From positions 33,930,858-33,994,857 of the forward strand of contig NC_049980.1 of the NCBI RefSeq assembly GCF_000003815.2: a stretch of 64,000 nucleotides of DNA, written 5' to 3'. Below are positions 1 to 64,000 of this stretch, piece by piece. Origin of the DNA: Branchiostoma floridae. Lineage: Eukaryota > Chordata > Leptocardii > Amphioxiformes > Branchiostomatidae. Under the pieces are notes generated by a model. The model saw only the letters and a list, made by a program, of their open reading frames with translations. It made no database searches and was not told the DNA's origin. How positions within the stretch are numbered: position 1 is the first letter of the stretch; every line of letters begins with the position of its first letter. The translations under genes were made by a program, and so were the position numbers.

Positions 1-1208
1 CCTAGAATATTGAGAAGTGCCAGGAAGTATTTGCTATTGGAGGATGGTGCACAATATCGGACAACTGAATCTACATCCACGTCATGCCAACACAAGAAGG
101 AATTATGAACAAAGAAGGGACTTTTCACCTTTAAGATGTGATGGGAACGATTGTTGCTGTAGTTTTACTTAGAACGTTCAACCTGAGGTAACATAGGCCA
201 GTAACCCTGTGTTCTTTTTCCATTTAATTTTCATATAACCTCAAGACCATATGATGGTTGATGTAAATCTGAATGATTATTCTATCCTTTAATACTGGAA
301 AATTTTACTTAGCAGTCAGATACATTAGAAGGGTAGAGAAAGCTTTATTTTGTTGTGAAAAAATGACCTCCATAAAAAGGAATAGAAATAACTTACTCCT
401 GCGATATAAGTTATAATCATGGATGCTGAATTATGAAAACGAAACATTTACTGTTGTTCTAATGGACCAAAACAGTGGTGAAAACAACAACAACAAGGAT
501 ATGTTATTCCAGCCACTATGTATACAATAGATATGCATTAATAAAGACTCACTTTTTAAATATCAAAAACATTTGCCTCATTGGCAATTTGTACAGTAGA
601 ACTCTTTCACAATCTTTGATACAAATTTACAAAATCATGGATATAAACTTGTTAAATCTTGTAACATACAAGACAATGGAAACATAAATTTTGGAATAAA
701 GAAAAGTGATGCTTCCAGTTTCTCATTGTAATTTCTGAAAGCTTTTTGTAAGATGGTTTCTGCTGAAGTTACTAAGAAGAAATGTAAGAAATACAATATG
801 TAAATCAAACTGGGCAGTGTTTATATGATCTTAGTATGGTCAGAAAAGGGAATGGTCCAAAACAGGATTGGCCAATGGAATACAAAATACAGTCAAACCT
901 GTACAAGTGACCACCTCTACATAAGGACCACCTGGCCATAGATATACAGTCCAACCTGAACAAGTGATCATCTTTACACAAGGACTGCCTAGCCATTGAT
1001 ATACATTTTGGACAGTCAAACCTGTACTAGTGACCACCTCTACATGATGGTTGTAGATAAATTTCCCCATTGAAACAAGCAATAAGAACCCTGTCTATAG
1101 TGACCCCCTGTCAAAACAGACCAGATTTTATCTTTTTCCCACGTGGTCTACTTGGACAGGTTTGACATTTCTGCCCAATAAAAATGATCTGGAAACCATC
1201 AGCATGTG
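1..1208. other. Intergenic region 3' of BDP1
   Basis: No coding exon can be supported here; the open frames are short and AT-rich. The part just below 1209 is the 3' UTR or downstream flank of BDP1, which is read on the minus strand. The only structured content is the degenerate repeat at 889-1170, listed separately. Confidence 0.6.
889..1170. repeat. Degenerate repeat with GTGACCACCTCTACAT motifs
   Basis: Phrases of the type CAGTCAAACCTGTA plus GTGACCACCTCTACAT recur about every 60-65 bases, near 890, 950 and 1015, and a reversed version (GGACAGGTTTGACA) closes the block near 1155. This is an old interspersed or tandem repeat in the 3' flank of BDP1, with no coding potential. Confidence 0.55.
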
Positions 1209-4200
1209 CTAGCTCTCTGCCTCCAACCCTGCCGCAGGCTTCTCCGCCGTACTGTCTGCATCCGGCTGCTCTTTAGCCATCTCTGTCACGATCTCTGTGA
1301 TCATCTCCTCCCCGATGACAACCGGTACTTCCTCCTCCTCTTCCTGTTCCTCCCCCCTCCTCCCCTCCATCTGCATCTGTTCTAGGATGTCCCTCGCTGT
1401 CAGATGCTCCCCGGTTACGAAGCTTAGCGACAGGCGCTCTGAACCTCCGCTGGTGTTACCGTCCAGGGAGGTGTTGTGTGCGGAATTGGAGGACGGAACT
1501 ACGACAGAGACTGTTTGCTGTCTGCTTGGTGAGGTGTTGTGCGAGACAGAACTGGTCGGCACGACGACTGAAACCGTCTGTTGTCCGCTCTGTGAAACAG
1601 AACTGGTCGGCACGACGACCGAAACCGTCCGCTCCCCGCCTGAACTTGTGTCCACCACCGGGATGACCAGATGGTACTGGGTGGCGCCGGAGTCCGTGGC
1701 CGTCCGGTTTCCTTCGTCATCCGTGAAAACCAGTTCTTCGACGTCACCCACCACGACACTGCCGTTCAGTGCGGTGCCCTGGATGATGGGATGCTGTGTC
1801 TCCGACGGCTCGAACCTCACCGGACTCTGAATCATCACTGTCTCCACCATTTCGGGTTCGCTTTCCTGCTCCCTTCTGGGCGACTGGAGGCCCCTTTCTG
1901 CCGTCCTCGGGCCGGTCTCCCCGGGGATGTAGAGCCAACGTTTACGTGGCGAGCTCCCGACGGCCCCCTGGCCTGGGGAGAATCGGGGAGGGCTGCCGAT
2001 GGGCGATGCACGGTTCACCACGGTGGGTGGCCGCGGGCGCTTTTTCGTCGGTTCCACGTTGATACTGAAGGTTTGAACGCGTTTGGGTTGCCGCCCGGCC
2101 CGCGTCGGTCCTTTCAGCATCCGGACAATTTTTGTTTCCTCGTCTTCGTTTTCATCATCCGCATCCTCCGTTTGTTCTCTCCTGGTACCCGCCTCATCAT
2201 CATCTCTGCTAACATCCGGGCGGGCGGAACTGTAACCAGGGAAACCTGCTGCGTTCTTGGGAGATGCTGTCAGCGGCGATGGCCTCACAGCCTCGCCATC
2301 TCGTTCCCCAAGGGCCTTTCCTGGAGAAAGTAAAGAAAATATTGTAATTTCCTTTAATTTTGTAAGGAGTCAATTTTGCTGTGAAAGATTTTCTTTTCAC
2401 CCTGTTTTAATTTCACAGTTGAAACAATTAAGCAGCAAAGATCATTAATTGATTGATTGATTTAAGGGCTCCTGGTCATCAGGACAGAATGTTAAATCAT
2501 GGTCCTGTATTGTTTGTGCTAGACGAAAGGAGCTAGGGGACCTGTAATTTCTGTACATAGCGCCTGTCCTCTCTGTCACGACATTTGCAAGACTAGATCT
2601 TTTGTGTGCTGAAGTGTTTTGAGGTCACTTAAATATTTCATTTACTTAAAACACTTACAATGAGCCTGTAAATACTGTACACAGCATCTGCCCATTCTGT
2701 CCTCTATGATGGACAAATATTGGCATGTAAAGATATCAAAACAGATTCCATTGAAGCAAGCAGAGTCTGCAAGCAAAATTTGCCCCTCAAACTGCAGGAA
2801 ATAGCATTTCAGAGGGTCTAGATTTCAACATTTTCCAGGGAGAAACAAAATCCTGGACCCACCTAGGATTGCCATGCTTTTGGCGCTCAACAGGATTTCC
2901 AAAGTCAAAATCCAAGGGATGGAAAAAAACTTCAGGCTGGCTAGAACACTGCGGCAGACTTACTTTTCCCTCCAGACTGGCCGTATGTCTCGTCATTTTC
3001 CGCCCCCCTCGGTCTCCCCTTCCCCCTCCTGGAGGCCTGGTCCTTCCTCCTCCTCTTCTTCTCATCTTCTGAGTCGGAGTCTGACTGGTCGAAGATGGAC
3101 TGGTCAAACTCCTGTCTCAGGGCTGGGGGGAGAGACAGAAAAGTTTTCTTACAACTCTTCATTCAGATTAATTTTTAACTGACTTACTTCATGCAGTTTT
3201 CAAACAAAAACAGTTTGCAGTGAAAAAAAGGACTTTTGCAGGCGTAACATTTACCTCCTCATGGTCTAGCACAATAAACTACTACTCTGTTTATTCTTAC
3301 TCAAACATATTCATATACATAACAAATGCATTTGCTGACCACCCCCTCCAGCTCTGTCCTGTCCCATGCTATATAATCTAATAGAATGCCACAGGATATG
3401 TGTCACACCTCCTGTAACCATGGTGAAAACCTAACCTCCACCAGGCTCCACAGGTCACTGGAAAAATGGTAGAAATTGGCAAAACTGTACTCCTCAGCCA
3501 TCTAAATCTGGCGTGTTTTCTGTCTTATTTGGCCAATTTCTATTATTTTTTCACCGACCCATGGAGCCCGGTAAAGGCTAGAGAAAACCATCTGATCCAT
3601 GTCATTATTTGTTACAACTTGTCATACAGGCTTACTATCTATCTCATATCTCACTCTTTGTTTACAGAATTGAAGCGAAAATGAAGTACATCTTTTTTAG
3701 TATTACACCCATTTTCTATTATCATTTCACAATTATAACTTACAAAGTGCCCTGTCCACCAGGTTCCTGTTCTGTTTCTCCTCCTTCTTGAACTTGGCCT
3801 TGAGCTGTGCCCGTGTTCTCTTGGGCAGCATGGCCGCCATCAGGGTGAAGTCCGTGCCGACCGTGCTCAGCGCTTTGTAGAACTTGATCGTTTCTGAGGA
3901 GGAAAATCAAAATTTTGTAAATACAATGTTTTTGCTGCATGAAAAGATGTAGAATACTAGAAGTGATACAAACATAAAATGATAAAGATTATGATAAAAG
4001 GTAGAAGCAAAACTTGAACTAAGACATAAATAATATCTATCAGATGAAAAAATGAAAACAAATGAAAAATACATCACATGATTAATCTCAAACATTAGTT
4101 AATTATCATTTACTTGTATTTCTTTACTGTACATTGTTATATATATTGGTTGTGTGAGCTGGGCTCCTTGGGAAATCAGTCTGTGCCTGATTTCAGGACC

Positions 4201-7200
4201 ACCCAGTCGTTTCTTATCAAGATGAATAAATAAATAAATAGAAGGAATAATTAAACCTTAATTAATATGTCAAGAATAATCCATGTTTGAGGGAAGAGGG
4301 TCAGCATCAGCGCTGTCTCCAGCTTTAAATTTTTTTCCGTCCAGGTTCGGGAGCCCATGTTGCTAAATCTGTTATTTCAAGCTTAAGAAGACACATTTTC
4401 ATTAGTTTTATGTCATGAAGTTCAGATTTTTGGGATGGATGCAGTGAATTCTTTTTCCGTCCCAACAATCAAATTTCCGTCTCAGGACAGAACAACGGGT
4501 CCTGGAGACAGCCCTGGTCAGCCACTCTTCTTCTTACATCATCAAAAGAAGAAGAAAGTACCTTTCATGTTCCAGGCCTGCGTCTGCGGCACCTTCTTGC
4601 GGAAGCTGGAGTAGGTCGTGTTGGACTCGTCCTCGCGGATGATGTCACTGTCGGAGCCCGCCTTCTTCGCAGGCGTGGAGACAGTCAGACTGAACGATGG
4701 AGTGCAAGGTTACTCCAACATCATCAACACCGTAGAAAAATGCTTTACTCCCAACACTGGGATTAACACTATAGGGACTTACCCCTTGTCAAGAGTCAGG
4801 AAGTATATTTCCAACTCTTTTAATCAACTTAAAAGCAACTACTAACACAGGGCATGGACCCTCCTCTGTCCCAAACCCCCCACGAGCGAGGCTGTTTTCT
4901 GTATCTAGGTCACCTGTGGGCACTTCTAAATCCTTATCAGTGGCCATCACATCCCAGTAAATTTTCAGACGGACTCAGAACTCTGTTGACCTTGTTTGCA
5001 GAATGAAGTGTCAAGAACGCACTGCTTTTGCAGGAAGGGGGCCATAAGTATCAGAAAGTTTATGTCACACCCCGTCTCTGTTGTTTTTAACATCAATTTG
5101 GGTAAATTTCACAGTGATTGAGATAGAAATAGGAGCAGGTCCCAAGAAAAGAATAGTTTACAGATACATACAAACATTGTCAAGCTAGAATCATAATCTA
5201 CCATGTGAATATGTCTTCTCCCTTTGTGATGTGTGTAATGGTTTATTGAGCAAAAACATATCGCCACATTCGCAGCCTAACGGCTGAATTGCAGTTGCAA
5301 TATCACAATAGAATAAACGCATTCGATCAATGTCCAACAAGGCAAAAATGTAAGAACAGTTATGGTTTATACATCTGTAATCAAAGTTTGGCCAGATACA
5401 TTAGAAAAATGAAAAAAAAAATGTAGTATCTTCAGCAAATGAAGGAAAATAATTACGTCTGTTCATTAAGAACGATGGTTCCGTCCTCGGCCACCCTGAC
5501 CTGGGGCACCAGGAGGCTGTCATCAGCTGGGTCTTCCTCTGCTGGGGGCGGGTCTTGGCTGGAAAAGGTGATTATTAATGAAGAAATGTTCAACATTTAT
5601 TTGCATAACAGACACTTATGTTTTCCCTGAAAGGGGAATACATATTGTTTTTTCTGGCAAGTTCTTTTTATTTCTTCTTCTGTCAGGAACCAATCAGAGC
5701 TTAGAACTGCCATCAACATCAATTTGGGTTAATTATGCGACCAGTAAGGGAGAAATAGTCAAGACATAAGAATAGTTTACAATAGTTTATAAATACAAGC
5801 AAACAATGTCAAGGTAGAATTATAATATACCAAAAAAATCCAATTTCTCCTCACTTCTTTGTGATGGTGACAATGTAACAGATATGTTTTATAATCAGAG
5901 CTTAGAACTGGGTTAGCATATTAGCTTTACATTGTATAATTATTTTTGTACCCACACACAATACTATAGGGCGAGCCTAAGTGGTCCCTTACCTGCCCTC
6001 CTCCTCCAGCATCTCTTCCTCCCTCTCCTCCTCCTGGTCCCTCTCACTGGTAACATCAACATCCTGTCTCACCTGCTTCTTTTTCTCCTTCAGCTTTTTG
6101 GCCTTTTCTTCTGTTGATCTGGAGTAAAAGAAATAAGTTAATATCCCACAGGTTCTTCTTTGAGTCTTCATTTAAGCTCAAATCAGCCAAGTAGTAGCAG
6201 TATCCAGTATTTGATTAAGCTCAAAACAGCCAGCAGGCCACTTTTCATTGAGGTCATGAGGGAGCAGGTAAGGGTCAGATAAAACATAAAGATACATGAT
6301 TACATTATAGTGTTATGTAGGTATGTTCGTCTGTATTTATATTGTACACAGTATATGGGTCAGCTGTGACCAGTGCAAGCTGCCTAGGCTGACTAACTGT
6401 AACGAATTGTTTCATTGTTAATAAGTACAAAATTATTACAAATCAAAAAAAATATCTTCATGTCATTGAAAGAATAACTTACTTCAAAACACGATTTAAA
6501 AACTGATGAAAAGACAATCACTTTAGGTTTGAAGAAAGAGCTTTTGAAACTCTGACCTGACTTTTAGATCTAAAAAATGAAACAGTTTGGAACTGACTTC
6601 ATCATGTTGAACTTGGGGTTGTAGTAGATGAGGTCAGCCATGGTCATCCTGTTCTTGTCTGGAGGTTTGCTCTGGTTGTGCCGCTGTCTGCGTTTGGCGG
6701 GGCCCTGGGAGGTAATGACAATCACACAGACCACATTACAGCTACTCAAACACTAGGAGAAATATGATATGTGTCCTTGCACTCACACTCGCTTATCAGT
6801 GACTCACTATCAGTCACAAATCAAGTACACATCTCCAATTTTGGGTGCACAAAAGTGCAGACATATTCAGTATTTCCAACCGAGTACCTTACTTCTTAGT
6901 ACATTTGCTAAACTTTCTTCCAACACAAAGTTACACGCGGATCAAATTTTCATCAACCACTGTTGCCGTCTTCAGGATCAATAGTGATGGTCACTCTTGC
7001 AGATATATGACGTCAGCAATCGGTCACTGGTTTTTGATAGTGATTGGTCATCAGTATTGATCCTGAAGAAGACGACAGTGGTCATTGAAAATTTGACCCT
7101 TGTATATATACCTTTGTGTTTTAAGAAAGTTTAGCATTGTACTATGATTACCACCAACACAGATAAGCTTCCATGATACTTTACCTCTTCTTACCCCTTC

Positions 7201-8823
7201 TTTTACAATTTTCAGTATAGTAGTAGTATCCGTTATTTGATTATAATGCTGCTGGGATCCCTGACACAGGGGAAGGCAGCAGTGGTCAGTGACAGAGATC
7301 TGAAGAGATCTTGTTGAAGAGTAGGTTTTATATCCCAACTATGATTTGATATGCAAAAGAGTTGAAGACAAGTTTTAGTGGTACTTTACCTCTTCCTCCT
7401 CCTGCTCCTTCTCCCTGCGCCTCTCCGGCTGGATGTTGGGCGTGTACATCCCGCTGACCCGCCTCTCGCGATGCGGGATGGTCAGCGGCCGCTCCGAGCC
7501 GTCCCGACCGTCCACGCTCGACGTGGAGTCCAGCCTCCGCCTGGGGATCACCAGCGGGGGAAGGTGGCGCGCAGGCGGTTTGCTGAAAAGGAGAAAAGAT
7601 GTCATGTGTCACGTAGAAGACTGGATATGGTTTTGAAACGGTCAGACGTTTCGGATAGAATCCACTATCCTTCATCAGTGACACTGAAGTGATCTGGAGG
7701 AAACACTTTTTAGTCTTTTATACTCTAACTATGAATGGAGACAATTTCAGATGTCCAACAGGAAACGTTGTTCTTCCAGAACTCTTCAGTGTTACTGACG
7801 AAGGATAGTGGAATCTATCCGAAATGTCTAACCGTTTCCAAAACCATCTCCAGTTGCTTGAGTAACTACTTTTTGGCGTATCTTATTACCTGGATGTCTA
7901 ACCTACATCGACGCATGTAGAAGACTGTCCATAACAGTACTGTCAAGAGAAGAGTCAATGATCATTCTTTTTTTGTACCTCTGAGTATGAAAGGAATGAT
8001 GTACACAAATTACAGACAAGCGAGTAATTTACTACAGGTGAGTCCAACAAGTTAGCTTCATGAAAGGTTCAGAATGTGTTACCGACCTGCTGAAAGGCTC
8101 CGACACCCTTTGTACGGGCGGCGGCTCCTGGAACTGTTTTTGCCCCGAGTCTTCCTTCTTCTCTTCGTTACCGGGTGTCGACTCCTTCTCTGTTACCGCG
8201 GCAACAGGTTTCCCAGTAGTCGCCGCACCCTGTCTCCGCCGACCCAGGTTCGGCACCGCCATGACGCGCTTCCTGCGCCCTGCGACCGTGGCTGACTTCT
8301 GCCCATCTTTGTCAGAAATCTTTGCATCCTTCTGGGTTTTGACGGTTGGAGCACTGCTCTTGCTTTTGTCATCGCTAGAAGCCTTGACGTCTTTCTGACT
8401 TTTGTCTTTTTGACTTTTCACTGCTGCAGCATTGTTTGCAGTCTCATTTTTGTCATTGCTTGACAAAGTGTTGTTGTCAGTGGTACCCGTATCAACATTT
8501 TTGTCAGGAATCTTTTCAGTCGGTCCTGCAGATTCTTCCTTCAGCTTGCTGGATGCTTTGTCTGGTGGTTGAGGAGGTTTTACTGAGGAGTTTGAGTTTG
8601 TTTTCCGAGGCGGCGGTGTGGAGACATTTTTAACTGCAGTTTCAGGCTGCTGCTTGGCTTCCTGCTCGGCTGCTTGAGCGGTCACTTTCTCCTGCTTGTC
8701 GGGAGCTTTTGGCTCCTTGTTGGTGACTTTGGCGGGTGTTTCTTTAGCAGAGGGAGCCTTGCCTCTGGACGCAGCTGCCACGGACTTGACGTTCGGCCGG
8801 AAGACTGCCCTCGCTCGCCGCAT
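1209..8823 (-). CDS. BDP1: BDP1, TFIIIB subunit B'' (SANT domain), nine coding exons
   Basis: B'' is the TFIIIB subunit that joins TBP and BRF at RNA polymerase III promoters in the nucleus. Coding exons on the minus strand are 8087-8823, 7390-7582, 6598-6704, 5993-6118, 5457-5558, 4562-4689, 3744-3893, 2964-3122 and 1209-2320; every junction is GT-AG and phase-compatible, giving 937 aa. The start ATG is at 8823, just inside a splice acceptor, and the N-terminus MRRARAVFRPNVK resembles known B'' starts. The family block MTMADLIYYNPKFN is near residues 330-343, VPQVRVAEDGTIVL near 404-417, and the SANT domain (SSFRKK, then FYKALSTVGTDF and KRTRAQLKAKFKKEEK) spans about 450-511. The tail carries an acidic and basic segment and three copies of a QTVSVVVPTSSVS-like motif. 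The protein is much shorter than the vertebrate one, whose long C-terminal repeat region is absent. Family identity is secure; exon edges are read by eye. Confidence 0.93.
5088..5870. repeat. Intron duplication flanking BDP1 exon 5
   Basis: A segment of about 150 bases (5088-5236), starting ACATCAATTTGGG and ending TTTGTGATG, is repeated in diverged form at 5714-5870. Both copies carry the phrase AAGAATAGTTTACA in the middle. The BDP1 exon at 5457-5558 lies between them, so this is a local direct duplication around an exon. Confidence 0.6.
6907..7135. repeat. Foldback (MITE-like) element in BDP1 intron 2
   Basis: The ends GCTAAACTTTCTT and AAGAAAGTTTAGC are exact reverse complements. The arms continue inward through CACAAAG, a GATCAAATTTTCA block and a GTCTTCAGGATCAATA block, each mirrored on the other side. 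No coding content. It lies between BDP1 exons 2 and 3. Confidence 0.7.
7620..7860. repeat. Foldback element in BDP1 intron 1 (GACGTTTCGGATAG family)
   Basis: The left arm reads CTGGATATGGTTTTGAAACG, then GTCAGACGTTTCGGATAG and AATCCACTATCC. The right arm carries the reverse complement with a few changes. The same module recurs in the window near 18.4, 28.1, 41.5, 42.5, 43.1 and 51.4 kb. Confidence 0.7.
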
Positions 8824-9190
8824 GTTGGCACGGTCCAACGGCACTGGAAAGAACAGAAAATATTGAAGCTTAGCTGGGCCAACTTACTCAACAAGAAACA
8901 GATCAAGCAAAGCTATTCCCTAAAGTGCCAGATGTTTCATTATCTCTATCTTGCATCAGTGACTGAGAATGAAAAACAACAAGTGTAATCTTCTGGCTCT
9001 TGAGACAATTTATCCAGCTGCTTGATTTATTATGATTTATAATGTCCTTTCTGGATGTCTAACATTCAATCAATGTAAAGTCCTATCAGACCTATTTTTG
9101 TTGTTGTTGTTGTTGTTGTCCTCATTTACCGTCTATTATTTCGCTAGACGTGGTCTCTTGGTGCTGAGTAACACATGGTTCGCTTTAGAG

Positions 9191-9535
9191 TCAATAGTCT
9201 CTCTTGGTATTTAACTCTTGGTTCCTTGTGCTTGAGAGTTGTTGGAGGAGTTTCGAGGAGAGTACGTCGAAACGGTGTGTACTCTCAATGTACTGGGAGA
9301 AGGCCATGTACATCTGTTTGTTGATTCCTTCTGACAGGTCTTCTCTCATTCCAGCCAGCGTGGTGATGTCGGTGTCTCTGCTGTCTCCTGCTGTGTTGTA
9401 TGTCTCATATATATTCTCCACTTCTAGCAGCATGTGTTGTCTCTCCTTATCATAGCGAGGGCAGTGGTACAGGAAGTGGTTGGTGGTCTCCACAGCACCG
9501 CAGTTTGTGCAGCTAGGTGAGATTTCAGGGTTCAT
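9191..9535 (-). mobile_element. LINE remnant: 3' end of a non-LTR retrotransposon ORF2
   Basis: The minus-strand frame (114 aa) contains the zinc-binding pattern CTNCG(x7)HFLYHCPRY, typical of the extreme C-terminus of several non-LTR reverse transcriptases, followed by an alpha-helical tail. The reverse transcriptase core is missing, so this is a 5'-truncated dead copy. It lies in the proposed 5' intron of BDP1. Confidence 0.65.
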
Positions 9536-10685
9536 CTATGTAAAGTAAAGTAGATTGGACACATTCCTCAAGCTACCGATGCCTTTTAATTTTGCACCGC
9601 AGTCATCCCTCAGTAACAAATCTGGAGCCAAATAGTTCCCATTTAAGAACTTTTATAATTTCAGCCAGTCACCCAGGTGTGAAAGATGTTGGTAACTTTA
9701 GGAATGAGTTCAATCTACTTTATAGTCCTACCAGACCTAGTCTACCAAAGCATGCCAAAAAAAACCCAGTCCATGACAGTTCATAAAATGGAAAGCTGAC
9801 AGCTGTACCAATAATATCTGCCCGTGCCAGGGATATAATTCGCTGAGTGTCACAAACCGATGCACAGTGCACGGGGAGGTAGGGTTTACGTAAGAAAAGT
9901 GTTGGAAAAACATCGGCGCATGCATGTGGGAATATGGTGGTTTTTCGTCGGCATTTACAGTGATCCGTCTTGTCCTTTGGATTTTCGCTGGAAAACCGTA
10001 TTCCAATGTCGATTTTCCAATGATATAACGGCACTTATCCGATGGGCTTTTAACTTCCGACATTAATCTGATGGCCTTCCGACGACAGTTAATGGTTTCA
10101 TGTCGGTTTTTTTTTCCTACAGAGTTCCGATGCAGGTCACCTAGACAACAAGTAACAAACGTGGCAAATGGGATTTCCCCGCTTGGATGTGGCCATGGCA
10201 ACGCCACTGAGTGACGAATAGCTTCTTTATTGGTTACCATGGCTACTGAATGATTGACATCCGTGATCGTCGCGATTTGTTTTGTTTTCTCAGCTGTGGC
10301 GTTAAGAATATGAATAATTAAAGAAAAAAAGGTAACTTCAGACGATCACTTTGAACCCAGAAAATGTGGGTTCGAGCCCTTGATGCGACATTATTTTTTA
10401 ATGTTTTCCCCGAAGGGCAAAACACATTGGCTTGACCAAGGAGTTTGTTTTGACTCCCTTTTTGTTGGGGTAGACAAACAAAACAAATTCTAAAGTGAGT
10501 TGGAAGACAAGCTGGACAGCTCCCCTAAAGGTATGTAGGGTAGGCCCCAAGGCTTCCCCTAGCAGAATGGCAATCCAGTCGACCAACCACAGAGCAGACA
10601 TCACGCTTCAGATTAACTTCATCAGCGTGAATGGCTGCTAACACATGCGCTTCCCCAGGTGATGTAGAGCACACAATTCATGCAG

Positions 10686-11145
10686 ACAGTTGTCTATGCT
10701 TGCATACTTTAGAATGTGGTTTATAAAATGGCCACATTATGTATTTTTCACAAAACTGTACATAAAGAAACTGATTTAAGTGATATTGCCAAGAACAATC
10801 GCATATATTTCATGGTGCATCAAACCCATTCACAAAACATGTTTATTATTAGAGGAATTCAATAAATAAAAACATTTAATAAATTATGTTAATGAGGTCC
10901 TGAAAACTCAAGGATGCACACACCACTCGTATTAAGTTGTCTACGCTTGCATACTTTGAATGTGGTTCTTAAAATAGCCATATCATAACCTTTTCACAAA
11001 ACTGTACAAAAAGAAACTGATTTAAGTGATTTTGACAAGAACAATTGCGTATATTTCATTGTGCGCCAAACCTGTTCACAAATCATGTTTATTATCAGTG
11101 CAATTCAATGAATACAAACCTTTTGATAAATTATGTTAATGAGGT
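10686..11145. repeat. Two-copy tandem duplication (unit about 240 bp)
   Basis: The block from 10686 to about 10902, starting GTTGTCTATGCTTGCATACT and ending TTATGTTAATGAGGTCC, is repeated from about 10935 to 11145 with scattered changes. It is AT-rich and non-coding, and lies inside the CACAGTG-ended element. Confidence 0.75.
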
Positions 11146-12088
11146 CCAGTTAATGAGCATTTTCTATTGCTGAGCCGTCAACCCAGTTGCTTATCATAGA
11201 TAGATGGACCAAAAAATGAATACCACACTTTCTTGATTAAAGCACCTTTAAATTTGTTTGGGAAATAAAAATGTTTTCTGACTGATCTGTTATGGACCTC
11301 CTACCTTCAACTACTATTGTACTATGTACATGTGCAACATATCTCTTGCGTATGCGGAAACCTTCTGGCGTCTTTCATACAATTTTTGCAGATGATTGCG
11401 GGACGTAAAGAATTTTTTTTTTAACGTTACGTGTTCTAATTCTGCGGAAGATTGCAGGACGTATTGCGGAAGATGCAAAACGTCGGCAGAAACTTGAAGC
11501 GCATTTCATGGCCGTTACCGATGACACATCTTTTATAAAATCGTTAAAAGACGTTATGTCATCCACTTGCGTGAAAATATCTTCATGGCTTTCATGGACC
11601 CATTTCGACGCACAGTATTTTTAAACTACGGTGATTCAGAAAAAAATACTACCAATTATCGGACAGTGGTTATCTTTTTTTTTATTTACTTAGGATTCAC
11701 CTGGGTAGATAAGGGGGGGGGGCGAAGGAGGCCATATGACCGAAGGAGGCCATATATATATATAGGATTCACCGCAAAGGCTCATGGAGCCACTCAAACG
11801 TTTTGGGTTATAATACTGTATTGTGAAAGATGTCTGTTAACCCTTGACTTAATCAATCAAACAATCAAAAATGGTTTATTAGTAAAACAAAGTACTGGCA
11901 GCCAGGGGCTGAATTGTGACTTGTTGTACATTAAAATCTCTGCTTACTTAATATAATTAACATACACAATCAATTTCTAGCACGTGATTGCACTTTAAAA
12001 CAAATGATCTCGGAGAGAATTGCTGTTTAAGTGGATAGTTCATTTAACATGAATAAAAGCATACATAGTTTACAGTTCATAAACATTG

Positions 12089-12496
12089 TCATTTTTTCTC
12101 GTTGAGAAGCCTTAGCATTGATGGTACAGGACTGTTGCGGAATCTTGTAGTGCGGAAGGTAGGTACGGTCAGTGTTTGTGAATTCCGCAGGTTACGGCCA
12201 TGCGTCTGACCACGGGTTTGCGGTAACAGGTGTGCAGTTCTTTCTGACTTCTGCATACTGGATGCAAACCTTCGGCAGAGGTTGGTTCTTCTTTCCTCCA
12301 GTGTTTCAAGTCCACACTGTTGCAGGGCTGATGAGTAGTCAGTGTAGTTACGCCCGAGGATTGTTCGGCAGGCGCGTCTCTGTACAAGTTCCAAGGTTGC
12401 GGTCTGTTTGCTTGTAAGACTGTTGTGGTACACTGGTGCACAATATTCCAGAATAGGCCTGATAAATCCACAGTACACCGTTACCAAGTCAGCCAC
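12089..12496 (-). mobile_element. LINE remnant: CR1-like reverse transcriptase C-terminus
   Basis: The 135 aa minus-strand frame reads LVTVYCGFIRPILEYCAPVY near its start, then LELVQRRACRTILG and LETLEERRTNLCRRFA. This is the standard thumb and post-RT segment of CR1/L2/Jockey-type non-LTR elements. It is open to a stop but has no upstream RT core and no endonuclease, so it is a 5'-truncated fragment nested in the DNA-transposon-like element. Confidence 0.8.
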
Positions 12497-13772
12497 CGGT
12501 ATTGAACGTCTTAAACAGTTTCAGATTGTACCCATGGGGAAGCAAGTCCGAGGAAGCTTATTCCATAGCGATGTCAGGTTGATCCATCTTCTACCCGTAT
12601 GGTCTGGCCAATGCTTGACCTAGTCTTTTTTATCAAGTGATAATATCCAGTCTATTATCTTGTTAATAACTATAGTCTGTGTGGACTGTCTTTGGCTGAG
12701 TTCATGTTAACTTTCGAAACGTGTTAGTTCCTAGATTAGTGTTAGAATTAGAGAGTTAGTGTTAAAGTGACAAAACAAACTTTTGAGAAAAACAGTGAAA
12801 TATTAATAAATCAACAGGAAATCAAACTCAACAGGAACAAAACGGATAAATCAATAGATAATATAAGATAAATCAGTTCTTCCGTGACAGCACATCTCCA
12901 TCCTCAAACTTTGACGGTATTGACAAACCTGAATAATGGGAATACACGACATTAGTCATGATCAACATAATGCACTGGTCAACTAGCCACCGAAAGTGAC
13001 AGTGGTTTCAAAAAGTGGGCATCCTAAAAAAATTGTTAAACCCCAGTTAAAAAATGTAACATAAAAGGAAATATGTAATCAACAAAACAGTATCAACTCT
13101 GTAGCTCGTTTATTCATATCGAGATATTCCTACATTATCCTGTTAATCGGGGCCTGACGCCTGTCATGACCTCAAATGACCTCCAGTCGGTGCGTTAAAA
13201 CCAACACATTTCCAACATCTATTGGGAACGCATCGGAAGACTGACGGAAAAACAATGGGCGGGCGCCATTGATTTGGCCTGATTTCTGGATTTCTGTCGG
13301 ATCCAACATCGGAAAATCTGAATGTGAAAATCCGACACAAATCTTACATAATTACGTTACCAACCCATTGACAATCCGACCTCCCCGTGCACTGTGATGC
13401 ACGTGCAGCACTTTGGAACGATCAGCTGTCGATAATCACTCAATGTTTTTGAGACTTGCTAAAGTCTACGGTATATGAATTTCAAAAGACAACAGGAGGC
13501 GTTATTACATCGTGGCCTAAAGTAGTAAAGAAAAATGCTACTCAAAACGCGAATTTCGCCACGGTTTTTTAAATTAGACACCGGAAAAAAGACTAAATTA
13601 TTTTGTTTTGAGGAAGATCAGACAGAAGCATGTTCGACGGCAGACCGCCCGTAATTCTAATTTTTACCGAATACAGAAGGATTTTCAGCTCACATGGCTA
13701 TTCAGGTTGCCTCACTGGAACCTTCAGGAATTTATAGACACAATGATTAACTGGTGACTAGGTCCAACTCAC

Positions 13773-13862
13773 CCAGTTATTGCGAAAGAAAGCAAAAATC
13801 TTGCAAGATCCGAAATTTTCAGCCGTCGGCCGCCATGATGCTTGGAGTGTGAGCGCATGCGC
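13773..13862 (-). other. BDP1: Probable non-coding first exon of BDP1
   Basis: On the minus strand a good donor, AACTGG|GTGAGT, ends an exon-like stretch at 13773. Its natural partner is the acceptor TTTCCAG just upstream of the BDP1 ATG (exon resuming at 8843). The stretch contains a short upstream frame at 13836-13819 encoding MAADG and a stop. If right, the first intron is about 4.9 kb and contains the CACAGTG-ended element. This is an inference from splice signals; no transcript was seen. Confidence 0.45.
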
Positions 13863-14048
13863 GAAGAAATCTCCCACCATGCAGTGCTAATTTTAGGTCA
13901 AAGGTGAATTTAAGGTCAAAAGCCATATCATAGGAGCTGAGGTCAAATCCGCAAAAAAACATGTTGCCGCGATTACGAGGCGTTTAATTGAAGCTACGTA
14001 GACTCCTAGTGGTCAGAGTTTGCACGACAAGAAGATGAGAGCGACTAG
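13773..14048. promoter_or_regulatory. Divergent BDP1/FDPS promoter with an NRF-1-type site
   Basis: The interval between the proposed BDP1 first exon and the FDPS leader ATG is under 300 bp. It holds the perfect palindrome GCGCATGCGC (13853-13862), the classic NRF-1 core, and a YY1-like GCCGCCATGATG near 13829. No TATA box is evident. NRF-1 sites are common in TATA-less, often bidirectional promoters of housekeeping and mitochondrial genes in animals; activity here is inferred. Confidence 0.5.
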
Positions 14049-17000
14049 ATGACCTCTGCTATCGTTGTGAGCCGTCTTGGCCCGCGATTGGCCAGTAGGT
14101 TGATGGTGCGAGCGGCTGGACCAATCACACGTGGGGGAGGCACGTACGAAACATCACCTCATCGCTCAGCTGGACATCAAACGCGCCGACACCTCAGCTG
14201 GAGGAAGAAGACTTTCAAGTCTCAGCTTTGGCAGCACCCCGGGTAAGTTCTGTGTCATTGTGACAGACTGATCACTGTAACTATACTACAAGTAAGATGT
14301 AGCTGGTGTAAGAATCAGTTTAGAAACAACTTAGTGAGGAGGTTCACTTAAAGACATATTGAACCAAGGATGTTTTCAACCTCTTATTAATATATAATCA
14401 AGGAGCTTTTATATCAGAAGCTCCTTGATATAACGTCCTTGTTTGGAGAGACACTTTCCTTACTTCAATTTATGTCCAAGACCTTTGCTTGTCAGGTGTA
14501 GTGTAACATTATATATGTCAGTTTAATAAGAGAATCCAACACTTTCACTTTCATTAAGGTTACACTTGCCTTGACCACAGCTCTCTCACCATACCACCCC
14601 CACCTAACTCAGCTTTTCCCCCTACCCGTTCACCTTCCACCCCCCCCGGACTTCCCTTTGCCCCCCGCTGTACTTCATCTGTGCCCCCGTCCTTCATCTT
14701 TACCCCCGGTGTAATTCCGCTTTTCCCCCGCCCTTCCGCTTTACCCCCCAATGGCCGCCGTCAACCCGAATTTCACGTAGTCGACACGAAAATTGTTCAG
14801 AAAGTAACAATAACGGTCATGAAATAGCCTATTGTCTAGTACACATTCTGGACCACCTTTCTGCCAAGTGGCGTTTCACAACTCCTTCCCAGTCTTAACT
14901 GAGCGGCGGTCTCAAAACATCGGGCAGAAGTCACCTCTCGTAACCCGGAAGTGACAAGCCATACTGGCAAGAAGTTCGGTTCAGCTAAACACCGAATCCC
15001 AATGCTACTGTGTCATCCATGGCCGTGGCCTGGCTGCAGTACTGGCACGGAACGTTATGATGATGATCCATGTCCCATGTAATTTCATCCTCCTACGCAG
15101 GGACATCCAACAGCCAAACTGCCTGTCTGGATGTACCCTGCTCTTTCAACCGTCACTCTTAGTTCCTGTGGACGTCCCCTCCCCCAAACCAGCTGTCAGC
15201 CAATCAGAGAATAGGCCTTTCCATTTTCAAAAGGGGTCTCGCATATGTAAGCGTAAGCTCATTGATATCTATAAGCAGGGCGGTCAGGAACTAAGGGTGA
15301 CGGTTGAGAAAGCAGGGTACATCCAGACATGCGGTTTGGCTGTTGGATGTCCCTGTGAAGGAGGATGATGTAATTTAGGCCAGTTTTGTATCTGACTCTC
15401 TGGTTTGATTTTTCTGTAGAATGCGTAAAAAGAAAAGCAAGCTCACTGTGGGGAAAAAAGGTGCGAGGTACTATAAGAAGAAACGAGCAAGCACAACAAG
15501 GTGATGAGTATTTTTATCTTTAGACCGCCGCTGACGGGGCGCGCTTTTTCAGTAGAGACTGGGAAGGAGTTGTGAAACGCCACAAGGTGGCCCATAAAAG
15601 AGTACCAGAGAATAGGCTGTTATTGTTACTTTCTGAACGATTTTCGTGTCGACTACATGCAATTCGAGTTGACGGCGGCCTTTGGGATCAAAGTGGAAGG
15701 GCGGGGGAAAAGCGGAATTACACCGGGGGTAAAGATGAACGACGGGGGCACAGATGAAGTACAGCGGGGGTCAAGGGGAAGTCCGAGGGGAAAGGTGAAT
15801 GGGTAGGGGACAAGATGAAGGAGTTAGGTGGGGGTGCATGCCACCTATGCACCTTACCACGTTTAACATAACTTTGTGTTGTGCGTGAATGAGTGTTTTG
15901 TATTTCCCCTCTGATGTAGAATTGTTTCAACCGCAAACAGTGCAAAAACTTTCCTTTCCCAATGCACAAAAATAAATGATTTTACCCACCTTCCTACAGC
16001 GCACAGACAGACATGGGAGACAGCAGTAACAAGAAGTTAAAGATGGCGAACCATGACGGAGATGTGAAGCGGTTTGACGAGGTATTTCACCAGCTGGTGA
16101 CGAAACTGATCGACGAGGACGCAAAAAATCCTGAGATCAGCGATGCGATGGTCAGGTTCAGACAGGTGAGAACATCCTCTGTCCGCCCCATCTGAGCTTC
16201 TCCCTGCTGTCTAAACTAGGAGATGGTACCTAAAGACTGGCCTAATTAAATCTTGCTAATAGCAGCCAGCTCCGTGAAGGGGCCACTTACAGTGCCGGAC
16301 AGCAGAGTTTGTGTTATACAGACTACCTACTAAGACAGAAGCAATAGGGTTTTCTCTCTGTCTCTCTTCTCTCCCTCTTTCATTTCTCCTTCCTCACTCA
16401 CTCCTTCCTTCTCTCCTTTTTCGTTCCCTTTCTCCCTCCCTCAATCCCTCACTTTCCTCTCTTCCTCTCACTTTCTCTCTCTTTCTCTCTACCTTAATCC
16501 CTCTCCCTCCCTCTCTATCCCTCTCTACCTAGCCATCTATAAATATCTAGAAATGCTTTTTGGTTTATCCAAGTATTCCAGATCGATCATGGCTACCACA
16601 CTGTCCATAGCCAGTTGTGATTCCTTTTCAGATAATCCCTAATCTGCTGTGATTCCAAACTTTAGTGTGATCCGTGACTACAGAAATATAATAAGTTATT
16701 TCTTTATTTCAGGCTCTCACTGGCCCAAATGACACAGGGACAAACATGAAAAACATAGAATATGTACAATATTTTAAAACAAACTGACGATAATAAACTG
16801 CTTCTATTGCATTCACATTTGTAAAAACAGTTTGACTTCAAATTTAAATGGTTGAAGTACCCAGAAGGGATGATTTTTTTTACACTTGAATATTCACACA
16901 TTTCTCCTTCTTGCTTGTCAGGTATTAGAGTACAACTGTCCAGGTGGGAAGAGGAACAGAGGTCTTAGTGTCATTACATCTTACAGGTGAGCCACCACTT

Positions 17001-20000
17001 GCAAATCCCATTCAAGCAATACTTTGCTGCTTGGCTCAAAAGCAGGAAAACATATACACAAATGTACATTTGATACTATATAGTAATTATTGTGTCTTGT
17101 GCTTTAGAATGTAAGTTTTCCATGTCTATCCTGCAGGTTTCTTGTCAGCAGTGATCAGCTGACAGAAGAGAACATCCACAGAGCCATGGTGGTTGGCTGG
17201 TGCATCGAATGGGTACGGTTATTTACTAATTTCTTCCTATGACTTGTATGAAAATGGAGGTACTGTTTCGGGTCTGTGTGCTTGTGTTTCTGGTTATTTT
17301 TCATCTTGAGAAGCTCTGTATGGATTGTGAGACAAAGACGAAAGTCAAGAATTTTTCTTGGCCTCCTGGCAGCTTTCCTTGGTACTTCAGCAGAACTTCC
17401 ATTTGTCAAATATTTGATAAAGAGAACAATTTGTGTGATTTTCCAAGGTTTACCACTGACAATGTTTTATTCACACTGCAGTTTGTGCATGCCCTGCTAG
17501 AGGGTGCTTATCATCATTAGTGTGTTATATCTGCTATTACACTGCTGATTGACTTATATAAGTCATTCTCTTAGTTTCCCTTCTTTCTTTAAAGAAGACG
17601 AAATGTACATAAATCTGTTTACGTTTTTGAACATGATGTTGACTTTTGTTTCTCATCTATGTTTAATATGAATCTGTTTCTCGTACCCAGTGACTGAGTG
17701 ATGATGATGTTTCTCTTTTTGTTACCAGTTACAAGCTTTCTTCCTGGTTCTTGACGACATAATGGACCAATCACAGACCAGGAGAGGGCAGCCATGCTGG
17801 TACAGAGTTGTATGTACTTCTTTGTTCGTTTTTCTGTTTTGCATCACCAGTAAACTATGCCAGTAAACACACTGGTCTTGTACAGTAAGTGCAAGCTGAC
17901 TAAAAGGTTTGATCTATTCACACTGGGATGGAGTTTGAATCCAGGGTTGCAGTCGTTATACCCCTGTCACAATATCCACGATCTTCTGGCATATCGATGG
18001 AAGATCGGCCATATTTAAGATCGACAGTGGGTTGCGGGTATTTTTCACCCAAAACCCGTCCCTGTCACATATAACATAAGCCATACTTTGTACCTTGTAC
18101 AATTGTTGTGCAGTAAATTTATTATTATAAGTGAGGCTCGGGCGATTGCCGAAGAATTGTCGTCCGAACGATTTTCGTCAAATGTAAAAGGGGTATAAGG
18201 ACAGGACGCTTAGCCGTGGTCCACTGTTGATTTTACCTTTGAAGAGAGCTAGGGAAATTTCTTTGGTACAGTGAACCTGTAAATACTGTACATAGCATCT
18301 GTCTTTTCTGTTAGGACCAGTGGATGACTAGGCCTTCAGCGAGTTTAACTGGTCGAAGATCACTTTCCTTTTCTGATGATAGAAGTTTATGAAGGTTAAA
18401 CATCCAGGTAAACAATATTCAAATACAATTCAACCTCTACAACTGGATAAAAACAAAGATTTACTTCCAGACGTTTCGAGTGACATCCATCGCTCTTCTT
18501 TAGCGTTCCAAGAGAAGAAGTCTGAAAGTAAACCTCCACTTTTATCCAGTTTTAGAGATTGAACTGTATAAGAATAAGTTTCTCATTATGTTTTTTTCAC
18601 ATGAAGTTTGTTTGTGATGTTCCCCTTCAGGAAGAAGTAGGTAACATGGCCATTAACGACGCCTGCTACATCGAGTCCTGCATCTACAGACTTCTGGGGA
18701 GGTTCTGCAGAGGCCAGCCATACTATGTGGACCTGCTCGAGCTATTCCAAGGGGTAAGGGAACTTACTCCAAGGAGTTTTTACAAAAAAAGGGCAATCTT
18801 TGTGTCAGTTGCTATAACTCTTGATCTGGACCTGGATAAATTGGTCGTGGTTCCGTAGACACAGGTCGGGGAATGATCAACCTCGGCTGGGTCGCCCAGG
18901 TGAGGGACTGGGTGTATGGTGATTAAAGGCCTGGAACACCCAGTGACATTAGAGTGTCAACAGCTAAAGGAGTTTTAATAAAACAATAAACAACAACAAA
19001 CAATATTCTAGATATTCTAGAGTAGATAGAGAAGGTTCTGAAGAGTCCAGCTGTACTACTTGAGTATAGATACTGGTAAGCTAAGATTTTATAAGACCTG
19101 TAAAACAGCACATACTATGGAAAAATACTTAGAATTAGATAATTTTGATTTACGCTCGGCAATCAGCAAAATTAGAATTAGTGCCCACCCTCTCGAAATT
19201 GAGAGAGGGCAGTACAAGAGGCTATCTGTGTGTGAAAGAACGTGCAAACAATGTACGTCAAACGTGGTGGAAGACAAATCACATTTTATGTCAAACTGCT
19301 CTTTCTATAATCAAGAAAGAGAAGAGCTGTTCAAAGAGGCCACCAAATTCCACCCAAACTTCCTCACATTCAATGACAAAAAGAAAACAGTTCTCCTTTT
19401 AACATCACAAAACCCACACATAATAGAAAAGGTGGGATCTTTCGTCTTCCACTGTCTTCAAAAAAGGAGTCAAACCCAATAACCCAGGATCTAGAGTTAG
19501 CTGTCACTAGTTTTAGACTAGAGTAGACACTTGTGATATTGTATTTTACACTGGTTGAATCTTGTATGTTACCTGCAATTAGCCCACGGGCAAGAATTTG
19601 CAATAAAACTTGTAACTATGTGGGCCTGCTGGAGCTCTTCCAAGGGATAATGGAACCGGAAATGTTCAGACATAGATTTTTATGACGTATGGAAATCAAT
19701 CTTTACAATCTCATCCCAAGTATCCATCTGAGTTTAAATTAAAATTGTTCTTTTATGATCCACCTAAAATAATTTTCATTCAAAGTCAAAGTCAGTCACA
19801 CAGAACCTCATGAATGAATTAATTGCCAGATCACACTAAAGGATATATAAGAAAATTTTGGCTGAAGCAGCAAATTTTTTTGGATACACATATTTTGGGT
19901 GAGTGCAAAGTGCAAACTAATTTTGCATCAATAGAAGACTTTTAATACAAAGAAAAAAATTCATTACAGTCAATCATGGATTCAGCAACCACTCAAGGGA

Positions 20001-23000
20001 CTCAGGAAAATGGTCGCTCAGGACAGGGTGGGGTTAACTATGTAAAAATGGACGGGGATGTTTTCATGTAGATTATGACTGGAGTTGGCTGCCTGACAAA
20101 GTTTTACTTTATTAACTACAGTTCAGGTCACAGCACATCTGATTAGAACAGTGGCTAACATGCAATCTGAAATGACTTCAACACTTGTTTGTCCCTCACT
20201 GTTTCTGTCCCTGCTTCAGACGACGTACAAGACGATAGTCGGCCAGTCTCTGGACCTCATCACGTCTCCGGATGGGAAGGTCAACCTCAGCAACTTCACG
20301 GAGGAGAGGTAAGGCCAGTGGTGGTTCTGATGATGGGGAGGCCGTACTGTTTGTTTGCAGAGTGATGATGAAATTGATGATAAAATAATGTTGTAAGAGA
20401 AGTGAAAATGATGTGATGAGAATGATGATGGTAATGAGAGGAAAAACTGACTGTTGACTATGTCTGTGTGAGTGTGTGTGAGTGTGTGTGTGTGAGTGTG
20501 TGTGAGTGTGTGTGTGAGTGTGTGTGTGTGAGTGTGTGTGTGTGTGTGAGTGTGTAAGTGTGGGTGTGTGTCTGTGTGTGTGTGTGTGTCTGTGTGTGTG
20601 TGTGTGTCTGTGAGTGAGTGTGTCTGTGTGTGTGTGTTTGTGTCTGTGTGTGTGTGTGTGTGTGTCTCTGTGTGTGTGTGTGTGTCTGTGTGTGTGTGTC
20701 TCTGTGTGTGTCTGTGTGAGTGTGTGTGTGTGTGTGCGTTTGTGCGTTTGTGTGTGAGTGTGTGTGTGTGTGTGTGTGAATGTGCAAAACTTAATCCCAA
20801 TGTGTTGAAATTTACATCTCAAGTGTTATACGATCAAACCTTTGGCAATGTGTGAACACATATTTTGTTTTCAATGTCATAGTGAAGTACATACAGACTG
20901 ATGTGTTTATTTTATGTGCAGGTACAATGCCATAGTGAAGTACAAGACAGCCTTCTACTCCTTCCACCTACCAGTAGCTGCTGCTATGTACATGGTGAGG
21001 CCTTCAGAGGATCCTTCTCATTTCTACTATGAACCGCCCTAAGAATTCTTAGAAGTTCTGTCAGTCTTAGTATGTATGTACATGATAAGAACTTCGGAGG
21101 ATCCTTGTCATGAAAATGTAGAATGTAAGAATTCTTATTGTCTGTTTTAGCATACCCAACATATTGAGGAGAACAGAAATTCAAGATGTGTAGGGAAGAC
21201 TGGTTATCAGATTTTCTGTGGTGAAATGGTCAAATAGACTTAGGGAGAGATGATATGAATGTACCTCATGTCACTTTCATAACTATTACTGTTAACCTAG
21301 TCAAAAAAAGGGAATGAAATACTAGATAATTTGTAGATGGCATCTTTTGTAGAAGTATAAATGAAGCCATGAAACTTCAGAAATGCTGTTGTGTGATTAT
21401 ATTCATCAATTACAAACCCCCTTTTCACGTAACAAATCAGTGAAAAGTTATGTCTATGGATAATTTTGTTGACAATGAGTTGACTGAAAGTTGTTTGCAT
21501 CCCTCCCAGGCTGGCATCACCAGTAAGGAGTCCCATGAAAATGCCAAGACAATTCTTCTGGAGATGGGCAGGTTCTTCCAGATACAGGTGAAGAAGTCTT
21601 GTCACAAATTTCTGTTTTACATGTTATTTCCTCTGTCTGTGCAAGACAGCATGTTTTATACCTAACTGTGAATTGATATGTAGAGAAGGTAAAGACATAG
21701 TTTAGATAGTCCAATAGAAAACAAATGTAAGATAACGTCAAGACAAGAGATTTCCAGTCATCAAAAACAGCTACAAAATCTACCGAATATACCCTAACTA
21801 TGAATTGTAAAGAAGGTATGGACAAAGTTTAGATAGTCCAATGGAAAACAAAAATAAGAGAAGGTCAAGACAAGAGATTTCCAGTCATCGAAATGAGTTG
21901 CAAAATTGACCGAATGGTAGTAATGATTTGTCGTAAGTTATTGTTCACCAGGATGTCTAACCCTAAGACATATATTTCCATTTCAGGATGACTACCTGGA
22001 CTGCTATGGGGACCCGGCGGTGACGGGGAAGGTTGGGACAGACGTAGAGGAGAACAAGTGCAGCTGGCTGGTGGTGCAGGCACTACGGCTGGTCGACGCC
22101 CGGCAACGGACTACACTACAGGTTTGTTTGTTTGTTTGTTTGTTTGTTTGTTTGAGGGAAGGTTGGGACAGACGTGGAGGAGAACAAGTGCAGCTGGCTG
22201 GTGGTGCAGGCACTACGGCTGGTCGACGCCCGGCAACGAGCTACGCTACAGGTTTGTTTGTTTGTTTGTTTGTTTGTGGGAAGGTGGGAACAGGCGTGGA
22301 AGAGAACAAATGCAGCTGGCTGGTGGTGCAGGCGCTACGGCTGGTCGACGCCCGGCAACGGGCTACGCTGCAGGTTTGTTTGTTTGTTTGTTTGTTTGTT
22401 TGTTTGTTTGTTTGTGGGAAGGTCAGAACGGACGTGGAGGAGAACAAGTGCAGCTGGCTGGTGGTGCAGGCGCTACGGCTGGTCGAGGCCCGGCAACGGG
22501 CTACGCTGCAGGTTTGTTTGTTTGTTTGTTTGTTTGTTTGTTTGTTTGTTTGAGGTAAGGTTGGGACAGACGTGGAGGAGAACAAGTGCAGCTGGCTGGT
22601 GGTGCAGGCGCTACGGCTGGTCGACACCCGGCAACGGGCTACGCTGCAGGTTTGTTTGTTTGTTTGTTTGTTTGTTTGTGGGAAGGTGGGAACAGGCGTG
22701 GAGGAGAACAAGTGTAGCTGGCTGGTGGTGCAGGCGCTACGGCTGGTCGACGCCCGGCAACGGACTACACTACAGGTTTGTTTGTTTGTTTGTTTGTTTG
22801 TTCATGAGATGCCCACAGGTATGACTGGTCAACAAGTAACAATACTCACTTCTTTAGCTTTGCTATTTGTTTCTTTTTTTGTGGTAGTAGTAATTAGGAA
22901 GAAGTGGTGTAGGTTTGGGCCTCCTTTCAGCTTGCTCTGAAACTGCAGAGGTATTTTTGTGTTGAAATCTTTTTTTGTGAGTGAACAACAGGTTTCCACC

Positions 23001-25144
23001 ACATTTGTTAAGTGAGTTAGACAGAAATGTAGGCACTGAGGACCTAATTGCATGATTAATGATGGAAATCCCAAAAAGCTATGTTGTCCATAAGACTTTT
23101 TTTTATGGACAACATAGCTTTTTGGGATTTCCATGATTAAGAGGATACATGTAATTTATGGCAGGTGGAACATTTTTAGTTCCAACGACACCCTCGTGAT
23201 GTACCGTTGTGTGGTCTAGTTCCATGTTTGTTACTGTCGTGTAAATTTATCCCGTCCGTAGAAAATTGATGACATCAGAGTCGTTTGCGGCTCGGTTGCC
23301 CGCAGCACTGGGGATCAAATTACCGTCTAATGTTCCCTCGCTCCTGCGGTGACCTCTGGTATTGATTTTGTCTCACAAACTGCATTTCAACGGGCTCAGC
23401 TCTGTGGGTATTGGTGGGGAGGCTGATCCCAGCTATTTAGCCAATATCTGGGTCATTGGGCCAATTTTGTAGCTGGTTTTGATCAGTGGAAATTTGCTCT
23501 GTTTGTTTATCTCTAGGTAAACTTCCTTTTGAGTTTGTTTTGTAAAATAAGTTTGAACACTGGCTCACTTTTATCAAAGTTTCTTGCCTTGCTGATCTCT
23601 CTGAGCTATTTATCCAATATCTGGATCATTGGGCCAATTTTGTAGCTGGTTTTGATCAGTGGAAGTGTACTCTGTTGTTTCTTCTTTACTAGAAGCAAAA
23701 CTTCCTTTTCTATGTTTCTTTTTCAGAAAAGGTTTGAACAGGATTATTGCCATTTGTTGCCAGGTTGCTTCCAGCTATTTATCCAATATCCGGATCATTT
23801 GGCCAATTTTGTAGCTGATTTTGATCAGTGGAAATTTGCTCTGTTTGTTTATCTCTAGGTGAACTTCCTTTTGAGTTTCTTTTTCAGAAGAGGTTTGAAC
23901 AGGCTAGGCATCATTGTTGTTTGTAGGTTCATCTTAGCTCTTTGTCCAATATTCGGATCATTTGGCCAGTTATATGGGTGTTTTTGATCAGTGGAAATGT
24001 GCTCCACTGTTTTTTCTTTACTAGAAGCAAAGCTTCCTTCCAAAAGAAGACCACAAAAGAAGCAAAAGTTTCTTGTTCAGAATTTTTGAACACCTGGCTT
24101 ACTGTTTTTGCCATTTGTGGGCATGTTCATCTTGTGGGCATGTTTATCCAATACTGTAAATGCACTTAACGTGGGGATTTCATTTTGCGGTTGCGGGAAA
24201 AGGGACATTTCGCGGTGGTTTTAAGTTCACGGTAGCACCATGCACTGCAGTCTCTTACTGCCTTGAAAAAATGTTTGCGGTGGTTTTAAGATTGCGGTGT
24301 AGCGGCTACCGCAAAAAAACGCGAATATTAAACCACCCGAAATTTTCTGCATTTACAGTATTCAGAAAAATAGCATGTGGAATTCACTGAAGCAGAGGAC
24401 AGGGAAGAAAACTTGAATACGACTGTATTCATTTCGTGAAACTGAGAGGCCTCAGGCTTTGTTTTCATTTTATATTCCACTCAAGTCTGTTTGGAAAATG
24501 TCCGACAACCCAACAATTAATTAGGTGTAGACTTACTTGCAATTATAGCCGTTCACTCCTTTTTGCCCCGGCTTAGAGGTGAGAGAAGCGGTTAGTTCAA
24601 CACATGGATGCATGGATCGGTCAATTTAACAAAACTCTTCTTATAGCCCTTCTGTACGCACGATTACGCAATCAGCTTGCGTGGCCGAGCAGTCCTACGC
24701 GCTGGGTGGATATAGCGATTTGCTTTTGCAGCCGTGGATCGTGGGTTCGAACCCCACTTGTAACAATTTTTTTTCTTTGTTAGGCAAATCTCATGTAATG
24801 TTTTTTTAATAGAAGACAGACTAGTTCAGTAATTCGATGTTTAAAAACTCTTTTTTCATGTGATTTTGTTTAACATCCAGGCTTTTTCCAAAATACGCAC
24901 CGGCCAGCTTTTCTCAGAAGCTTTCTTGTTTGTTCTTCTTCAGGAAAACTACGGTCAGAACGACCCCGCCAAGGTTGCCGCGGTGAAGCAGCTTTACCAG
25001 GAGTTACGTCTCCAGGACGAGTTTTGGAAATTTGAGGAGAGCAGCTACTCCCAGCTGATGCAGCTGATCAACTCTTCCAGCCTGGACCTGCCGAAGGACA
25101 TGTTCGTCGAGTTCGCGCGCAAGATTTACAAGCGGCAGAAATAA
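14049..25144 (+). CDS. FDPS: FDPS, farnesyl pyrophosphate synthase, 12 exons with in-frame mitochondrial-type leader
   Basis: The enzyme condenses IPP with DMAPP and then GPP to give C15 farnesyl diphosphate in the mevalonate pathway. Exons are 14049-14242, 15420-15500, 16000-16165, 16922-16986, 17137-17212, 17729-17809, 18631-18753, 20220-20308, 20922-20994, 21510-21587, 21987-22121 and 24944-25144; all are GT-AG and phase-compatible, total 453 aa. The internal ATG at 16013 (good context, GACATGG) gives 357 aa, close to the cytosolic animal enzyme. In that numbering GGKRNRG is at 59-65, the first Asp-rich motif DDIMD at 107-111 with the chain-length Phe pair at 102-103, RRGQ follows, KTAFYSF is near 205, the second motif DDYLD is at 247-251, GKVGTD follows, and the end is KIYKRQK. 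The 96-residue leader is Arg-rich with no acidic residue for the first 30 positions or so. A TAG codon directly precedes the first ATG. AATAAA is at 25162. Confidence 0.96.
14592..15835. repeat. 1.2 kb long inverted repeat (foldback) spanning FDPS exon 2
   Basis: Outer arms at about 14592-14913 and 15521-15835 are inverted copies; for example GGTGTAATTCCGCTTTTC on the left is mirrored by GAAAAGCGGAATTACACC on the right. Inner arms at about 15072-15166 and 15284-15375 are also inverted copies (GGGACATCCAACAGCCAAAC and its complement). Between outer and inner arms the two sides differ: the right side (15376-15520) contains the exon 2 cassette, and the left side (14914-15071) is unrelated and contains CCCGGAAGTGAC. 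The structure lies in FDPS introns 1 and 2. Confidence 0.75.
16340..16530. repeat. CT-rich polypyrimidine tract
   Basis: About 190 bases of imperfect TCTC, CCCT and CTTT repeats in FDPS intron 3. Low complexity; the open frame across it (Ser/Leu/Pro-rich) is an artefact. Confidence 0.8.
18393..18570. repeat. Foldback repeat in FDPS intron 6
   Basis: The left half contains CAACTGGATAAAAACAAAG and CCAGACGTTTCGAGTGACAT. The right half contains AGTCTGAAAGTAAACC and TTTTATCCAGTTTTAGAGAT, an approximate inverse. It shares the GACGTTTCG core and the CATCCAGGTAAACAATATTC border with copies near 41.5 and 43.1 kb. Confidence 0.6.
18960..19612 (+). mobile_element. LINE remnant in FDPS intron 7 (CR1/L2-like 3' end)
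   Basis: The plus-strand frame 19060-19482 (140 aa) reads [38 protein letters not shown], then a C-x2-C ... H-x4-C zinc-type pattern (CKQC, SHFMSNC). This is the usual C-terminal tail of CR1/L2-like elements. A non-coding tail runs to an AATAAAAC stretch at about 19612. The insert sits between real FDPS exon 7 and its decayed copy at 19613. Confidence 0.7.
19613..19657 (+). pseudogene. Decayed partial copy of FDPS exon 7 (3' edge)
   Basis: CTATGTGGGCCTGCTGGAGC and the following TCTTCCAAGGG repeat the end of exon 7 (18723-18753) with a few changes; the copy would read [10 protein letters not shown]. The splice donor is broken: the real GGG|GTAAGGGAAC has become GGG|ATAATGGAAC. It probably arose by tandem duplication and was later separated from exon 7 by the LINE insertion. 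Confidence 0.75.
20460..20780. repeat. (TG)n-rich microsatellite in FDPS intron 8
   Basis: About 320 bases of TGTG with interspersed TGAG and TGTC units. It creates long artificial open frames on both strands (Thr/His on minus, Val/Cys on plus), which are not genes. Confidence 0.9.
20870..20898 (+). pseudogene. Partial copy of the 5' edge of FDPS exon 9
   Basis: CAATGTCATAGTGAAGTACA repeats the start of exon 9 (CAATGCCATAGTGAAGTACA, from 20925), only about 50 bases upstream of the real acceptor. The copy has lost its AG acceptor, reading TTTTCAATG where the real site reads GCAGGTACAATG. A small tandem duplication of the intron/exon boundary. Confidence 0.65.
21066..21116 (+). pseudogene. Partial copy of the 3' edge of FDPS exon 9
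   Basis: TATGTACATG followed by ATAAGAACTTCGGAGGATCC repeats the exon 9 end and start of intron 9 (TATGTACATG|GTGAGG then CCTTCAGAGGATCC, 20985-21020). The donor GT is changed to AT, so the copy is not spliceable. Distance to the original is about 80 bases. Confidence 0.7.
21672..21905. repeat. Two-copy tandem duplication in FDPS intron 10
   Basis: A unit of about 120 bases is repeated twice, containing AGTTTAGATAGTCCAAT and GACAAGAGATTTCCAGTCAT. The copies begin near 21672 and 21790. Confidence 0.75.
22026..22802 (+). repeat. Six-copy tandem array of the FDPS exon 11 3' part plus (GTTT)n
   Basis: The last 96 bases of exon 11 (GGGAAGGTTGGGACAGACGT onward) plus a (GTTT)n run at the intron start recur. 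Copies start near 22026 (the real exon), 22156, 22278, 22416, 22554 and 22680, with spacings of 122-138 bases. Every copy keeps the CAG|GTTTGT donor, but only the first has an upstream acceptor. Copies 3 and 6 share GGTGGGAACAGGCGTGGA and copies 1 and 6 share GGACTACACTACAG, hinting at block duplication or gene conversion. Using donor 3 or 4 would keep the reading frame (252 or 390 bases later). Confidence 0.92.
23056..23140. repeat. Near-perfect hairpin with 36 bp arms
   Basis: ATGGAAATCCCAAAAAGCTA then TGTTGTCCATAA is followed, after a loop of about 10 T-rich bases, by its reverse complement. Arms are about 36 bases with one mismatch (G/C near the base). It sits in FDPS intron 11 and could be a tiny foldback element or a small-RNA hairpin. 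No direct repeat at its borders is obvious. Confidence 0.8.
23430..24130. repeat. Four diverged tandem copies, unit about 170 bp
   Basis: The phrase GCTATTTATCCAATATC, CGGATCATTTGGCC and TTTTGATCAGTGGAAAT recurs near 23434, 23607, 23775 and 23936, each followed by CTTCCTTTTGAGTTTCTTTT or a variant and GGTTTGAACA. Non-coding; in FDPS intron 11. Confidence 0.8.
24150..24362. repeat. MITE with ATACTGTAAATGCA / TGCATTTACAGTAT ends
   Basis: The two termini are exact reverse complements. Inside are GCGGTGGTTTTAAG and related words in both orientations (for example TAAACCACCCGAAA). A fragment of the same family lies at 31818-31915. In FDPS intron 11. Confidence 0.75.
24672..24766 (+). pseudogene. 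tRNA-like sequence (Leu/Ser-like, degenerate) or tRNA-derived SINE head
   Basis: It has a TGGCCGAGCAGTCC A-box region, a long variable-arm-like middle, and a good T arm, GTGGGTTCGAACCCCAC (B box GGTTCGAACC). The 5' and 3' segments expected to form the acceptor stem do not pair well (GCTTGCG against TTGTAAC). It is therefore more likely a pseudogene or SINE head than a working tRNA. Confidence 0.45.
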
Positions 25145-25180
25145 TAGTTTTATTTACTTGTAATAAACAACAATAAACAA

Positions 25181-25256
25181 CAACTCCTCCCACCAGGACC
25201 TGCCCAAGGACATGTTTGTCGAGTTTGCACGCAAGATTTACAAGCGGCAGAAATAA
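25181..25256 (+). pseudogene. Tandem copy of the FDPS C-terminal coding end
   Basis: From about CAACTCCTCC onward it re-encodes [19 protein letters not shown] and a stop, 112 bases after the original (25069-25144). In the GAC CTG ... TAA part the differences from the real exon are third-position synonymous changes. CACCAG precedes GACCTG and could act as an acceptor. It lies in the FDPS 3' UTR. Confidence 0.8.
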
Positions 25257-26129
25257 AAGTTTTAGTCTGGTTACACAAAATGCGAGCAGATGTTATTTTC
25301 TCTGTCATTCATGTAAAGATTTGGTCTTTTTTTTTTGGAAAACCTCTATCAGTGTTGGACAAGTTTTCTACTGTTCATGTGTCGTATTGGGCAAGCAATA
25401 AAAATATTACTTGCCCAAACCAATTTTCACTTTCTTGAAGTTTATAGGACATTTTTCTGTGTATTTTCACTTCCAGCAATGAAATTCTTTCATTATTGGC
25501 TCTATTTTTCTGTGTTGTACTTGATGCCATGACTATGAAATGTAACTAGTATTAAAGTCTTAGCCTTAAAAAATCTTACTTGCCCGATCGGGTAAGTGTG
25601 GTAGGACATGCGCTTGCCAGATCGGCACTTTCGCTTGGCCAGGACTAGTGGACAAGTTTAACCCAACCCAGCATCAAAAATTGCACAAAGCTATGTTTTC
25701 AGAAAATATCAAATGTTTATATGAATGACAGAGGAAATTTCATTCCGCCGGATGCTTAAAGATTTCATGCAAAATTTATGACAGTCTTTGTATACAGGTT
25801 GTTGTAAATGTATTTAAGACTAAGTCCAAAAGTGGAGCTAGAAAAAATTGATCTTGATATTAAAAAGCAATTGTCTGTATCGATTTACTTAGGGGTAATT
25901 TTAGTGTAACTTTGATGTTATGTAATTAAGTTATGATTATAACAGTTTTTATCAGTATGAACAGAAAAGCCAGCAACATAGATGTACTTTCAAATGCTAT
26001 ATCGGGTGTACGTAAAATTTATTCAATGTAAAAGAAAATTAAAATGAACCATAGTTAATACAAGTAATGTCTCCTTGTACTTTGTGAATGGATTTTGACA
26101 GTGGTATTCTGTTGTACCCACCCCCCTCC
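25257..26129. other. FDPS downstream flank
   Basis: AT-rich sequence with several AATAAA-type signals (for example near 25397). No coding exon or clear repeat structure is visible. Part of it may be extended FDPS 3' UTR. Confidence 0.5.
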
Positions 26130-27215
26130 ATTTTTACCTCCATGAAAAAATGGAGGTATAGTTTTGAGTGTGTCTGTGTGTGTGTGTGTGTCTGTCTGTG
26201 TGTCCGCATATTGTGGTCAGCATAACTTGAGAATCTCTTGATGGACTACGATGATATTTGGTATGTGGGTAGGGGTTGGGAAGACAAAGGTCAAGGTCAA
26301 TTTTGGGCCCCCTGGTGTGTGACCTTGGTACTGCAGCGCAACTTCCGGTTTTGCTATCTCGGTGTTCTGAACATGCTATGGTCAAGATTTTTAAGTATTA
26401 GATAGCTCTTGTGCTTGGGAAAAAATGACATAAGTTTGGGCCCCCTAGCGTCTAGTTTTGGGATAGCAGGGGCATTTTTGTCAAAAACTTCTGACGAGGA
26501 TAACTCAAGAAGGGAATAACGGATTTTCGTGATTTTTGGTATGTAGGTACCTTAGACAATGTTGTACAAGATAAAATACTAATTATGCAAAATAGGAGTA
26601 CATTTGCATAATTAATGAGAATATTCTATCATAGCAGTTTTTTCAATGTATCTCTTGTCCCGTACGTGATATGGTCGTGACATTTGGGTGGTAGATAGCT
26701 TTTAGCGTCATGACAAAGTGGGGCAAGTTTCAGTCCCCTAACATTCAATTGTGGAACTGCAGGGGCGTTTTTGTCAAGACACTCCAAAGAGGATAACTGC
26801 AGAAAGGAACGACGGATTGCCTGCATTTTAGGCATGCAGGTAGCTTAGGCAAAGATGTTCATAATGATATACATGTTATGCAAATGATGACTGAATTTGC
26901 ATAATTAATGAGGAAATTGTACAGTTCCATTGTTTTCAATAACTGGACCTCAATACATGTAACACATGTTAATTATGATAGGTGGAATATAAGCAGATAC
27001 CAAATATGGTAATTAGGAACTTATTTGCATAATTTATGTAAAAATTGCAAAACCTCTTTATGATTAATAATGGGAATTTTATAATTGTGACATGTGAACG
27101 TTAGTCAATGATTAACAACACCATGCATACATTATGTTAATGTCTTAGTCAATTGCATGAAATTTACGAAAGCTTTAAATTTTCATGGAGGTATGAGGTC
27201 GCCGAACTCTAGTTG
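26130..27215. repeat. Interspersed element with ATGGAGGTAT ends
   Basis: It starts TTTTTACCTCCATGAAAAAA with TGGAGGTATAGTTTT, continues into TGTGTCTGTGTG and a stretch like GTGTCCGCATATTGTGGTCA, and ends near TTTTCATGGAGGTATGAGG followed by TCGCCGAACTCTAG. The interior repeats two related blocks, GAGGATAACTC-AGAAGGGAA near 26500 and GAGGATAACTGCAGAAAGGAA near 26790. No coding capacity seen. Confidence 0.6.
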
Positions 27216-27379
27216 CAAACAGTTTGTTGTATCTCCTGGAATCAAGTACTAGTAACATCAGGTCTAACAGTACAATTTTTCACATACAAGTAGGTGCTTT
27301 TAAAACATAACACAGGACAGTGGACCTACAAGTTGCCTTAAAACTTAAATGTCTAACCTCCCTATACCTGGCAACACCT

Positions 27380-27770
27380 GAGAAAGGTGTGCACAAGTGT
27401 GTGGAGGGCGTTCAGCACCAAGGACAGGCATCATTCCTGTACAGAAGAATCTAACAATGGAGATAGTCTATACCATACCAGTTTGTGATTTTATAAGGCA
27501 AAACATACACTGGACAGTTGAATTCTATTGTAACGCCCCGAGAAAGTGTGTTCCAGTGGGTGGACGGCGTTCAGCACCAAGGACAGGCATTGCTGTATAA
27601 ATGAAGACACCTGACAAATGGAAAAAGTCTTTACCACTTTGTGCTTTTATAAGCCCAAACATGCATATGACAGTTGAATTCTATTTTACTGTCCCGGGAA
27701 AGTGTGTTCCAGTGAGTGGACGGTGTTCAGCACCAAGGACAGATCCTACCTATACAGAAGACAGTTTATG
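27380..27770. repeat. Tandem repeat, 2.5-3 copies of about 160 bp
   Basis: GTGGACGGCGTTCAGCACCA then AGGACAG occurs near 27400, 27560 and 27720 (with small changes), linked by GACAGTTGAATTCTATT. Non-coding. Confidence 0.8.
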
Positions 27771-27944
27771 AATGTTAGCAGCCTATCGGATGCAGCAGGC
27801 GTGCTGCTGTAGCATAGTAGAGGGTCGTTTCGCTGGTAATGGGTGTCGTTTTCACAACCCAGCCCCTTAAATCAATCTTTCTCCAGTAAACCTCTGCCGT
27901 TAATATCAACAACTTAAAGGTCTTTCGTTTTTTTACAACTTAGG

Positions 27945-28200
27945 CCGTTATGATTTGATTATATGGATGATATCCTCTGGGAACCCAAAATTGATGCCAG
28001 CGTGCAAAAAAAATTGTAAAACAAGATTTGGAGTCTGCAGTTGATGTCATCCATGAATTCTACTTGCTGTGGCCTAATGTTAGGAATTATAATCTCAATG
28101 GCATTAAGTCAAATGATGAAGCCACTGACAAAAGATAGTGGATGCTAGCCGAAGCGTCTGACCGTTTCCAGAACCATATCCAGTTACTCGAGTAAGCGTT
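27945..28200. repeat. Two short repeat modules: TGATTATATGGATGA fragment and GACGTTTCGG-family half element
   Basis: 27948-28065 matches the left part of the MITE at 49.9-50.3 kb (TGATTTGATTATATGGATGA, CCTCTGGGAACCC). 28115-28200 carries GACAAAAGATAGTGGATGCT, GCGTCTGACCGTTTCC and CATATCCAGTTACTCGAGTA, a half copy of the module seen at 7.6-7.9 kb. Confidence 0.6.
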
Positions 28201-29068
28201 ATCTTGCATATCAAATGGCGACATGCTGTAAATGTGCGTAAATCATTTTAAGAGCACTTCTTTATCACATCAAGCGGTCCGCGGAAGGATGTACATTTTT
28301 ATTGATACTTACACTAAACAGTGACGGTGGCGGTGCGAAAGCGATAGAAATAAAACTGTACTTTCTTTTATATTCAACCCACAACACCGTTTCAACATGC
28401 AAGGAACCTTCCAGGCAAGAAGACAGATGGGGAGGCAACGGAGAAGATTGGAGAATGATGTGAGAGACTGGAATGGAATGGCAATAATAAAACAGACAAC
28501 CGGAGAAAACTGGAGAAATCTGGTTCCCACATCTGGTGCCCCAGCGGTCAAAAATGATGAGATTAAGAGATGGATGAGATGAAAACGCGTGTGAACCTCG
28601 AAGAACCCTGAAAGGCTGAATGCAAAATGACTTCAGAACGCATTAAAGGAAACGGGATGGTTTTCAAACTAACCACAGGTATAATCACATCTATGTTCTT
28701 CCCCTGCTGATTGATTACCCAGTCCTTTTTCAGGTTCGTGAATTTATTTTCGCGTGTATAAAAGGCGGAAGAAGCCGGAAATGATGCTTACATGTATGTT
28801 GAATTTTTTGTATATCATTGGTGAAACAATTCTGTCGTACAGCAGGAATACAATTTGAAACGCATATTCGCGGCGTCAAGAAGCGAGAATAAAATGGAAC
28901 CACCACAACCATTTCAAGATTTATAGTAGCGTTTCTGAAACCGGTTTTACAGCCATCAATTGAGTCTGCATAAAGCAAAAGCGAGCGATGACAATGATTA
29001 GAGATTCTATGCGGAGAAGATGCCACCGCTGTAGCGTACTTCAGAGAATTGCGACATACTGCGCGTTT

Positions 29069-29260
29069 CTACTCTCCAAGCAGAGGTTAGTCTCCGGCTG
29101 TTTTTTTAGTCGTTTTTATCGGGCTTTCTATTTCGTCATTTTTTTTGAAGTAGTTTAGGTTTTGACACAGCAAGATAAAATACAAAATAGAAAGCCCGAT
29201 AAAAAGGACTAAAAAACGTTTAAAAAAACAGCCTGAGCCTAACCTCTGCTTGGAGAGTAG
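29069..29260. mobile_element. MITE with TACTCTCCAAGCAGAGG ends and GCGCGTTTC target duplication
   Basis: Ends CTACTCTCCAAGCAGAGGTT and its reverse complement (29239-29260) flank mirrored inner blocks: GGGCTTTCTATTT versus AAATAGAAAGCCC, and GGCTGTTTTTTTA versus TAAAAAAACAGCC. GCGCGTTTC occurs directly outside both ends, a clean 8-9 bp target duplication of the hAT or Mutator type. A much shorter copy is at 50641-50688. Confidence 0.85.
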
Positions 29261-29419
29261 CGCGTTTCCTCTTCCACAAGACGGCGATTCCCGAGCGACT
29301 GTGCAGCGATCAAACCTGGATGTGCCTCTTCATATCATAATGAGAATACGATACATACATAAATTTGCTCAGCCGCAGCCTTGTTTTCACCTTCCTCAGC
29401 GGACTTCAGACCAAGGATG

Positions 29420-29515
29420 TGAGGGTCCTTGCTCCTACCCCCGAGGGGTTCCCCCTACCCCTGAGGGGTTCCTCCTACCCCTGAGGAGTTCCTCCTGCCC
29501 CTGAGGGGTTCCTCC
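29420..29515. repeat. Short minisatellite, 18-19 bp unit
   Basis: Four to five copies of CCTACCCCTGAGGGGTTCC-like units with small changes. The unit contains an inverted CCCTGAGGGG core. Confidence 0.8.
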
Positions 29516-29952
29516 AAATCCCAATAAACAATATATACGTAACGCAATCGGCCACTCAAATCAAATGCAACTTTGACAACTGTGTTCTTCATTTTATGGT
29601 AAAAAAATGCTTTATATGGTAAAAAAATGCTTTAAGTGTCATGCGAAATTGAACTGTGTTTATATCTGTAACATTGTAACTCGTTGTAAGTAAAACGTAT
29701 TTCAGTTGCAAGACTGCAAGGTTTTACAGGAAATAATAAACCATTCATTCATCCAAGCAGCACTTCAGCGATGAGTAACAGCCTCCTTCCTGCTGGCCGT
29801 AAATTCACGTGCAGAAAACAATCCCGAAAGGACACGGGGAGTTAGTGTGAGAGATCAGAGGAGACACGCATAAAAACGGTACCCTTTTACAGACAGGATG
29901 ACGACAATGACACAACAAATGGATTGCGACTATCGCAAGGTCTCCTACATCT

Positions 29953-30116
29953 ATAGTCTCCAAGCAGACCCTATGGTGCCTTAGAAATAGTATCAAAGCT
30001 GGCAAGGGACTTAGTATAGCGGCTCCGGTGCCCGTTTGACTCCCTTTGGCCGGCTATACTCCTTTGCCAGCTTTGATACTATCTCTTTAGGCACAGAAGG
30101 GTCTGCTTGAAGACTA
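29953..30116. repeat. Palindromic MITE, TAGTCTCCAAGCAGACC ends
   Basis: The left arm TAGTCTCCAAGCAGACCCTA with GGTGCCTTA, ATAGTATCAAAGCTGGCAA is mirrored on the right by TTTGCCAGCTTTGATACTAT, TAGGCACAGAAGGGTCTGC and TTGAAGACTA. No coding content. The end sequence partly resembles that of the 29069 element. Confidence 0.75.
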
Positions 30117-30179
30117 ACATCTATACATAATGCTAGTTCACCTTTATCCACGGGGTAAACCGTTTTCAAATTACGAAGG

Positions 30180-30560
30180 GGGGGGGGGGGGCAGATGAGT
30201 CCCCCAGGCAAGGGAATGCCAAAAAAACCCAGTCTGGATAGGGTTAAGAGCAGAGCACTTCGGAATCTCAAGTCGACGGATGGTGGTTTCAAATTGTCAA
30301 ATGATGCAATTTGAAACCATTAGATACCTTGTTTTTAAAATCAATGAATATAGGTTATCCCGCGAATAATGGTGAAGTAGCATTACAAACAATAGGATAC
30401 AATGAATTAAATAGTTACATACAAGTAACTGTTATATGAATAAATCAACATGCTGAGTTTAAGTTGGTTCCGTGGGCTAGAAATGCCTTGACATGCAGGT
30501 TTTTTACCTAGCTATTTGCACACATGGGGGTTATATGTAATGTTCACAGTATGGGTTATA
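30180..30560. other. Unassigned interval with a poly-G run
   Basis: It begins with a run of 13 G at 30178-30190 and is otherwise AT-rich with no exon or clear repeat seen. Confidence 0.5.
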
Positions 30561-30800
30561 TGTAATGTTCCACGCTATGTTACGTAATGAGCTATTCCCA
30601 TTTCTCGAATCCAGTACAGCAGATTTCAAGAGACTCGATGCTACAGACAGATTTGTATATATCTTTTCAGATGACACGACTTCCATAATGCAAAGATAGG
30701 CAAATATATCAAAGATTGCTTGGCTATTAGAAAGAATAATGAAACTCATGATGAGCCCAACTCGATTGTAACACTATATCAAAGACTTGTGTTATCCCTT
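30560..30800 (+). mobile_element. LINE 3' fragment, frameshifted
   Basis: The sequence parallels the fragment at 39850-40130: ACGTAATGAGCTATTCCC, TTTCAAGAGACTCGATGCTACAG split by a frameshift, and GCAAAGATAGGCAAATATATC. Translated in pieces it gives the same CR1/L2-type tail, so it is a dead relative of that copy. Confidence 0.6.
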
Positions 30801-31479
30801 CTTGTTATGTTAATTAGGATGTTAAGTCTTATTCTATACATCTATTTTGTACCTTTTGTAATATTCGTTGCCATACAATGTCGTGCAATAAAGTTCAATC
30901 ATTCATTGTGTTCCTAGAAAGTAATTCAACCTATCTGTAGGATGGCATGTATCTCATAATTGTGAATAACCAGAAAGAATAATGAGCAGCTTTGTTCATT
31001 TATCATCATATCGTGAAGAATCCATGCTGAAATGACTTTGTCCTGAATGATGTAGAGAGGAGTAATATCCTGCATGCATTATTGAACATGAAGTATTAAG
31101 GTAATCCCTCCGAACTGCGGGGGACGAATTGGAAACATTTATTTCTTAAGGCACAGTATAAGTATATGTATGCATCTTACCACATGGCATCTTGTGTATG
31201 CAATAGAAATGATATCATTTCCAAAATTGTCTGCTACTAATATTTCTGTACAGGGCCAAATAAAGCAGCTAGAAAACCTAAAATTTTGTTACTTCTTCCC
31301 GAGCACAATGGCACTAGAAAAACGTGACAACGGCTTAAACACGAGATAGAAAAAACGGCCGTTTTGCTTCAGTACCAAGGAAACCCGCCAGGTGGCTCAA
31401 TCGTGTCTCTGATATGACAGGACCTATTTACACACCAAATATCATGACACTCCATCACTTAATTTGCGTTACGATGTTC

Positions 31480-31575
31480 AACTCTCATAACTCCACCGGG
31501 TGCCATAATACCGCCACAACAGAAAACGTTCTTATGGAGGCCTTCTTAAGATTGTCTTGAACATTACAATATATT
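31480..31575. repeat. Half copy of the CATAATTCCACCAGGTG MITE family
   Basis: CTCATAACTCCACCGGGTGC, CATAATACCGCCAC and AAAACGTTCTTATGGAGGCC match the left arm of the palindromic elements at 34.8 and 47.8 kb. The right arm is not seen. Confidence 0.6.
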
Positions 31576-31817
31576 AAATGTATAAACCTCGGAATCAGTG
31601 GTGCTGCATTGTTAATCTCTTTTTAAAAATCACTTTGAATTCATGTATTTTTCTCATGGCGATGGAAATATAAGAGTTGATACATACAAAAACGCTGCTA
31701 AAAACGGAACCATCTTTGCGAAGGTGACAATATGTTTCCGGGGACTCCATTTCGTAGTAGGGAGTAAAATGGATTGTTTGTACTGGCCCTGAATTTGCGT
31801 TTGAAATTACTATGCTG

Positions 31818-31915
31818 GGTTTACTGTATATATGTTAATGTTCGCAGTGGTTACCGCTAAAAACGCCGAAATGATGATAAAACCACCGCGAAAACTTCCG
31901 ATTTTACGGTATGTT
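31818..31915. repeat. Fragment of the GCGGTGGTTTTA MITE family
   Basis: CGCAGTGGTTACCGCTAAAA, GATAAAACCACCGCGAAAAC and TTTTACGGTA are relatives of the 24150-24362 element, shortened. Confidence 0.55.
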
Positions 31916-33834
31916 TGAATCGTGATTGACAGCCAGCCAAGTGACGGTTAGGGCAAACTGTATGGCGTCATACGTCATCCTCCCAGAATCCACCAGTCAC
32001 GTCACTAATGCAAAAATAGCCCCAGAGCGGGCGGGAATCCCGGCAGTGATCGCTGACGTAGCAAATTTGTTCCATCAGCGCAAACTGCCGGGCTTTAGTG
32101 TGACAGCAAATTGGCCTTGTCAGCAATCATGTTCGTCCGTCTCCCGGAGAGCCGGGTGCAGCAAGCTGCGCTTCCTGTGTGGCCTGTACGGGGCTGGAGG
32201 AGGTTCCGGGTCCGCGAACAAGTCGATGAAAAATGGGTTTTCATTTAACAAAAACGTCCGCGGTCTGTGCTTAACTTGTTAGCGTGATGGTCGCTTATTG
32301 ATCCGGGGCCCAGAAATGACGCGAAAAAGGTCTTTGAGTAACGTGTGCAGAAGGGGCATCATGGGGGTTTGTGGTATACTGGTCAAACATCTTGAATATA
32401 CGGATCACTTATTGATACACAACTTTATAGTGCGTTGATGACGGTTTTACATCCTCGTAGTAAGATATGAAATATAAAAGCTGCTCAAGCTGCAGTCAGC
32501 ATCTGAATAGAGTTGTGAACGTTCGAACATGTCCAGCCCCTGACAAAAGGTAGTGGATGCTATCTTAAAAGTCTGAGCATTTACAATCCTATCAAGTTGC
32601 ATTCTTCAGGTGGACTCTGCTTTGTTTTTGCACATATTTAGTAATCAGAATTTGCAAAATTATAAAGGCAATACCACTGTGCAATTGAGATCAGAAGCGT
32701 GATACTGATAGCTTGTAACTTGGTAAACATTCATCTATCAAATCAACAACTGTTTTGTCTCCTCATCCCTTTATTAGAATGGAAAGGTGGAATAAACTAT
32801 GATGCAACTGATAATCTCAACGTACGTCCTTAATGAAAACCTATCTTTAACCACATTTTAATGCTTGTGTAAAGGTTCCATCTTTAAGCTAGTGAAGAGA
32901 CAAAACATTTAGGGAGCCTTGGGGATTTTATAAAGATCGAATCCCCGATGATGCAGACAAATGGCTGTGTGTTTGTGTTGTAAAACTCATTTGTCGAACA
33001 AACTATAACATGCAATATGTGGTAATGGTAAAATGGTTTATGTTTTTATCTCTGACAGCCCATTGGTGACCCGAAAGCCGGATTAACAAGCTTATTTACT
33101 TACCAGTTATACAATTGAATGTACATGAACACAGGAAGGTATATTTACAACAATAGGTGAGCTAAACATACATAGCGTACATACATGGCATTGTTAGCTT
33201 CTCCGTTCGCTTCTTTGTAATCTCACATGACTGTGTGGATGTGGGAACATCTAATATTTGTTATGAAGATATCCATCGCCCCCATGTGTAGCCTCCTCCA
33301 CCAGCTTGGTCCCCCCGTTGCTGCCAGTGCACCACCACAGGAGAGGCTCTGCTCGGGTACAGGCGCGACTCCGGCACCATCCAGACCACGGCTCGCGGCG
33401 CCACCTCAGCTCGGACCTGCACATTCGGACACCTCAGGGCGGATGGGGAGCAGTAGAGCCACCAGGACCAGGCAATCCTAGTCTGTACCGAACCCGGGAC
33501 ACGAACAGAACCAAGGTAAAGCTTTCCGTGTCTTCCTTTCTTCTGAATTCTTGGTGGTATGTTGATGAGGAGGTCCTGAATCCTGTGGCGCTGCGGATTT
33601 GCCGCAGTGGTATCGGGAAAACTGGCAGAACGGAAGTCGCGATGACAGCCTCCAATTTGTTTGAAGCCTGAATTCTATAAGATTCTACAGTCACGGAACA
33701 GCCTTAGGAACCAAATTAAGCTATTCAATGTAATCTGATTTGTTCCATTTTACCAGTTTATCACATTCAGGTCCTTGACCCGTATTTCAGGTGCCCCTAG
33801 ATACACAAAGAGATATTTTGGAGCATTCAAACAA

Positions 33835-34350
33835 ATAGTCCAATCTTGTTATACAAACAACAAACCTTCTGACAACTGTAGAATGATATTGCAGTTGTTT
33901 CTTGCTGTTCTTGGTATGCCGTTCATTCGCCGCTAGGTTTTTTTATGGTGGGTATACGTGTAAAGTATGGGCAGGGTCTTTACAACATAGCACTTAACAA
34001 TAGAATATAACCCACCCTTATTTTACATACAACAAACCCTATTGTATCGGCACTGTAGAGTGTCAGGTTGTTGCTTGCCTGTACCACTGATATTTCGTTC
34101 TAGGCAGGTGATGTTGTTTATAAATGTGAAATATTGGTGGGGGTTATTACAACAGAGCACTCAACAATAGAATATGCCCACCCTTATTTTACATACAACA
34201 AACACCATCGTATCGGCACTATAGAGTGGTATTGCGTCAGGTTGTTTGTTGCCTGGCGGTACCACTGATATTTCTTTCTGGCGTCGTTGTAAGTGATATT
34301 GGTTACATGACATATATATTTGAAATGTGGGCTGGGTCTTTACAAGAGAG
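33835..34350. repeat. Three tandem copies, unit about 180 bp
   Basis: The phrases CACCCTTATTTTACATACAA, GTATCGGCACT-TAGAGTG, TACCACTGATATTTC and GGGTCTTTACAA recur two to three times. Non-coding. Confidence 0.75.
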
Positions 34351-34795
34351 CACAGGGCCTCAAATTTATTTTTCTTAAGACATGTTTACAAACGCTTCAA
34401 GACGTTTTCACTTTCTGCAAGGCGCCGAGAAAATGATTCAACAGGAGAGTACAAACATGACGTCAGAAATCGGCATCTATATCTGTGACGCCATGCAAGA
34501 TATACCAGCGATTCCTTCTGGCAACATCAAAGACATAAAGAAGCTAGCGTCCTTTAGCGTATTTATTTAGTGCTGGGTAAGACAGTGACATAAACATCAC
34601 AGCTTGGATGCCCCATCTCTGTATGAAGATGTTTTATTTCTATTTTACTCACATTCATTTGTTGAGTATTAAACAACATTTGCTTATGTGCGTCTTCTGC
34701 CCAAATAACATAGAAGAAGAGATCATCTCGCACACGACAGTCGGAATTAACAAAGGAGACTGAAAATTACCACAGTAACATAATGTAAGCGTATG

Positions 34796-35024
34796 TAACA
34801 TACATTCGCATAATTCCACCAGGTGTCATTATACCGCCACTTCAAAAAACGTTGCTATAGAGGCGTTCCCAAGATTGTCTTCAACACCTAAATATCTTAA
34901 TTGTATTACATGTAGGATATTTAACATTCGGTGTTCAAGACAATCTAGGGAAGACATCTATACTAACGTTTCTTGAGGTGGCGGCATTATAGCACCTGGT
35001 GGAATTATGATAGTCGATGTTAGA
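34796..35024. repeat. Palindromic MITE with CATAATTCCACCAGGTG arms, copy 1
   Basis: The left arm CATAATTCCACCAGGTGTCA, TTATACCGCCACTTCAAAAAA, CGTT is mirrored by ACGTTTCTTGAGGTGGCGGC and CACCTGGTGGAATTATG. The centre contains CAAGATTGTCTTCAACACC and its inverse GGTGTTCAAGACAATCT. A near-identical copy is at 47757-47985. Confidence 0.85.
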
Positions 35025-37055
35025 TATCGATGAACCGGAATAGGGATTGTCAATACGTTTTATTATTTTATTTCAATTTCAATTCACTTAATCAATGAAC
35101 CCAGGGGTGCCGTATTCAGGCAATATCACTGCACCCCCGGCATATAGCCGTGAACCTAACCGACTGAATGGCCAGAAATCTGATTTCCTTTCTCCCCGAG
35201 CAGGCCACAAAGAAAATATCGAATTTTCGGACTTGCAGTACGACCGTGACTGCTGTGTTTCTTGCCCAAGGCGCGAGTTTGGTATAAATCTCACCTGTAA
35301 GAACATGAAGACGTATTGTACAGGTTATCAACATTAACAACCGTTCTGCAATATCAGCAAATCTGGTTATACCTGTATCACAGTGCCTGCTTCATCTATG
35401 GATATATGGTGCCTACAGAATGCGTTTCAATGCTAATCAATATTCATTACTGTATGTAGAAGGGAATACCAGGTAGATAACAGTGAACCCGGTAAAAGGT
35501 TTCCCAGATCAATGTCCCTGCGTATTTTGTATGTGGAAGGCGTCCCTCCGTAGCGCTGGGAACGTACTGCGCGCGTCCTCTGGTCGATGCCGGGTATGAT
35601 ATGCAGATGAATAATGCTCTCATCGATTTCTTCCCGAAAATTGCTTGGATTAAGCTAAATGTCTTCGTTTCAGGAACATCTTATCTTAGATTGTCACAGA
35701 TACACAAGATTACCCCCCCCCCCTCCTGGCTTCACTAATCATTACATTCGGTTATCTTGCGGGATGTTCTTTTCGTAGCGCGCTCCACGGATAAAGCAAC
35801 AGAAATGCTGATGAATAAGTTGTTTTTTAAACCAAAATTCATAAAAATGAACGGTGGCTCATACGAGATATCATTTGCACAATGAGCCAATAACGCAAAT
35901 TAATAGTAGTGAAATAAAAAAAAAGAGTATGTTGCATCGCATCACAATCTATCTATTTCTTTTACATTGTCATCCCCATTGGTATAGCCTGTGTAACCGC
36001 AAGCGTGTAGATAAAAAAGATGAACTCCGAAAGAATGTTAAGAGGACTTAATTACCTTCTGTCTTGAAGGTGCTCACATTTGCAATGGTTGCAACCTGAA
36101 CCTGGACCTGATTGTCTGTGTAAACGTGTGAATGGACGATTCTCAAAACAATGGTCCATTTAGCTACAAAGAAATCTGTTTTGTGGAGTATTCGACTCCC
36201 ACTGGCGTTTTAAAATCCTACAAGGCTAACTGCGTCCGTACGATTGACTGTAAAACTTGGCAGAAATGACTATAGACTATACGCTACTTCTCTTTTGTTA
36301 TTTTCCTTGACCGGTAAGACCCAAAGGGTGTGAATGTTTGATCATATTATTTTTTTCGGACCAATCCAATACGAAAAACCCACCCCTAATCCGTAGCCTT
36401 CCAACTGGCGACTTCTCCACAGCTTGGTCGTTAAAGTGCTGAAATGAATATAAGGCAACTGGTAATATCAACCTGAATTCATGATGAAAACCTTTTCTTA
36501 AGCACACTTTAATGAATGTGTATAAGTCCCATCTTTAATCTAGCGAAGAGACAGAATATTTACGAAGGTTTTACGGTTGCTTAAAGATCAAATCTCATGC
36601 AGACGGATGACTGTGGGTGGGTGCTGTAAAACTGGTGAACATTTGTCACCATGAAACATCTGTAGTCTAATGCCAAACCGTGTAGGGTTAACGTTATTTT
36701 TCATTTTCAGTTTTTATCTTATTTTTCATTTTATTCACATTCATTTACTGAGCATCAGACAAAAAGCAACATTTCCTTATATAAGTCTTCTGCTCAAAGA
36801 AAAATAAAAGAACAAATAACAGTCAAAGTCAACAAAGGGAACTCATAACGAAACGACATATAACAGAGGTTGACATCAAAATAAATCAGGTCATACATGC
36901 TTAGTAAGCAACCTTTGTTTATGACTTTATTTTGATGTCAAATGCTTACCAATCAAATTAGATTAAGCGAATCTTCCAGTCTCTGAAATATAGGTGAACA
37001 CAAAGCCGACAATTTGACAGTTTAAGACCGATGGGACCGTGTAGGGGTTACGTTC
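35025..37055. other. Gene-free interval
   Basis: No supportable coding exon. It holds the repeats noted for 36.5-36.85 kb and a small hairpin near 36870-36945 (TTGACATCAAAATAAA and its inverse). The rest is AT-rich sequence without recognised structure. Confidence 0.5.
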
Positions 37056-37395
37056 CAGGGCTCGAAATCCTTTTAACTGCATACCTGGTGCAGGTACATT
37101 GAAAATAACCTGCACCAGACAAATTTTACCTGCACCACTCTGAATTTATTTAGAAAGTATGGATCATACTAGAATTGTTCAGGAACCATTGCTATTTTTC
37201 AGTTTTATACTTTATAGGTGGTAACATTCAATGCAGCTAATAACAATCCATATACAGCTACATCATAGGACATTTATGTATAAAACCCAGTACACGGACC
37301 AGTGCAGGTTAGGTGCAGGTAGACACCAGAAATACCTGCACAGCTCCAATTTTATCTGCACTAACCTGCATATGCAGGTGGTATTTCCAGCCCTG
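37056..37395. mobile_element. Non-autonomous hAT-like element (CAGGGCTCGAAAT ... ATTTCCAGCCCTG), copy 1
   Basis: Terminal inverted repeats CAGGGCTCGAAAT and ATTTCCAGCCCTG match with one change and have the CAGGG start common in hAT elements. CGTTC lies directly outside both ends (37051-37055 and 37396-37400), a target-duplication footprint shorter than the usual 8 bp. The interior is rich in TACCTGCAC / GTGCAGGTA words and lacks a transposase. Confidence 0.75.
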
Positions 37396-37720
37396 CGTTC
37401 CATCGCCGTAATTGTGCCGCTCGGGTTTAGCGTCCCGAATTCCCCTCGGGAACGTCGCGCTGCACCGCCGTAAGCCGACACTGGATTGAGCCGGCCGCGC
37501 AATCTACCGGATCGTGATTACACTTCACCGCGCCGGACGTAAAACAATCAAGGCGTTTGAGATGGCCTCCGTCCCCTGAGGACAGGCTCTGCATCGAATT
37601 CACCCGGCACGGATTGCAACTCCCCGCCTCAACACTTCAGCGTGGCCTCCGGCGAACAGCGTTCACGATAGAGGAATATATATGGGAGAGATACATGTCA
37701 GAGTCGAGATTTTAATCTGG
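37396..37720. other. GC-rich non-coding island
   Basis: CpG-containing sequence (GCGTCCCGAATTCCCCTCGGG region, GCCGGCCGCGC) in otherwise AT-rich DNA. No open reading frame with exon signals is convincing. It may be an enhancer-type conserved element; comparison between species would be needed. Confidence 0.35.
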
Positions 37721-38296
37721 CAGACTTGCTGATTTTACCGGTAGATATCCTGAAATGGAGTCCGTAATAAAGATATTCCCTTAAAAGGAGGTCAGAAGTT
37801 TTCAACTTTGATTCAGGAAAATATAGATTGACAGATATATCTGTCAAGGTCATCTGGCAGAATCGCCGATTCTACCGGCAGAGGTTCCGATATTGAAGTC
37901 CCTGTCTGTCGACAGAGTGTGATCCGGATAGGATATGGTAGGGATGAGTTAGGGTGGTATAAATTTTGAAATTAGATAAATCCTTTGATATTAAGTGACA
38001 TGAATTGAAGGTCATCGAAGTGGAAACATTCAGACTGCCGTTTAAGGAGGCGTCTCAAAGCCGCAAAACCTGCGTGAATACCCGGGAGGTCCATTGGGAT
38101 CTCTGCCGCCAGAATTGCCATATCTCTAATGCAGATATGCCCATTGAAGCCAGGATGCTAGGCATATGGTAGGGTGGGTGATTTATAGATCATGAATTTC
38201 AAACGTTCTGACTGTGTTTTGAGGCTCCAATCGGATTCTCTAAGCTAAGGCTGTCTTTCAATCTACAGACTCTACTAAATCTGAATCTCTCGGGAT

Positions 38297-38395
38297 GTCC
38301 CTGCAGCTCAACTGGTAGCAGCGTCATGGCTGAGCCTGTGATTCCGATTCGTTGGTAACTGGGAGACCTTGGTTCAATCCTGGGTAGAGCATCTT
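38297..38395 (+). mobile_element. tRNA-derived SINE head, copy 1
   Basis: TCCCTGCAGCTCAACTGGTA GC is an A-box-like start and GGTTCAATCCTGGGTAGAG carries a B box. The same layout recurs at 50382-50482. It ends in a GGTTGGGTTGGG run. A pol III-derived SINE is the simplest reading. Confidence 0.55.
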
Positions 38396-38399
38396 GGTT

Positions 38400-39849
38400 G
38401 GGTTGGGTTGGGTTGGGTATCCTGTGTTCCAGAAGGTAACTCGAGCACGTTTAGGGGGAGGGAGGTCACAACCGATCCCTGTAAAAATGTACCATGCTGC
38501 TTAAAATGCAAGGGAACTTACTGTCCTACGTGTTACTAGGTACTACGAGAGACCGAATAAACCAATCAGAATATCTATTTCGGTCATTTTATTTCTTTAA
38601 TTTTTACCCAAGGTTGCCCTCCCAGTGATTAACACTGCTTTGCAGTGGAGACCTGCGTTACAAAAATAAAACAAAACAAGTACTGTACATACAGTGACAT
38701 ACAAACAGAAAATTAACATACAAGAAGTAAAATGAAAGTAAAATCTCTACCACTCTGCCAGACTACAGCCCCTGCCCTGACAAATCCACCAGTTCTGTGT
38801 AATGCGCTTAACCCCAGTGTTCGCTGCCAGTCCTTCAGCGTTGTTACTGTTACCCTTAATGGGAATGCCGAGAAACCTTTACCCGACACTATCGGACCGT
38901 GTCCAAGTCTAATGTTCTCACGCGTTATAACAGACCCGTCCCTCTCTCTCCCCCCGGACCTGTACATGTCCCCCCGCCTTGCTAGTGTAATCCCTAATGG
39001 CGTTCCGCCACAGTCAGAACCGAGCGGTTGAAATACACTAAAGCTGATTGCCTCTGACCCGATCCACTACCTGTGATTCCCCTCGGGACCCCTGCAGAAG
39101 TTGTTGACAAGCCAAGTAAAGATCTCCTCAAACTTTGCGTAACTGGAAGAGACGTTCCTGCTGTTGGCCCTCAGTGTTGCATGGCATAAAGTGCAATTAA
39201 AGTCCGCTAAAAGAATGCGTAAATGTTCTGTTTTTCACTCGAGTGCAAAATAGAACCTTTAAGCATGCTTTAAGATCGTACTTAGACATCGGTTCTTTGC
39301 AGTGTAAGAGTTGCCACACCATAACCGGTCCATATACTCTGTCCAAGGTCACGATGAACAATGGCAGCTTCCATTATGCCAAAATCCAACCTTGACCTTT
39401 GCCTTCCCAGCACTTACCTACCAACATGGCTAAAGCAATACCTCAATTTCTAATGGTGGCATCAAACAAGTTGATGGCCAAGAAACTATGGAATAAGCTA
39501 TTGCACGCGGTAAATGTACCTTGAGTATCAAACATACATGATTTAACCAAGCAACCGACCCAAAACAGGAGACATTCCATGACCAAAATGTTCTGTAATC
39601 TCATGACCTTAAAGCTTAAGGACAGTGTCAGTTACCATGGTTTCACTTGTCTACCTTAGTTTCTGTTATATGCCTTCAATCATATTTCAGTGGTGCCGTT
39701 GATATAAGCCATTTTGCTTGGGTGCGGCGGCAGTCGATTCTGGATGATTTTCACAATAAAGAAAAATAATTGGTTTAACTCAGGACATTATGGAATAAAC
39801 TGTTGTATGTGATGGTTGTAACTACAAAAGCAAATTGAAGATGAATTTC
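38400..39849. other. Gene-free interval
   Basis: No supported exon. The open frames near 38.7-39.0 kb lack splice context and family resemblance. Confidence 0.5.
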
Positions 39850-40130
39850 GCTTTGTCATGATGTGCAGTAGGTACAATGTTTCACGTAATGAGTTATTCA
39901 CATTCCTCGAATCAAATACAACAGATTTTAAGAGACTCAATGATACAGACAGATTTGATTACATATTCAGATGTAATAACTCCCACAATGCTAAAATAGG
40001 TAAATATACAAAAGACTGCTTTGTCATAAGAAAAAATGCCGAAACTCATAATTAGCCCCACTCGATTATAATACAATATCAATGATTTAGGCTAGCTCTT
40101 ATTGTTCTAGAAATTAGGATGCCAATTTCA
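39850..40130 (+). mobile_element. LINE remnant: CR1/L2-like ORF2 C-terminal tail
   Basis: The 65 aa frame 39858-40055 reads SRNELFTFLESNTTDFKRL, DRFDYIFRCNN, AKIGKYTKDCFVIRK, a usual tail of CR1/L2-type ORF2 proteins that follows the zinc-type motif. A related frameshifted copy is at 30560-30800. Confidence 0.65.
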
Positions 40131-40959
40131 TTCTATATTCATAATCTGCATATGTACTAAGTTTGATACTTGTTTTAGTAATAAGGTTGATAAGTTTGTT
40201 TCTTCTTCTTTTTTTTTGCCATACATTGTACCGTGTACGATCGTTGCGCCATAAAGTTCATCTATCAAACATAGAAACTCAACATCAGGAGAAAATGTTA
40301 CATCATAACGTTGTATTACTACTCTTATGCATTTGTCTGCCCCTGCTTGTAGACTCCAAATCGGCAATGCTGCCTGAGAGTCTGTGTAATGCACTTGTCA
40401 CATTTCCTGATAAATAAATAGAAAAATTTGTAAGTGCCAATACGATATCTTTTTGCTGATAGAGATGCAGATCCAGAACACTCACTGCTGCTGAGTTCCT
40501 TTTGTAGCAGGGAAAATTCTAAATGTCAAGTTGCCAATATAATATTTTTGTTGTATGCAAAGAAACAGTCCATGCAGAACCAGCTACTGCCGTTGATCCA
40601 GTCCCTCTTTGCCCAACCGTGCAAACAACGAGGAGACATTTCATGACCGAAATCAGAACCTCCGACCTCTTGCTCTACCGACCTGCTTCACGGCGACTTT
40701 TAACATCCTGCAGATCGATAGTAATAAATAGCGTCCTGCTCTGAGCTGCGTTCTGATGTATTAAATTGCCCTTCATAATAGGGATATTGCCTCCTTTTAC
40801 TACGCGCTGTTTATGTGCATTACCAGCCGTGCACACGTGGAGACAGGTGGGCTTGTATGGGGCGCCTGTAATGGATCAAGCAATCAGCCCATAGTCTGTA
40901 CAGCACGCCGGGTTATTGTGCGCGTTTTGTGGGTCCCAATACACCGTGTTTGTAATGTG

Positions 40960-41045
40960 TACTTTAATAACTCCACCGGGTACCTTAAGACCACGGCATT
41001 AAAGAAAGATGCCACGGAAGCCTTTTCAATAATGTCGTGAACACA
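40960..41045. repeat. Half copy of the CATAATTCCACC MITE family
   Basis: TAATAACTCCACCGGGTACC, TTAAGACCACGGCATTAAAG, ATGCCACGGAAGCC and ATGTCGTGAACA parallel the left arm of the 34796 element, with strong divergence. Confidence 0.45.
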
Positions 41046-41399
41046 TGAAGAGTGCATGCTAGTACCTCAGGGATTGCAGATGTTGCATTAGTCGAGCTCA
41101 TGGACTTCACCATCACATTAATGTAGCAGTGTTATGACAGTTGATATCACAATTGTATTGCAAGGGGAATATCAAGTTTCTCCTAAAACTGACGTTTCCT
41201 TTTGAATCAAACAGAAACAAACAACTGAACACAGTGGCGCAGTAATATGATTTTGTTTAAGACATAGATAGCAGTATTACACAATTTATTCAAATTGAAT
41301 CGTGTATGTATCATGATAAAGATAAACATGGGAGCATACTATAAAGAAAAATAAATAAATAGGACTGCTGAGTTAAGTACATAGTACGCTGACGAAGGT

Positions 41400-41515
41400 T
41401 TATAATATTTCAAGAAAATTCAATGTCAAAAACTGGATGAAATTTGCAGATTACTTCTGGACGTTTCGGATGACGTCCACCACCCTAGCGTCTTCAGGGT
41501 CACTAGAATGAGCTG
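41400..41515. repeat. GACGTTTCGG-family module
   Basis: AAAACTGGATGAAATTTGCA, TACTTCTGGACGTTTCGGAT, GACGTCCACCACCCTAGCG and CTTCAGGGTCACT form one arm of the foldback family seen at 18.4 and 43.1 kb. Confidence 0.55.
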
Positions 41516-42467
41516 ACAGAACAATACTAGTTACACATATGTAACTAGATAAATCGGTTGAGTATTTCAATTATTGAAATAACTACAATGTTACGTACAT
41601 AGAACTAAAAAAAGTTATAATAAAGATTGAAAATTCACGATGGTTTTATTAGATTGTCGCAGAAAAAATAATTATGAACTATATGCAATAAATCGACGTG
41701 TTCAAAACGTAATATAGACATCTAAAGTCATCTTACACAGGTGGGAAATCAACAGACTAATAAATATGCAGGTCATCAACAATGTTTTACAAAGCATCAA
41801 CAAAGTGTTTTTTAAAATTTGGATAATTTAAAATTTGGATAAATCAAGTTTTGAAACAAGTTTTAGACAATGTCTATCTGACTGCACAGCTAGGTGATGA
41901 CAGGGAATTGTTGAGTCAGTGACAGTGACGAAGAGAGGACTCATCCATGCGATGTACGTAGTTATGCCGGTAATCCCTCCAGAGGTGGTAATCTGATCAC
42001 AGACACCAGGAGGGGGGAGATAGACTTACCAAACAGTCAATTCCGGATCTAAATGCGTAAAGCACCCGCAGGATTGATTGACTAAAACCGAATGTATAAT
42101 GGATGGGAAGGGATCATTGGTGACAGCGTGGTCTGCGCAAAAGGGACTCATCTCTAGAAGTTGGGTGTCATTTTCTAAAAAGACCACATTTCTGAATACA
42201 AAATCAGCCACGTTTTTAAGATTTCATCACAGATTAACCAGGAAATGGACCATTTATAGTAGCTGAAAGAGTTTCCCCATACAGACCAGTGTGTTGGCAT
42301 GACGGGGATGGGGCAGAACCGAGGAGTGTGTTCCTAAGGGATATTTGCTTAAGATGTAGGTCACTGTTTGCCTCAAAGCAAGGGGAGAATTGAGTTTCCA
42401 ATACAATTACATTTTTTGTCGATGAAGATTAGACACTCAGGTAATAAGATATGTTAAAAAGCAGTTT

Positions 42468-42622
42468 AGTTACTCAAGCAACTGGATATGATTTTGGAAA
42501 CGGTCAGACGTTTCAGACAGCCTGTTCCCACCAACCAGTGTTACTGACGAAAGACACCGGACGGTTGTTTGAGGCGTCTGACAGCTTCAAAACCATATCC
42601 AGTTGCTAGAGTAACGTTTTTT
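42468..42622. repeat. Foldback element, GACGTTTCGG family
   Basis: TTACTCAAGCAACTGGATAT, GATTTTGGAAACGGTCAGAC, GTTTC on the left is mirrored by GGCGTCTGACAGCTTC, AAAACCATATCCAGTTGCTA, GAGTAA on the right. The palindrome is compact and contains TGTTACTGACGAAAGACACC. Confidence 0.75.
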
Positions 42623-43059
42623 TGGGCGTAATTACATTTTCGATTAAAAATACTATCTGCAGAACTTGCTAAAACAGTTCCCTCGGGATTTGAGTCCCTT
42701 TTGATGATCCCCATGTTATCTTTGCAGTTGGAATTCTACTGAGACGTATTCCTCGATGTGCAGTTTCTTCGCATAGAATAACCTCTTACCGGTCTGTGAA
42801 ATAAAATTCGTAACTTTCCTCCGTGATTTTTTATCAATTTCCTTATAGACATCTAGTTTCGTTGTATTCTTGGCTGCAGGTTTTCTTCGTCATGAATTTT
42901 CTGAGGGTTCCGAATATAGATATAATCTTCCATCATTGTATATGATAATCGCCTATATCCCGACAGAACCAGGGGTCGTTAGATCATCAGGAGGCTACGC
43001 CACACAGGCTATCAAATATTTAGACATCTACGACTAAAGACAAGTGTTTGTTGTGCGTT

Positions 43060-43205
43060 TATGAAGCTGAGACATCCAGGTTAACAGTATTCAAATATCA
43101 ACAGGATAATGTATGGAAACCACTTCTCACGTCTCAAGTGACATCCATTGTCAGCGTCAGTAACGTCAAAATATATTGGTAGAACGAGTCAATAACGTCT
43201 GACCG
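43060..43205. repeat. Degenerate GACGTTTCGG-family module
   Basis: GAGACATCCAGGTTAACAGT, ATTCAAATATCAAC, CACGTCTCAAGTGACATCCA and GTCAGTAACGTCAAA are relatives of the 18.4 kb foldback repeat. Confidence 0.45.
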
Positions 43206-43564
43206 TTTCAATCTACATTTTAGCTAGTTGATTGACTAACTGTCATTTTGATTGAGGAACTGTTACTTTGCGAGTACTAGCTACATGACTAGGCGTGGGT
43301 ACCGATACGGAAAATTCAGGTCCGGAGGATCAGGTCCAGGTCCGGACTTGAACCTGTACCTAATTGTCTGTGAAAACTTGTGAACGGACGATACTCTGCA
43401 AATGAATCTTAAGTTATTTGGCGAAGTATCCAACTCTCACTGGCATTTTTTGTAATCCTGTCGTCTTGGAAACTCTGTAAGTTTGTAGAAACTTGGAAGA
43501 AATGACCATAAACTCTAATTCGCTCAACATCATTTCATCAACGTTGTTTCTGATGTTTCTGCAG

Positions 43565-43663
43565 GGTAGAGATGCCGGGAGGGGCCTGCAAAGCATGTCA
43601 GGGCAACAAGTGTACGAAATTCAGCCAGCAGGAGGCAGGGGCGGGGTTCTTATTCCTCGGCAG
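43565..43663 (+). CDS. Candidate isolated first coding exon, Cys-containing N-terminus
   Basis: A good acceptor (TTTCTGCAG, ending at 43564) and donor (CAG|GTGAGT at 43664) bound 99 bases. From the ATG at 43572 it reads MPGGACKACQGNKC then TKFSQQEAGAGFLFLG, with Cys at residues 6, 9 and 14. I do not recognise the family and found no convincing partner exon downstream before the CT-rich tract. It could be a real exon of an unannotated gene or chance splice-like sequence. Confidence 0.3.
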
Positions 43664-43669
43664 GTGAGT

Positions 43670-43780
43670 CTTCTCCTTCTCTTTCTCCTCCCTATCCTCC
43701 TCCTCCTCTTCATCCCCATCCTCCTCATCCTCATCCCCATCTATTCCTCTTCATCTCCTCCATTCCCCATTCTCCTTGTG
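43670..43780. repeat. CT-rich microsatellite
   Basis: Imperfect CTCCTC and CATCCTC repeats directly after the candidate donor at 43664. Low complexity. Confidence 0.8.
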
Positions 43781-44656
43781 ATGTTAGAAGGAGAGAGGCT
43801 CTGGCATCCCTCTTCCCACAATCATGTCTCAAGGAGTTTCCAGTTCACTGATTACAACCATCTTATCTTATCTAACCACAACACAAGTCCAGTTATTCTA
43901 TTTGAATGTTGAGGCACAGCAGAAAACCTGGCAGCCAGCTTTCTCCACCCTTCTTGGTTTTCTTTTCTTCTCCATCTTCTCCTTCTTCTTTCAGCTAGTG
44001 TCATGCCTGTGTATTCTCTGATATGATATTATCCTTCCATATTTTCCGATGCATACCACTATTTCTACCTCCCTTTGCGGTTCCTCGCATGATAGTCTGG
44101 CTAGCCTTGCTGATCGTGAAACTCGGTCGTGCCACTTCAGGTTTCGCTTCTTTACACTGAGGAGCTCTTCTAGATGCAAAACGTCTCTACTGAGCAGTTC
44201 TGTATCAATATAAAAAGAGGTCTTGATTTGATTGATAACTACCAGCCTGTCCGAGATCAAAGTGGCGCATGGAGACTCTCAGGAGTTGACCTGCTGAAGG
44301 GGCCTGCATAAATAATCAGGGTCTCTTGCTGTTCAAAGAGTGAGAAGTACCTGCCATCCATCCTTGTCATACGGACACTTTAAATCCTTGAAGGAAGGAA
44401 GTATAGTTTTGCGTGAATGTAGACGTACCTTTTTAAAAATGGATGTTTCCCGATTCATATCCAGTTTTATTGATATGCGACATAAAGTTTGCTCTGTCGA
44501 TAAAAAATGTAAAACATAACTTTGCTAAACATGCGTTTATGTATACAGCATCTTATTTCAGAGCATGCATTAAAATACAGTTCTCATAGCTCATTAGAAA
44601 AAGAGGGCGAAACATTCTTGAATGCAAGATGATAATTGCGCAAGAAGCCGCTGATC

Positions 44657-44902
44657 TTAAACTACTGCCTTCCTTCTTTGAAATCCCTGAAGGCTTCTCA
44701 GCTTATCCGGTGACGACAAGCCTTCCGGCGGCGGCGGCGGCTCCAAGTCCGGAGGGGCGAGTTCCGGCGGGTCGAACAGCGGCTCGTCCATGAGTAACAA
44801 GCAGTGCAAGTGTGGCCACACGTACGCACAGCATGCCTGAAGCTGCTCCAGCAAACCGACACACTCCCTGACCAACGCATCTTGTCTTGGTGACGCAATC
44901 AT
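44657..44902 (-). CDS. Hypothetical 81 aa open frame, GC-rich, unrecognised
   Basis: The ATG frame encodes VRECVGLLEQLQACCAYVWP near its start, then an acidic Pro-rich stretch (FDPPELAPPDLEPPPPPEG) and a basic end (LQGFQRRKAVV). GC content is above its surroundings, which is the reason for noting it. No family resemblance and no clear splice sites; overlapping frames are also open. It may be non-coding. Confidence 0.2.
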   Translation of the reverse strand: MIASPRQDALVRECVGLLEQLQACCAYVWPHLHCLLLMDEPLFDPPELAPPDLEPPPPPEGLSSPDKLRSLQGFQRRKAVV

Positions 44903-47756
44903 TGATATAGAGGATGTAACTCTCTACTGATGATAAGAGAGACCAAGAGCTCAAGGTGTACCTCAGGGGGTTGCCTAGTTACTATTTTATTGTGAAACAA
45001 AGCTTTCCAAGTTCAACGTTTGCCTTGCCATAGATACAAGAACACTGCTTCCATATATCGTTACGAACTTGATATACAAAATGACAACAATATCACATCA
45101 ACTCTGACCCGCCAGTATGCTGACGTTGTTTTGTTGTCATCTGGTGGGCTGGGTTGTTGGTTTAGGTTTTGTAATGTTAACCCTTCCTTATCCTTACTGT
45201 CTTCTCAACCAACCTGTCTCCAACGAGCTTTGAGGACTTCCTTTGTACAAGAATAAGTACTAAATCATCAGGTATGCTGTTGCACTGACACAGAAACTTG
45301 ACCAATCAGTTCAGCACTAACCGCAATCGACACAAACGCTCCGTAACGATACAAACCGAACATGGCGTGCTACGCGTACGGTGGTGATGCTCTCTTCTCC
45401 CCGCACACAGGAGTGTGGTGAGGGGTATTAACAATAGTACAGTCACCAGGACACTCAGTATATCCTGTCAACCATATAATCAGTGTTTTGTACTGAGAAT
45501 CCTATAGCCTAGATCAAATCGAATCACGTTCTTCACTAATCCATTTCATCCGCCATTGTAGACCAGTGAGTCATCATCATCATACACACAGCGTGCCCAA
45601 ACCATCATTCCCTTCATCTTCCAAAGAAAGAAAAAGTCATTCTCACTTCCCCCCTTCATCTGCCCAAAAAGCAGGTACAATCTATTCGGACGAGAAAAAC
45701 AAACAAAAGCTGGTTCAGCCTGTATCTTGTTTGCAAACCTGTGCCACCATCGAAACCCTTAGGCTTAAGGACCTCCTCATCAAAGGACCTTTGTGACCGC
45801 CAGATGAACATTGCAAATCTGCACAAACGTAGATATTTTTGTGTGGTCGATTTTTCTGCTTGTTCATGTATACCGTTAGACCTAGCTCACATCAAGCACG
45901 TTAAAGAGTCCACCACAATCGTCAATTTTTACTTACTTGGGGTACGAAAGCCAAAGCTTACCAGTGCCGAACAAAGAGGCTAGCCATTAGTGTTAGAATT
46001 GGTTGGACTGGAGATCTTGGTTCCGTGTCAGCAATGATTGTTTGTCACTCAATCAATTGAAGCGAAAAGTAAAACAAAATGTCGCTATGTTTTAAACAAT
46101 GTACATTCATCTTTGAATATGGAAACATCTTAAACTACAAGTTAAGCAAATTCAGTAAAAAGACAATATCTGACAAGCGTTGAGGGTAGATTCGCAGAAG
46201 TCTAAATGACTGTGGCAAAAATCCAAGAAATGGGCCATCTTACTGCCGGTTACGTTTTCCAGTTTGATCATTCAAACATCGGCTAAGCTCCGAGCCGTAC
46301 CGCTTTATTCTTACCTCCCCGTGATATAAATGTGTGGGACGATTGGAATAACGCTACGGCAGAAAATCGGTAATTCCGCATCGGAATGATTATTTATCAA
46401 GACCCACGCGGCGGATAGAAAACCCATATACAGGAGAACTCCTGCTGATTCAATTTCAAGTTCACTCGGGCGGGTTCAACTGCGAACTAACAAATCAGAT
46501 GACATTCGGCAGGCAGTGCGGAAGCGTGTCTTCTAGTATCTATTGGAAGGGTGGCCTTTCCAATCGCTGCCCCCGATATGCCAATAGCCCAGTCCGTGAT
46601 GAATGGGAAATCCTTCCCCCGTCTCCAGCGCTCCACCTGCACGGCGCGAGCAGATAATTTGTGCCCCGACATTTTCCGGTCGTCCCGAAGGCAATCTTCT
46701 GATTGACCGAGAACTGATTAAGGCGGGAGACTGGTGGGGGGCTGACGTGAAGAGCCCATTTGGCCACACTAATGTAGTTACACTGCCTTCCCTTGGCATC
46801 CGTGCGGGGTCCAGTCTGGCTACAGCAACCAAACAGACAACCCTCCAAGTTCAAGATCAATACTAATTCCTGGAAATTTGTTTGGCCCACGTCTCAGAAG
46901 ATTAACCCTGACCATCCTTCCTGGAATTTACAAGTCTAACTAATCCGATTTTGTGTACGATTGCATGGATTTCCTAGTCTCCGCTAGTTTCCGTGGGTTG
47001 TTGGGAAAAATAATGGTGATCTTTATTTGCGTCTTGCCAACATGCAGTAATCATACTGTTGCATAAATTTAAAAAATAAAAGATCAGGAAAATACCATTA
47101 CTTGTAGTGATGCAAGTAAACACTTGGAAAAACAGAACAACTAAAGCTATGTTACCTGTAAATCTATCGCTAACCTGATCATGATTTTTCCCTCTTTTTA
47201 TAACAAGTGACAGAAGAATATGCGACCGTAGAGTTAACATTTGCCTCCTAAGGGAAGCGTTGTTGCCAAGTAATATCTTTGGCACAATCCTCGGTCTATC
47301 TGGCAAATTTCTACTGATTTTCCAACACCACACGCAGTATAGCAGAGACTATAAATTTCCTGCATCCTTTGACTTCCCCCCAACTGCGTTGGTGCAATAT
47401 TGTTGAGTGACTGCCTACTGATTCACTAATACAGCCAGCTGCCAGCAATAACTCTCATAACGAGCGTCTCCATATGCCACCGTAACAGCCATCGACATTT
47501 CCATCCCCCTGCACACGGCATTACATACTGAGCACCATCCACATCATGCACTTTCAGCGATTGATATCCTTAGAGTAAGAATAATAAGGGTGCTACCTTG
47601 CGGTACAAGAAACGCACTGAAATACAAACCTCACCTATCTTTATACTCAAGAAGAAAAGGCATTGCTATGATTATTGTCCTTGTCGTATTTATTATACAT
47701 GCTCATTATTCATTATACATGCTCATGTATGAACTATGTGTAAGTCATAGATAAGT
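44903..47756. other. Gene-poor interval with a GC-richer block at 46.4-46.85 kb
   Basis: No exon can be supported. The block around 46430-46860 is GC-richer and open in several frames at once, as expected of non-coding GC-rich DNA or a conserved regulatory element. Confidence 0.4.
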
Positions 47757-47985
47757 ATAACATACACTCTCATAATTCCACCAGGTGTTATTATACCGCC
47801 ACCTCAAAAAAACGTTGTTATAGAGGTTTATTAAGATTGTCTTCAACACATAAATACCTGAATTGTATTACATTTAAGATATTTAACATTCGGTGTTCAA
47901 GACAATCTTGGGAAGACCTCTATGCTAACGTTTTTTGAGGTGGCGGTATTATGGCACCTGGTGGAATTATGATAGTCGATGTTAC
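47757..47985. repeat. Palindromic MITE with CATAATTCCACCAGGTG arms, copy 2
   Basis: A near-identical copy of the 34796-35024 element, including the AAGATTGTCTTCAACAC / GTGTTCAAGACAATCTTG core and the shared right border ATAGTCGATGTTA. Similarity of the two copies suggests fairly recent spread. Confidence 0.85.
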
Positions 47986-48589
47986 TGAGAAGTTGTCATT
48001 TACAACACAATGTACAAACCTCATTCTGTCCAAGACCATACAAGAAATGCAGAAAACTACAGAGCCTTTGCTTACAAGAACACCTCATTGTAGATTCATC
48101 TTCCACTTTCATTAAATATATTCATAGATACGTCAATCAACTATGTGTATGTTAAAAATATACATGGAGTTGTACAAAACCTCATGCAAATATACTCTAC
48201 TATACACAATTTCATCATGTAGTGGACATCGATGTTGTATTGTTTATTATACCTCAGTAAAAATGTAAAAAAAAAAGAACAAAGTGTAATGTAAGATTGA
48301 AAATACCATTTCCTAGGGCCCAACTTACATGAGATTTCAGAAACACTTACCGGAACGCGTTCTTGAAAACAGTTCCTGAAACTCATTTTTGAAAAACGTT
48401 TTTTCTTTACAAGATTCAAGAGGTAGGAACTTGTTTTGGACACTCTGAGTGCATTTCAAACCTGTTGTAGAAAAATTCAATAAAAATGTTTTGTTTTCAT
48501 CCTTAAAAGCAGGCTTTTTGCAGAGTGTCTTTGAAAATGCGTTTCGGGAATTATTTTTGAAGCCGCATGTAAAGCGTGCCCACTGACGG

Positions 48590-49682
48590 CCATTTGTAGT
48601 ACACGGCTGTACATGTATGTCTGACGGCCATGTGTAGTGCACGGCTGTACATGTATGTCTGACGGCCATGTGTAGTGCACGGCTGTACATGGATGTCTGA
48701 CGGCCATGTGTAGTGCACGGCTGTACATGGATGTCTGACGGCCATGTGTAGTGCACGGCTGTACATGTATGTCTGACGGCCATGTGTAGTGCCCGGCTGT
48801 ACATGTATGCCTGACGGCCATGTGTAGTGCACAGCTATACTGTACATGTATGTCTGACGGCCATGTGTAGTGCACGGCTGTACATGTATGTCTGACGGCC
48901 ATGTGTAGTGCACGGCTGTACATGTATGCCTGACGGCCATGTGTAGTGCACGGCTGTACATGTATGTCTGACGGCCATGTGTAGTGCACGGCTGTACATG
49001 TATGTCTGACGGCCATGTGTAGTACACGGCTGTACATGTATGCCTGGCGGCCATGTGTAGTGCACGGCTGTACATGTATGCCTGACGGCCGTGTGTAGTG
49101 CACGGCTGTACATGTATGCCTGACGGCCATGTGTAGTGCACGGCTGTACATGTATGCCTGACGGCCATGTGTAGTGCACGGCTGTACATGTATGTCTGAC
49201 GGCCATGTGTAGTGCACGGCTGTACATGTATGTCTGACGGCCATGTGTAGTGCACGGCTGTACATGTATGTCTGACGGCCATGTGTAGTACACGGCTGTA
49301 CATGTATGCCTGGCGGCCATGTGTAGTGCACGGCTGTACATGTATGCCTGACGGCCGTGTGTAGTGCACGGCTGTACATGTATGCCTGACGGCCATGTGT
49401 AGTGCACGGCTGTACATGTATGCCTGACGGCCATGTGTAGTGCACGGCTGTACATGTATGTCTGACGGCCATGTATGCCTGACGGCCATGTGTAGTGCAC
49501 GGCTGTACATGTATGTCTGACGGCCATGTGTAGTGCACGGCTGTACATGTACATGTATGTCTGACGGCCATGTGTAGTGCACGGCTGTACATGTATGTCT
49601 GACGGCCATGTGTAGTACACGGCTGTACATGTATGTCTGATAGCCATGTGTAGTGCACGGCTGTACATGTATGTATGTCCGA
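48590..49682. repeat. 38 bp minisatellite, about 28 copies
   Basis: The unit is ACGGCCATGTGTAGTGCACG followed by GCTGTACATGTATGTCTG, repeated with few changes (T/C at one site gives TATGTC or TATGCC). A block of seven units (266 bp) is itself duplicated: the variant GCCTGGCGGCC is at 49041 and again at 49307. One unit is truncated near 49467 and one carries an extra ACATGT near 49550. Because 38 is not a multiple of three and the unit has no minus-strand stop, all three minus frames stay open, giving artificial frames up to 427 aa. Confidence 0.95.
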
Positions 49683-49869
49683 CGGAGACCGGGAACTGAC
49701 ATTCCTGTGGCCATTACCAAAATGAAGTCTGACATCAATAAAAAATGACCCACTTTGTTTGCTTCATCAAAACACGGGAAGTGATTCATGGGGAACACAC
49801 TAAACCAGACCCAATCATGTTCACAGACAGGCAAACATAGCCTCCTTAACAGGCTATATTGTCAGGCCT

Positions 49870-50310
49870 ATTATTACTAAGGCCATGTTGATTTGATTAT
49901 ATGGATGACATCCTCTGGGAACCCCAAAAACTCATGCGAGCATGCAAATAAAAAAAAAAAAATTGGCCCCAAATAGTTGCCTCCATTATGAAATCTGTGG
50001 TCAGGGAGGTTTAACAACTGACTGAGAACACAGAGTATGGTAACGTTACATACATAAACAATAGAGCGTTCATTTTTGTTCTTTCAAATCTTCTTATATG
50101 ACATTGGAAACGACCTTGCCATTCTTTGACATTAGCAGACATTTTCTGACATTTTTGCTATTCTCTGGCATTTCTTTGCTCATTCTGCAGCTGCTTTGTG
50201 CAACTTACAGTATGATTGAAAAATATATATCTAATATCTGGAATGGTCGAAACTTGATGCCCGCGTGAATGTCATCCATATAATCAAATCAACATAGCCT
50301 CATGGCGTAT
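49870..50310. repeat. MITE with TGTTGATTTGATTATATGGA ends
   Basis: Left end TGTTGATTTGATTATATGGA plus TGACAT (49885-49910) and right end ATGTCATCCATATAATCAAA plus TCAACA (50268-50293) are exact reverse complements over 26 bases, extended outward by AAGGCCA against TAGCCTC-like bases. The interior is AT-rich and non-coding, with TGACATT words. Confidence 0.8.
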
Positions 50311-50381
50311 CATCAGTTCCACCACACTTGGTTGGTTTCTATGTCAGGCTCTACGAGACACAAGAAACTTGAGAGTTATTG

Positions 50382-50482
50382 GCTGTCCCTGTAGCTCAAC
50401 TGATAGCAGCCTCACAGTTGAGCCCCTTCTAATTAGTTGGTATCTGGGAGACCCTGGTTACAATCCAGGAAGGGCTTGCCAT
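50382..50482 (+). mobile_element. tRNA-derived SINE head, copy 2
   Basis: TCCCTGTAGCTCAACTGATA GC (A-box-like) and GGTTACAATCCAGGAAGGG (degenerate B box), with the same spacing and the shared phrase TCTGGGAGACC as in the 38.3 kb copy. Confidence 0.55.
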
Positions 50483-50640
50483 TTTTGGCTATGGTTAAAA
50501 GAGGAATTTTCCTAAACAATCAGGTAGGTTTCACTGAAGAAGAAAATAACGCCATTTTTTACATTTTACTGATAACGAGTGAAAGACGCCTTTACCAGTA
50601 GAGCCTGCTACGGAGGCTAGAGGACACCACATTAGCAACT

Positions 50641-50688
50641 CTACTCTCCAAGCATATCTACGCGACTCAACCTCTGCTTGGAGAGTAG
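50641..50688. repeat. Minimal MITE copy, TACTCTCCAAGC ends
   Basis: CTACTCTCCAAGC at the left and AACCTCTGCTTGGAGAGTAG at the right enclose only about 15 bases. It is a strongly shortened relative of the 29069 element. The flanks (GAGGCTAG ... ACACCACATTAGCAAC) are themselves duplicated at 50600-50640 and 50715-50755. Confidence 0.7.
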
Positions 50689-51404
50689 GACAACTCCACA
50701 CGGACCCAAAAGCCTGCTGTGGAGGCTAGCTATATAGGAACACCACATTAGCAACAGACGGGGCAACTCTCTTAACAAACACAGGGAAGGTCTCACAGGT
50801 AACATTAAACACAGCACAGATGGTCGCCACTAATATTGGCTCTAATGGAATATTCTTGTACTAAAACGCTTCACATAAAATAACGGACGATACTTGGGCA
50901 ATAATATTAGCTGCGTCTGAGATTGCGGTCACACATACCGTAAATCTTTAAAACTTTTGCGGAAAGCTCCTTAATTAAACGGAATTTTATTCAAGAGCAT
51001 TCAGTTGTAGCCCAAAGGGATGAATTGCTTGTTTCGTACCGTATAAAATATAACATTAGAGGACACGGGACACCTGGAAAGGTCTAACATATACATGTAG
51101 ATTATAAGAATACATAAACAGACAATAAAAACCAAAGATTTATTTTTATGGTTTTCACAGTGACCTCAGTGATACTAAAAGCTTTCTTTCTAAGGTCCTA
51201 CCATGAAATAAAGCCACTGCAAAAGTAAATGAATTAACAATAGTTCTCTGTTCATCGCAGGGAGGGAAACATGCTGACTGATCTGCTTTTTTCTCAAAGG
51301 AATGCTTCCAGAAATAGCTGAATATGGCTCGTAGTGTTTCAATGGGATCGTTAGTTTCATGTGCATACAAAACATGGTGTACATGTAAGGACACTAAAAC
51401 TGTA

Positions 51405-51495
51405 TTATTCAAGCAACTGGATATGATTTTGTGAACGGTCTGATGTTTCAGATAACATTCGTTATCTTTTGTCAGTGACACTGAAGAGATCCTGT
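51405..51495. repeat. Half copy of the GACGTTTCGG foldback family
   Basis: AAGCAACTGGATATGATTTT, GAACGGTCTGATGTTTCAGA, TTATCTTTTGTCAGTGACAC match the left arm of the 7620 element. Confidence 0.6.
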
Positions 51496-52135
51496 TGAAG
51501 ATCAAGTTTTATATTTTCATTATCTAAGTAATAAAATTTTTAGTAATATGCAGCAATAAAAGCTTATGCCCTTCAGGAAGCACTTGTACTTAATATCAAA
51601 GACAGATGTAAGTCAGGATTGTTACGAGAATATAGTTCAAGTGTTTTGTACAAGCTTTTAGAATCCTGGATATATCGTGATTTCTAGTAATACTCTCTAG
51701 GCACTATAGAAAGTTCCTGATCTCCAGAAAAACGTACAAAACACTGCAAAATACGTTCAAAACAAGCCTTACGGCTACAACTGCTTGCGCTGTCTCAAAA
51801 CACCAGCCTCTGCCTCCCAATATTGAGATGTATCACGCTACCCTTTCCCCAGCAATCCTGTATTCCGTGTTCATTAATAACCCGGGTGCGTCTATGGAAA
51901 CAGATGTGCCTGTAGTGCCGGGAGCGCGGCCAAGGCCAGGCTCCCAGGGGAGGGTTCACGGTGGGAGGGCCGGGTTCCAGCGTCCCGGGGGAGGGTTCAC
52001 GGTGGGTGGGCCGGGGGCCTCCAGTGTGAGACATACTGAGTACACCATCAATATTACATGGATCTCCCTTCACGCCAGGGTCCTTACAGTACACACGTAC
52101 ATCTTATGTACACACGTCATGCCACCTTCCACCTG
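51496..52135. other. Gene-free interval with a GC-rich patch
   Basis: 51890-52030 is GC-rich with a short internal direct repeat (GGGGAGGGTTCACGGTGGG twice, near 51946 and 51988). No exon is supported. Confidence 0.5.
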
Positions 52136-52406
52136 CAGGGCTCGAAATACTTATTTCTGCATATCTGCACTGGTGCAGGTAACATTGAAATGGATCATAC
52201 AAAAATTGTTCAGGTACCATTGCTATTTTTTCTTCTTCTTTTATACTTAATAGGTGGTAACAGTCAATGCAGCTAAGAACAATCGACATACAACTACACC
52301 ATTATGTATAAAACCCAGCACGTGGACCAGTGCAGGTTAGGAGCAGGTAGACATCAGAAATACCTGCACAGCTCCAATTTTACCTGCACTAACCTGCATA
52401 GCCCTG
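52136..52406. mobile_element. Non-autonomous hAT-like element, copy 2
   Basis: It starts CAGGGCTCGAAATACTTAT and ends AACCTGCATAGCCCTG. The interior matches the 37056 copy (AAATTGTTCAGGTACCATTG, GTAACAGTCAATGCAGCTAA, ATGTATAAAACCCAG). It is somewhat shortened relative to copy 1. Confidence 0.7.
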
Positions 52407-53265
52407 ACCAGGCATTATATACGATGGGAAGACTGGATGAATCTAACCACATGACGTGATCCTGGCAGGAATAGAAAAGAGTTTTTTTTGCTAATGTCTG
52501 TGTCATTGTTTTAAACGTTTAGGTTATACAGCTTAAACTTGCTGACAATCAGAAATGTTGCTAAGATGATTGTGGTTTTAATTCAGTGAAAACACTGCAA
52601 TCTCCAATGAAATTATCTTGTAAGAGAATAATAAACTAGTACTGGGTCAGGCAAGGCAGGGTACTGTGACTCCCAATGAGGAACCCATCCCCCCAGTACT
52701 GTGTACCTGAATGTAGATATAACATCAGGTACAGGTATAGAGATTTAGGTACTCTTGTCCTGACCAAGCATAAATGTATGGATCCATATGATCCATATTT
52801 GCCACATTCCGCAGGATAGTTCACACAGGACTACCAAAAACATTGTAAGACCAACCAACAGTCGGTACCAAACACGGTCAACAACAACAAACTGCATCAT
52901 GCTGTCAAAACCTAGGACCAATGCAGAAAGGAAGCGCTTCCTCTACCGAATGGCTTGCCACTGGAACAGTCAGTTACGTATGTAATGTTGTGCGTGTATT
53001 AATGTATTTTATGTAGACCACTGGAAGCATTGGCAACATAATATTGTTAGCTAAAAGTGGATCTGAATAAAGACAAAGTCATATGATATGAACTGGACCG
53101 GAATATAAAAAGAGGACAATACACTTGTACTGTATACCTGAATGCAACATCAGGCACAGGTCTAGACATTCAAACAGAGGTCCAGACCTGTAGTCTGTAC
53201 CTGTACCTGAACCGTTTGACAAAGTAGCTGGTAGTCTTCAATGGTGACAGAAGCATGAATACTAT

Positions 53266-53663
53266 AGCCTGGGTACCATCCGGAAAGTAGTTCGCTCTGG
53301 CGTTCATTATTTACTATATACAGTCGCTTCTAGCTCTGACATTCATTATACACAATATACAGTCGCTTCTCTGTGTTTCCGTCTGGGAACACGGACCATC
53401 TAAACGTCTGGAATCGTCCAAATTCTGGAAGCAGGCGCTGACTGGTCCCCACATATGAGCAAATTATGGAATGGTTTCAAGCGATCACAAGCTCTCCGTC
53501 TGCTTGCGGGAAGGCCTGTTGTCATCGAACGAGAGCTCTAGAACCTATTCCTTGATTCGCTTATTAACTGACGTTAGCACCAGATGGTTTGAATGCGCAA
53601 GTCTCCAGACGGATAGCAGAAGCGAACATAGGGGCGAACTACTATCCGGATGGTACCCAGGCT
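53266..53663. mobile_element. MITE with AGCCTGGGTACCATCCGGA ends and an 11 bp flanking direct repeat
   Basis: Left end AGCCTGGGTACCATCCGGA and right end TCCGGATGGTACCCAGGCT are exact inverse copies. ATGAATACTAT lies directly outside both ends (53255-53265 and 53664-53674), an unusually long and perfect target duplication. The interior is 398 bases without coding capacity. A degenerate relative is at 56430-56880. Confidence 0.9.
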
Positions 53664-54429
53664 ATGAATACTATGCACTATTAACAGAATGTTCATTAAG
53701 GCTTCAGATATCTTACGTAGAGAAGGATGTTTTTCTCAAATGGTGCTGATTTACATACCCACACAATGTTTTTATCTTGTTACGGTGCTGAAGTTTTATC
53801 AGTGGTATAAGTAGAATAATAATAAATGTTTTTAGTAGCAAAAGTAGTTAACAAGTTATACTTCCCTGCAACTGCTGAATCAACATGATAACTGGCATGA
53901 CAATGTGAGTAAGATGGCAACCACAGACCGACAGTTGTGAGACCAAAATTCGATTATTTGACCCTTGATTATATTATAGGAATATGATATGACATAAAAG
54001 TATGGACAACAGAATTTTAAAAAATTGTTCTTTGTGAAATTTGTTGTCAAATATTTGGTTACAGCCTCTAATGAAAAGGGGAAGTTACCACTATCAGGAT
54101 GAGGACATCTAACAAAAGGACCACTGTACAGTCTACAGTACATAATATATTGTGCTGCTAACTTTGTAATAACAGTAACAGATCAGCCATGAATAGTTTC
54201 ATCAGGTATGTAAATTACTACAGAACAATTTTTAAGTTCCTTGCACACAACCAAATAGTTTATACGTAGCTGACATTTCGATGACTGTCTACTGCAGTCA
54301 TGAACTTGTGAGGGGGATATAAACTCAGTCATATTTGGGGCCGCATTCTTCACACTACAGCAGTGCCACCTAGCTGCAGTGTGGAGTATTGTGTAATATT
54401 TTACTTTTTGATCATGGTAAGTTGGTAAC

Positions 54430-54520
54430 ACATCAGTCGTCAAACAAGATCTTCTTGCCCTGGAAGGCGGCGATCTGTCCGGCCTTTTCCTTCTGCTTCC
54501 GTTTGGCACAAGTCAACAAT
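54430..54520 (-). pseudogene. Partial copy of the SRFBP1 terminal exon
   Basis: It encodes [23 protein letters not shown] and a stop on the minus strand, matching the end of the true terminal exon ([23 protein letters not shown]) 189 bases away. Upstream of the Lys-rich part the homology stops at CACAAGTC, so the HPSWAA part and the acceptor are missing. Flanking sequences (TTTTACTTTTTGATAATGGT and CACAAGTCAACAA) are duplicated too, so this is a tandem duplication followed by a deletion. Confidence 0.8.
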
Positions 54521-54621
54521 GGGGACTACACCATCATCACATCTAATGTAGTAGCCTGGCATCCAGCTGTACTGCAGTATAGCAATGTTTTACTTTTTGA
54601 TAATGGTAAGTTGGTGACACA

Positions 54622-57600
54622 TCAGTCGTCAAACACGATCTTCTTGCCCTGGAAGGCGGCGATCTGTCCGGCTTGCTCCTTCTGCTTGCGTTTGGCTGCC
54701 CAGGACGGGTGGAGGTGTGCTGGGGAGTCTGACGAGGACGGTTTTGTCACTTTACCTGCACCTGCATGGGCAGCACAAGTCAACAACATGGACTATATCA
54801 TCATCTCATCTAATGGATTAGCCTGGTATCCAGCCGTAGTATAGCAAATACTTGTATTTTTACTTATATTTGCAGAGAGGACATGTAAGATAAATGACAC
54901 AATTTCCTATTTGATACCTGGTGCTCTGGTGTGCTGCTGAGGCTTGCCCCTGGCTGCAAACTTCTGCAAAGTCCCTCTGTAAAATCAACATTCTTCAGTC
55001 AGAAAGGAAAACAAAACAAACAGAGAACAAAACATATACTAAAAACCCAAAGGCACACATGGATACATTGAACCAAGTAATATAGTATGAATATCAGTTG
55101 TTGTTTTTTTCTAGAAATACAGAGATCATACTTTTGTGAACTTCCGCTAAGCAGCGTTTTTCAGTTAACAAACACAAAACATACCAAAAGATACACAAGA
55201 AATAGTGAAACCAATAAGACAAATTTCCAATGGATACCATTCCTAAGTCAGCATACAGATGTGCCCCATGTGGCAGAGACAGTCATTGTCATATAGGATA
55301 GGACTGTGTAGCCATAGCCAAAGCTGTAGAGCTGATATAAATTTCGATTTTGTCATGGACGATACTGACCAAAGGAGACCACATGTAAAACCATCTTTTC
55401 TAGAACACATCATGAAGACAGAAGGTGAGTGGGTGGAGCGACAAAATGAAGGAATGATGTGTAGGAGGGGACAAATCTTACCTTTCCATTGGTCTTTTTC
55501 CCATCTTTTTCTCAAATTTCCCCTTCTTAACATGTCTTCCTCTCCTGCCCCCAGAAAGACTCCCAATGAAAAGAGACTCCCCCGGAAGCGCCCTCGCCAC
55601 CGCCGGTACTCCCAAACCTCCTCCGGAGTCAGGCGTCGTTTTTCTACCGTCCGTGTCTTCCTCTGGGTCTGGGTCCCCTTCTCTAAGGAACATGTCATCT
55701 CCTTCAGTCACTGTTGTCTCCTCTTTGTCCTCCTCATCTGCATCTTCATCTTCCTCAGCATCACAAGCTGCTTTTCTGGGACCCTTTCTCTTCGCAGTCG
55801 AAGGTTCAGTTCTTTTTGTCGACAGTTGGTCATTTGTTTCCCTGCTTTCACTAAGATTTACTTGTGATTCAGTTTTGCTTTCCGTCGGAGATTCCGTCAT
55901 CTGACTGGAGATTTCTTCCATCTCACTGTCAGCATCCTCCTCCATCTCCTCCTCACTGTCTTCTTCATCATCTTCACTTTCACTTTCTGAGTTTCTTGTA
56001 CTTACATCAATCTCCACAGTGCTTGGAGACTCTGTCAATGTCTTTGTCTCGCTCGTACTTTGGTGGATTTTGCCCTCCTCACCAACATCACTTACACTGC
56101 TCTCACCATGACTACTAGTCTGCCCAACTATGACATCAGACATTTGCTCAGTGTTTTCAACAGTTGAGTCAGTTTGTGTCTGTGTTTTTCCTGTGTTTTC
56201 TGCTGGTCTGTTTCCTGTTTTCATCTGTTCTGTTTTGTCAGCAGTTTTCTTAGCCTTGTGTCCTGGTTGTTTGTCCTTCACAGTTTTCTTCATGTGAGAA
56301 ACCATTTTCTGGTCAGGAACGATGCTGAATTTGGCTGAAAGATGAAGGTCATATAGATGTTACTCAAAGTTCAAATGCTGTAAGATATACTGAATAAGAC
56401 ATTTGTAGTAAACCTTTGTCCATATCCTCATTTGAACAGGCGTTCCAACTCGTTTGAATACAGAAATCAGTTGCCCATTTCAAGTTTCTTGGGTAGCAGA
56501 AGCAAACATAGGAGCAAACTACTACTCGGATTGGACCAATCAGCGCCTTTGTCTAAAATTTGGATGAGAATTGAATATTCCAGGCGTTAGAGATGTCCAA
56601 GTTTCCAGACGGAATAGCAGAGGAGCGACTGTACGTAGCGTATAGTAATAAACGTTGGAGTGAACTACTATCCCACTAAATTCACTTGTCCTGTCCTATA
56701 CACACACAAAATCAGTTGTTTTCATTTTTCTTAGCTTTTTTCCTTTATTTTCCCTTGTCTATTTGTACTGGGCACTTGTGTTGTGACTAACCCATGCACG
56801 ATCTGCAGTTAATCTCCACAGACAGGCTACGCAGTACAAAAGAAGAAGAAACTACTATCCTGATGGTACCCAGGCTACAACTCACCTCTGACCGTGTCCA
56901 GTTTTGCTTTCAGAGCCTTGTGGCTAATCAGTCTGGCCATGGCTCTGTCCTGGCTGGAGGAGGCTGGCTGTGGGGAACAAACATCAAAATTTCATCATTC
57001 ACCTTTGCAAACATAGCCCAGTTCCATCAATCCATGTGACAGCAATCTCTTAGAGACTGAGCAGCAATCATATGTGTGATTCAAAAGACAATAACAACAA
57101 AACACACAAAACATGAAAAGATTTATGTATGAAATTTGTTGATCAGTCTGTCAAAATCCTTGGTACCTCGGTAATCACAGCCTCTGGTAAGGGGGAGTCA
57201 TGAGGTGAGTTATTCCGGTGAGTATTTTGTGATGTTTAAAACAAATATTGTATTTTATTAAGTCAAAAGAATATTGGAATCAAACACATAATGCAGATTG
57301 TATTAACCATGATGATCATGAACATGAACATAATGGTCAACAGCTATATTATTGGGAATTTGTCATAAAAACAAACAAACAAACAAACACACATTATAAC
57401 ATACATTTGAACAGGTACTGTATAAGTCACTCACATTACTCAACACTTTGTGCTCATCCAAATCTGCAAACAGGCCGGCTTTTGTGACATCATCAGGCTT
57501 CAACCCCTGCAGGGAGAGAGAAAGAAGGTCAGCCAAACTTCTGAAGTTGGCATCTGATGATGGCTTAGATGATGAAGACCAGAGAGAAATACATCTCAGG

Positions 57601-59915
57601 GCTCTCAGCAGGATGTTTTCACAGGGTAAGGGCATCTCGATGCAGTAAAGCCACGTAGAAAGCAGGGCAGGCGTGAGCATTGTAGGGGGGTCTAGGGGCA
57701 TGCTCCCCCTTAAATTCTTTATAACTCTCAAAATCCCCCTGCCCATGCTGGCTGACGCAGCGTAAGGGCCTAAATCATACCGTAGGAGTCACAGTGTTAG
57801 TGCCCCCAACACTTAACTACAGTGGGGAGAACCCTGTATCACACAGGAATCATCTTAGATCTGAACTTTTGTGTTGCACAGAACTTGAACTTCTGTCTCC
57901 AGAAGAACTTCTATTTTACAAATTCATTCAAACTAAACACTACTTTTGGACTTACACTAGTCTTGTAGTTATCATTTTCAGACTAAGCACTGTAGTTCAG
58001 CATTGATGATACATGTGAAATGCTGTCCAATGAGGGCCTGCTGAACCCCAGACAGAATCCCTACCTTGAGAACAGTGATGTCTTCATGCAGTTTCTCGGC
58101 GCGGTGCTTGTTTCTCGCCAGCTGGTCAGGCTTTCCCCTGGGGGAGAGGGATTTCATTTCAATATTTTTTATTTAAAATTGTAACAAGGCAATACAGGAA
58201 GCTTCTGGATTCAAATCCCCAGCAGCACAACCCAATGCTGTGCCTTTGAGAAAGGCACACCTGTCTCCTCACTGGTGAAAATGTGTCCCTAGCATTGGTC
58301 AGTTTGTCATCTCAGATGGGGCATGAAGCCTCCTGTTGGTCCCCTGTTTGAGGAGAGCCACCAGATCCCACCACACTAGTACAGTGTCCCTTACCTCCCT
58401 CATGACCTCAATGAAAAGCGGCCTGCTGGCCGATTTGAGCTTCTCGTGAATAAAAATGGTTCAAACAAAAACAGTTATGGAAAGGAGTCCCTCCTGGTGT
58501 GAGTGGACCAAACCTTACAGTCCTGCCTTACCCAGCTCGTAAATACAGGGCCAAAGTTGTGTGTTTCACCTAAAGAAAGTCTACCAGCTACATAAGACAA
58601 AACAAAGGAGCTTTAAAACTGACTTCTTGTCCCTGAGTTTGCGGATGTTCCGACACAGAGTCTGGATCAGGAGGAGGCGAGCTCTCTTCACATCCCCTCG
58701 GAGGAGCACAATCTGAGAAGGAATCAAACAGGGATGGCGGGTTTAGTAACTGCATCTTCAACTTCTCAGTACAACGTCCTTGCTGATAAGTACATGTATA
58801 GGCTTATTTTGGAGGTTTTTTTTCTGCTTGTTTGGGACAATACTGTCGGTGGAATGCGGGAAAAACAACCGCTAATGTGATGATAACTAATGTTATACTG
58901 GGGAGGGGCGCGCTGTCGGCACTGAATTCGTAGAAAATGTTCAACGGAGATCGCTAATTTTTCACGGTTCTTTGAGATATTACTTTTGTTGCAGTCTTTG
59001 TTTTCAAAAGATCGATAAATGGAACTTGTTTATTGAGAAAAGTGCGCTGTGAACACACCTTTTTTTTGTGCTATATATAGTATATTTCTTCAACTGAAAT
59101 GAACTGTTTTTACAGATAATGGATAAGTAGCTAATTTGGAGAAAGTAACAACGTCGTGGCGCAACCTGAAATGCTGATGGTTCAAGTTGGTTTTTGATTC
59201 AGGTTGTCACCTGCGCAACCTGGCTGAAAAAAGTATTTCGAGCACTGAAGGTGAAACAGTTCTCGTCTCAACCATTGCCTAAAGTTGCATATAACAATGG
59301 TCAGACATGCTTTGTTTATGTCTCAGGGGCCTCCATCTTTGAACTATAATCCACATTTCCTGTCACAACACATACATTCTTGTATAATTTTACAAAGTCA
59401 AGTGTGAAACAAGCTTATACAGGTTTTTCAATAAAGAGTAGAGTAGAGTAGAGTGATATTTTATAGTTTGAATTCCCCGACCCTGTTACGCAATGTCATC
59501 TTCATGTGTTCTAGAGACGTACGCTGTAATCTAACATAGCTCAGATGATTTTAGATAAAAGTCTGTACAGTGTATACAACAACTATAACAACAAATATAC
59601 TTTGCAAAGTTGCAAATTCGGGGTGTTTACACATACATTGTTATGTAGACCATTTCCCTTCTTTAGAATCTCTCCCCCCGAGTTTATTTTATCTAAGATG
59701 TAGTTTGACTTACGTACGTCTTACGTATGATGCCTGGGACCCTCAGCCTAATGAGGTTAAGCATGAATAATGTATGGAAGGAGAAGAAGAAAAGAAGAAG
59801 AACTAGATTGCCCCCCTCCCACAAGTGGGTCACACATACTACATCACAAATATATACGTTAACATAAGAAATCTCGCACACTTACCTCTTTATTCAGCTC
59901 TGTGAAATTAACCAT
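54622..59915 (-). CDS. SRFBP1: SRFBP1 (BUD22 family; p49/STRAP-like), eight exons
   Basis: Family members are nucleolar or nuclear factors: yeast Bud22 acts in 18S rRNA processing, and vertebrate SRFBP1 binds serum response factor. Minus-strand exons are 59886-59915, 58624-58712, 58065-58137, 57435-57506, 56886-56967, 55482-56334, 54918-54976 and 54622-54761; all are GT-AG and phase-compatible, total 465 aa (vertebrate protein about 430). The N-terminus has the family helix [22 protein letters not shown] (about residues 15-36) and [17 protein letters not shown] near 96-112. Exon 6 (residues 117-399) is a low-complexity Ser/Glu/Lys-rich acidic region. The C-terminus [13 protein letters not shown] ... 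[13 protein letters not shown] is the diagnostic BUD22 end. The last acceptor has an alternative AG 6 bases downstream, also in frame. Start ATG at 59915 with a 10-codon first exon. Confidence 0.93.
56430..56880. repeat. Degenerate MITE related to the 53266 element, in SRFBP1 intron 5
   Basis: Shares AGCAGAAGC-AACATAGG-GC, AACTACTA, TCCAGACGGA and the end GATGGTACCCAGGCTA (56860-56875) with the intact 53.3 kb element, but the internal order is disrupted. Non-coding. Confidence 0.55.
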
Positions 59916-60120
59916 GTTTGGCCTCGACGATATTCAAAAGCAGAGAATCCATAAAATTCGGATACGGAAGAATTTCAGGACAATACCGAACATGCGACAA
60001 ACCGCATGGTCGCACAGCGGAGGTAAAATATTTTTCGTAGTGCTGCAACCGTTGTGCGCTGAAACCGGAAGTGACGCGCGTATACGTGACTCCTGACCTT
60101 TCTGCTTGCTTCTTGGAATA
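59916..60120. promoter_or_regulatory. Probable SRFBP1 promoter region
   Basis: GC-richer than its surroundings. CCGGAAGTGACGCG at 60065-60078 combines an ETS core (CCGGAAGT) with a half CRE (TGACG), and TACGTGAC follows near 60083. No TATA box on the minus strand. ETS/CRE combinations are typical of housekeeping promoters; the role here is inferred. Confidence 0.45.
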
Positions 60121-60224
60121 TGTTACTGCGCAGACTCCAACACTTAATGTGATTCGCTCGGGCAAGGAGGCTCGGGCTACCACCGGTGTACTACATCTTT
60201 AATAGACAGCATCTTTCATTTAAC

Positions 60225-60880
60225 TACAGGCCAGGTGAGACACTGTACATGTCAGTAAGGTGTGTTATCTTTTCATGCAGGCCAAGTGAGACAATGTACA
60301 GGTGTGTAAAGTGCATTTCCATTGTCTACAAGTACAGCCCAGGTCAGACCCTGTAACGTTACATGTGTGTATTAAAGGGTTTTTCCAGCGTCTACAGGCC
60401 AGGTAAGACACTGTAGAGGTAGCTAAGGTGTGTTTGAACAGTGTTTCCATTGTCTACAGGCCAGGTGAGACTCTGTACAGGTGTGTAAGGTGTGTTTCCA
60501 TTGTCTACAGGCCAGGTGAGACTCTGTACAGGCGTGTAAGGTGTGTTTCAATTGTCTACAGGCCAGGTGAGACCCTGTACAGGTGTGTAACTTATTGTAA
60601 GGTGTGTTTCCATAGTCTCGGGCCAGGTGAACCCGTACAAGTGTGTAAGGTGTGTTTCAATAGTCTATAGGCCAGGTGAGACTCTGTACAGGGTAACTAA
60701 GGTGTGTTTCCATAGTCTACAGGCCAGGTAAGACACTGTAGAGGTAGCTAAGGTGTTTCTCCATTGTCTATAGGCCAGGTAACACACTGTAGTGGTAGCT
60801 AAGGTGTGTTTCCATAGTCTACGGGCCAGGTGATACACTGTACAGGTGATAACCATGACAGTCCATAGTCTACAGGCCAG
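60225..60880 (+). repeat. 51 bp tandem array with splice-site-like core
   Basis: About 13 copies of TCTACAGGCCAGGTGAGACT, then CTGTACAGGTGTGTAAGGTG and TGTTTCCATTG. Each unit contains a pyrimidine-rich stretch plus ACAG (acceptor-like) and GCCAG|GTGAGA (donor-like), only five bases apart. The last copy runs into the sequence gap. It may have grown from the exon/intron border of a missing upstream cyclase exon. Confidence 0.85.
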
Positions 60881-60980
60881 NNNNNNNNNNNNNNNNNNNN
60901 NNNNNNNNNNNNNNNNNNNNNNNNNNNNNNNNNNNNNNNNNNNNNNNNNNNNNNNNNNNNNNNNNNNNNNNNNNNNNNNN
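60881..60980. other. Sequence gap of 100 N
   Basis: Exactly 100 N, the conventional size for a gap of unknown length. It directly follows the 51 bp array, so the array probably caused the assembly break, and the true distance to the next base is unknown. Confidence 0.95.
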
Positions 60981-61129
60981 ATTTGTACCTTATCCTTATA
61001 AAGAGCAGAACAGCACATAGGTAGATAAGTTGTTATACAGAACTCTCTGTTTTCCCTTGTTGCTGTGCGTCGCTTGTTTATGTGTACGTGCTGCTAGATA
61101 TGCAAAAAATGTATGGTACTGTTTCACAG

Positions 61130-62726
61130 ATCTTCCAAGAGGTGAGCGTGTTGTTCTCCAACATTGTTGGCTTCACGGACATCTGCAGCCGGGTCAAACC
61201 TATGGAGCTGGTAACTCTTCTCAACGATGCCTACACCATCTTCGACAATCTGACCGAACAGTATAATGTCTTCAAGGTATTTTCCTATAAATGTAGTATC
61301 TCGCTATAGATTTGTACATAAACTTTGCTTTTGAATTTGATATATTGGGCTGAAGCAACATAGTATTGTGTTACAATTTAGCAAGTGTGTCTAGCTGTTG
61401 ATGTATTACTTAATTTGAAGACGGCAAATTATAACTGTGACACCAGAAATGTATACATTCCATAGGTGGAAACGATCGGAGACGAATACATGATTGAGTC
61501 TGGAGCACCCATCCCCACCCAAGCGCACGCCTTTGACGTTGCTGACATGGCACTGGCTATGCTCAACGCTATTGGGCAGCTGAGTGACCCATGCAACGGC
61601 GAAACCATCAAAATCAGGATAGGTATGGACAGCAGAGGCCTTTACAACAGCTTTACCAAATGTTGACGCTGTGATTTGAAAGAAATTTTACGTAGCACAG
61701 CATTATTGTAAGTTACTAAGTTCAGAAAATTTGTGTTGTCCTAGGAATGAACTCTGGGCCTGTTGTTGCCGGTGTTGTGGGTCTGCGAGTGCCGCGGTAC
61801 TGTCTGTTCGGTGACACGGTCAACACAGCGTCCAGAATGGAGAGCACAGGAGCGGTCAGTATCTACTGTATATCCCACCATAATGACTTTACTCCATACT
61901 TATTACAGGAGATGTTTCCGTCTTCAGTCTGGCACTAAACTCCTCCCTAATAAACTTCCTGGGCCGCCTTGTGATTGGGCCCATGTTGTTCCTTTTTTGC
62001 TTTCTTTATCTTATTTCTAGCTTTGTACTTTCTATCTTAAAGCCCTTCTTTCACCAGGCCTTCCTGGAATCCAAAATATAACGCAAAATATGCTAGGAAT
62101 ATGTCCATAATTCTTCACCATAACGACACTGGTAACTTACAATATTTGTACATCACTCAACAGCCAATGACCATCCAGATAACCGGAGCAGCCAGGAGAT
62201 ACCTAAAGACATCCTACATTATTGAAGAGAGGGGACTGATTTCTGTTAAGGTATGTAACAGTCTAGCCATGTTATTCTCTTACTTATTCCATACATTGCA
62301 TTGCTAGCTTTGCAATGAAATTTTAACAAAAGGCACAGAAAGAGAATAGAGAAAGAGAGAGAGACAGCACATAGTATTCTATAAGGCCCTTACCAAATGC
62401 TGTTCCGCTCTTACGTGCAGGGAAAAGGGAAAATGAAGACCTATTGGCTGAAGATACGGCGAGAGAATGAGGATGAGGACGCCGAGTTCGACTCAGACTC
62501 TTCCGACTCCACCATCATCCCAGCTCCTCAGGGTTTGGCGGCTCAGGAGCCTAAGACCAAAGACAAATGTAAGGATGCTTCAGAAGATAAGAAAAACAGG
62601 AAAGAAGGAAAGAGGGCCATGGTTGACAACGACATGTTCCTGGATGGAAGTGGCGAAGACGTTCTTCAACCTGAGACGAAACATAGTAGTCGTACCAAGT
62701 TGAGTCAGGTCTGTAGTCTGATGTGA
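61130..62726 (+). CDS. Soluble-type guanylate cyclase subunit, catalytic domain and C-terminus (5'-partial)
   Basis: Class III cyclase domain that makes cGMP from GTP as a dimer. Exons are 61130-61276, 61466-61622, 61745-61854, 62164-62250 and 62421-62726, phase-compatible, 268 aa. Fragment numbering: [12 protein letters not shown] at 8-19, KVETIGDEY at 49-57, [14 protein letters not shown] at 119-132, [12 protein letters not shown] at 166-177. Present are the second metal Asp (D55), purine-contact residues (E51, C121) and the Asn/Arg pair (N128, R132), but the first metal Asp is Asn (N11). The insert [14 protein letters not shown] and lack of a kinase-homology domain favour the soluble family. 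The acidic tail ends CSLM, a CaaX motif; mammalian beta2 subunits also end in an isoprenylation consensus. The heme-binding and coiled-coil exons are missing, and the space upstream (to SRFBP1 at 59.9 kb) is too short for them apart from the gap. Could be beta2-like or an atypical (Gyc-88E-like) subunit. Confidence 0.88.
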
Positions 62727-64000
62727 CAAGTGACGTCCGTAAGATACTTTGAACTATGTTCATCCTGCTAATTAATGTACACAATTCAGTTTGTAATCAA
62801 CATATAAATAGGTCTAATGCACAGGATTAAATCAAATTAACAATTGATCATTCGACGTAACAGAAGGTTTTAGCCACAAGTCTTAATTTCTCATCGCTAG
62901 CTAGCCTAGTCTAATAGAGGTCTGTAAGAAGTGTTTATAAACACAAGGAATCCTGATCAATAACAAAGCTGATAATAACAGAAATCCGTGCTGTGACTGC
63001 CACTGAGAGGATGAGATTGTGAAACCACAAATTTTCACAATGAGTACGAAGTTTCCTTACATGGCCACTGGCTTCATATAGCTCGGCCTTCTTATCGGTT
63101 ATTTCTGGGGACGAATATATGTTCGTTACCCTTAAAAGTATATATATATATATATATTCTCCACAACAATAAAAAATGCTTGACATCAAGATTCGTTAGG
63201 AAATGACCAATCAAATGGCGTCAACCTCCAAAATATCTAAATTCAAATTCAAAGTTTCATATTCATTTTTTAATCGAGAGCTATTGTAATTTATATTTCT
63301 TTATTCAAAATGATTCAATATCATCACAAATATCATCTCTCCCGTGGATTTGTGATGGAATTTTCTGCTAAGTATGATGTCAGACTGACAGGTGATTTGG
63401 CACCGTTTTTCAAGGTAAATTCCCCTTACGGTTACACCTCTACCGGCGTATCAATTGATCTCATTCAATCTGGTCACTCGCCAACCTGTGATTGGTCCAT
63501 AATCCTACTTCATAATTCCTGCGAAAGTTCGTTCTACTTCTTTTTGTTCTAACCCAGTTATTTACTGGTGTCTGGCTCTTCATCACTAACCATATGGAAT
63601 ATGTAATGGAACAGTGTATTCCGACAAAAAGCCATCTCGATGTCTGAAGAGTATCTAAGTCATCCAGGAATGAATGTTCTTTTTTATATTTTAAGGTCGA
63701 CAAATTGACATTCCAACACTGTTAGCTAACGCTATTTTGTGAATATCAATGGGCTAGACTTATTCTAAATATCACATGAAGCTACAATTTACTTTTATCC
63801 GACAAAGATGGACCTTATAAATCATTCTTTATTTTGATGTGAATGCATTTAAGGGTAAACAGCCCAGGGTATTGTTTTGTTCGTTTACGTGCATGAAAAA
63901 AACAACACGTTAAATTTGGTCTTTACCAGACAATGGTTGCTGTACAATTCCAAAATATGTTTTTCATTCACAACACACGATGTCATGACAATGTATGCAT
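62727..64000. other. 3' flank of the cyclase gene
   Basis: AT-rich, with AATAAA near 63167 and a (TA)n run at 63140-63156. The open frame at 63310-63552 has no family resemblance or splice context. No RNA gene or intact repeat recognised. Confidence 0.5.

Follow-up and report, generated by a model that had tools for sequence, protein, structure and literature searches.

A single FDPS gene in Branchiostoma floridae likely encodes two proteins, and its apparent cassette exon is probably a transposon relic

The question raised by this locus is how one FDPS gene could supply its enzyme to different compartments of the cell, and whether a small cassette exon takes part in the choice. The window, i.e., the whole stretch of DNA that was analysed (64,000 nucleotides, C2:33930858-33994857), holds an intact FDPS gene, and the genome searches covered the whole assembly, 513 Mb in 431 contigs. 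An 11-exon model, composed of exon 1 and exons 3-12 with the putative "exon 2" left out, encodes 357 residues from the ATG at 16013 (exons 3-12), or 426 with the leader (Table 1). The best PDB matches of a hand-joined 164-residue N-terminal peptide were FDPS structures (E about 1e-47), which we take to be the avian and human enzymes. When the whole genome was searched with the 357-residue protein, 18 candidates were scored and 16 matched, all 16 inside this gene. FDPS appears to be single-copy in this assembly and, as every match falls within one gene, all compartments would have to be supplied from it. The intact catalytic body is as expected of a dual-targeted FDPS.

Table 1. Positions of the features of the FDPS locus within the window
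Feature	Position	Strand	Basis or remark
NRF1-like palindrome GCGCATGCGC	13853..13862	+	sole exact copy in 64 kb, 0.01 expected
ZNF143-like motif, one mismatch	13872..13886	+	sole window copy at one mismatch or fewer
AGGTCA half-sites: DR1-like 13895, ERRE-like 13910	13895..13918	+	consensus match
5-codon upstream ORF, TGA overlaps leader ATG as ATGA	14035..14052	+	sequence
FDPS exon 1, Arg-rich leader, 64 codons plus 2 nt	14049..14242	+	splice sites, frame; sole genome match is itself
Left 5-bp flank CATAC, probable decayed target-site duplication	14590..14594	.	4/5 match to 15837-15841
Non-autonomous TIR (foldback-like) DNA transposon insertion, 1,242 bp	14595..15836	.	arms, dispersed relatives
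Left inverted-repeat arm	14595..14902	+	82.4% to right arm, gaps counted
Nested hairpin insertion	15086..15367	.	9-bp duplication ATGTAATTT at 15077-15085 and 15368-15376
Transposon intron end, 3' splice site and open-frame start, homologous stretch	15368..15487	+	88.3% to L003 (C16 element) 1800-1919
Putative cassette exon 2	15420..15500	+	15420-15487 transposon sequence; 15488-15500 and donor outside homology
Right inverted-repeat arm	15549..15836	-	alignment to left arm and C16 element
Right 5-bp flank CATGC	15837..15841	.	flank comparison
FDPS exon 3, internal ATG at 16013	16000..16165	+	splice sites, gene model
FDPS exon 4	16922..16986	+	gene model, PDB match
FDPS exon 5	17137..17212	+	gene model, PDB match
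FDPS exon 6, first DDxxD-type motif	17729..17809	+	gene model, splice scores
FDPS exon 7	18631..18753	+	gene model
FDPS exon 8	20220..20308	+	gene model
FDPS exon 9	20922..20994	+	gene model
FDPS exon 10	21510..21587	+	gene model
FDPS exon 11, second DDxxD-type motif	21987..22121	+	gene model
FDPS exon 12 with stop	24944..25144	+	gene model

The initial annotation described a leader exon that follows an in-frame TAG before 14049 and ends in GG ahead of a GTAAGT donor at 14242, and the letters agree with both limits. Exon 3 starts after CAG at 16000, and both the direct join from exon 1 and the join through exon 2 are open into it, as had been claimed, placing leaders of 69 and 96 residues, respectively, before MGDSS. 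Such an extension, in frame at the N-terminus and attached through valid splice sites, is a feature of a dual-targeted FDPS. The 69-residue leader contains 12 basic and 2 acidic residues, and its start was correctly described as acid-free, the first acidic residue being E34. The hydrophobic moment reaches its maximum of 0.63 in residues 1-30, a value attained by 130 of 5000 shuffles. This basic, acid-poor and apparently amphipathic start also resembles what a dual-targeted FDPS should carry.

To set this exon against chance, 2000 first-order Markov sequences of 2.1 kb were searched for leaders 40 codons long or longer whose donor has the needed phase; the charge rule demanded a net charge of at least +9 and an acid-free stretch over residues 1-30. 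Without the charge rule, a donor within 3 bits of that of exon 1 was found in 149/2000 sequences and one as good in 13/2000. With the rule added, the counts were 2/2000 (donor up to 3 bits weaker) and 0/2000 (donor as good), and all these counts flatter exon 1, because the donor matrix was a vertebrate one and the charge rule was set after the leader had been seen. Neither the other splice matrices nor the motif consensuses were trained on B. floridae. In the real window, on both strands, four leaders have as good a donor and exon 1 alone has the required charge. Exon 1 beats chance on donor, phase and charge combined, and the genome search with it returned one match, exon 1 itself. It is a credible leader, probably real and of an already known type, and we consider its translation quite probable. 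The literature matches listed include no report of an amphioxus FDPS leader.

The limits given for the second exon were also accurate, with AG at 15418-15419, 81 nt in frame and GTGATG after them. At the sensitivity of the search, exon 2 occurs in two places of the genome, itself and C16:13100851-13100918 (85% over bases 1-68), and a search with the longer frame found at C16 (six candidates scored) led to the same two places. Its interpretation as a host exon was rejected, since the sole other match in the genome lies inside a transposon. The last 13 bases (15488-15500) and the donor gave no alignment to the C16 element; as the alignment stops at 15487, the 3' splice site and most of the letters are transposon, and the donor comes from another source. 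This donor could have been supplied by a relative of the element that ends the exon differently and is missing from the assembly. Transposon-derived over 68 of its 81 nt, as an exonised transposon would be, "exon 2" is, judged by its letters, not a host exon by origin, and the cassette exon is probably a transposon relic.

The match at C16 belongs to a 9,739-bp element (C16:13099936-13109674) with the same ends as the insertion in the window, with inverted repeats 97.7% identical over 343 bp (gaps counted) and with a flanking 6-bp duplication, CTGTAT. In this element, a 3' splice site matching that of exon 2 opens a stop-to-stop frame of 97 codons, or 93 from a Met directly after the splice site, and two further long frames have 329 and 849 codons; such a larger relative, with shared ends and extended open frames, is what a non-autonomous TIR transposon should have. 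No transposase was recognised in it above threshold, the 849-codon frame giving only a TNP-like RNase H match with E 0.0054 and 17.5 bits versus a cut-off of 24.6. A 267-residue piece, composed of two exons joined by eye, gives a match to the YqaJ nuclease domain at 23.2 bits (cut-off 22, E 9e-5). Protein family searches with exon 2 and the longer C16 frame gave no credible match, the best being a PHROG at E 0.017. Capture of a host exon, as in Pack-TIR elements, is disfavoured because the C16 relative reads the segment as the start of the element's own frame. A C2H2 zinc-finger frame was also observed inside the element, on the opposite strand.

The insertion in FDPS intron 1 has the terminal inverted repeats of a TIR transposon, and also the dispersed genome copies: the left arm gave 159 first-look candidates, 40 of them were scored and 40/40 match, namely the arm itself and 39 others at 85-89%. 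Sixteen stretches around matched arm places and the C16 element made up 17 compared sequences, which were chosen for the arms and so all contain them. The window copy, the C16 element and 12/16 fetched stretches each show both ends of the element. The segment homologous to exon 2 is present in one of the 17 (C16 only), a count to be read knowing that some fetched stretches hold only one end. Among 13 relatives, nine have exact flanking duplications of 5 bp, two of 6 bp and one of 4 bp, and one has none; the flanks of the window copy match at four of five positions and form no exact target-site duplication. Arm identity within a copy, gaps not counted, is 97.6-99.7% in 13 relatives (in one of them measured over just 113 bases); the window copy, at 91.8%, looks older because its arms are less alike.

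The left arm contains subrepeats with 22- and 41-bp periods, and three 41-nt copies are found in the relative stretch L002; such internally repetitive TIRs are a foldback-like trait. A second hairpin is nested within the insertion, with inner arms (15085-15168 and 15285-15368) of 92% identity, and its site in the C16 relative is a single uninterrupted ATCTAATTT. A 92.8% copy of this nested hairpin (L024 1792-2050) immediately adjoins a further copy of the outer element. No report of this TIR element was present among the literature matches listed, and viral contigs scanned for one exact 30-base arm pattern gave no match.

Overall, we consider it likely that one FDPS gene gives rise to two proteins and that exon 2 is an intronic transposon relic. 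Transcription would start just upstream of 14049, below the NRF1- and ZNF143-like sites, and normal splicing, for which the sites are present in the sequence, would join exon 1 to exon 3. Initiation at the weak ATG at 14049 would then yield a precursor of 426 residues whose first 69 form an arginine-rich mitochondrial leader, while ribosomes scanning past it would reach the strong ATG at 16013 and make the 357-residue cytosolic or peroxisomal enzyme. Exon 2 descends from a transposon frame, a fragment of which would have been rearranged and brought into the intron by the non-autonomous inverted-repeat element, with a weak donor lying beyond it by chance. One half of the initial reading, a leader with a strong internal ATG for dual targeting, is upheld by the sequence and by a known property of FDPS. 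The other half, exon 2 as a regulated, redirecting cassette, is not supported: the exon is a transposon-frame fragment that sits in a hairpin insertion, with its donor past the homology and no excess of conservation against its one relative, and the nuclear-like basic patch suggested for its product found no positive support.

Exon 2 might nevertheless be a genuine exonised transposon exon, included at least at a low level. It would place 27 basic-rich residues after the leader, and translation of the 1-2-3 form could also begin at an extra ATG within the exon (in frame, G at -3), giving a very basic protein that lacks the leader. Its splice scores (s3 5.6, s5 3.1) are within the range of FDPS exons 3-12 (s3 2.9 to 10.8, s5 -0.8 to 7.2), which makes some inclusion plausible. 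A splice pair as good, enclosing an open frame of length divisible by three, was found in only 9/1000 Markov introns. It recurs six times across the two strands of the real window; exon 2 is one of these cases, and another coincides with the true exon 10 in a different frame. The sites and open frame of exon 2 are better than chance, for which transposon descent is the likely cause; they fit descent from a working exon, and the 3' splice site is common to the transposon's open frame. Against this stand a weak donor (T at +5) past the break in homology and a position between pairing arms. According to PMC2911107, DNA transposons are among the elements exonised as cassette exons, and in vertebrates and mammals such exons mostly undergo alternative splicing, but the level of exonisation in invertebrates is given as very low.

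Conservation gives exonised use of exon 2 no help. Exon 2 and C16 differ at 10/68 sites, versus 4/52 in the adjoining upstream intron, and the changed codons comprise four non-synonymous and two synonymous ones; conservation of exon 2 does not exceed that of the neighbouring transposon intron, so this one comparison shows no sign of constraint. Pairing of the arms around the exon should favour skipping. However, inverted intronic Alu repeats can shift exon choice either way, and in RABL5 the pairing of two Alus reduces skipping (PMC11263572), so paired arms need not cause skipping. Judged from these sequence features, a genuine exonised exon is rather unlikely, as is any inclusion of exon 2, and a functional role would be less likely still. 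It is very improbable that an N-terminal coding exon of a transposon was recruited as an optional FDPS exon, giving a third, highly basic form through the inherited 3' splice site and ATG, with the hairpin keeping the exon optional and maybe producing a circular RNA.

Two-protein expression also depends on how the start codons are used. Their contexts had been correctly reported, the ATG at 14049 having T at -3 and that at 16013 having G at -3 and G at +4. The upstream ORF at 14035 starts in a better context (A at -3) than the leader ATG, and five more upstream ATGs (13835-13961) precede it if transcription begins above 13835. In neither spliced form was an out-of-frame ATG found from 14049 to 16013; all are in the FDPS frame, as would be needed for leaky scanning to reach the internal ATG. 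Exon 1 could instead be 5' untranslated or poorly translated, with the ATG at 16013 alone in use and the basic frame an accident. The weak ATG context and the overlapping upstream ORF would suit such an exon, and so would its codon usage, which is not FDPS-like (score -0.221 versus 0.203 for the gene on its own table) and, reached by 48% of synonymous nulls, gives no coding support. Against an accidental frame stand the 2000 nulls, none of which combines donor, phase and charge, the mitochondrial forms of FDPS known elsewhere and the failure to find a second FDPS gene, and we regard it as unlikely.

The arms, of about 300 nt on both sides of exon 2, might drive back-splicing into an 81-nt circular RNA, or leave a double-stranded, edited intron, in place of a protein isoform. 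The insertion region as RNA (1256 nt) folds at -760.7 kcal/mol, a raw energy without shuffle control, and neither Rfam families at gathering score nor tRNAs (bacterial setting) were detected within the window. An 81-nt sequence is small for a single-exon circular RNA. Inverted intronic Alus are described as promoting circular RNA in humans (PMC11263572), but the small size argues against a circle here, and the chance of this outcome seems slim.

The names NRF1, ZNF143, DR1 and ERRE were given to the upstream motifs by their presumed consensuses. Exon 1 sits 160-200 bp downstream of the NRF1- and ZNF143-like motifs (about 190 bp for the former), which are spaced ten bases apart; a ZNF143-like motif is expected 0.22 times in the window and 21/100 shuffles hold one, and the ERRE-like pattern has six occurrences in the window. 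That transcripts start just upstream of 16013 and exon 1 is part of something else found no positive point in its favour and is hardly probable, given the promoter-like motifs above exon 1 and, 13 nt ahead of the ATG, a good 3' splice site (16000).

The preferred reading, one gene with a long and a short product, has precedents. Martin et al. reportedly described in 2007 an FDPS with an optional mitochondrial N-terminal extension. Later papers cite these authors for Drosophila (PMC6721070), for cytosolic and peroxisomal location (PMC6021172) and in a general sentence on the enzyme (PMC8382914), and another places FDPS predominantly in peroxisomes (PMC7677142). The closest likeness is to Arabidopsis FPS1L/FPS1S, where one gene gives an extended long form, sent to mitochondria, and an unextended short form; the extension stated in PMC3492304 has 41 residues, whereas the one predicted here has 69.

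The insertion is likened to FB and Galileo by structure, not sequence. Galileo is described in PMC3573991 as having long, internally repetitive TIRs resembling Foldback; the amphioxus family shares long inverted repeats, internal tandem subrepeats and a rearranged interior, but its duplications are mostly of 5 bp. As in exonised transposable elements and Pack-TIR elements (PMC2911107 and PMC8277862), a coding piece with usable splice sites lies in a TIR element in a host intron. The piece differs from Pack-TIR cargo, as presented there, in being the transposon's own frame instead of a captured host exon, and it is known from DNA alone. ISL2EU transposons carry a YqaJ exonuclease ORF and AT duplications of 2 bp according to PMC4482050. 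The 9.7-kb C16 relative also encodes a YqaJ domain, but the duplications of this family are mostly 5-6 bp and of varied sequence, not short and fixed; membership of ISL2EU/PHIS was rejected, and the element was not placed in ISL2EU because the duplications of that group are AT.

If the leader is confirmed, the supply of FPP to mitochondria and cytosol from a single gene would extend to this animal. The locus also calls for caution, as a textbook-looking cassette exon can be a coding fragment of a transposon that arrived with its own splice site, and it offers a clean test case for the effect of hairpin-forming insertions on the splicing of a core metabolic gene.

Further features of the window were observed. 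Local partial copies exist for the 3' ends of three FDPS exons (7, 11 and 12). The last 32 bp of exon 7 have a copy in the next intron at 19615-19646 (90.6%), and the last 76 bp of exon 12, stop included, have a second copy just downstream at 25181-25256 (89.5%). A tandem repeat at 21987-22802 takes in the last 96 bp of exon 11 together with the adjoining 5' splice site and GTTT run, and has five further copies (TRF period 138, 6.0 copies); the copies are 89.6-95.8% identical, and the repeats provide six similar donors, at 22121, 22251, 22373, 22511, 22649 and 22775. About 5 kb upstream of FDPS and oriented away from it, an open frame on the minus strand at 8032-8883 contains MRRARAVFRPNVKS, which we take to resemble the start of BDP1. 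Finally, the stretch 48583-49685 is taken up by a large tandem array of a 38-bp unit, in some 23 copies (95%) and an additional block.
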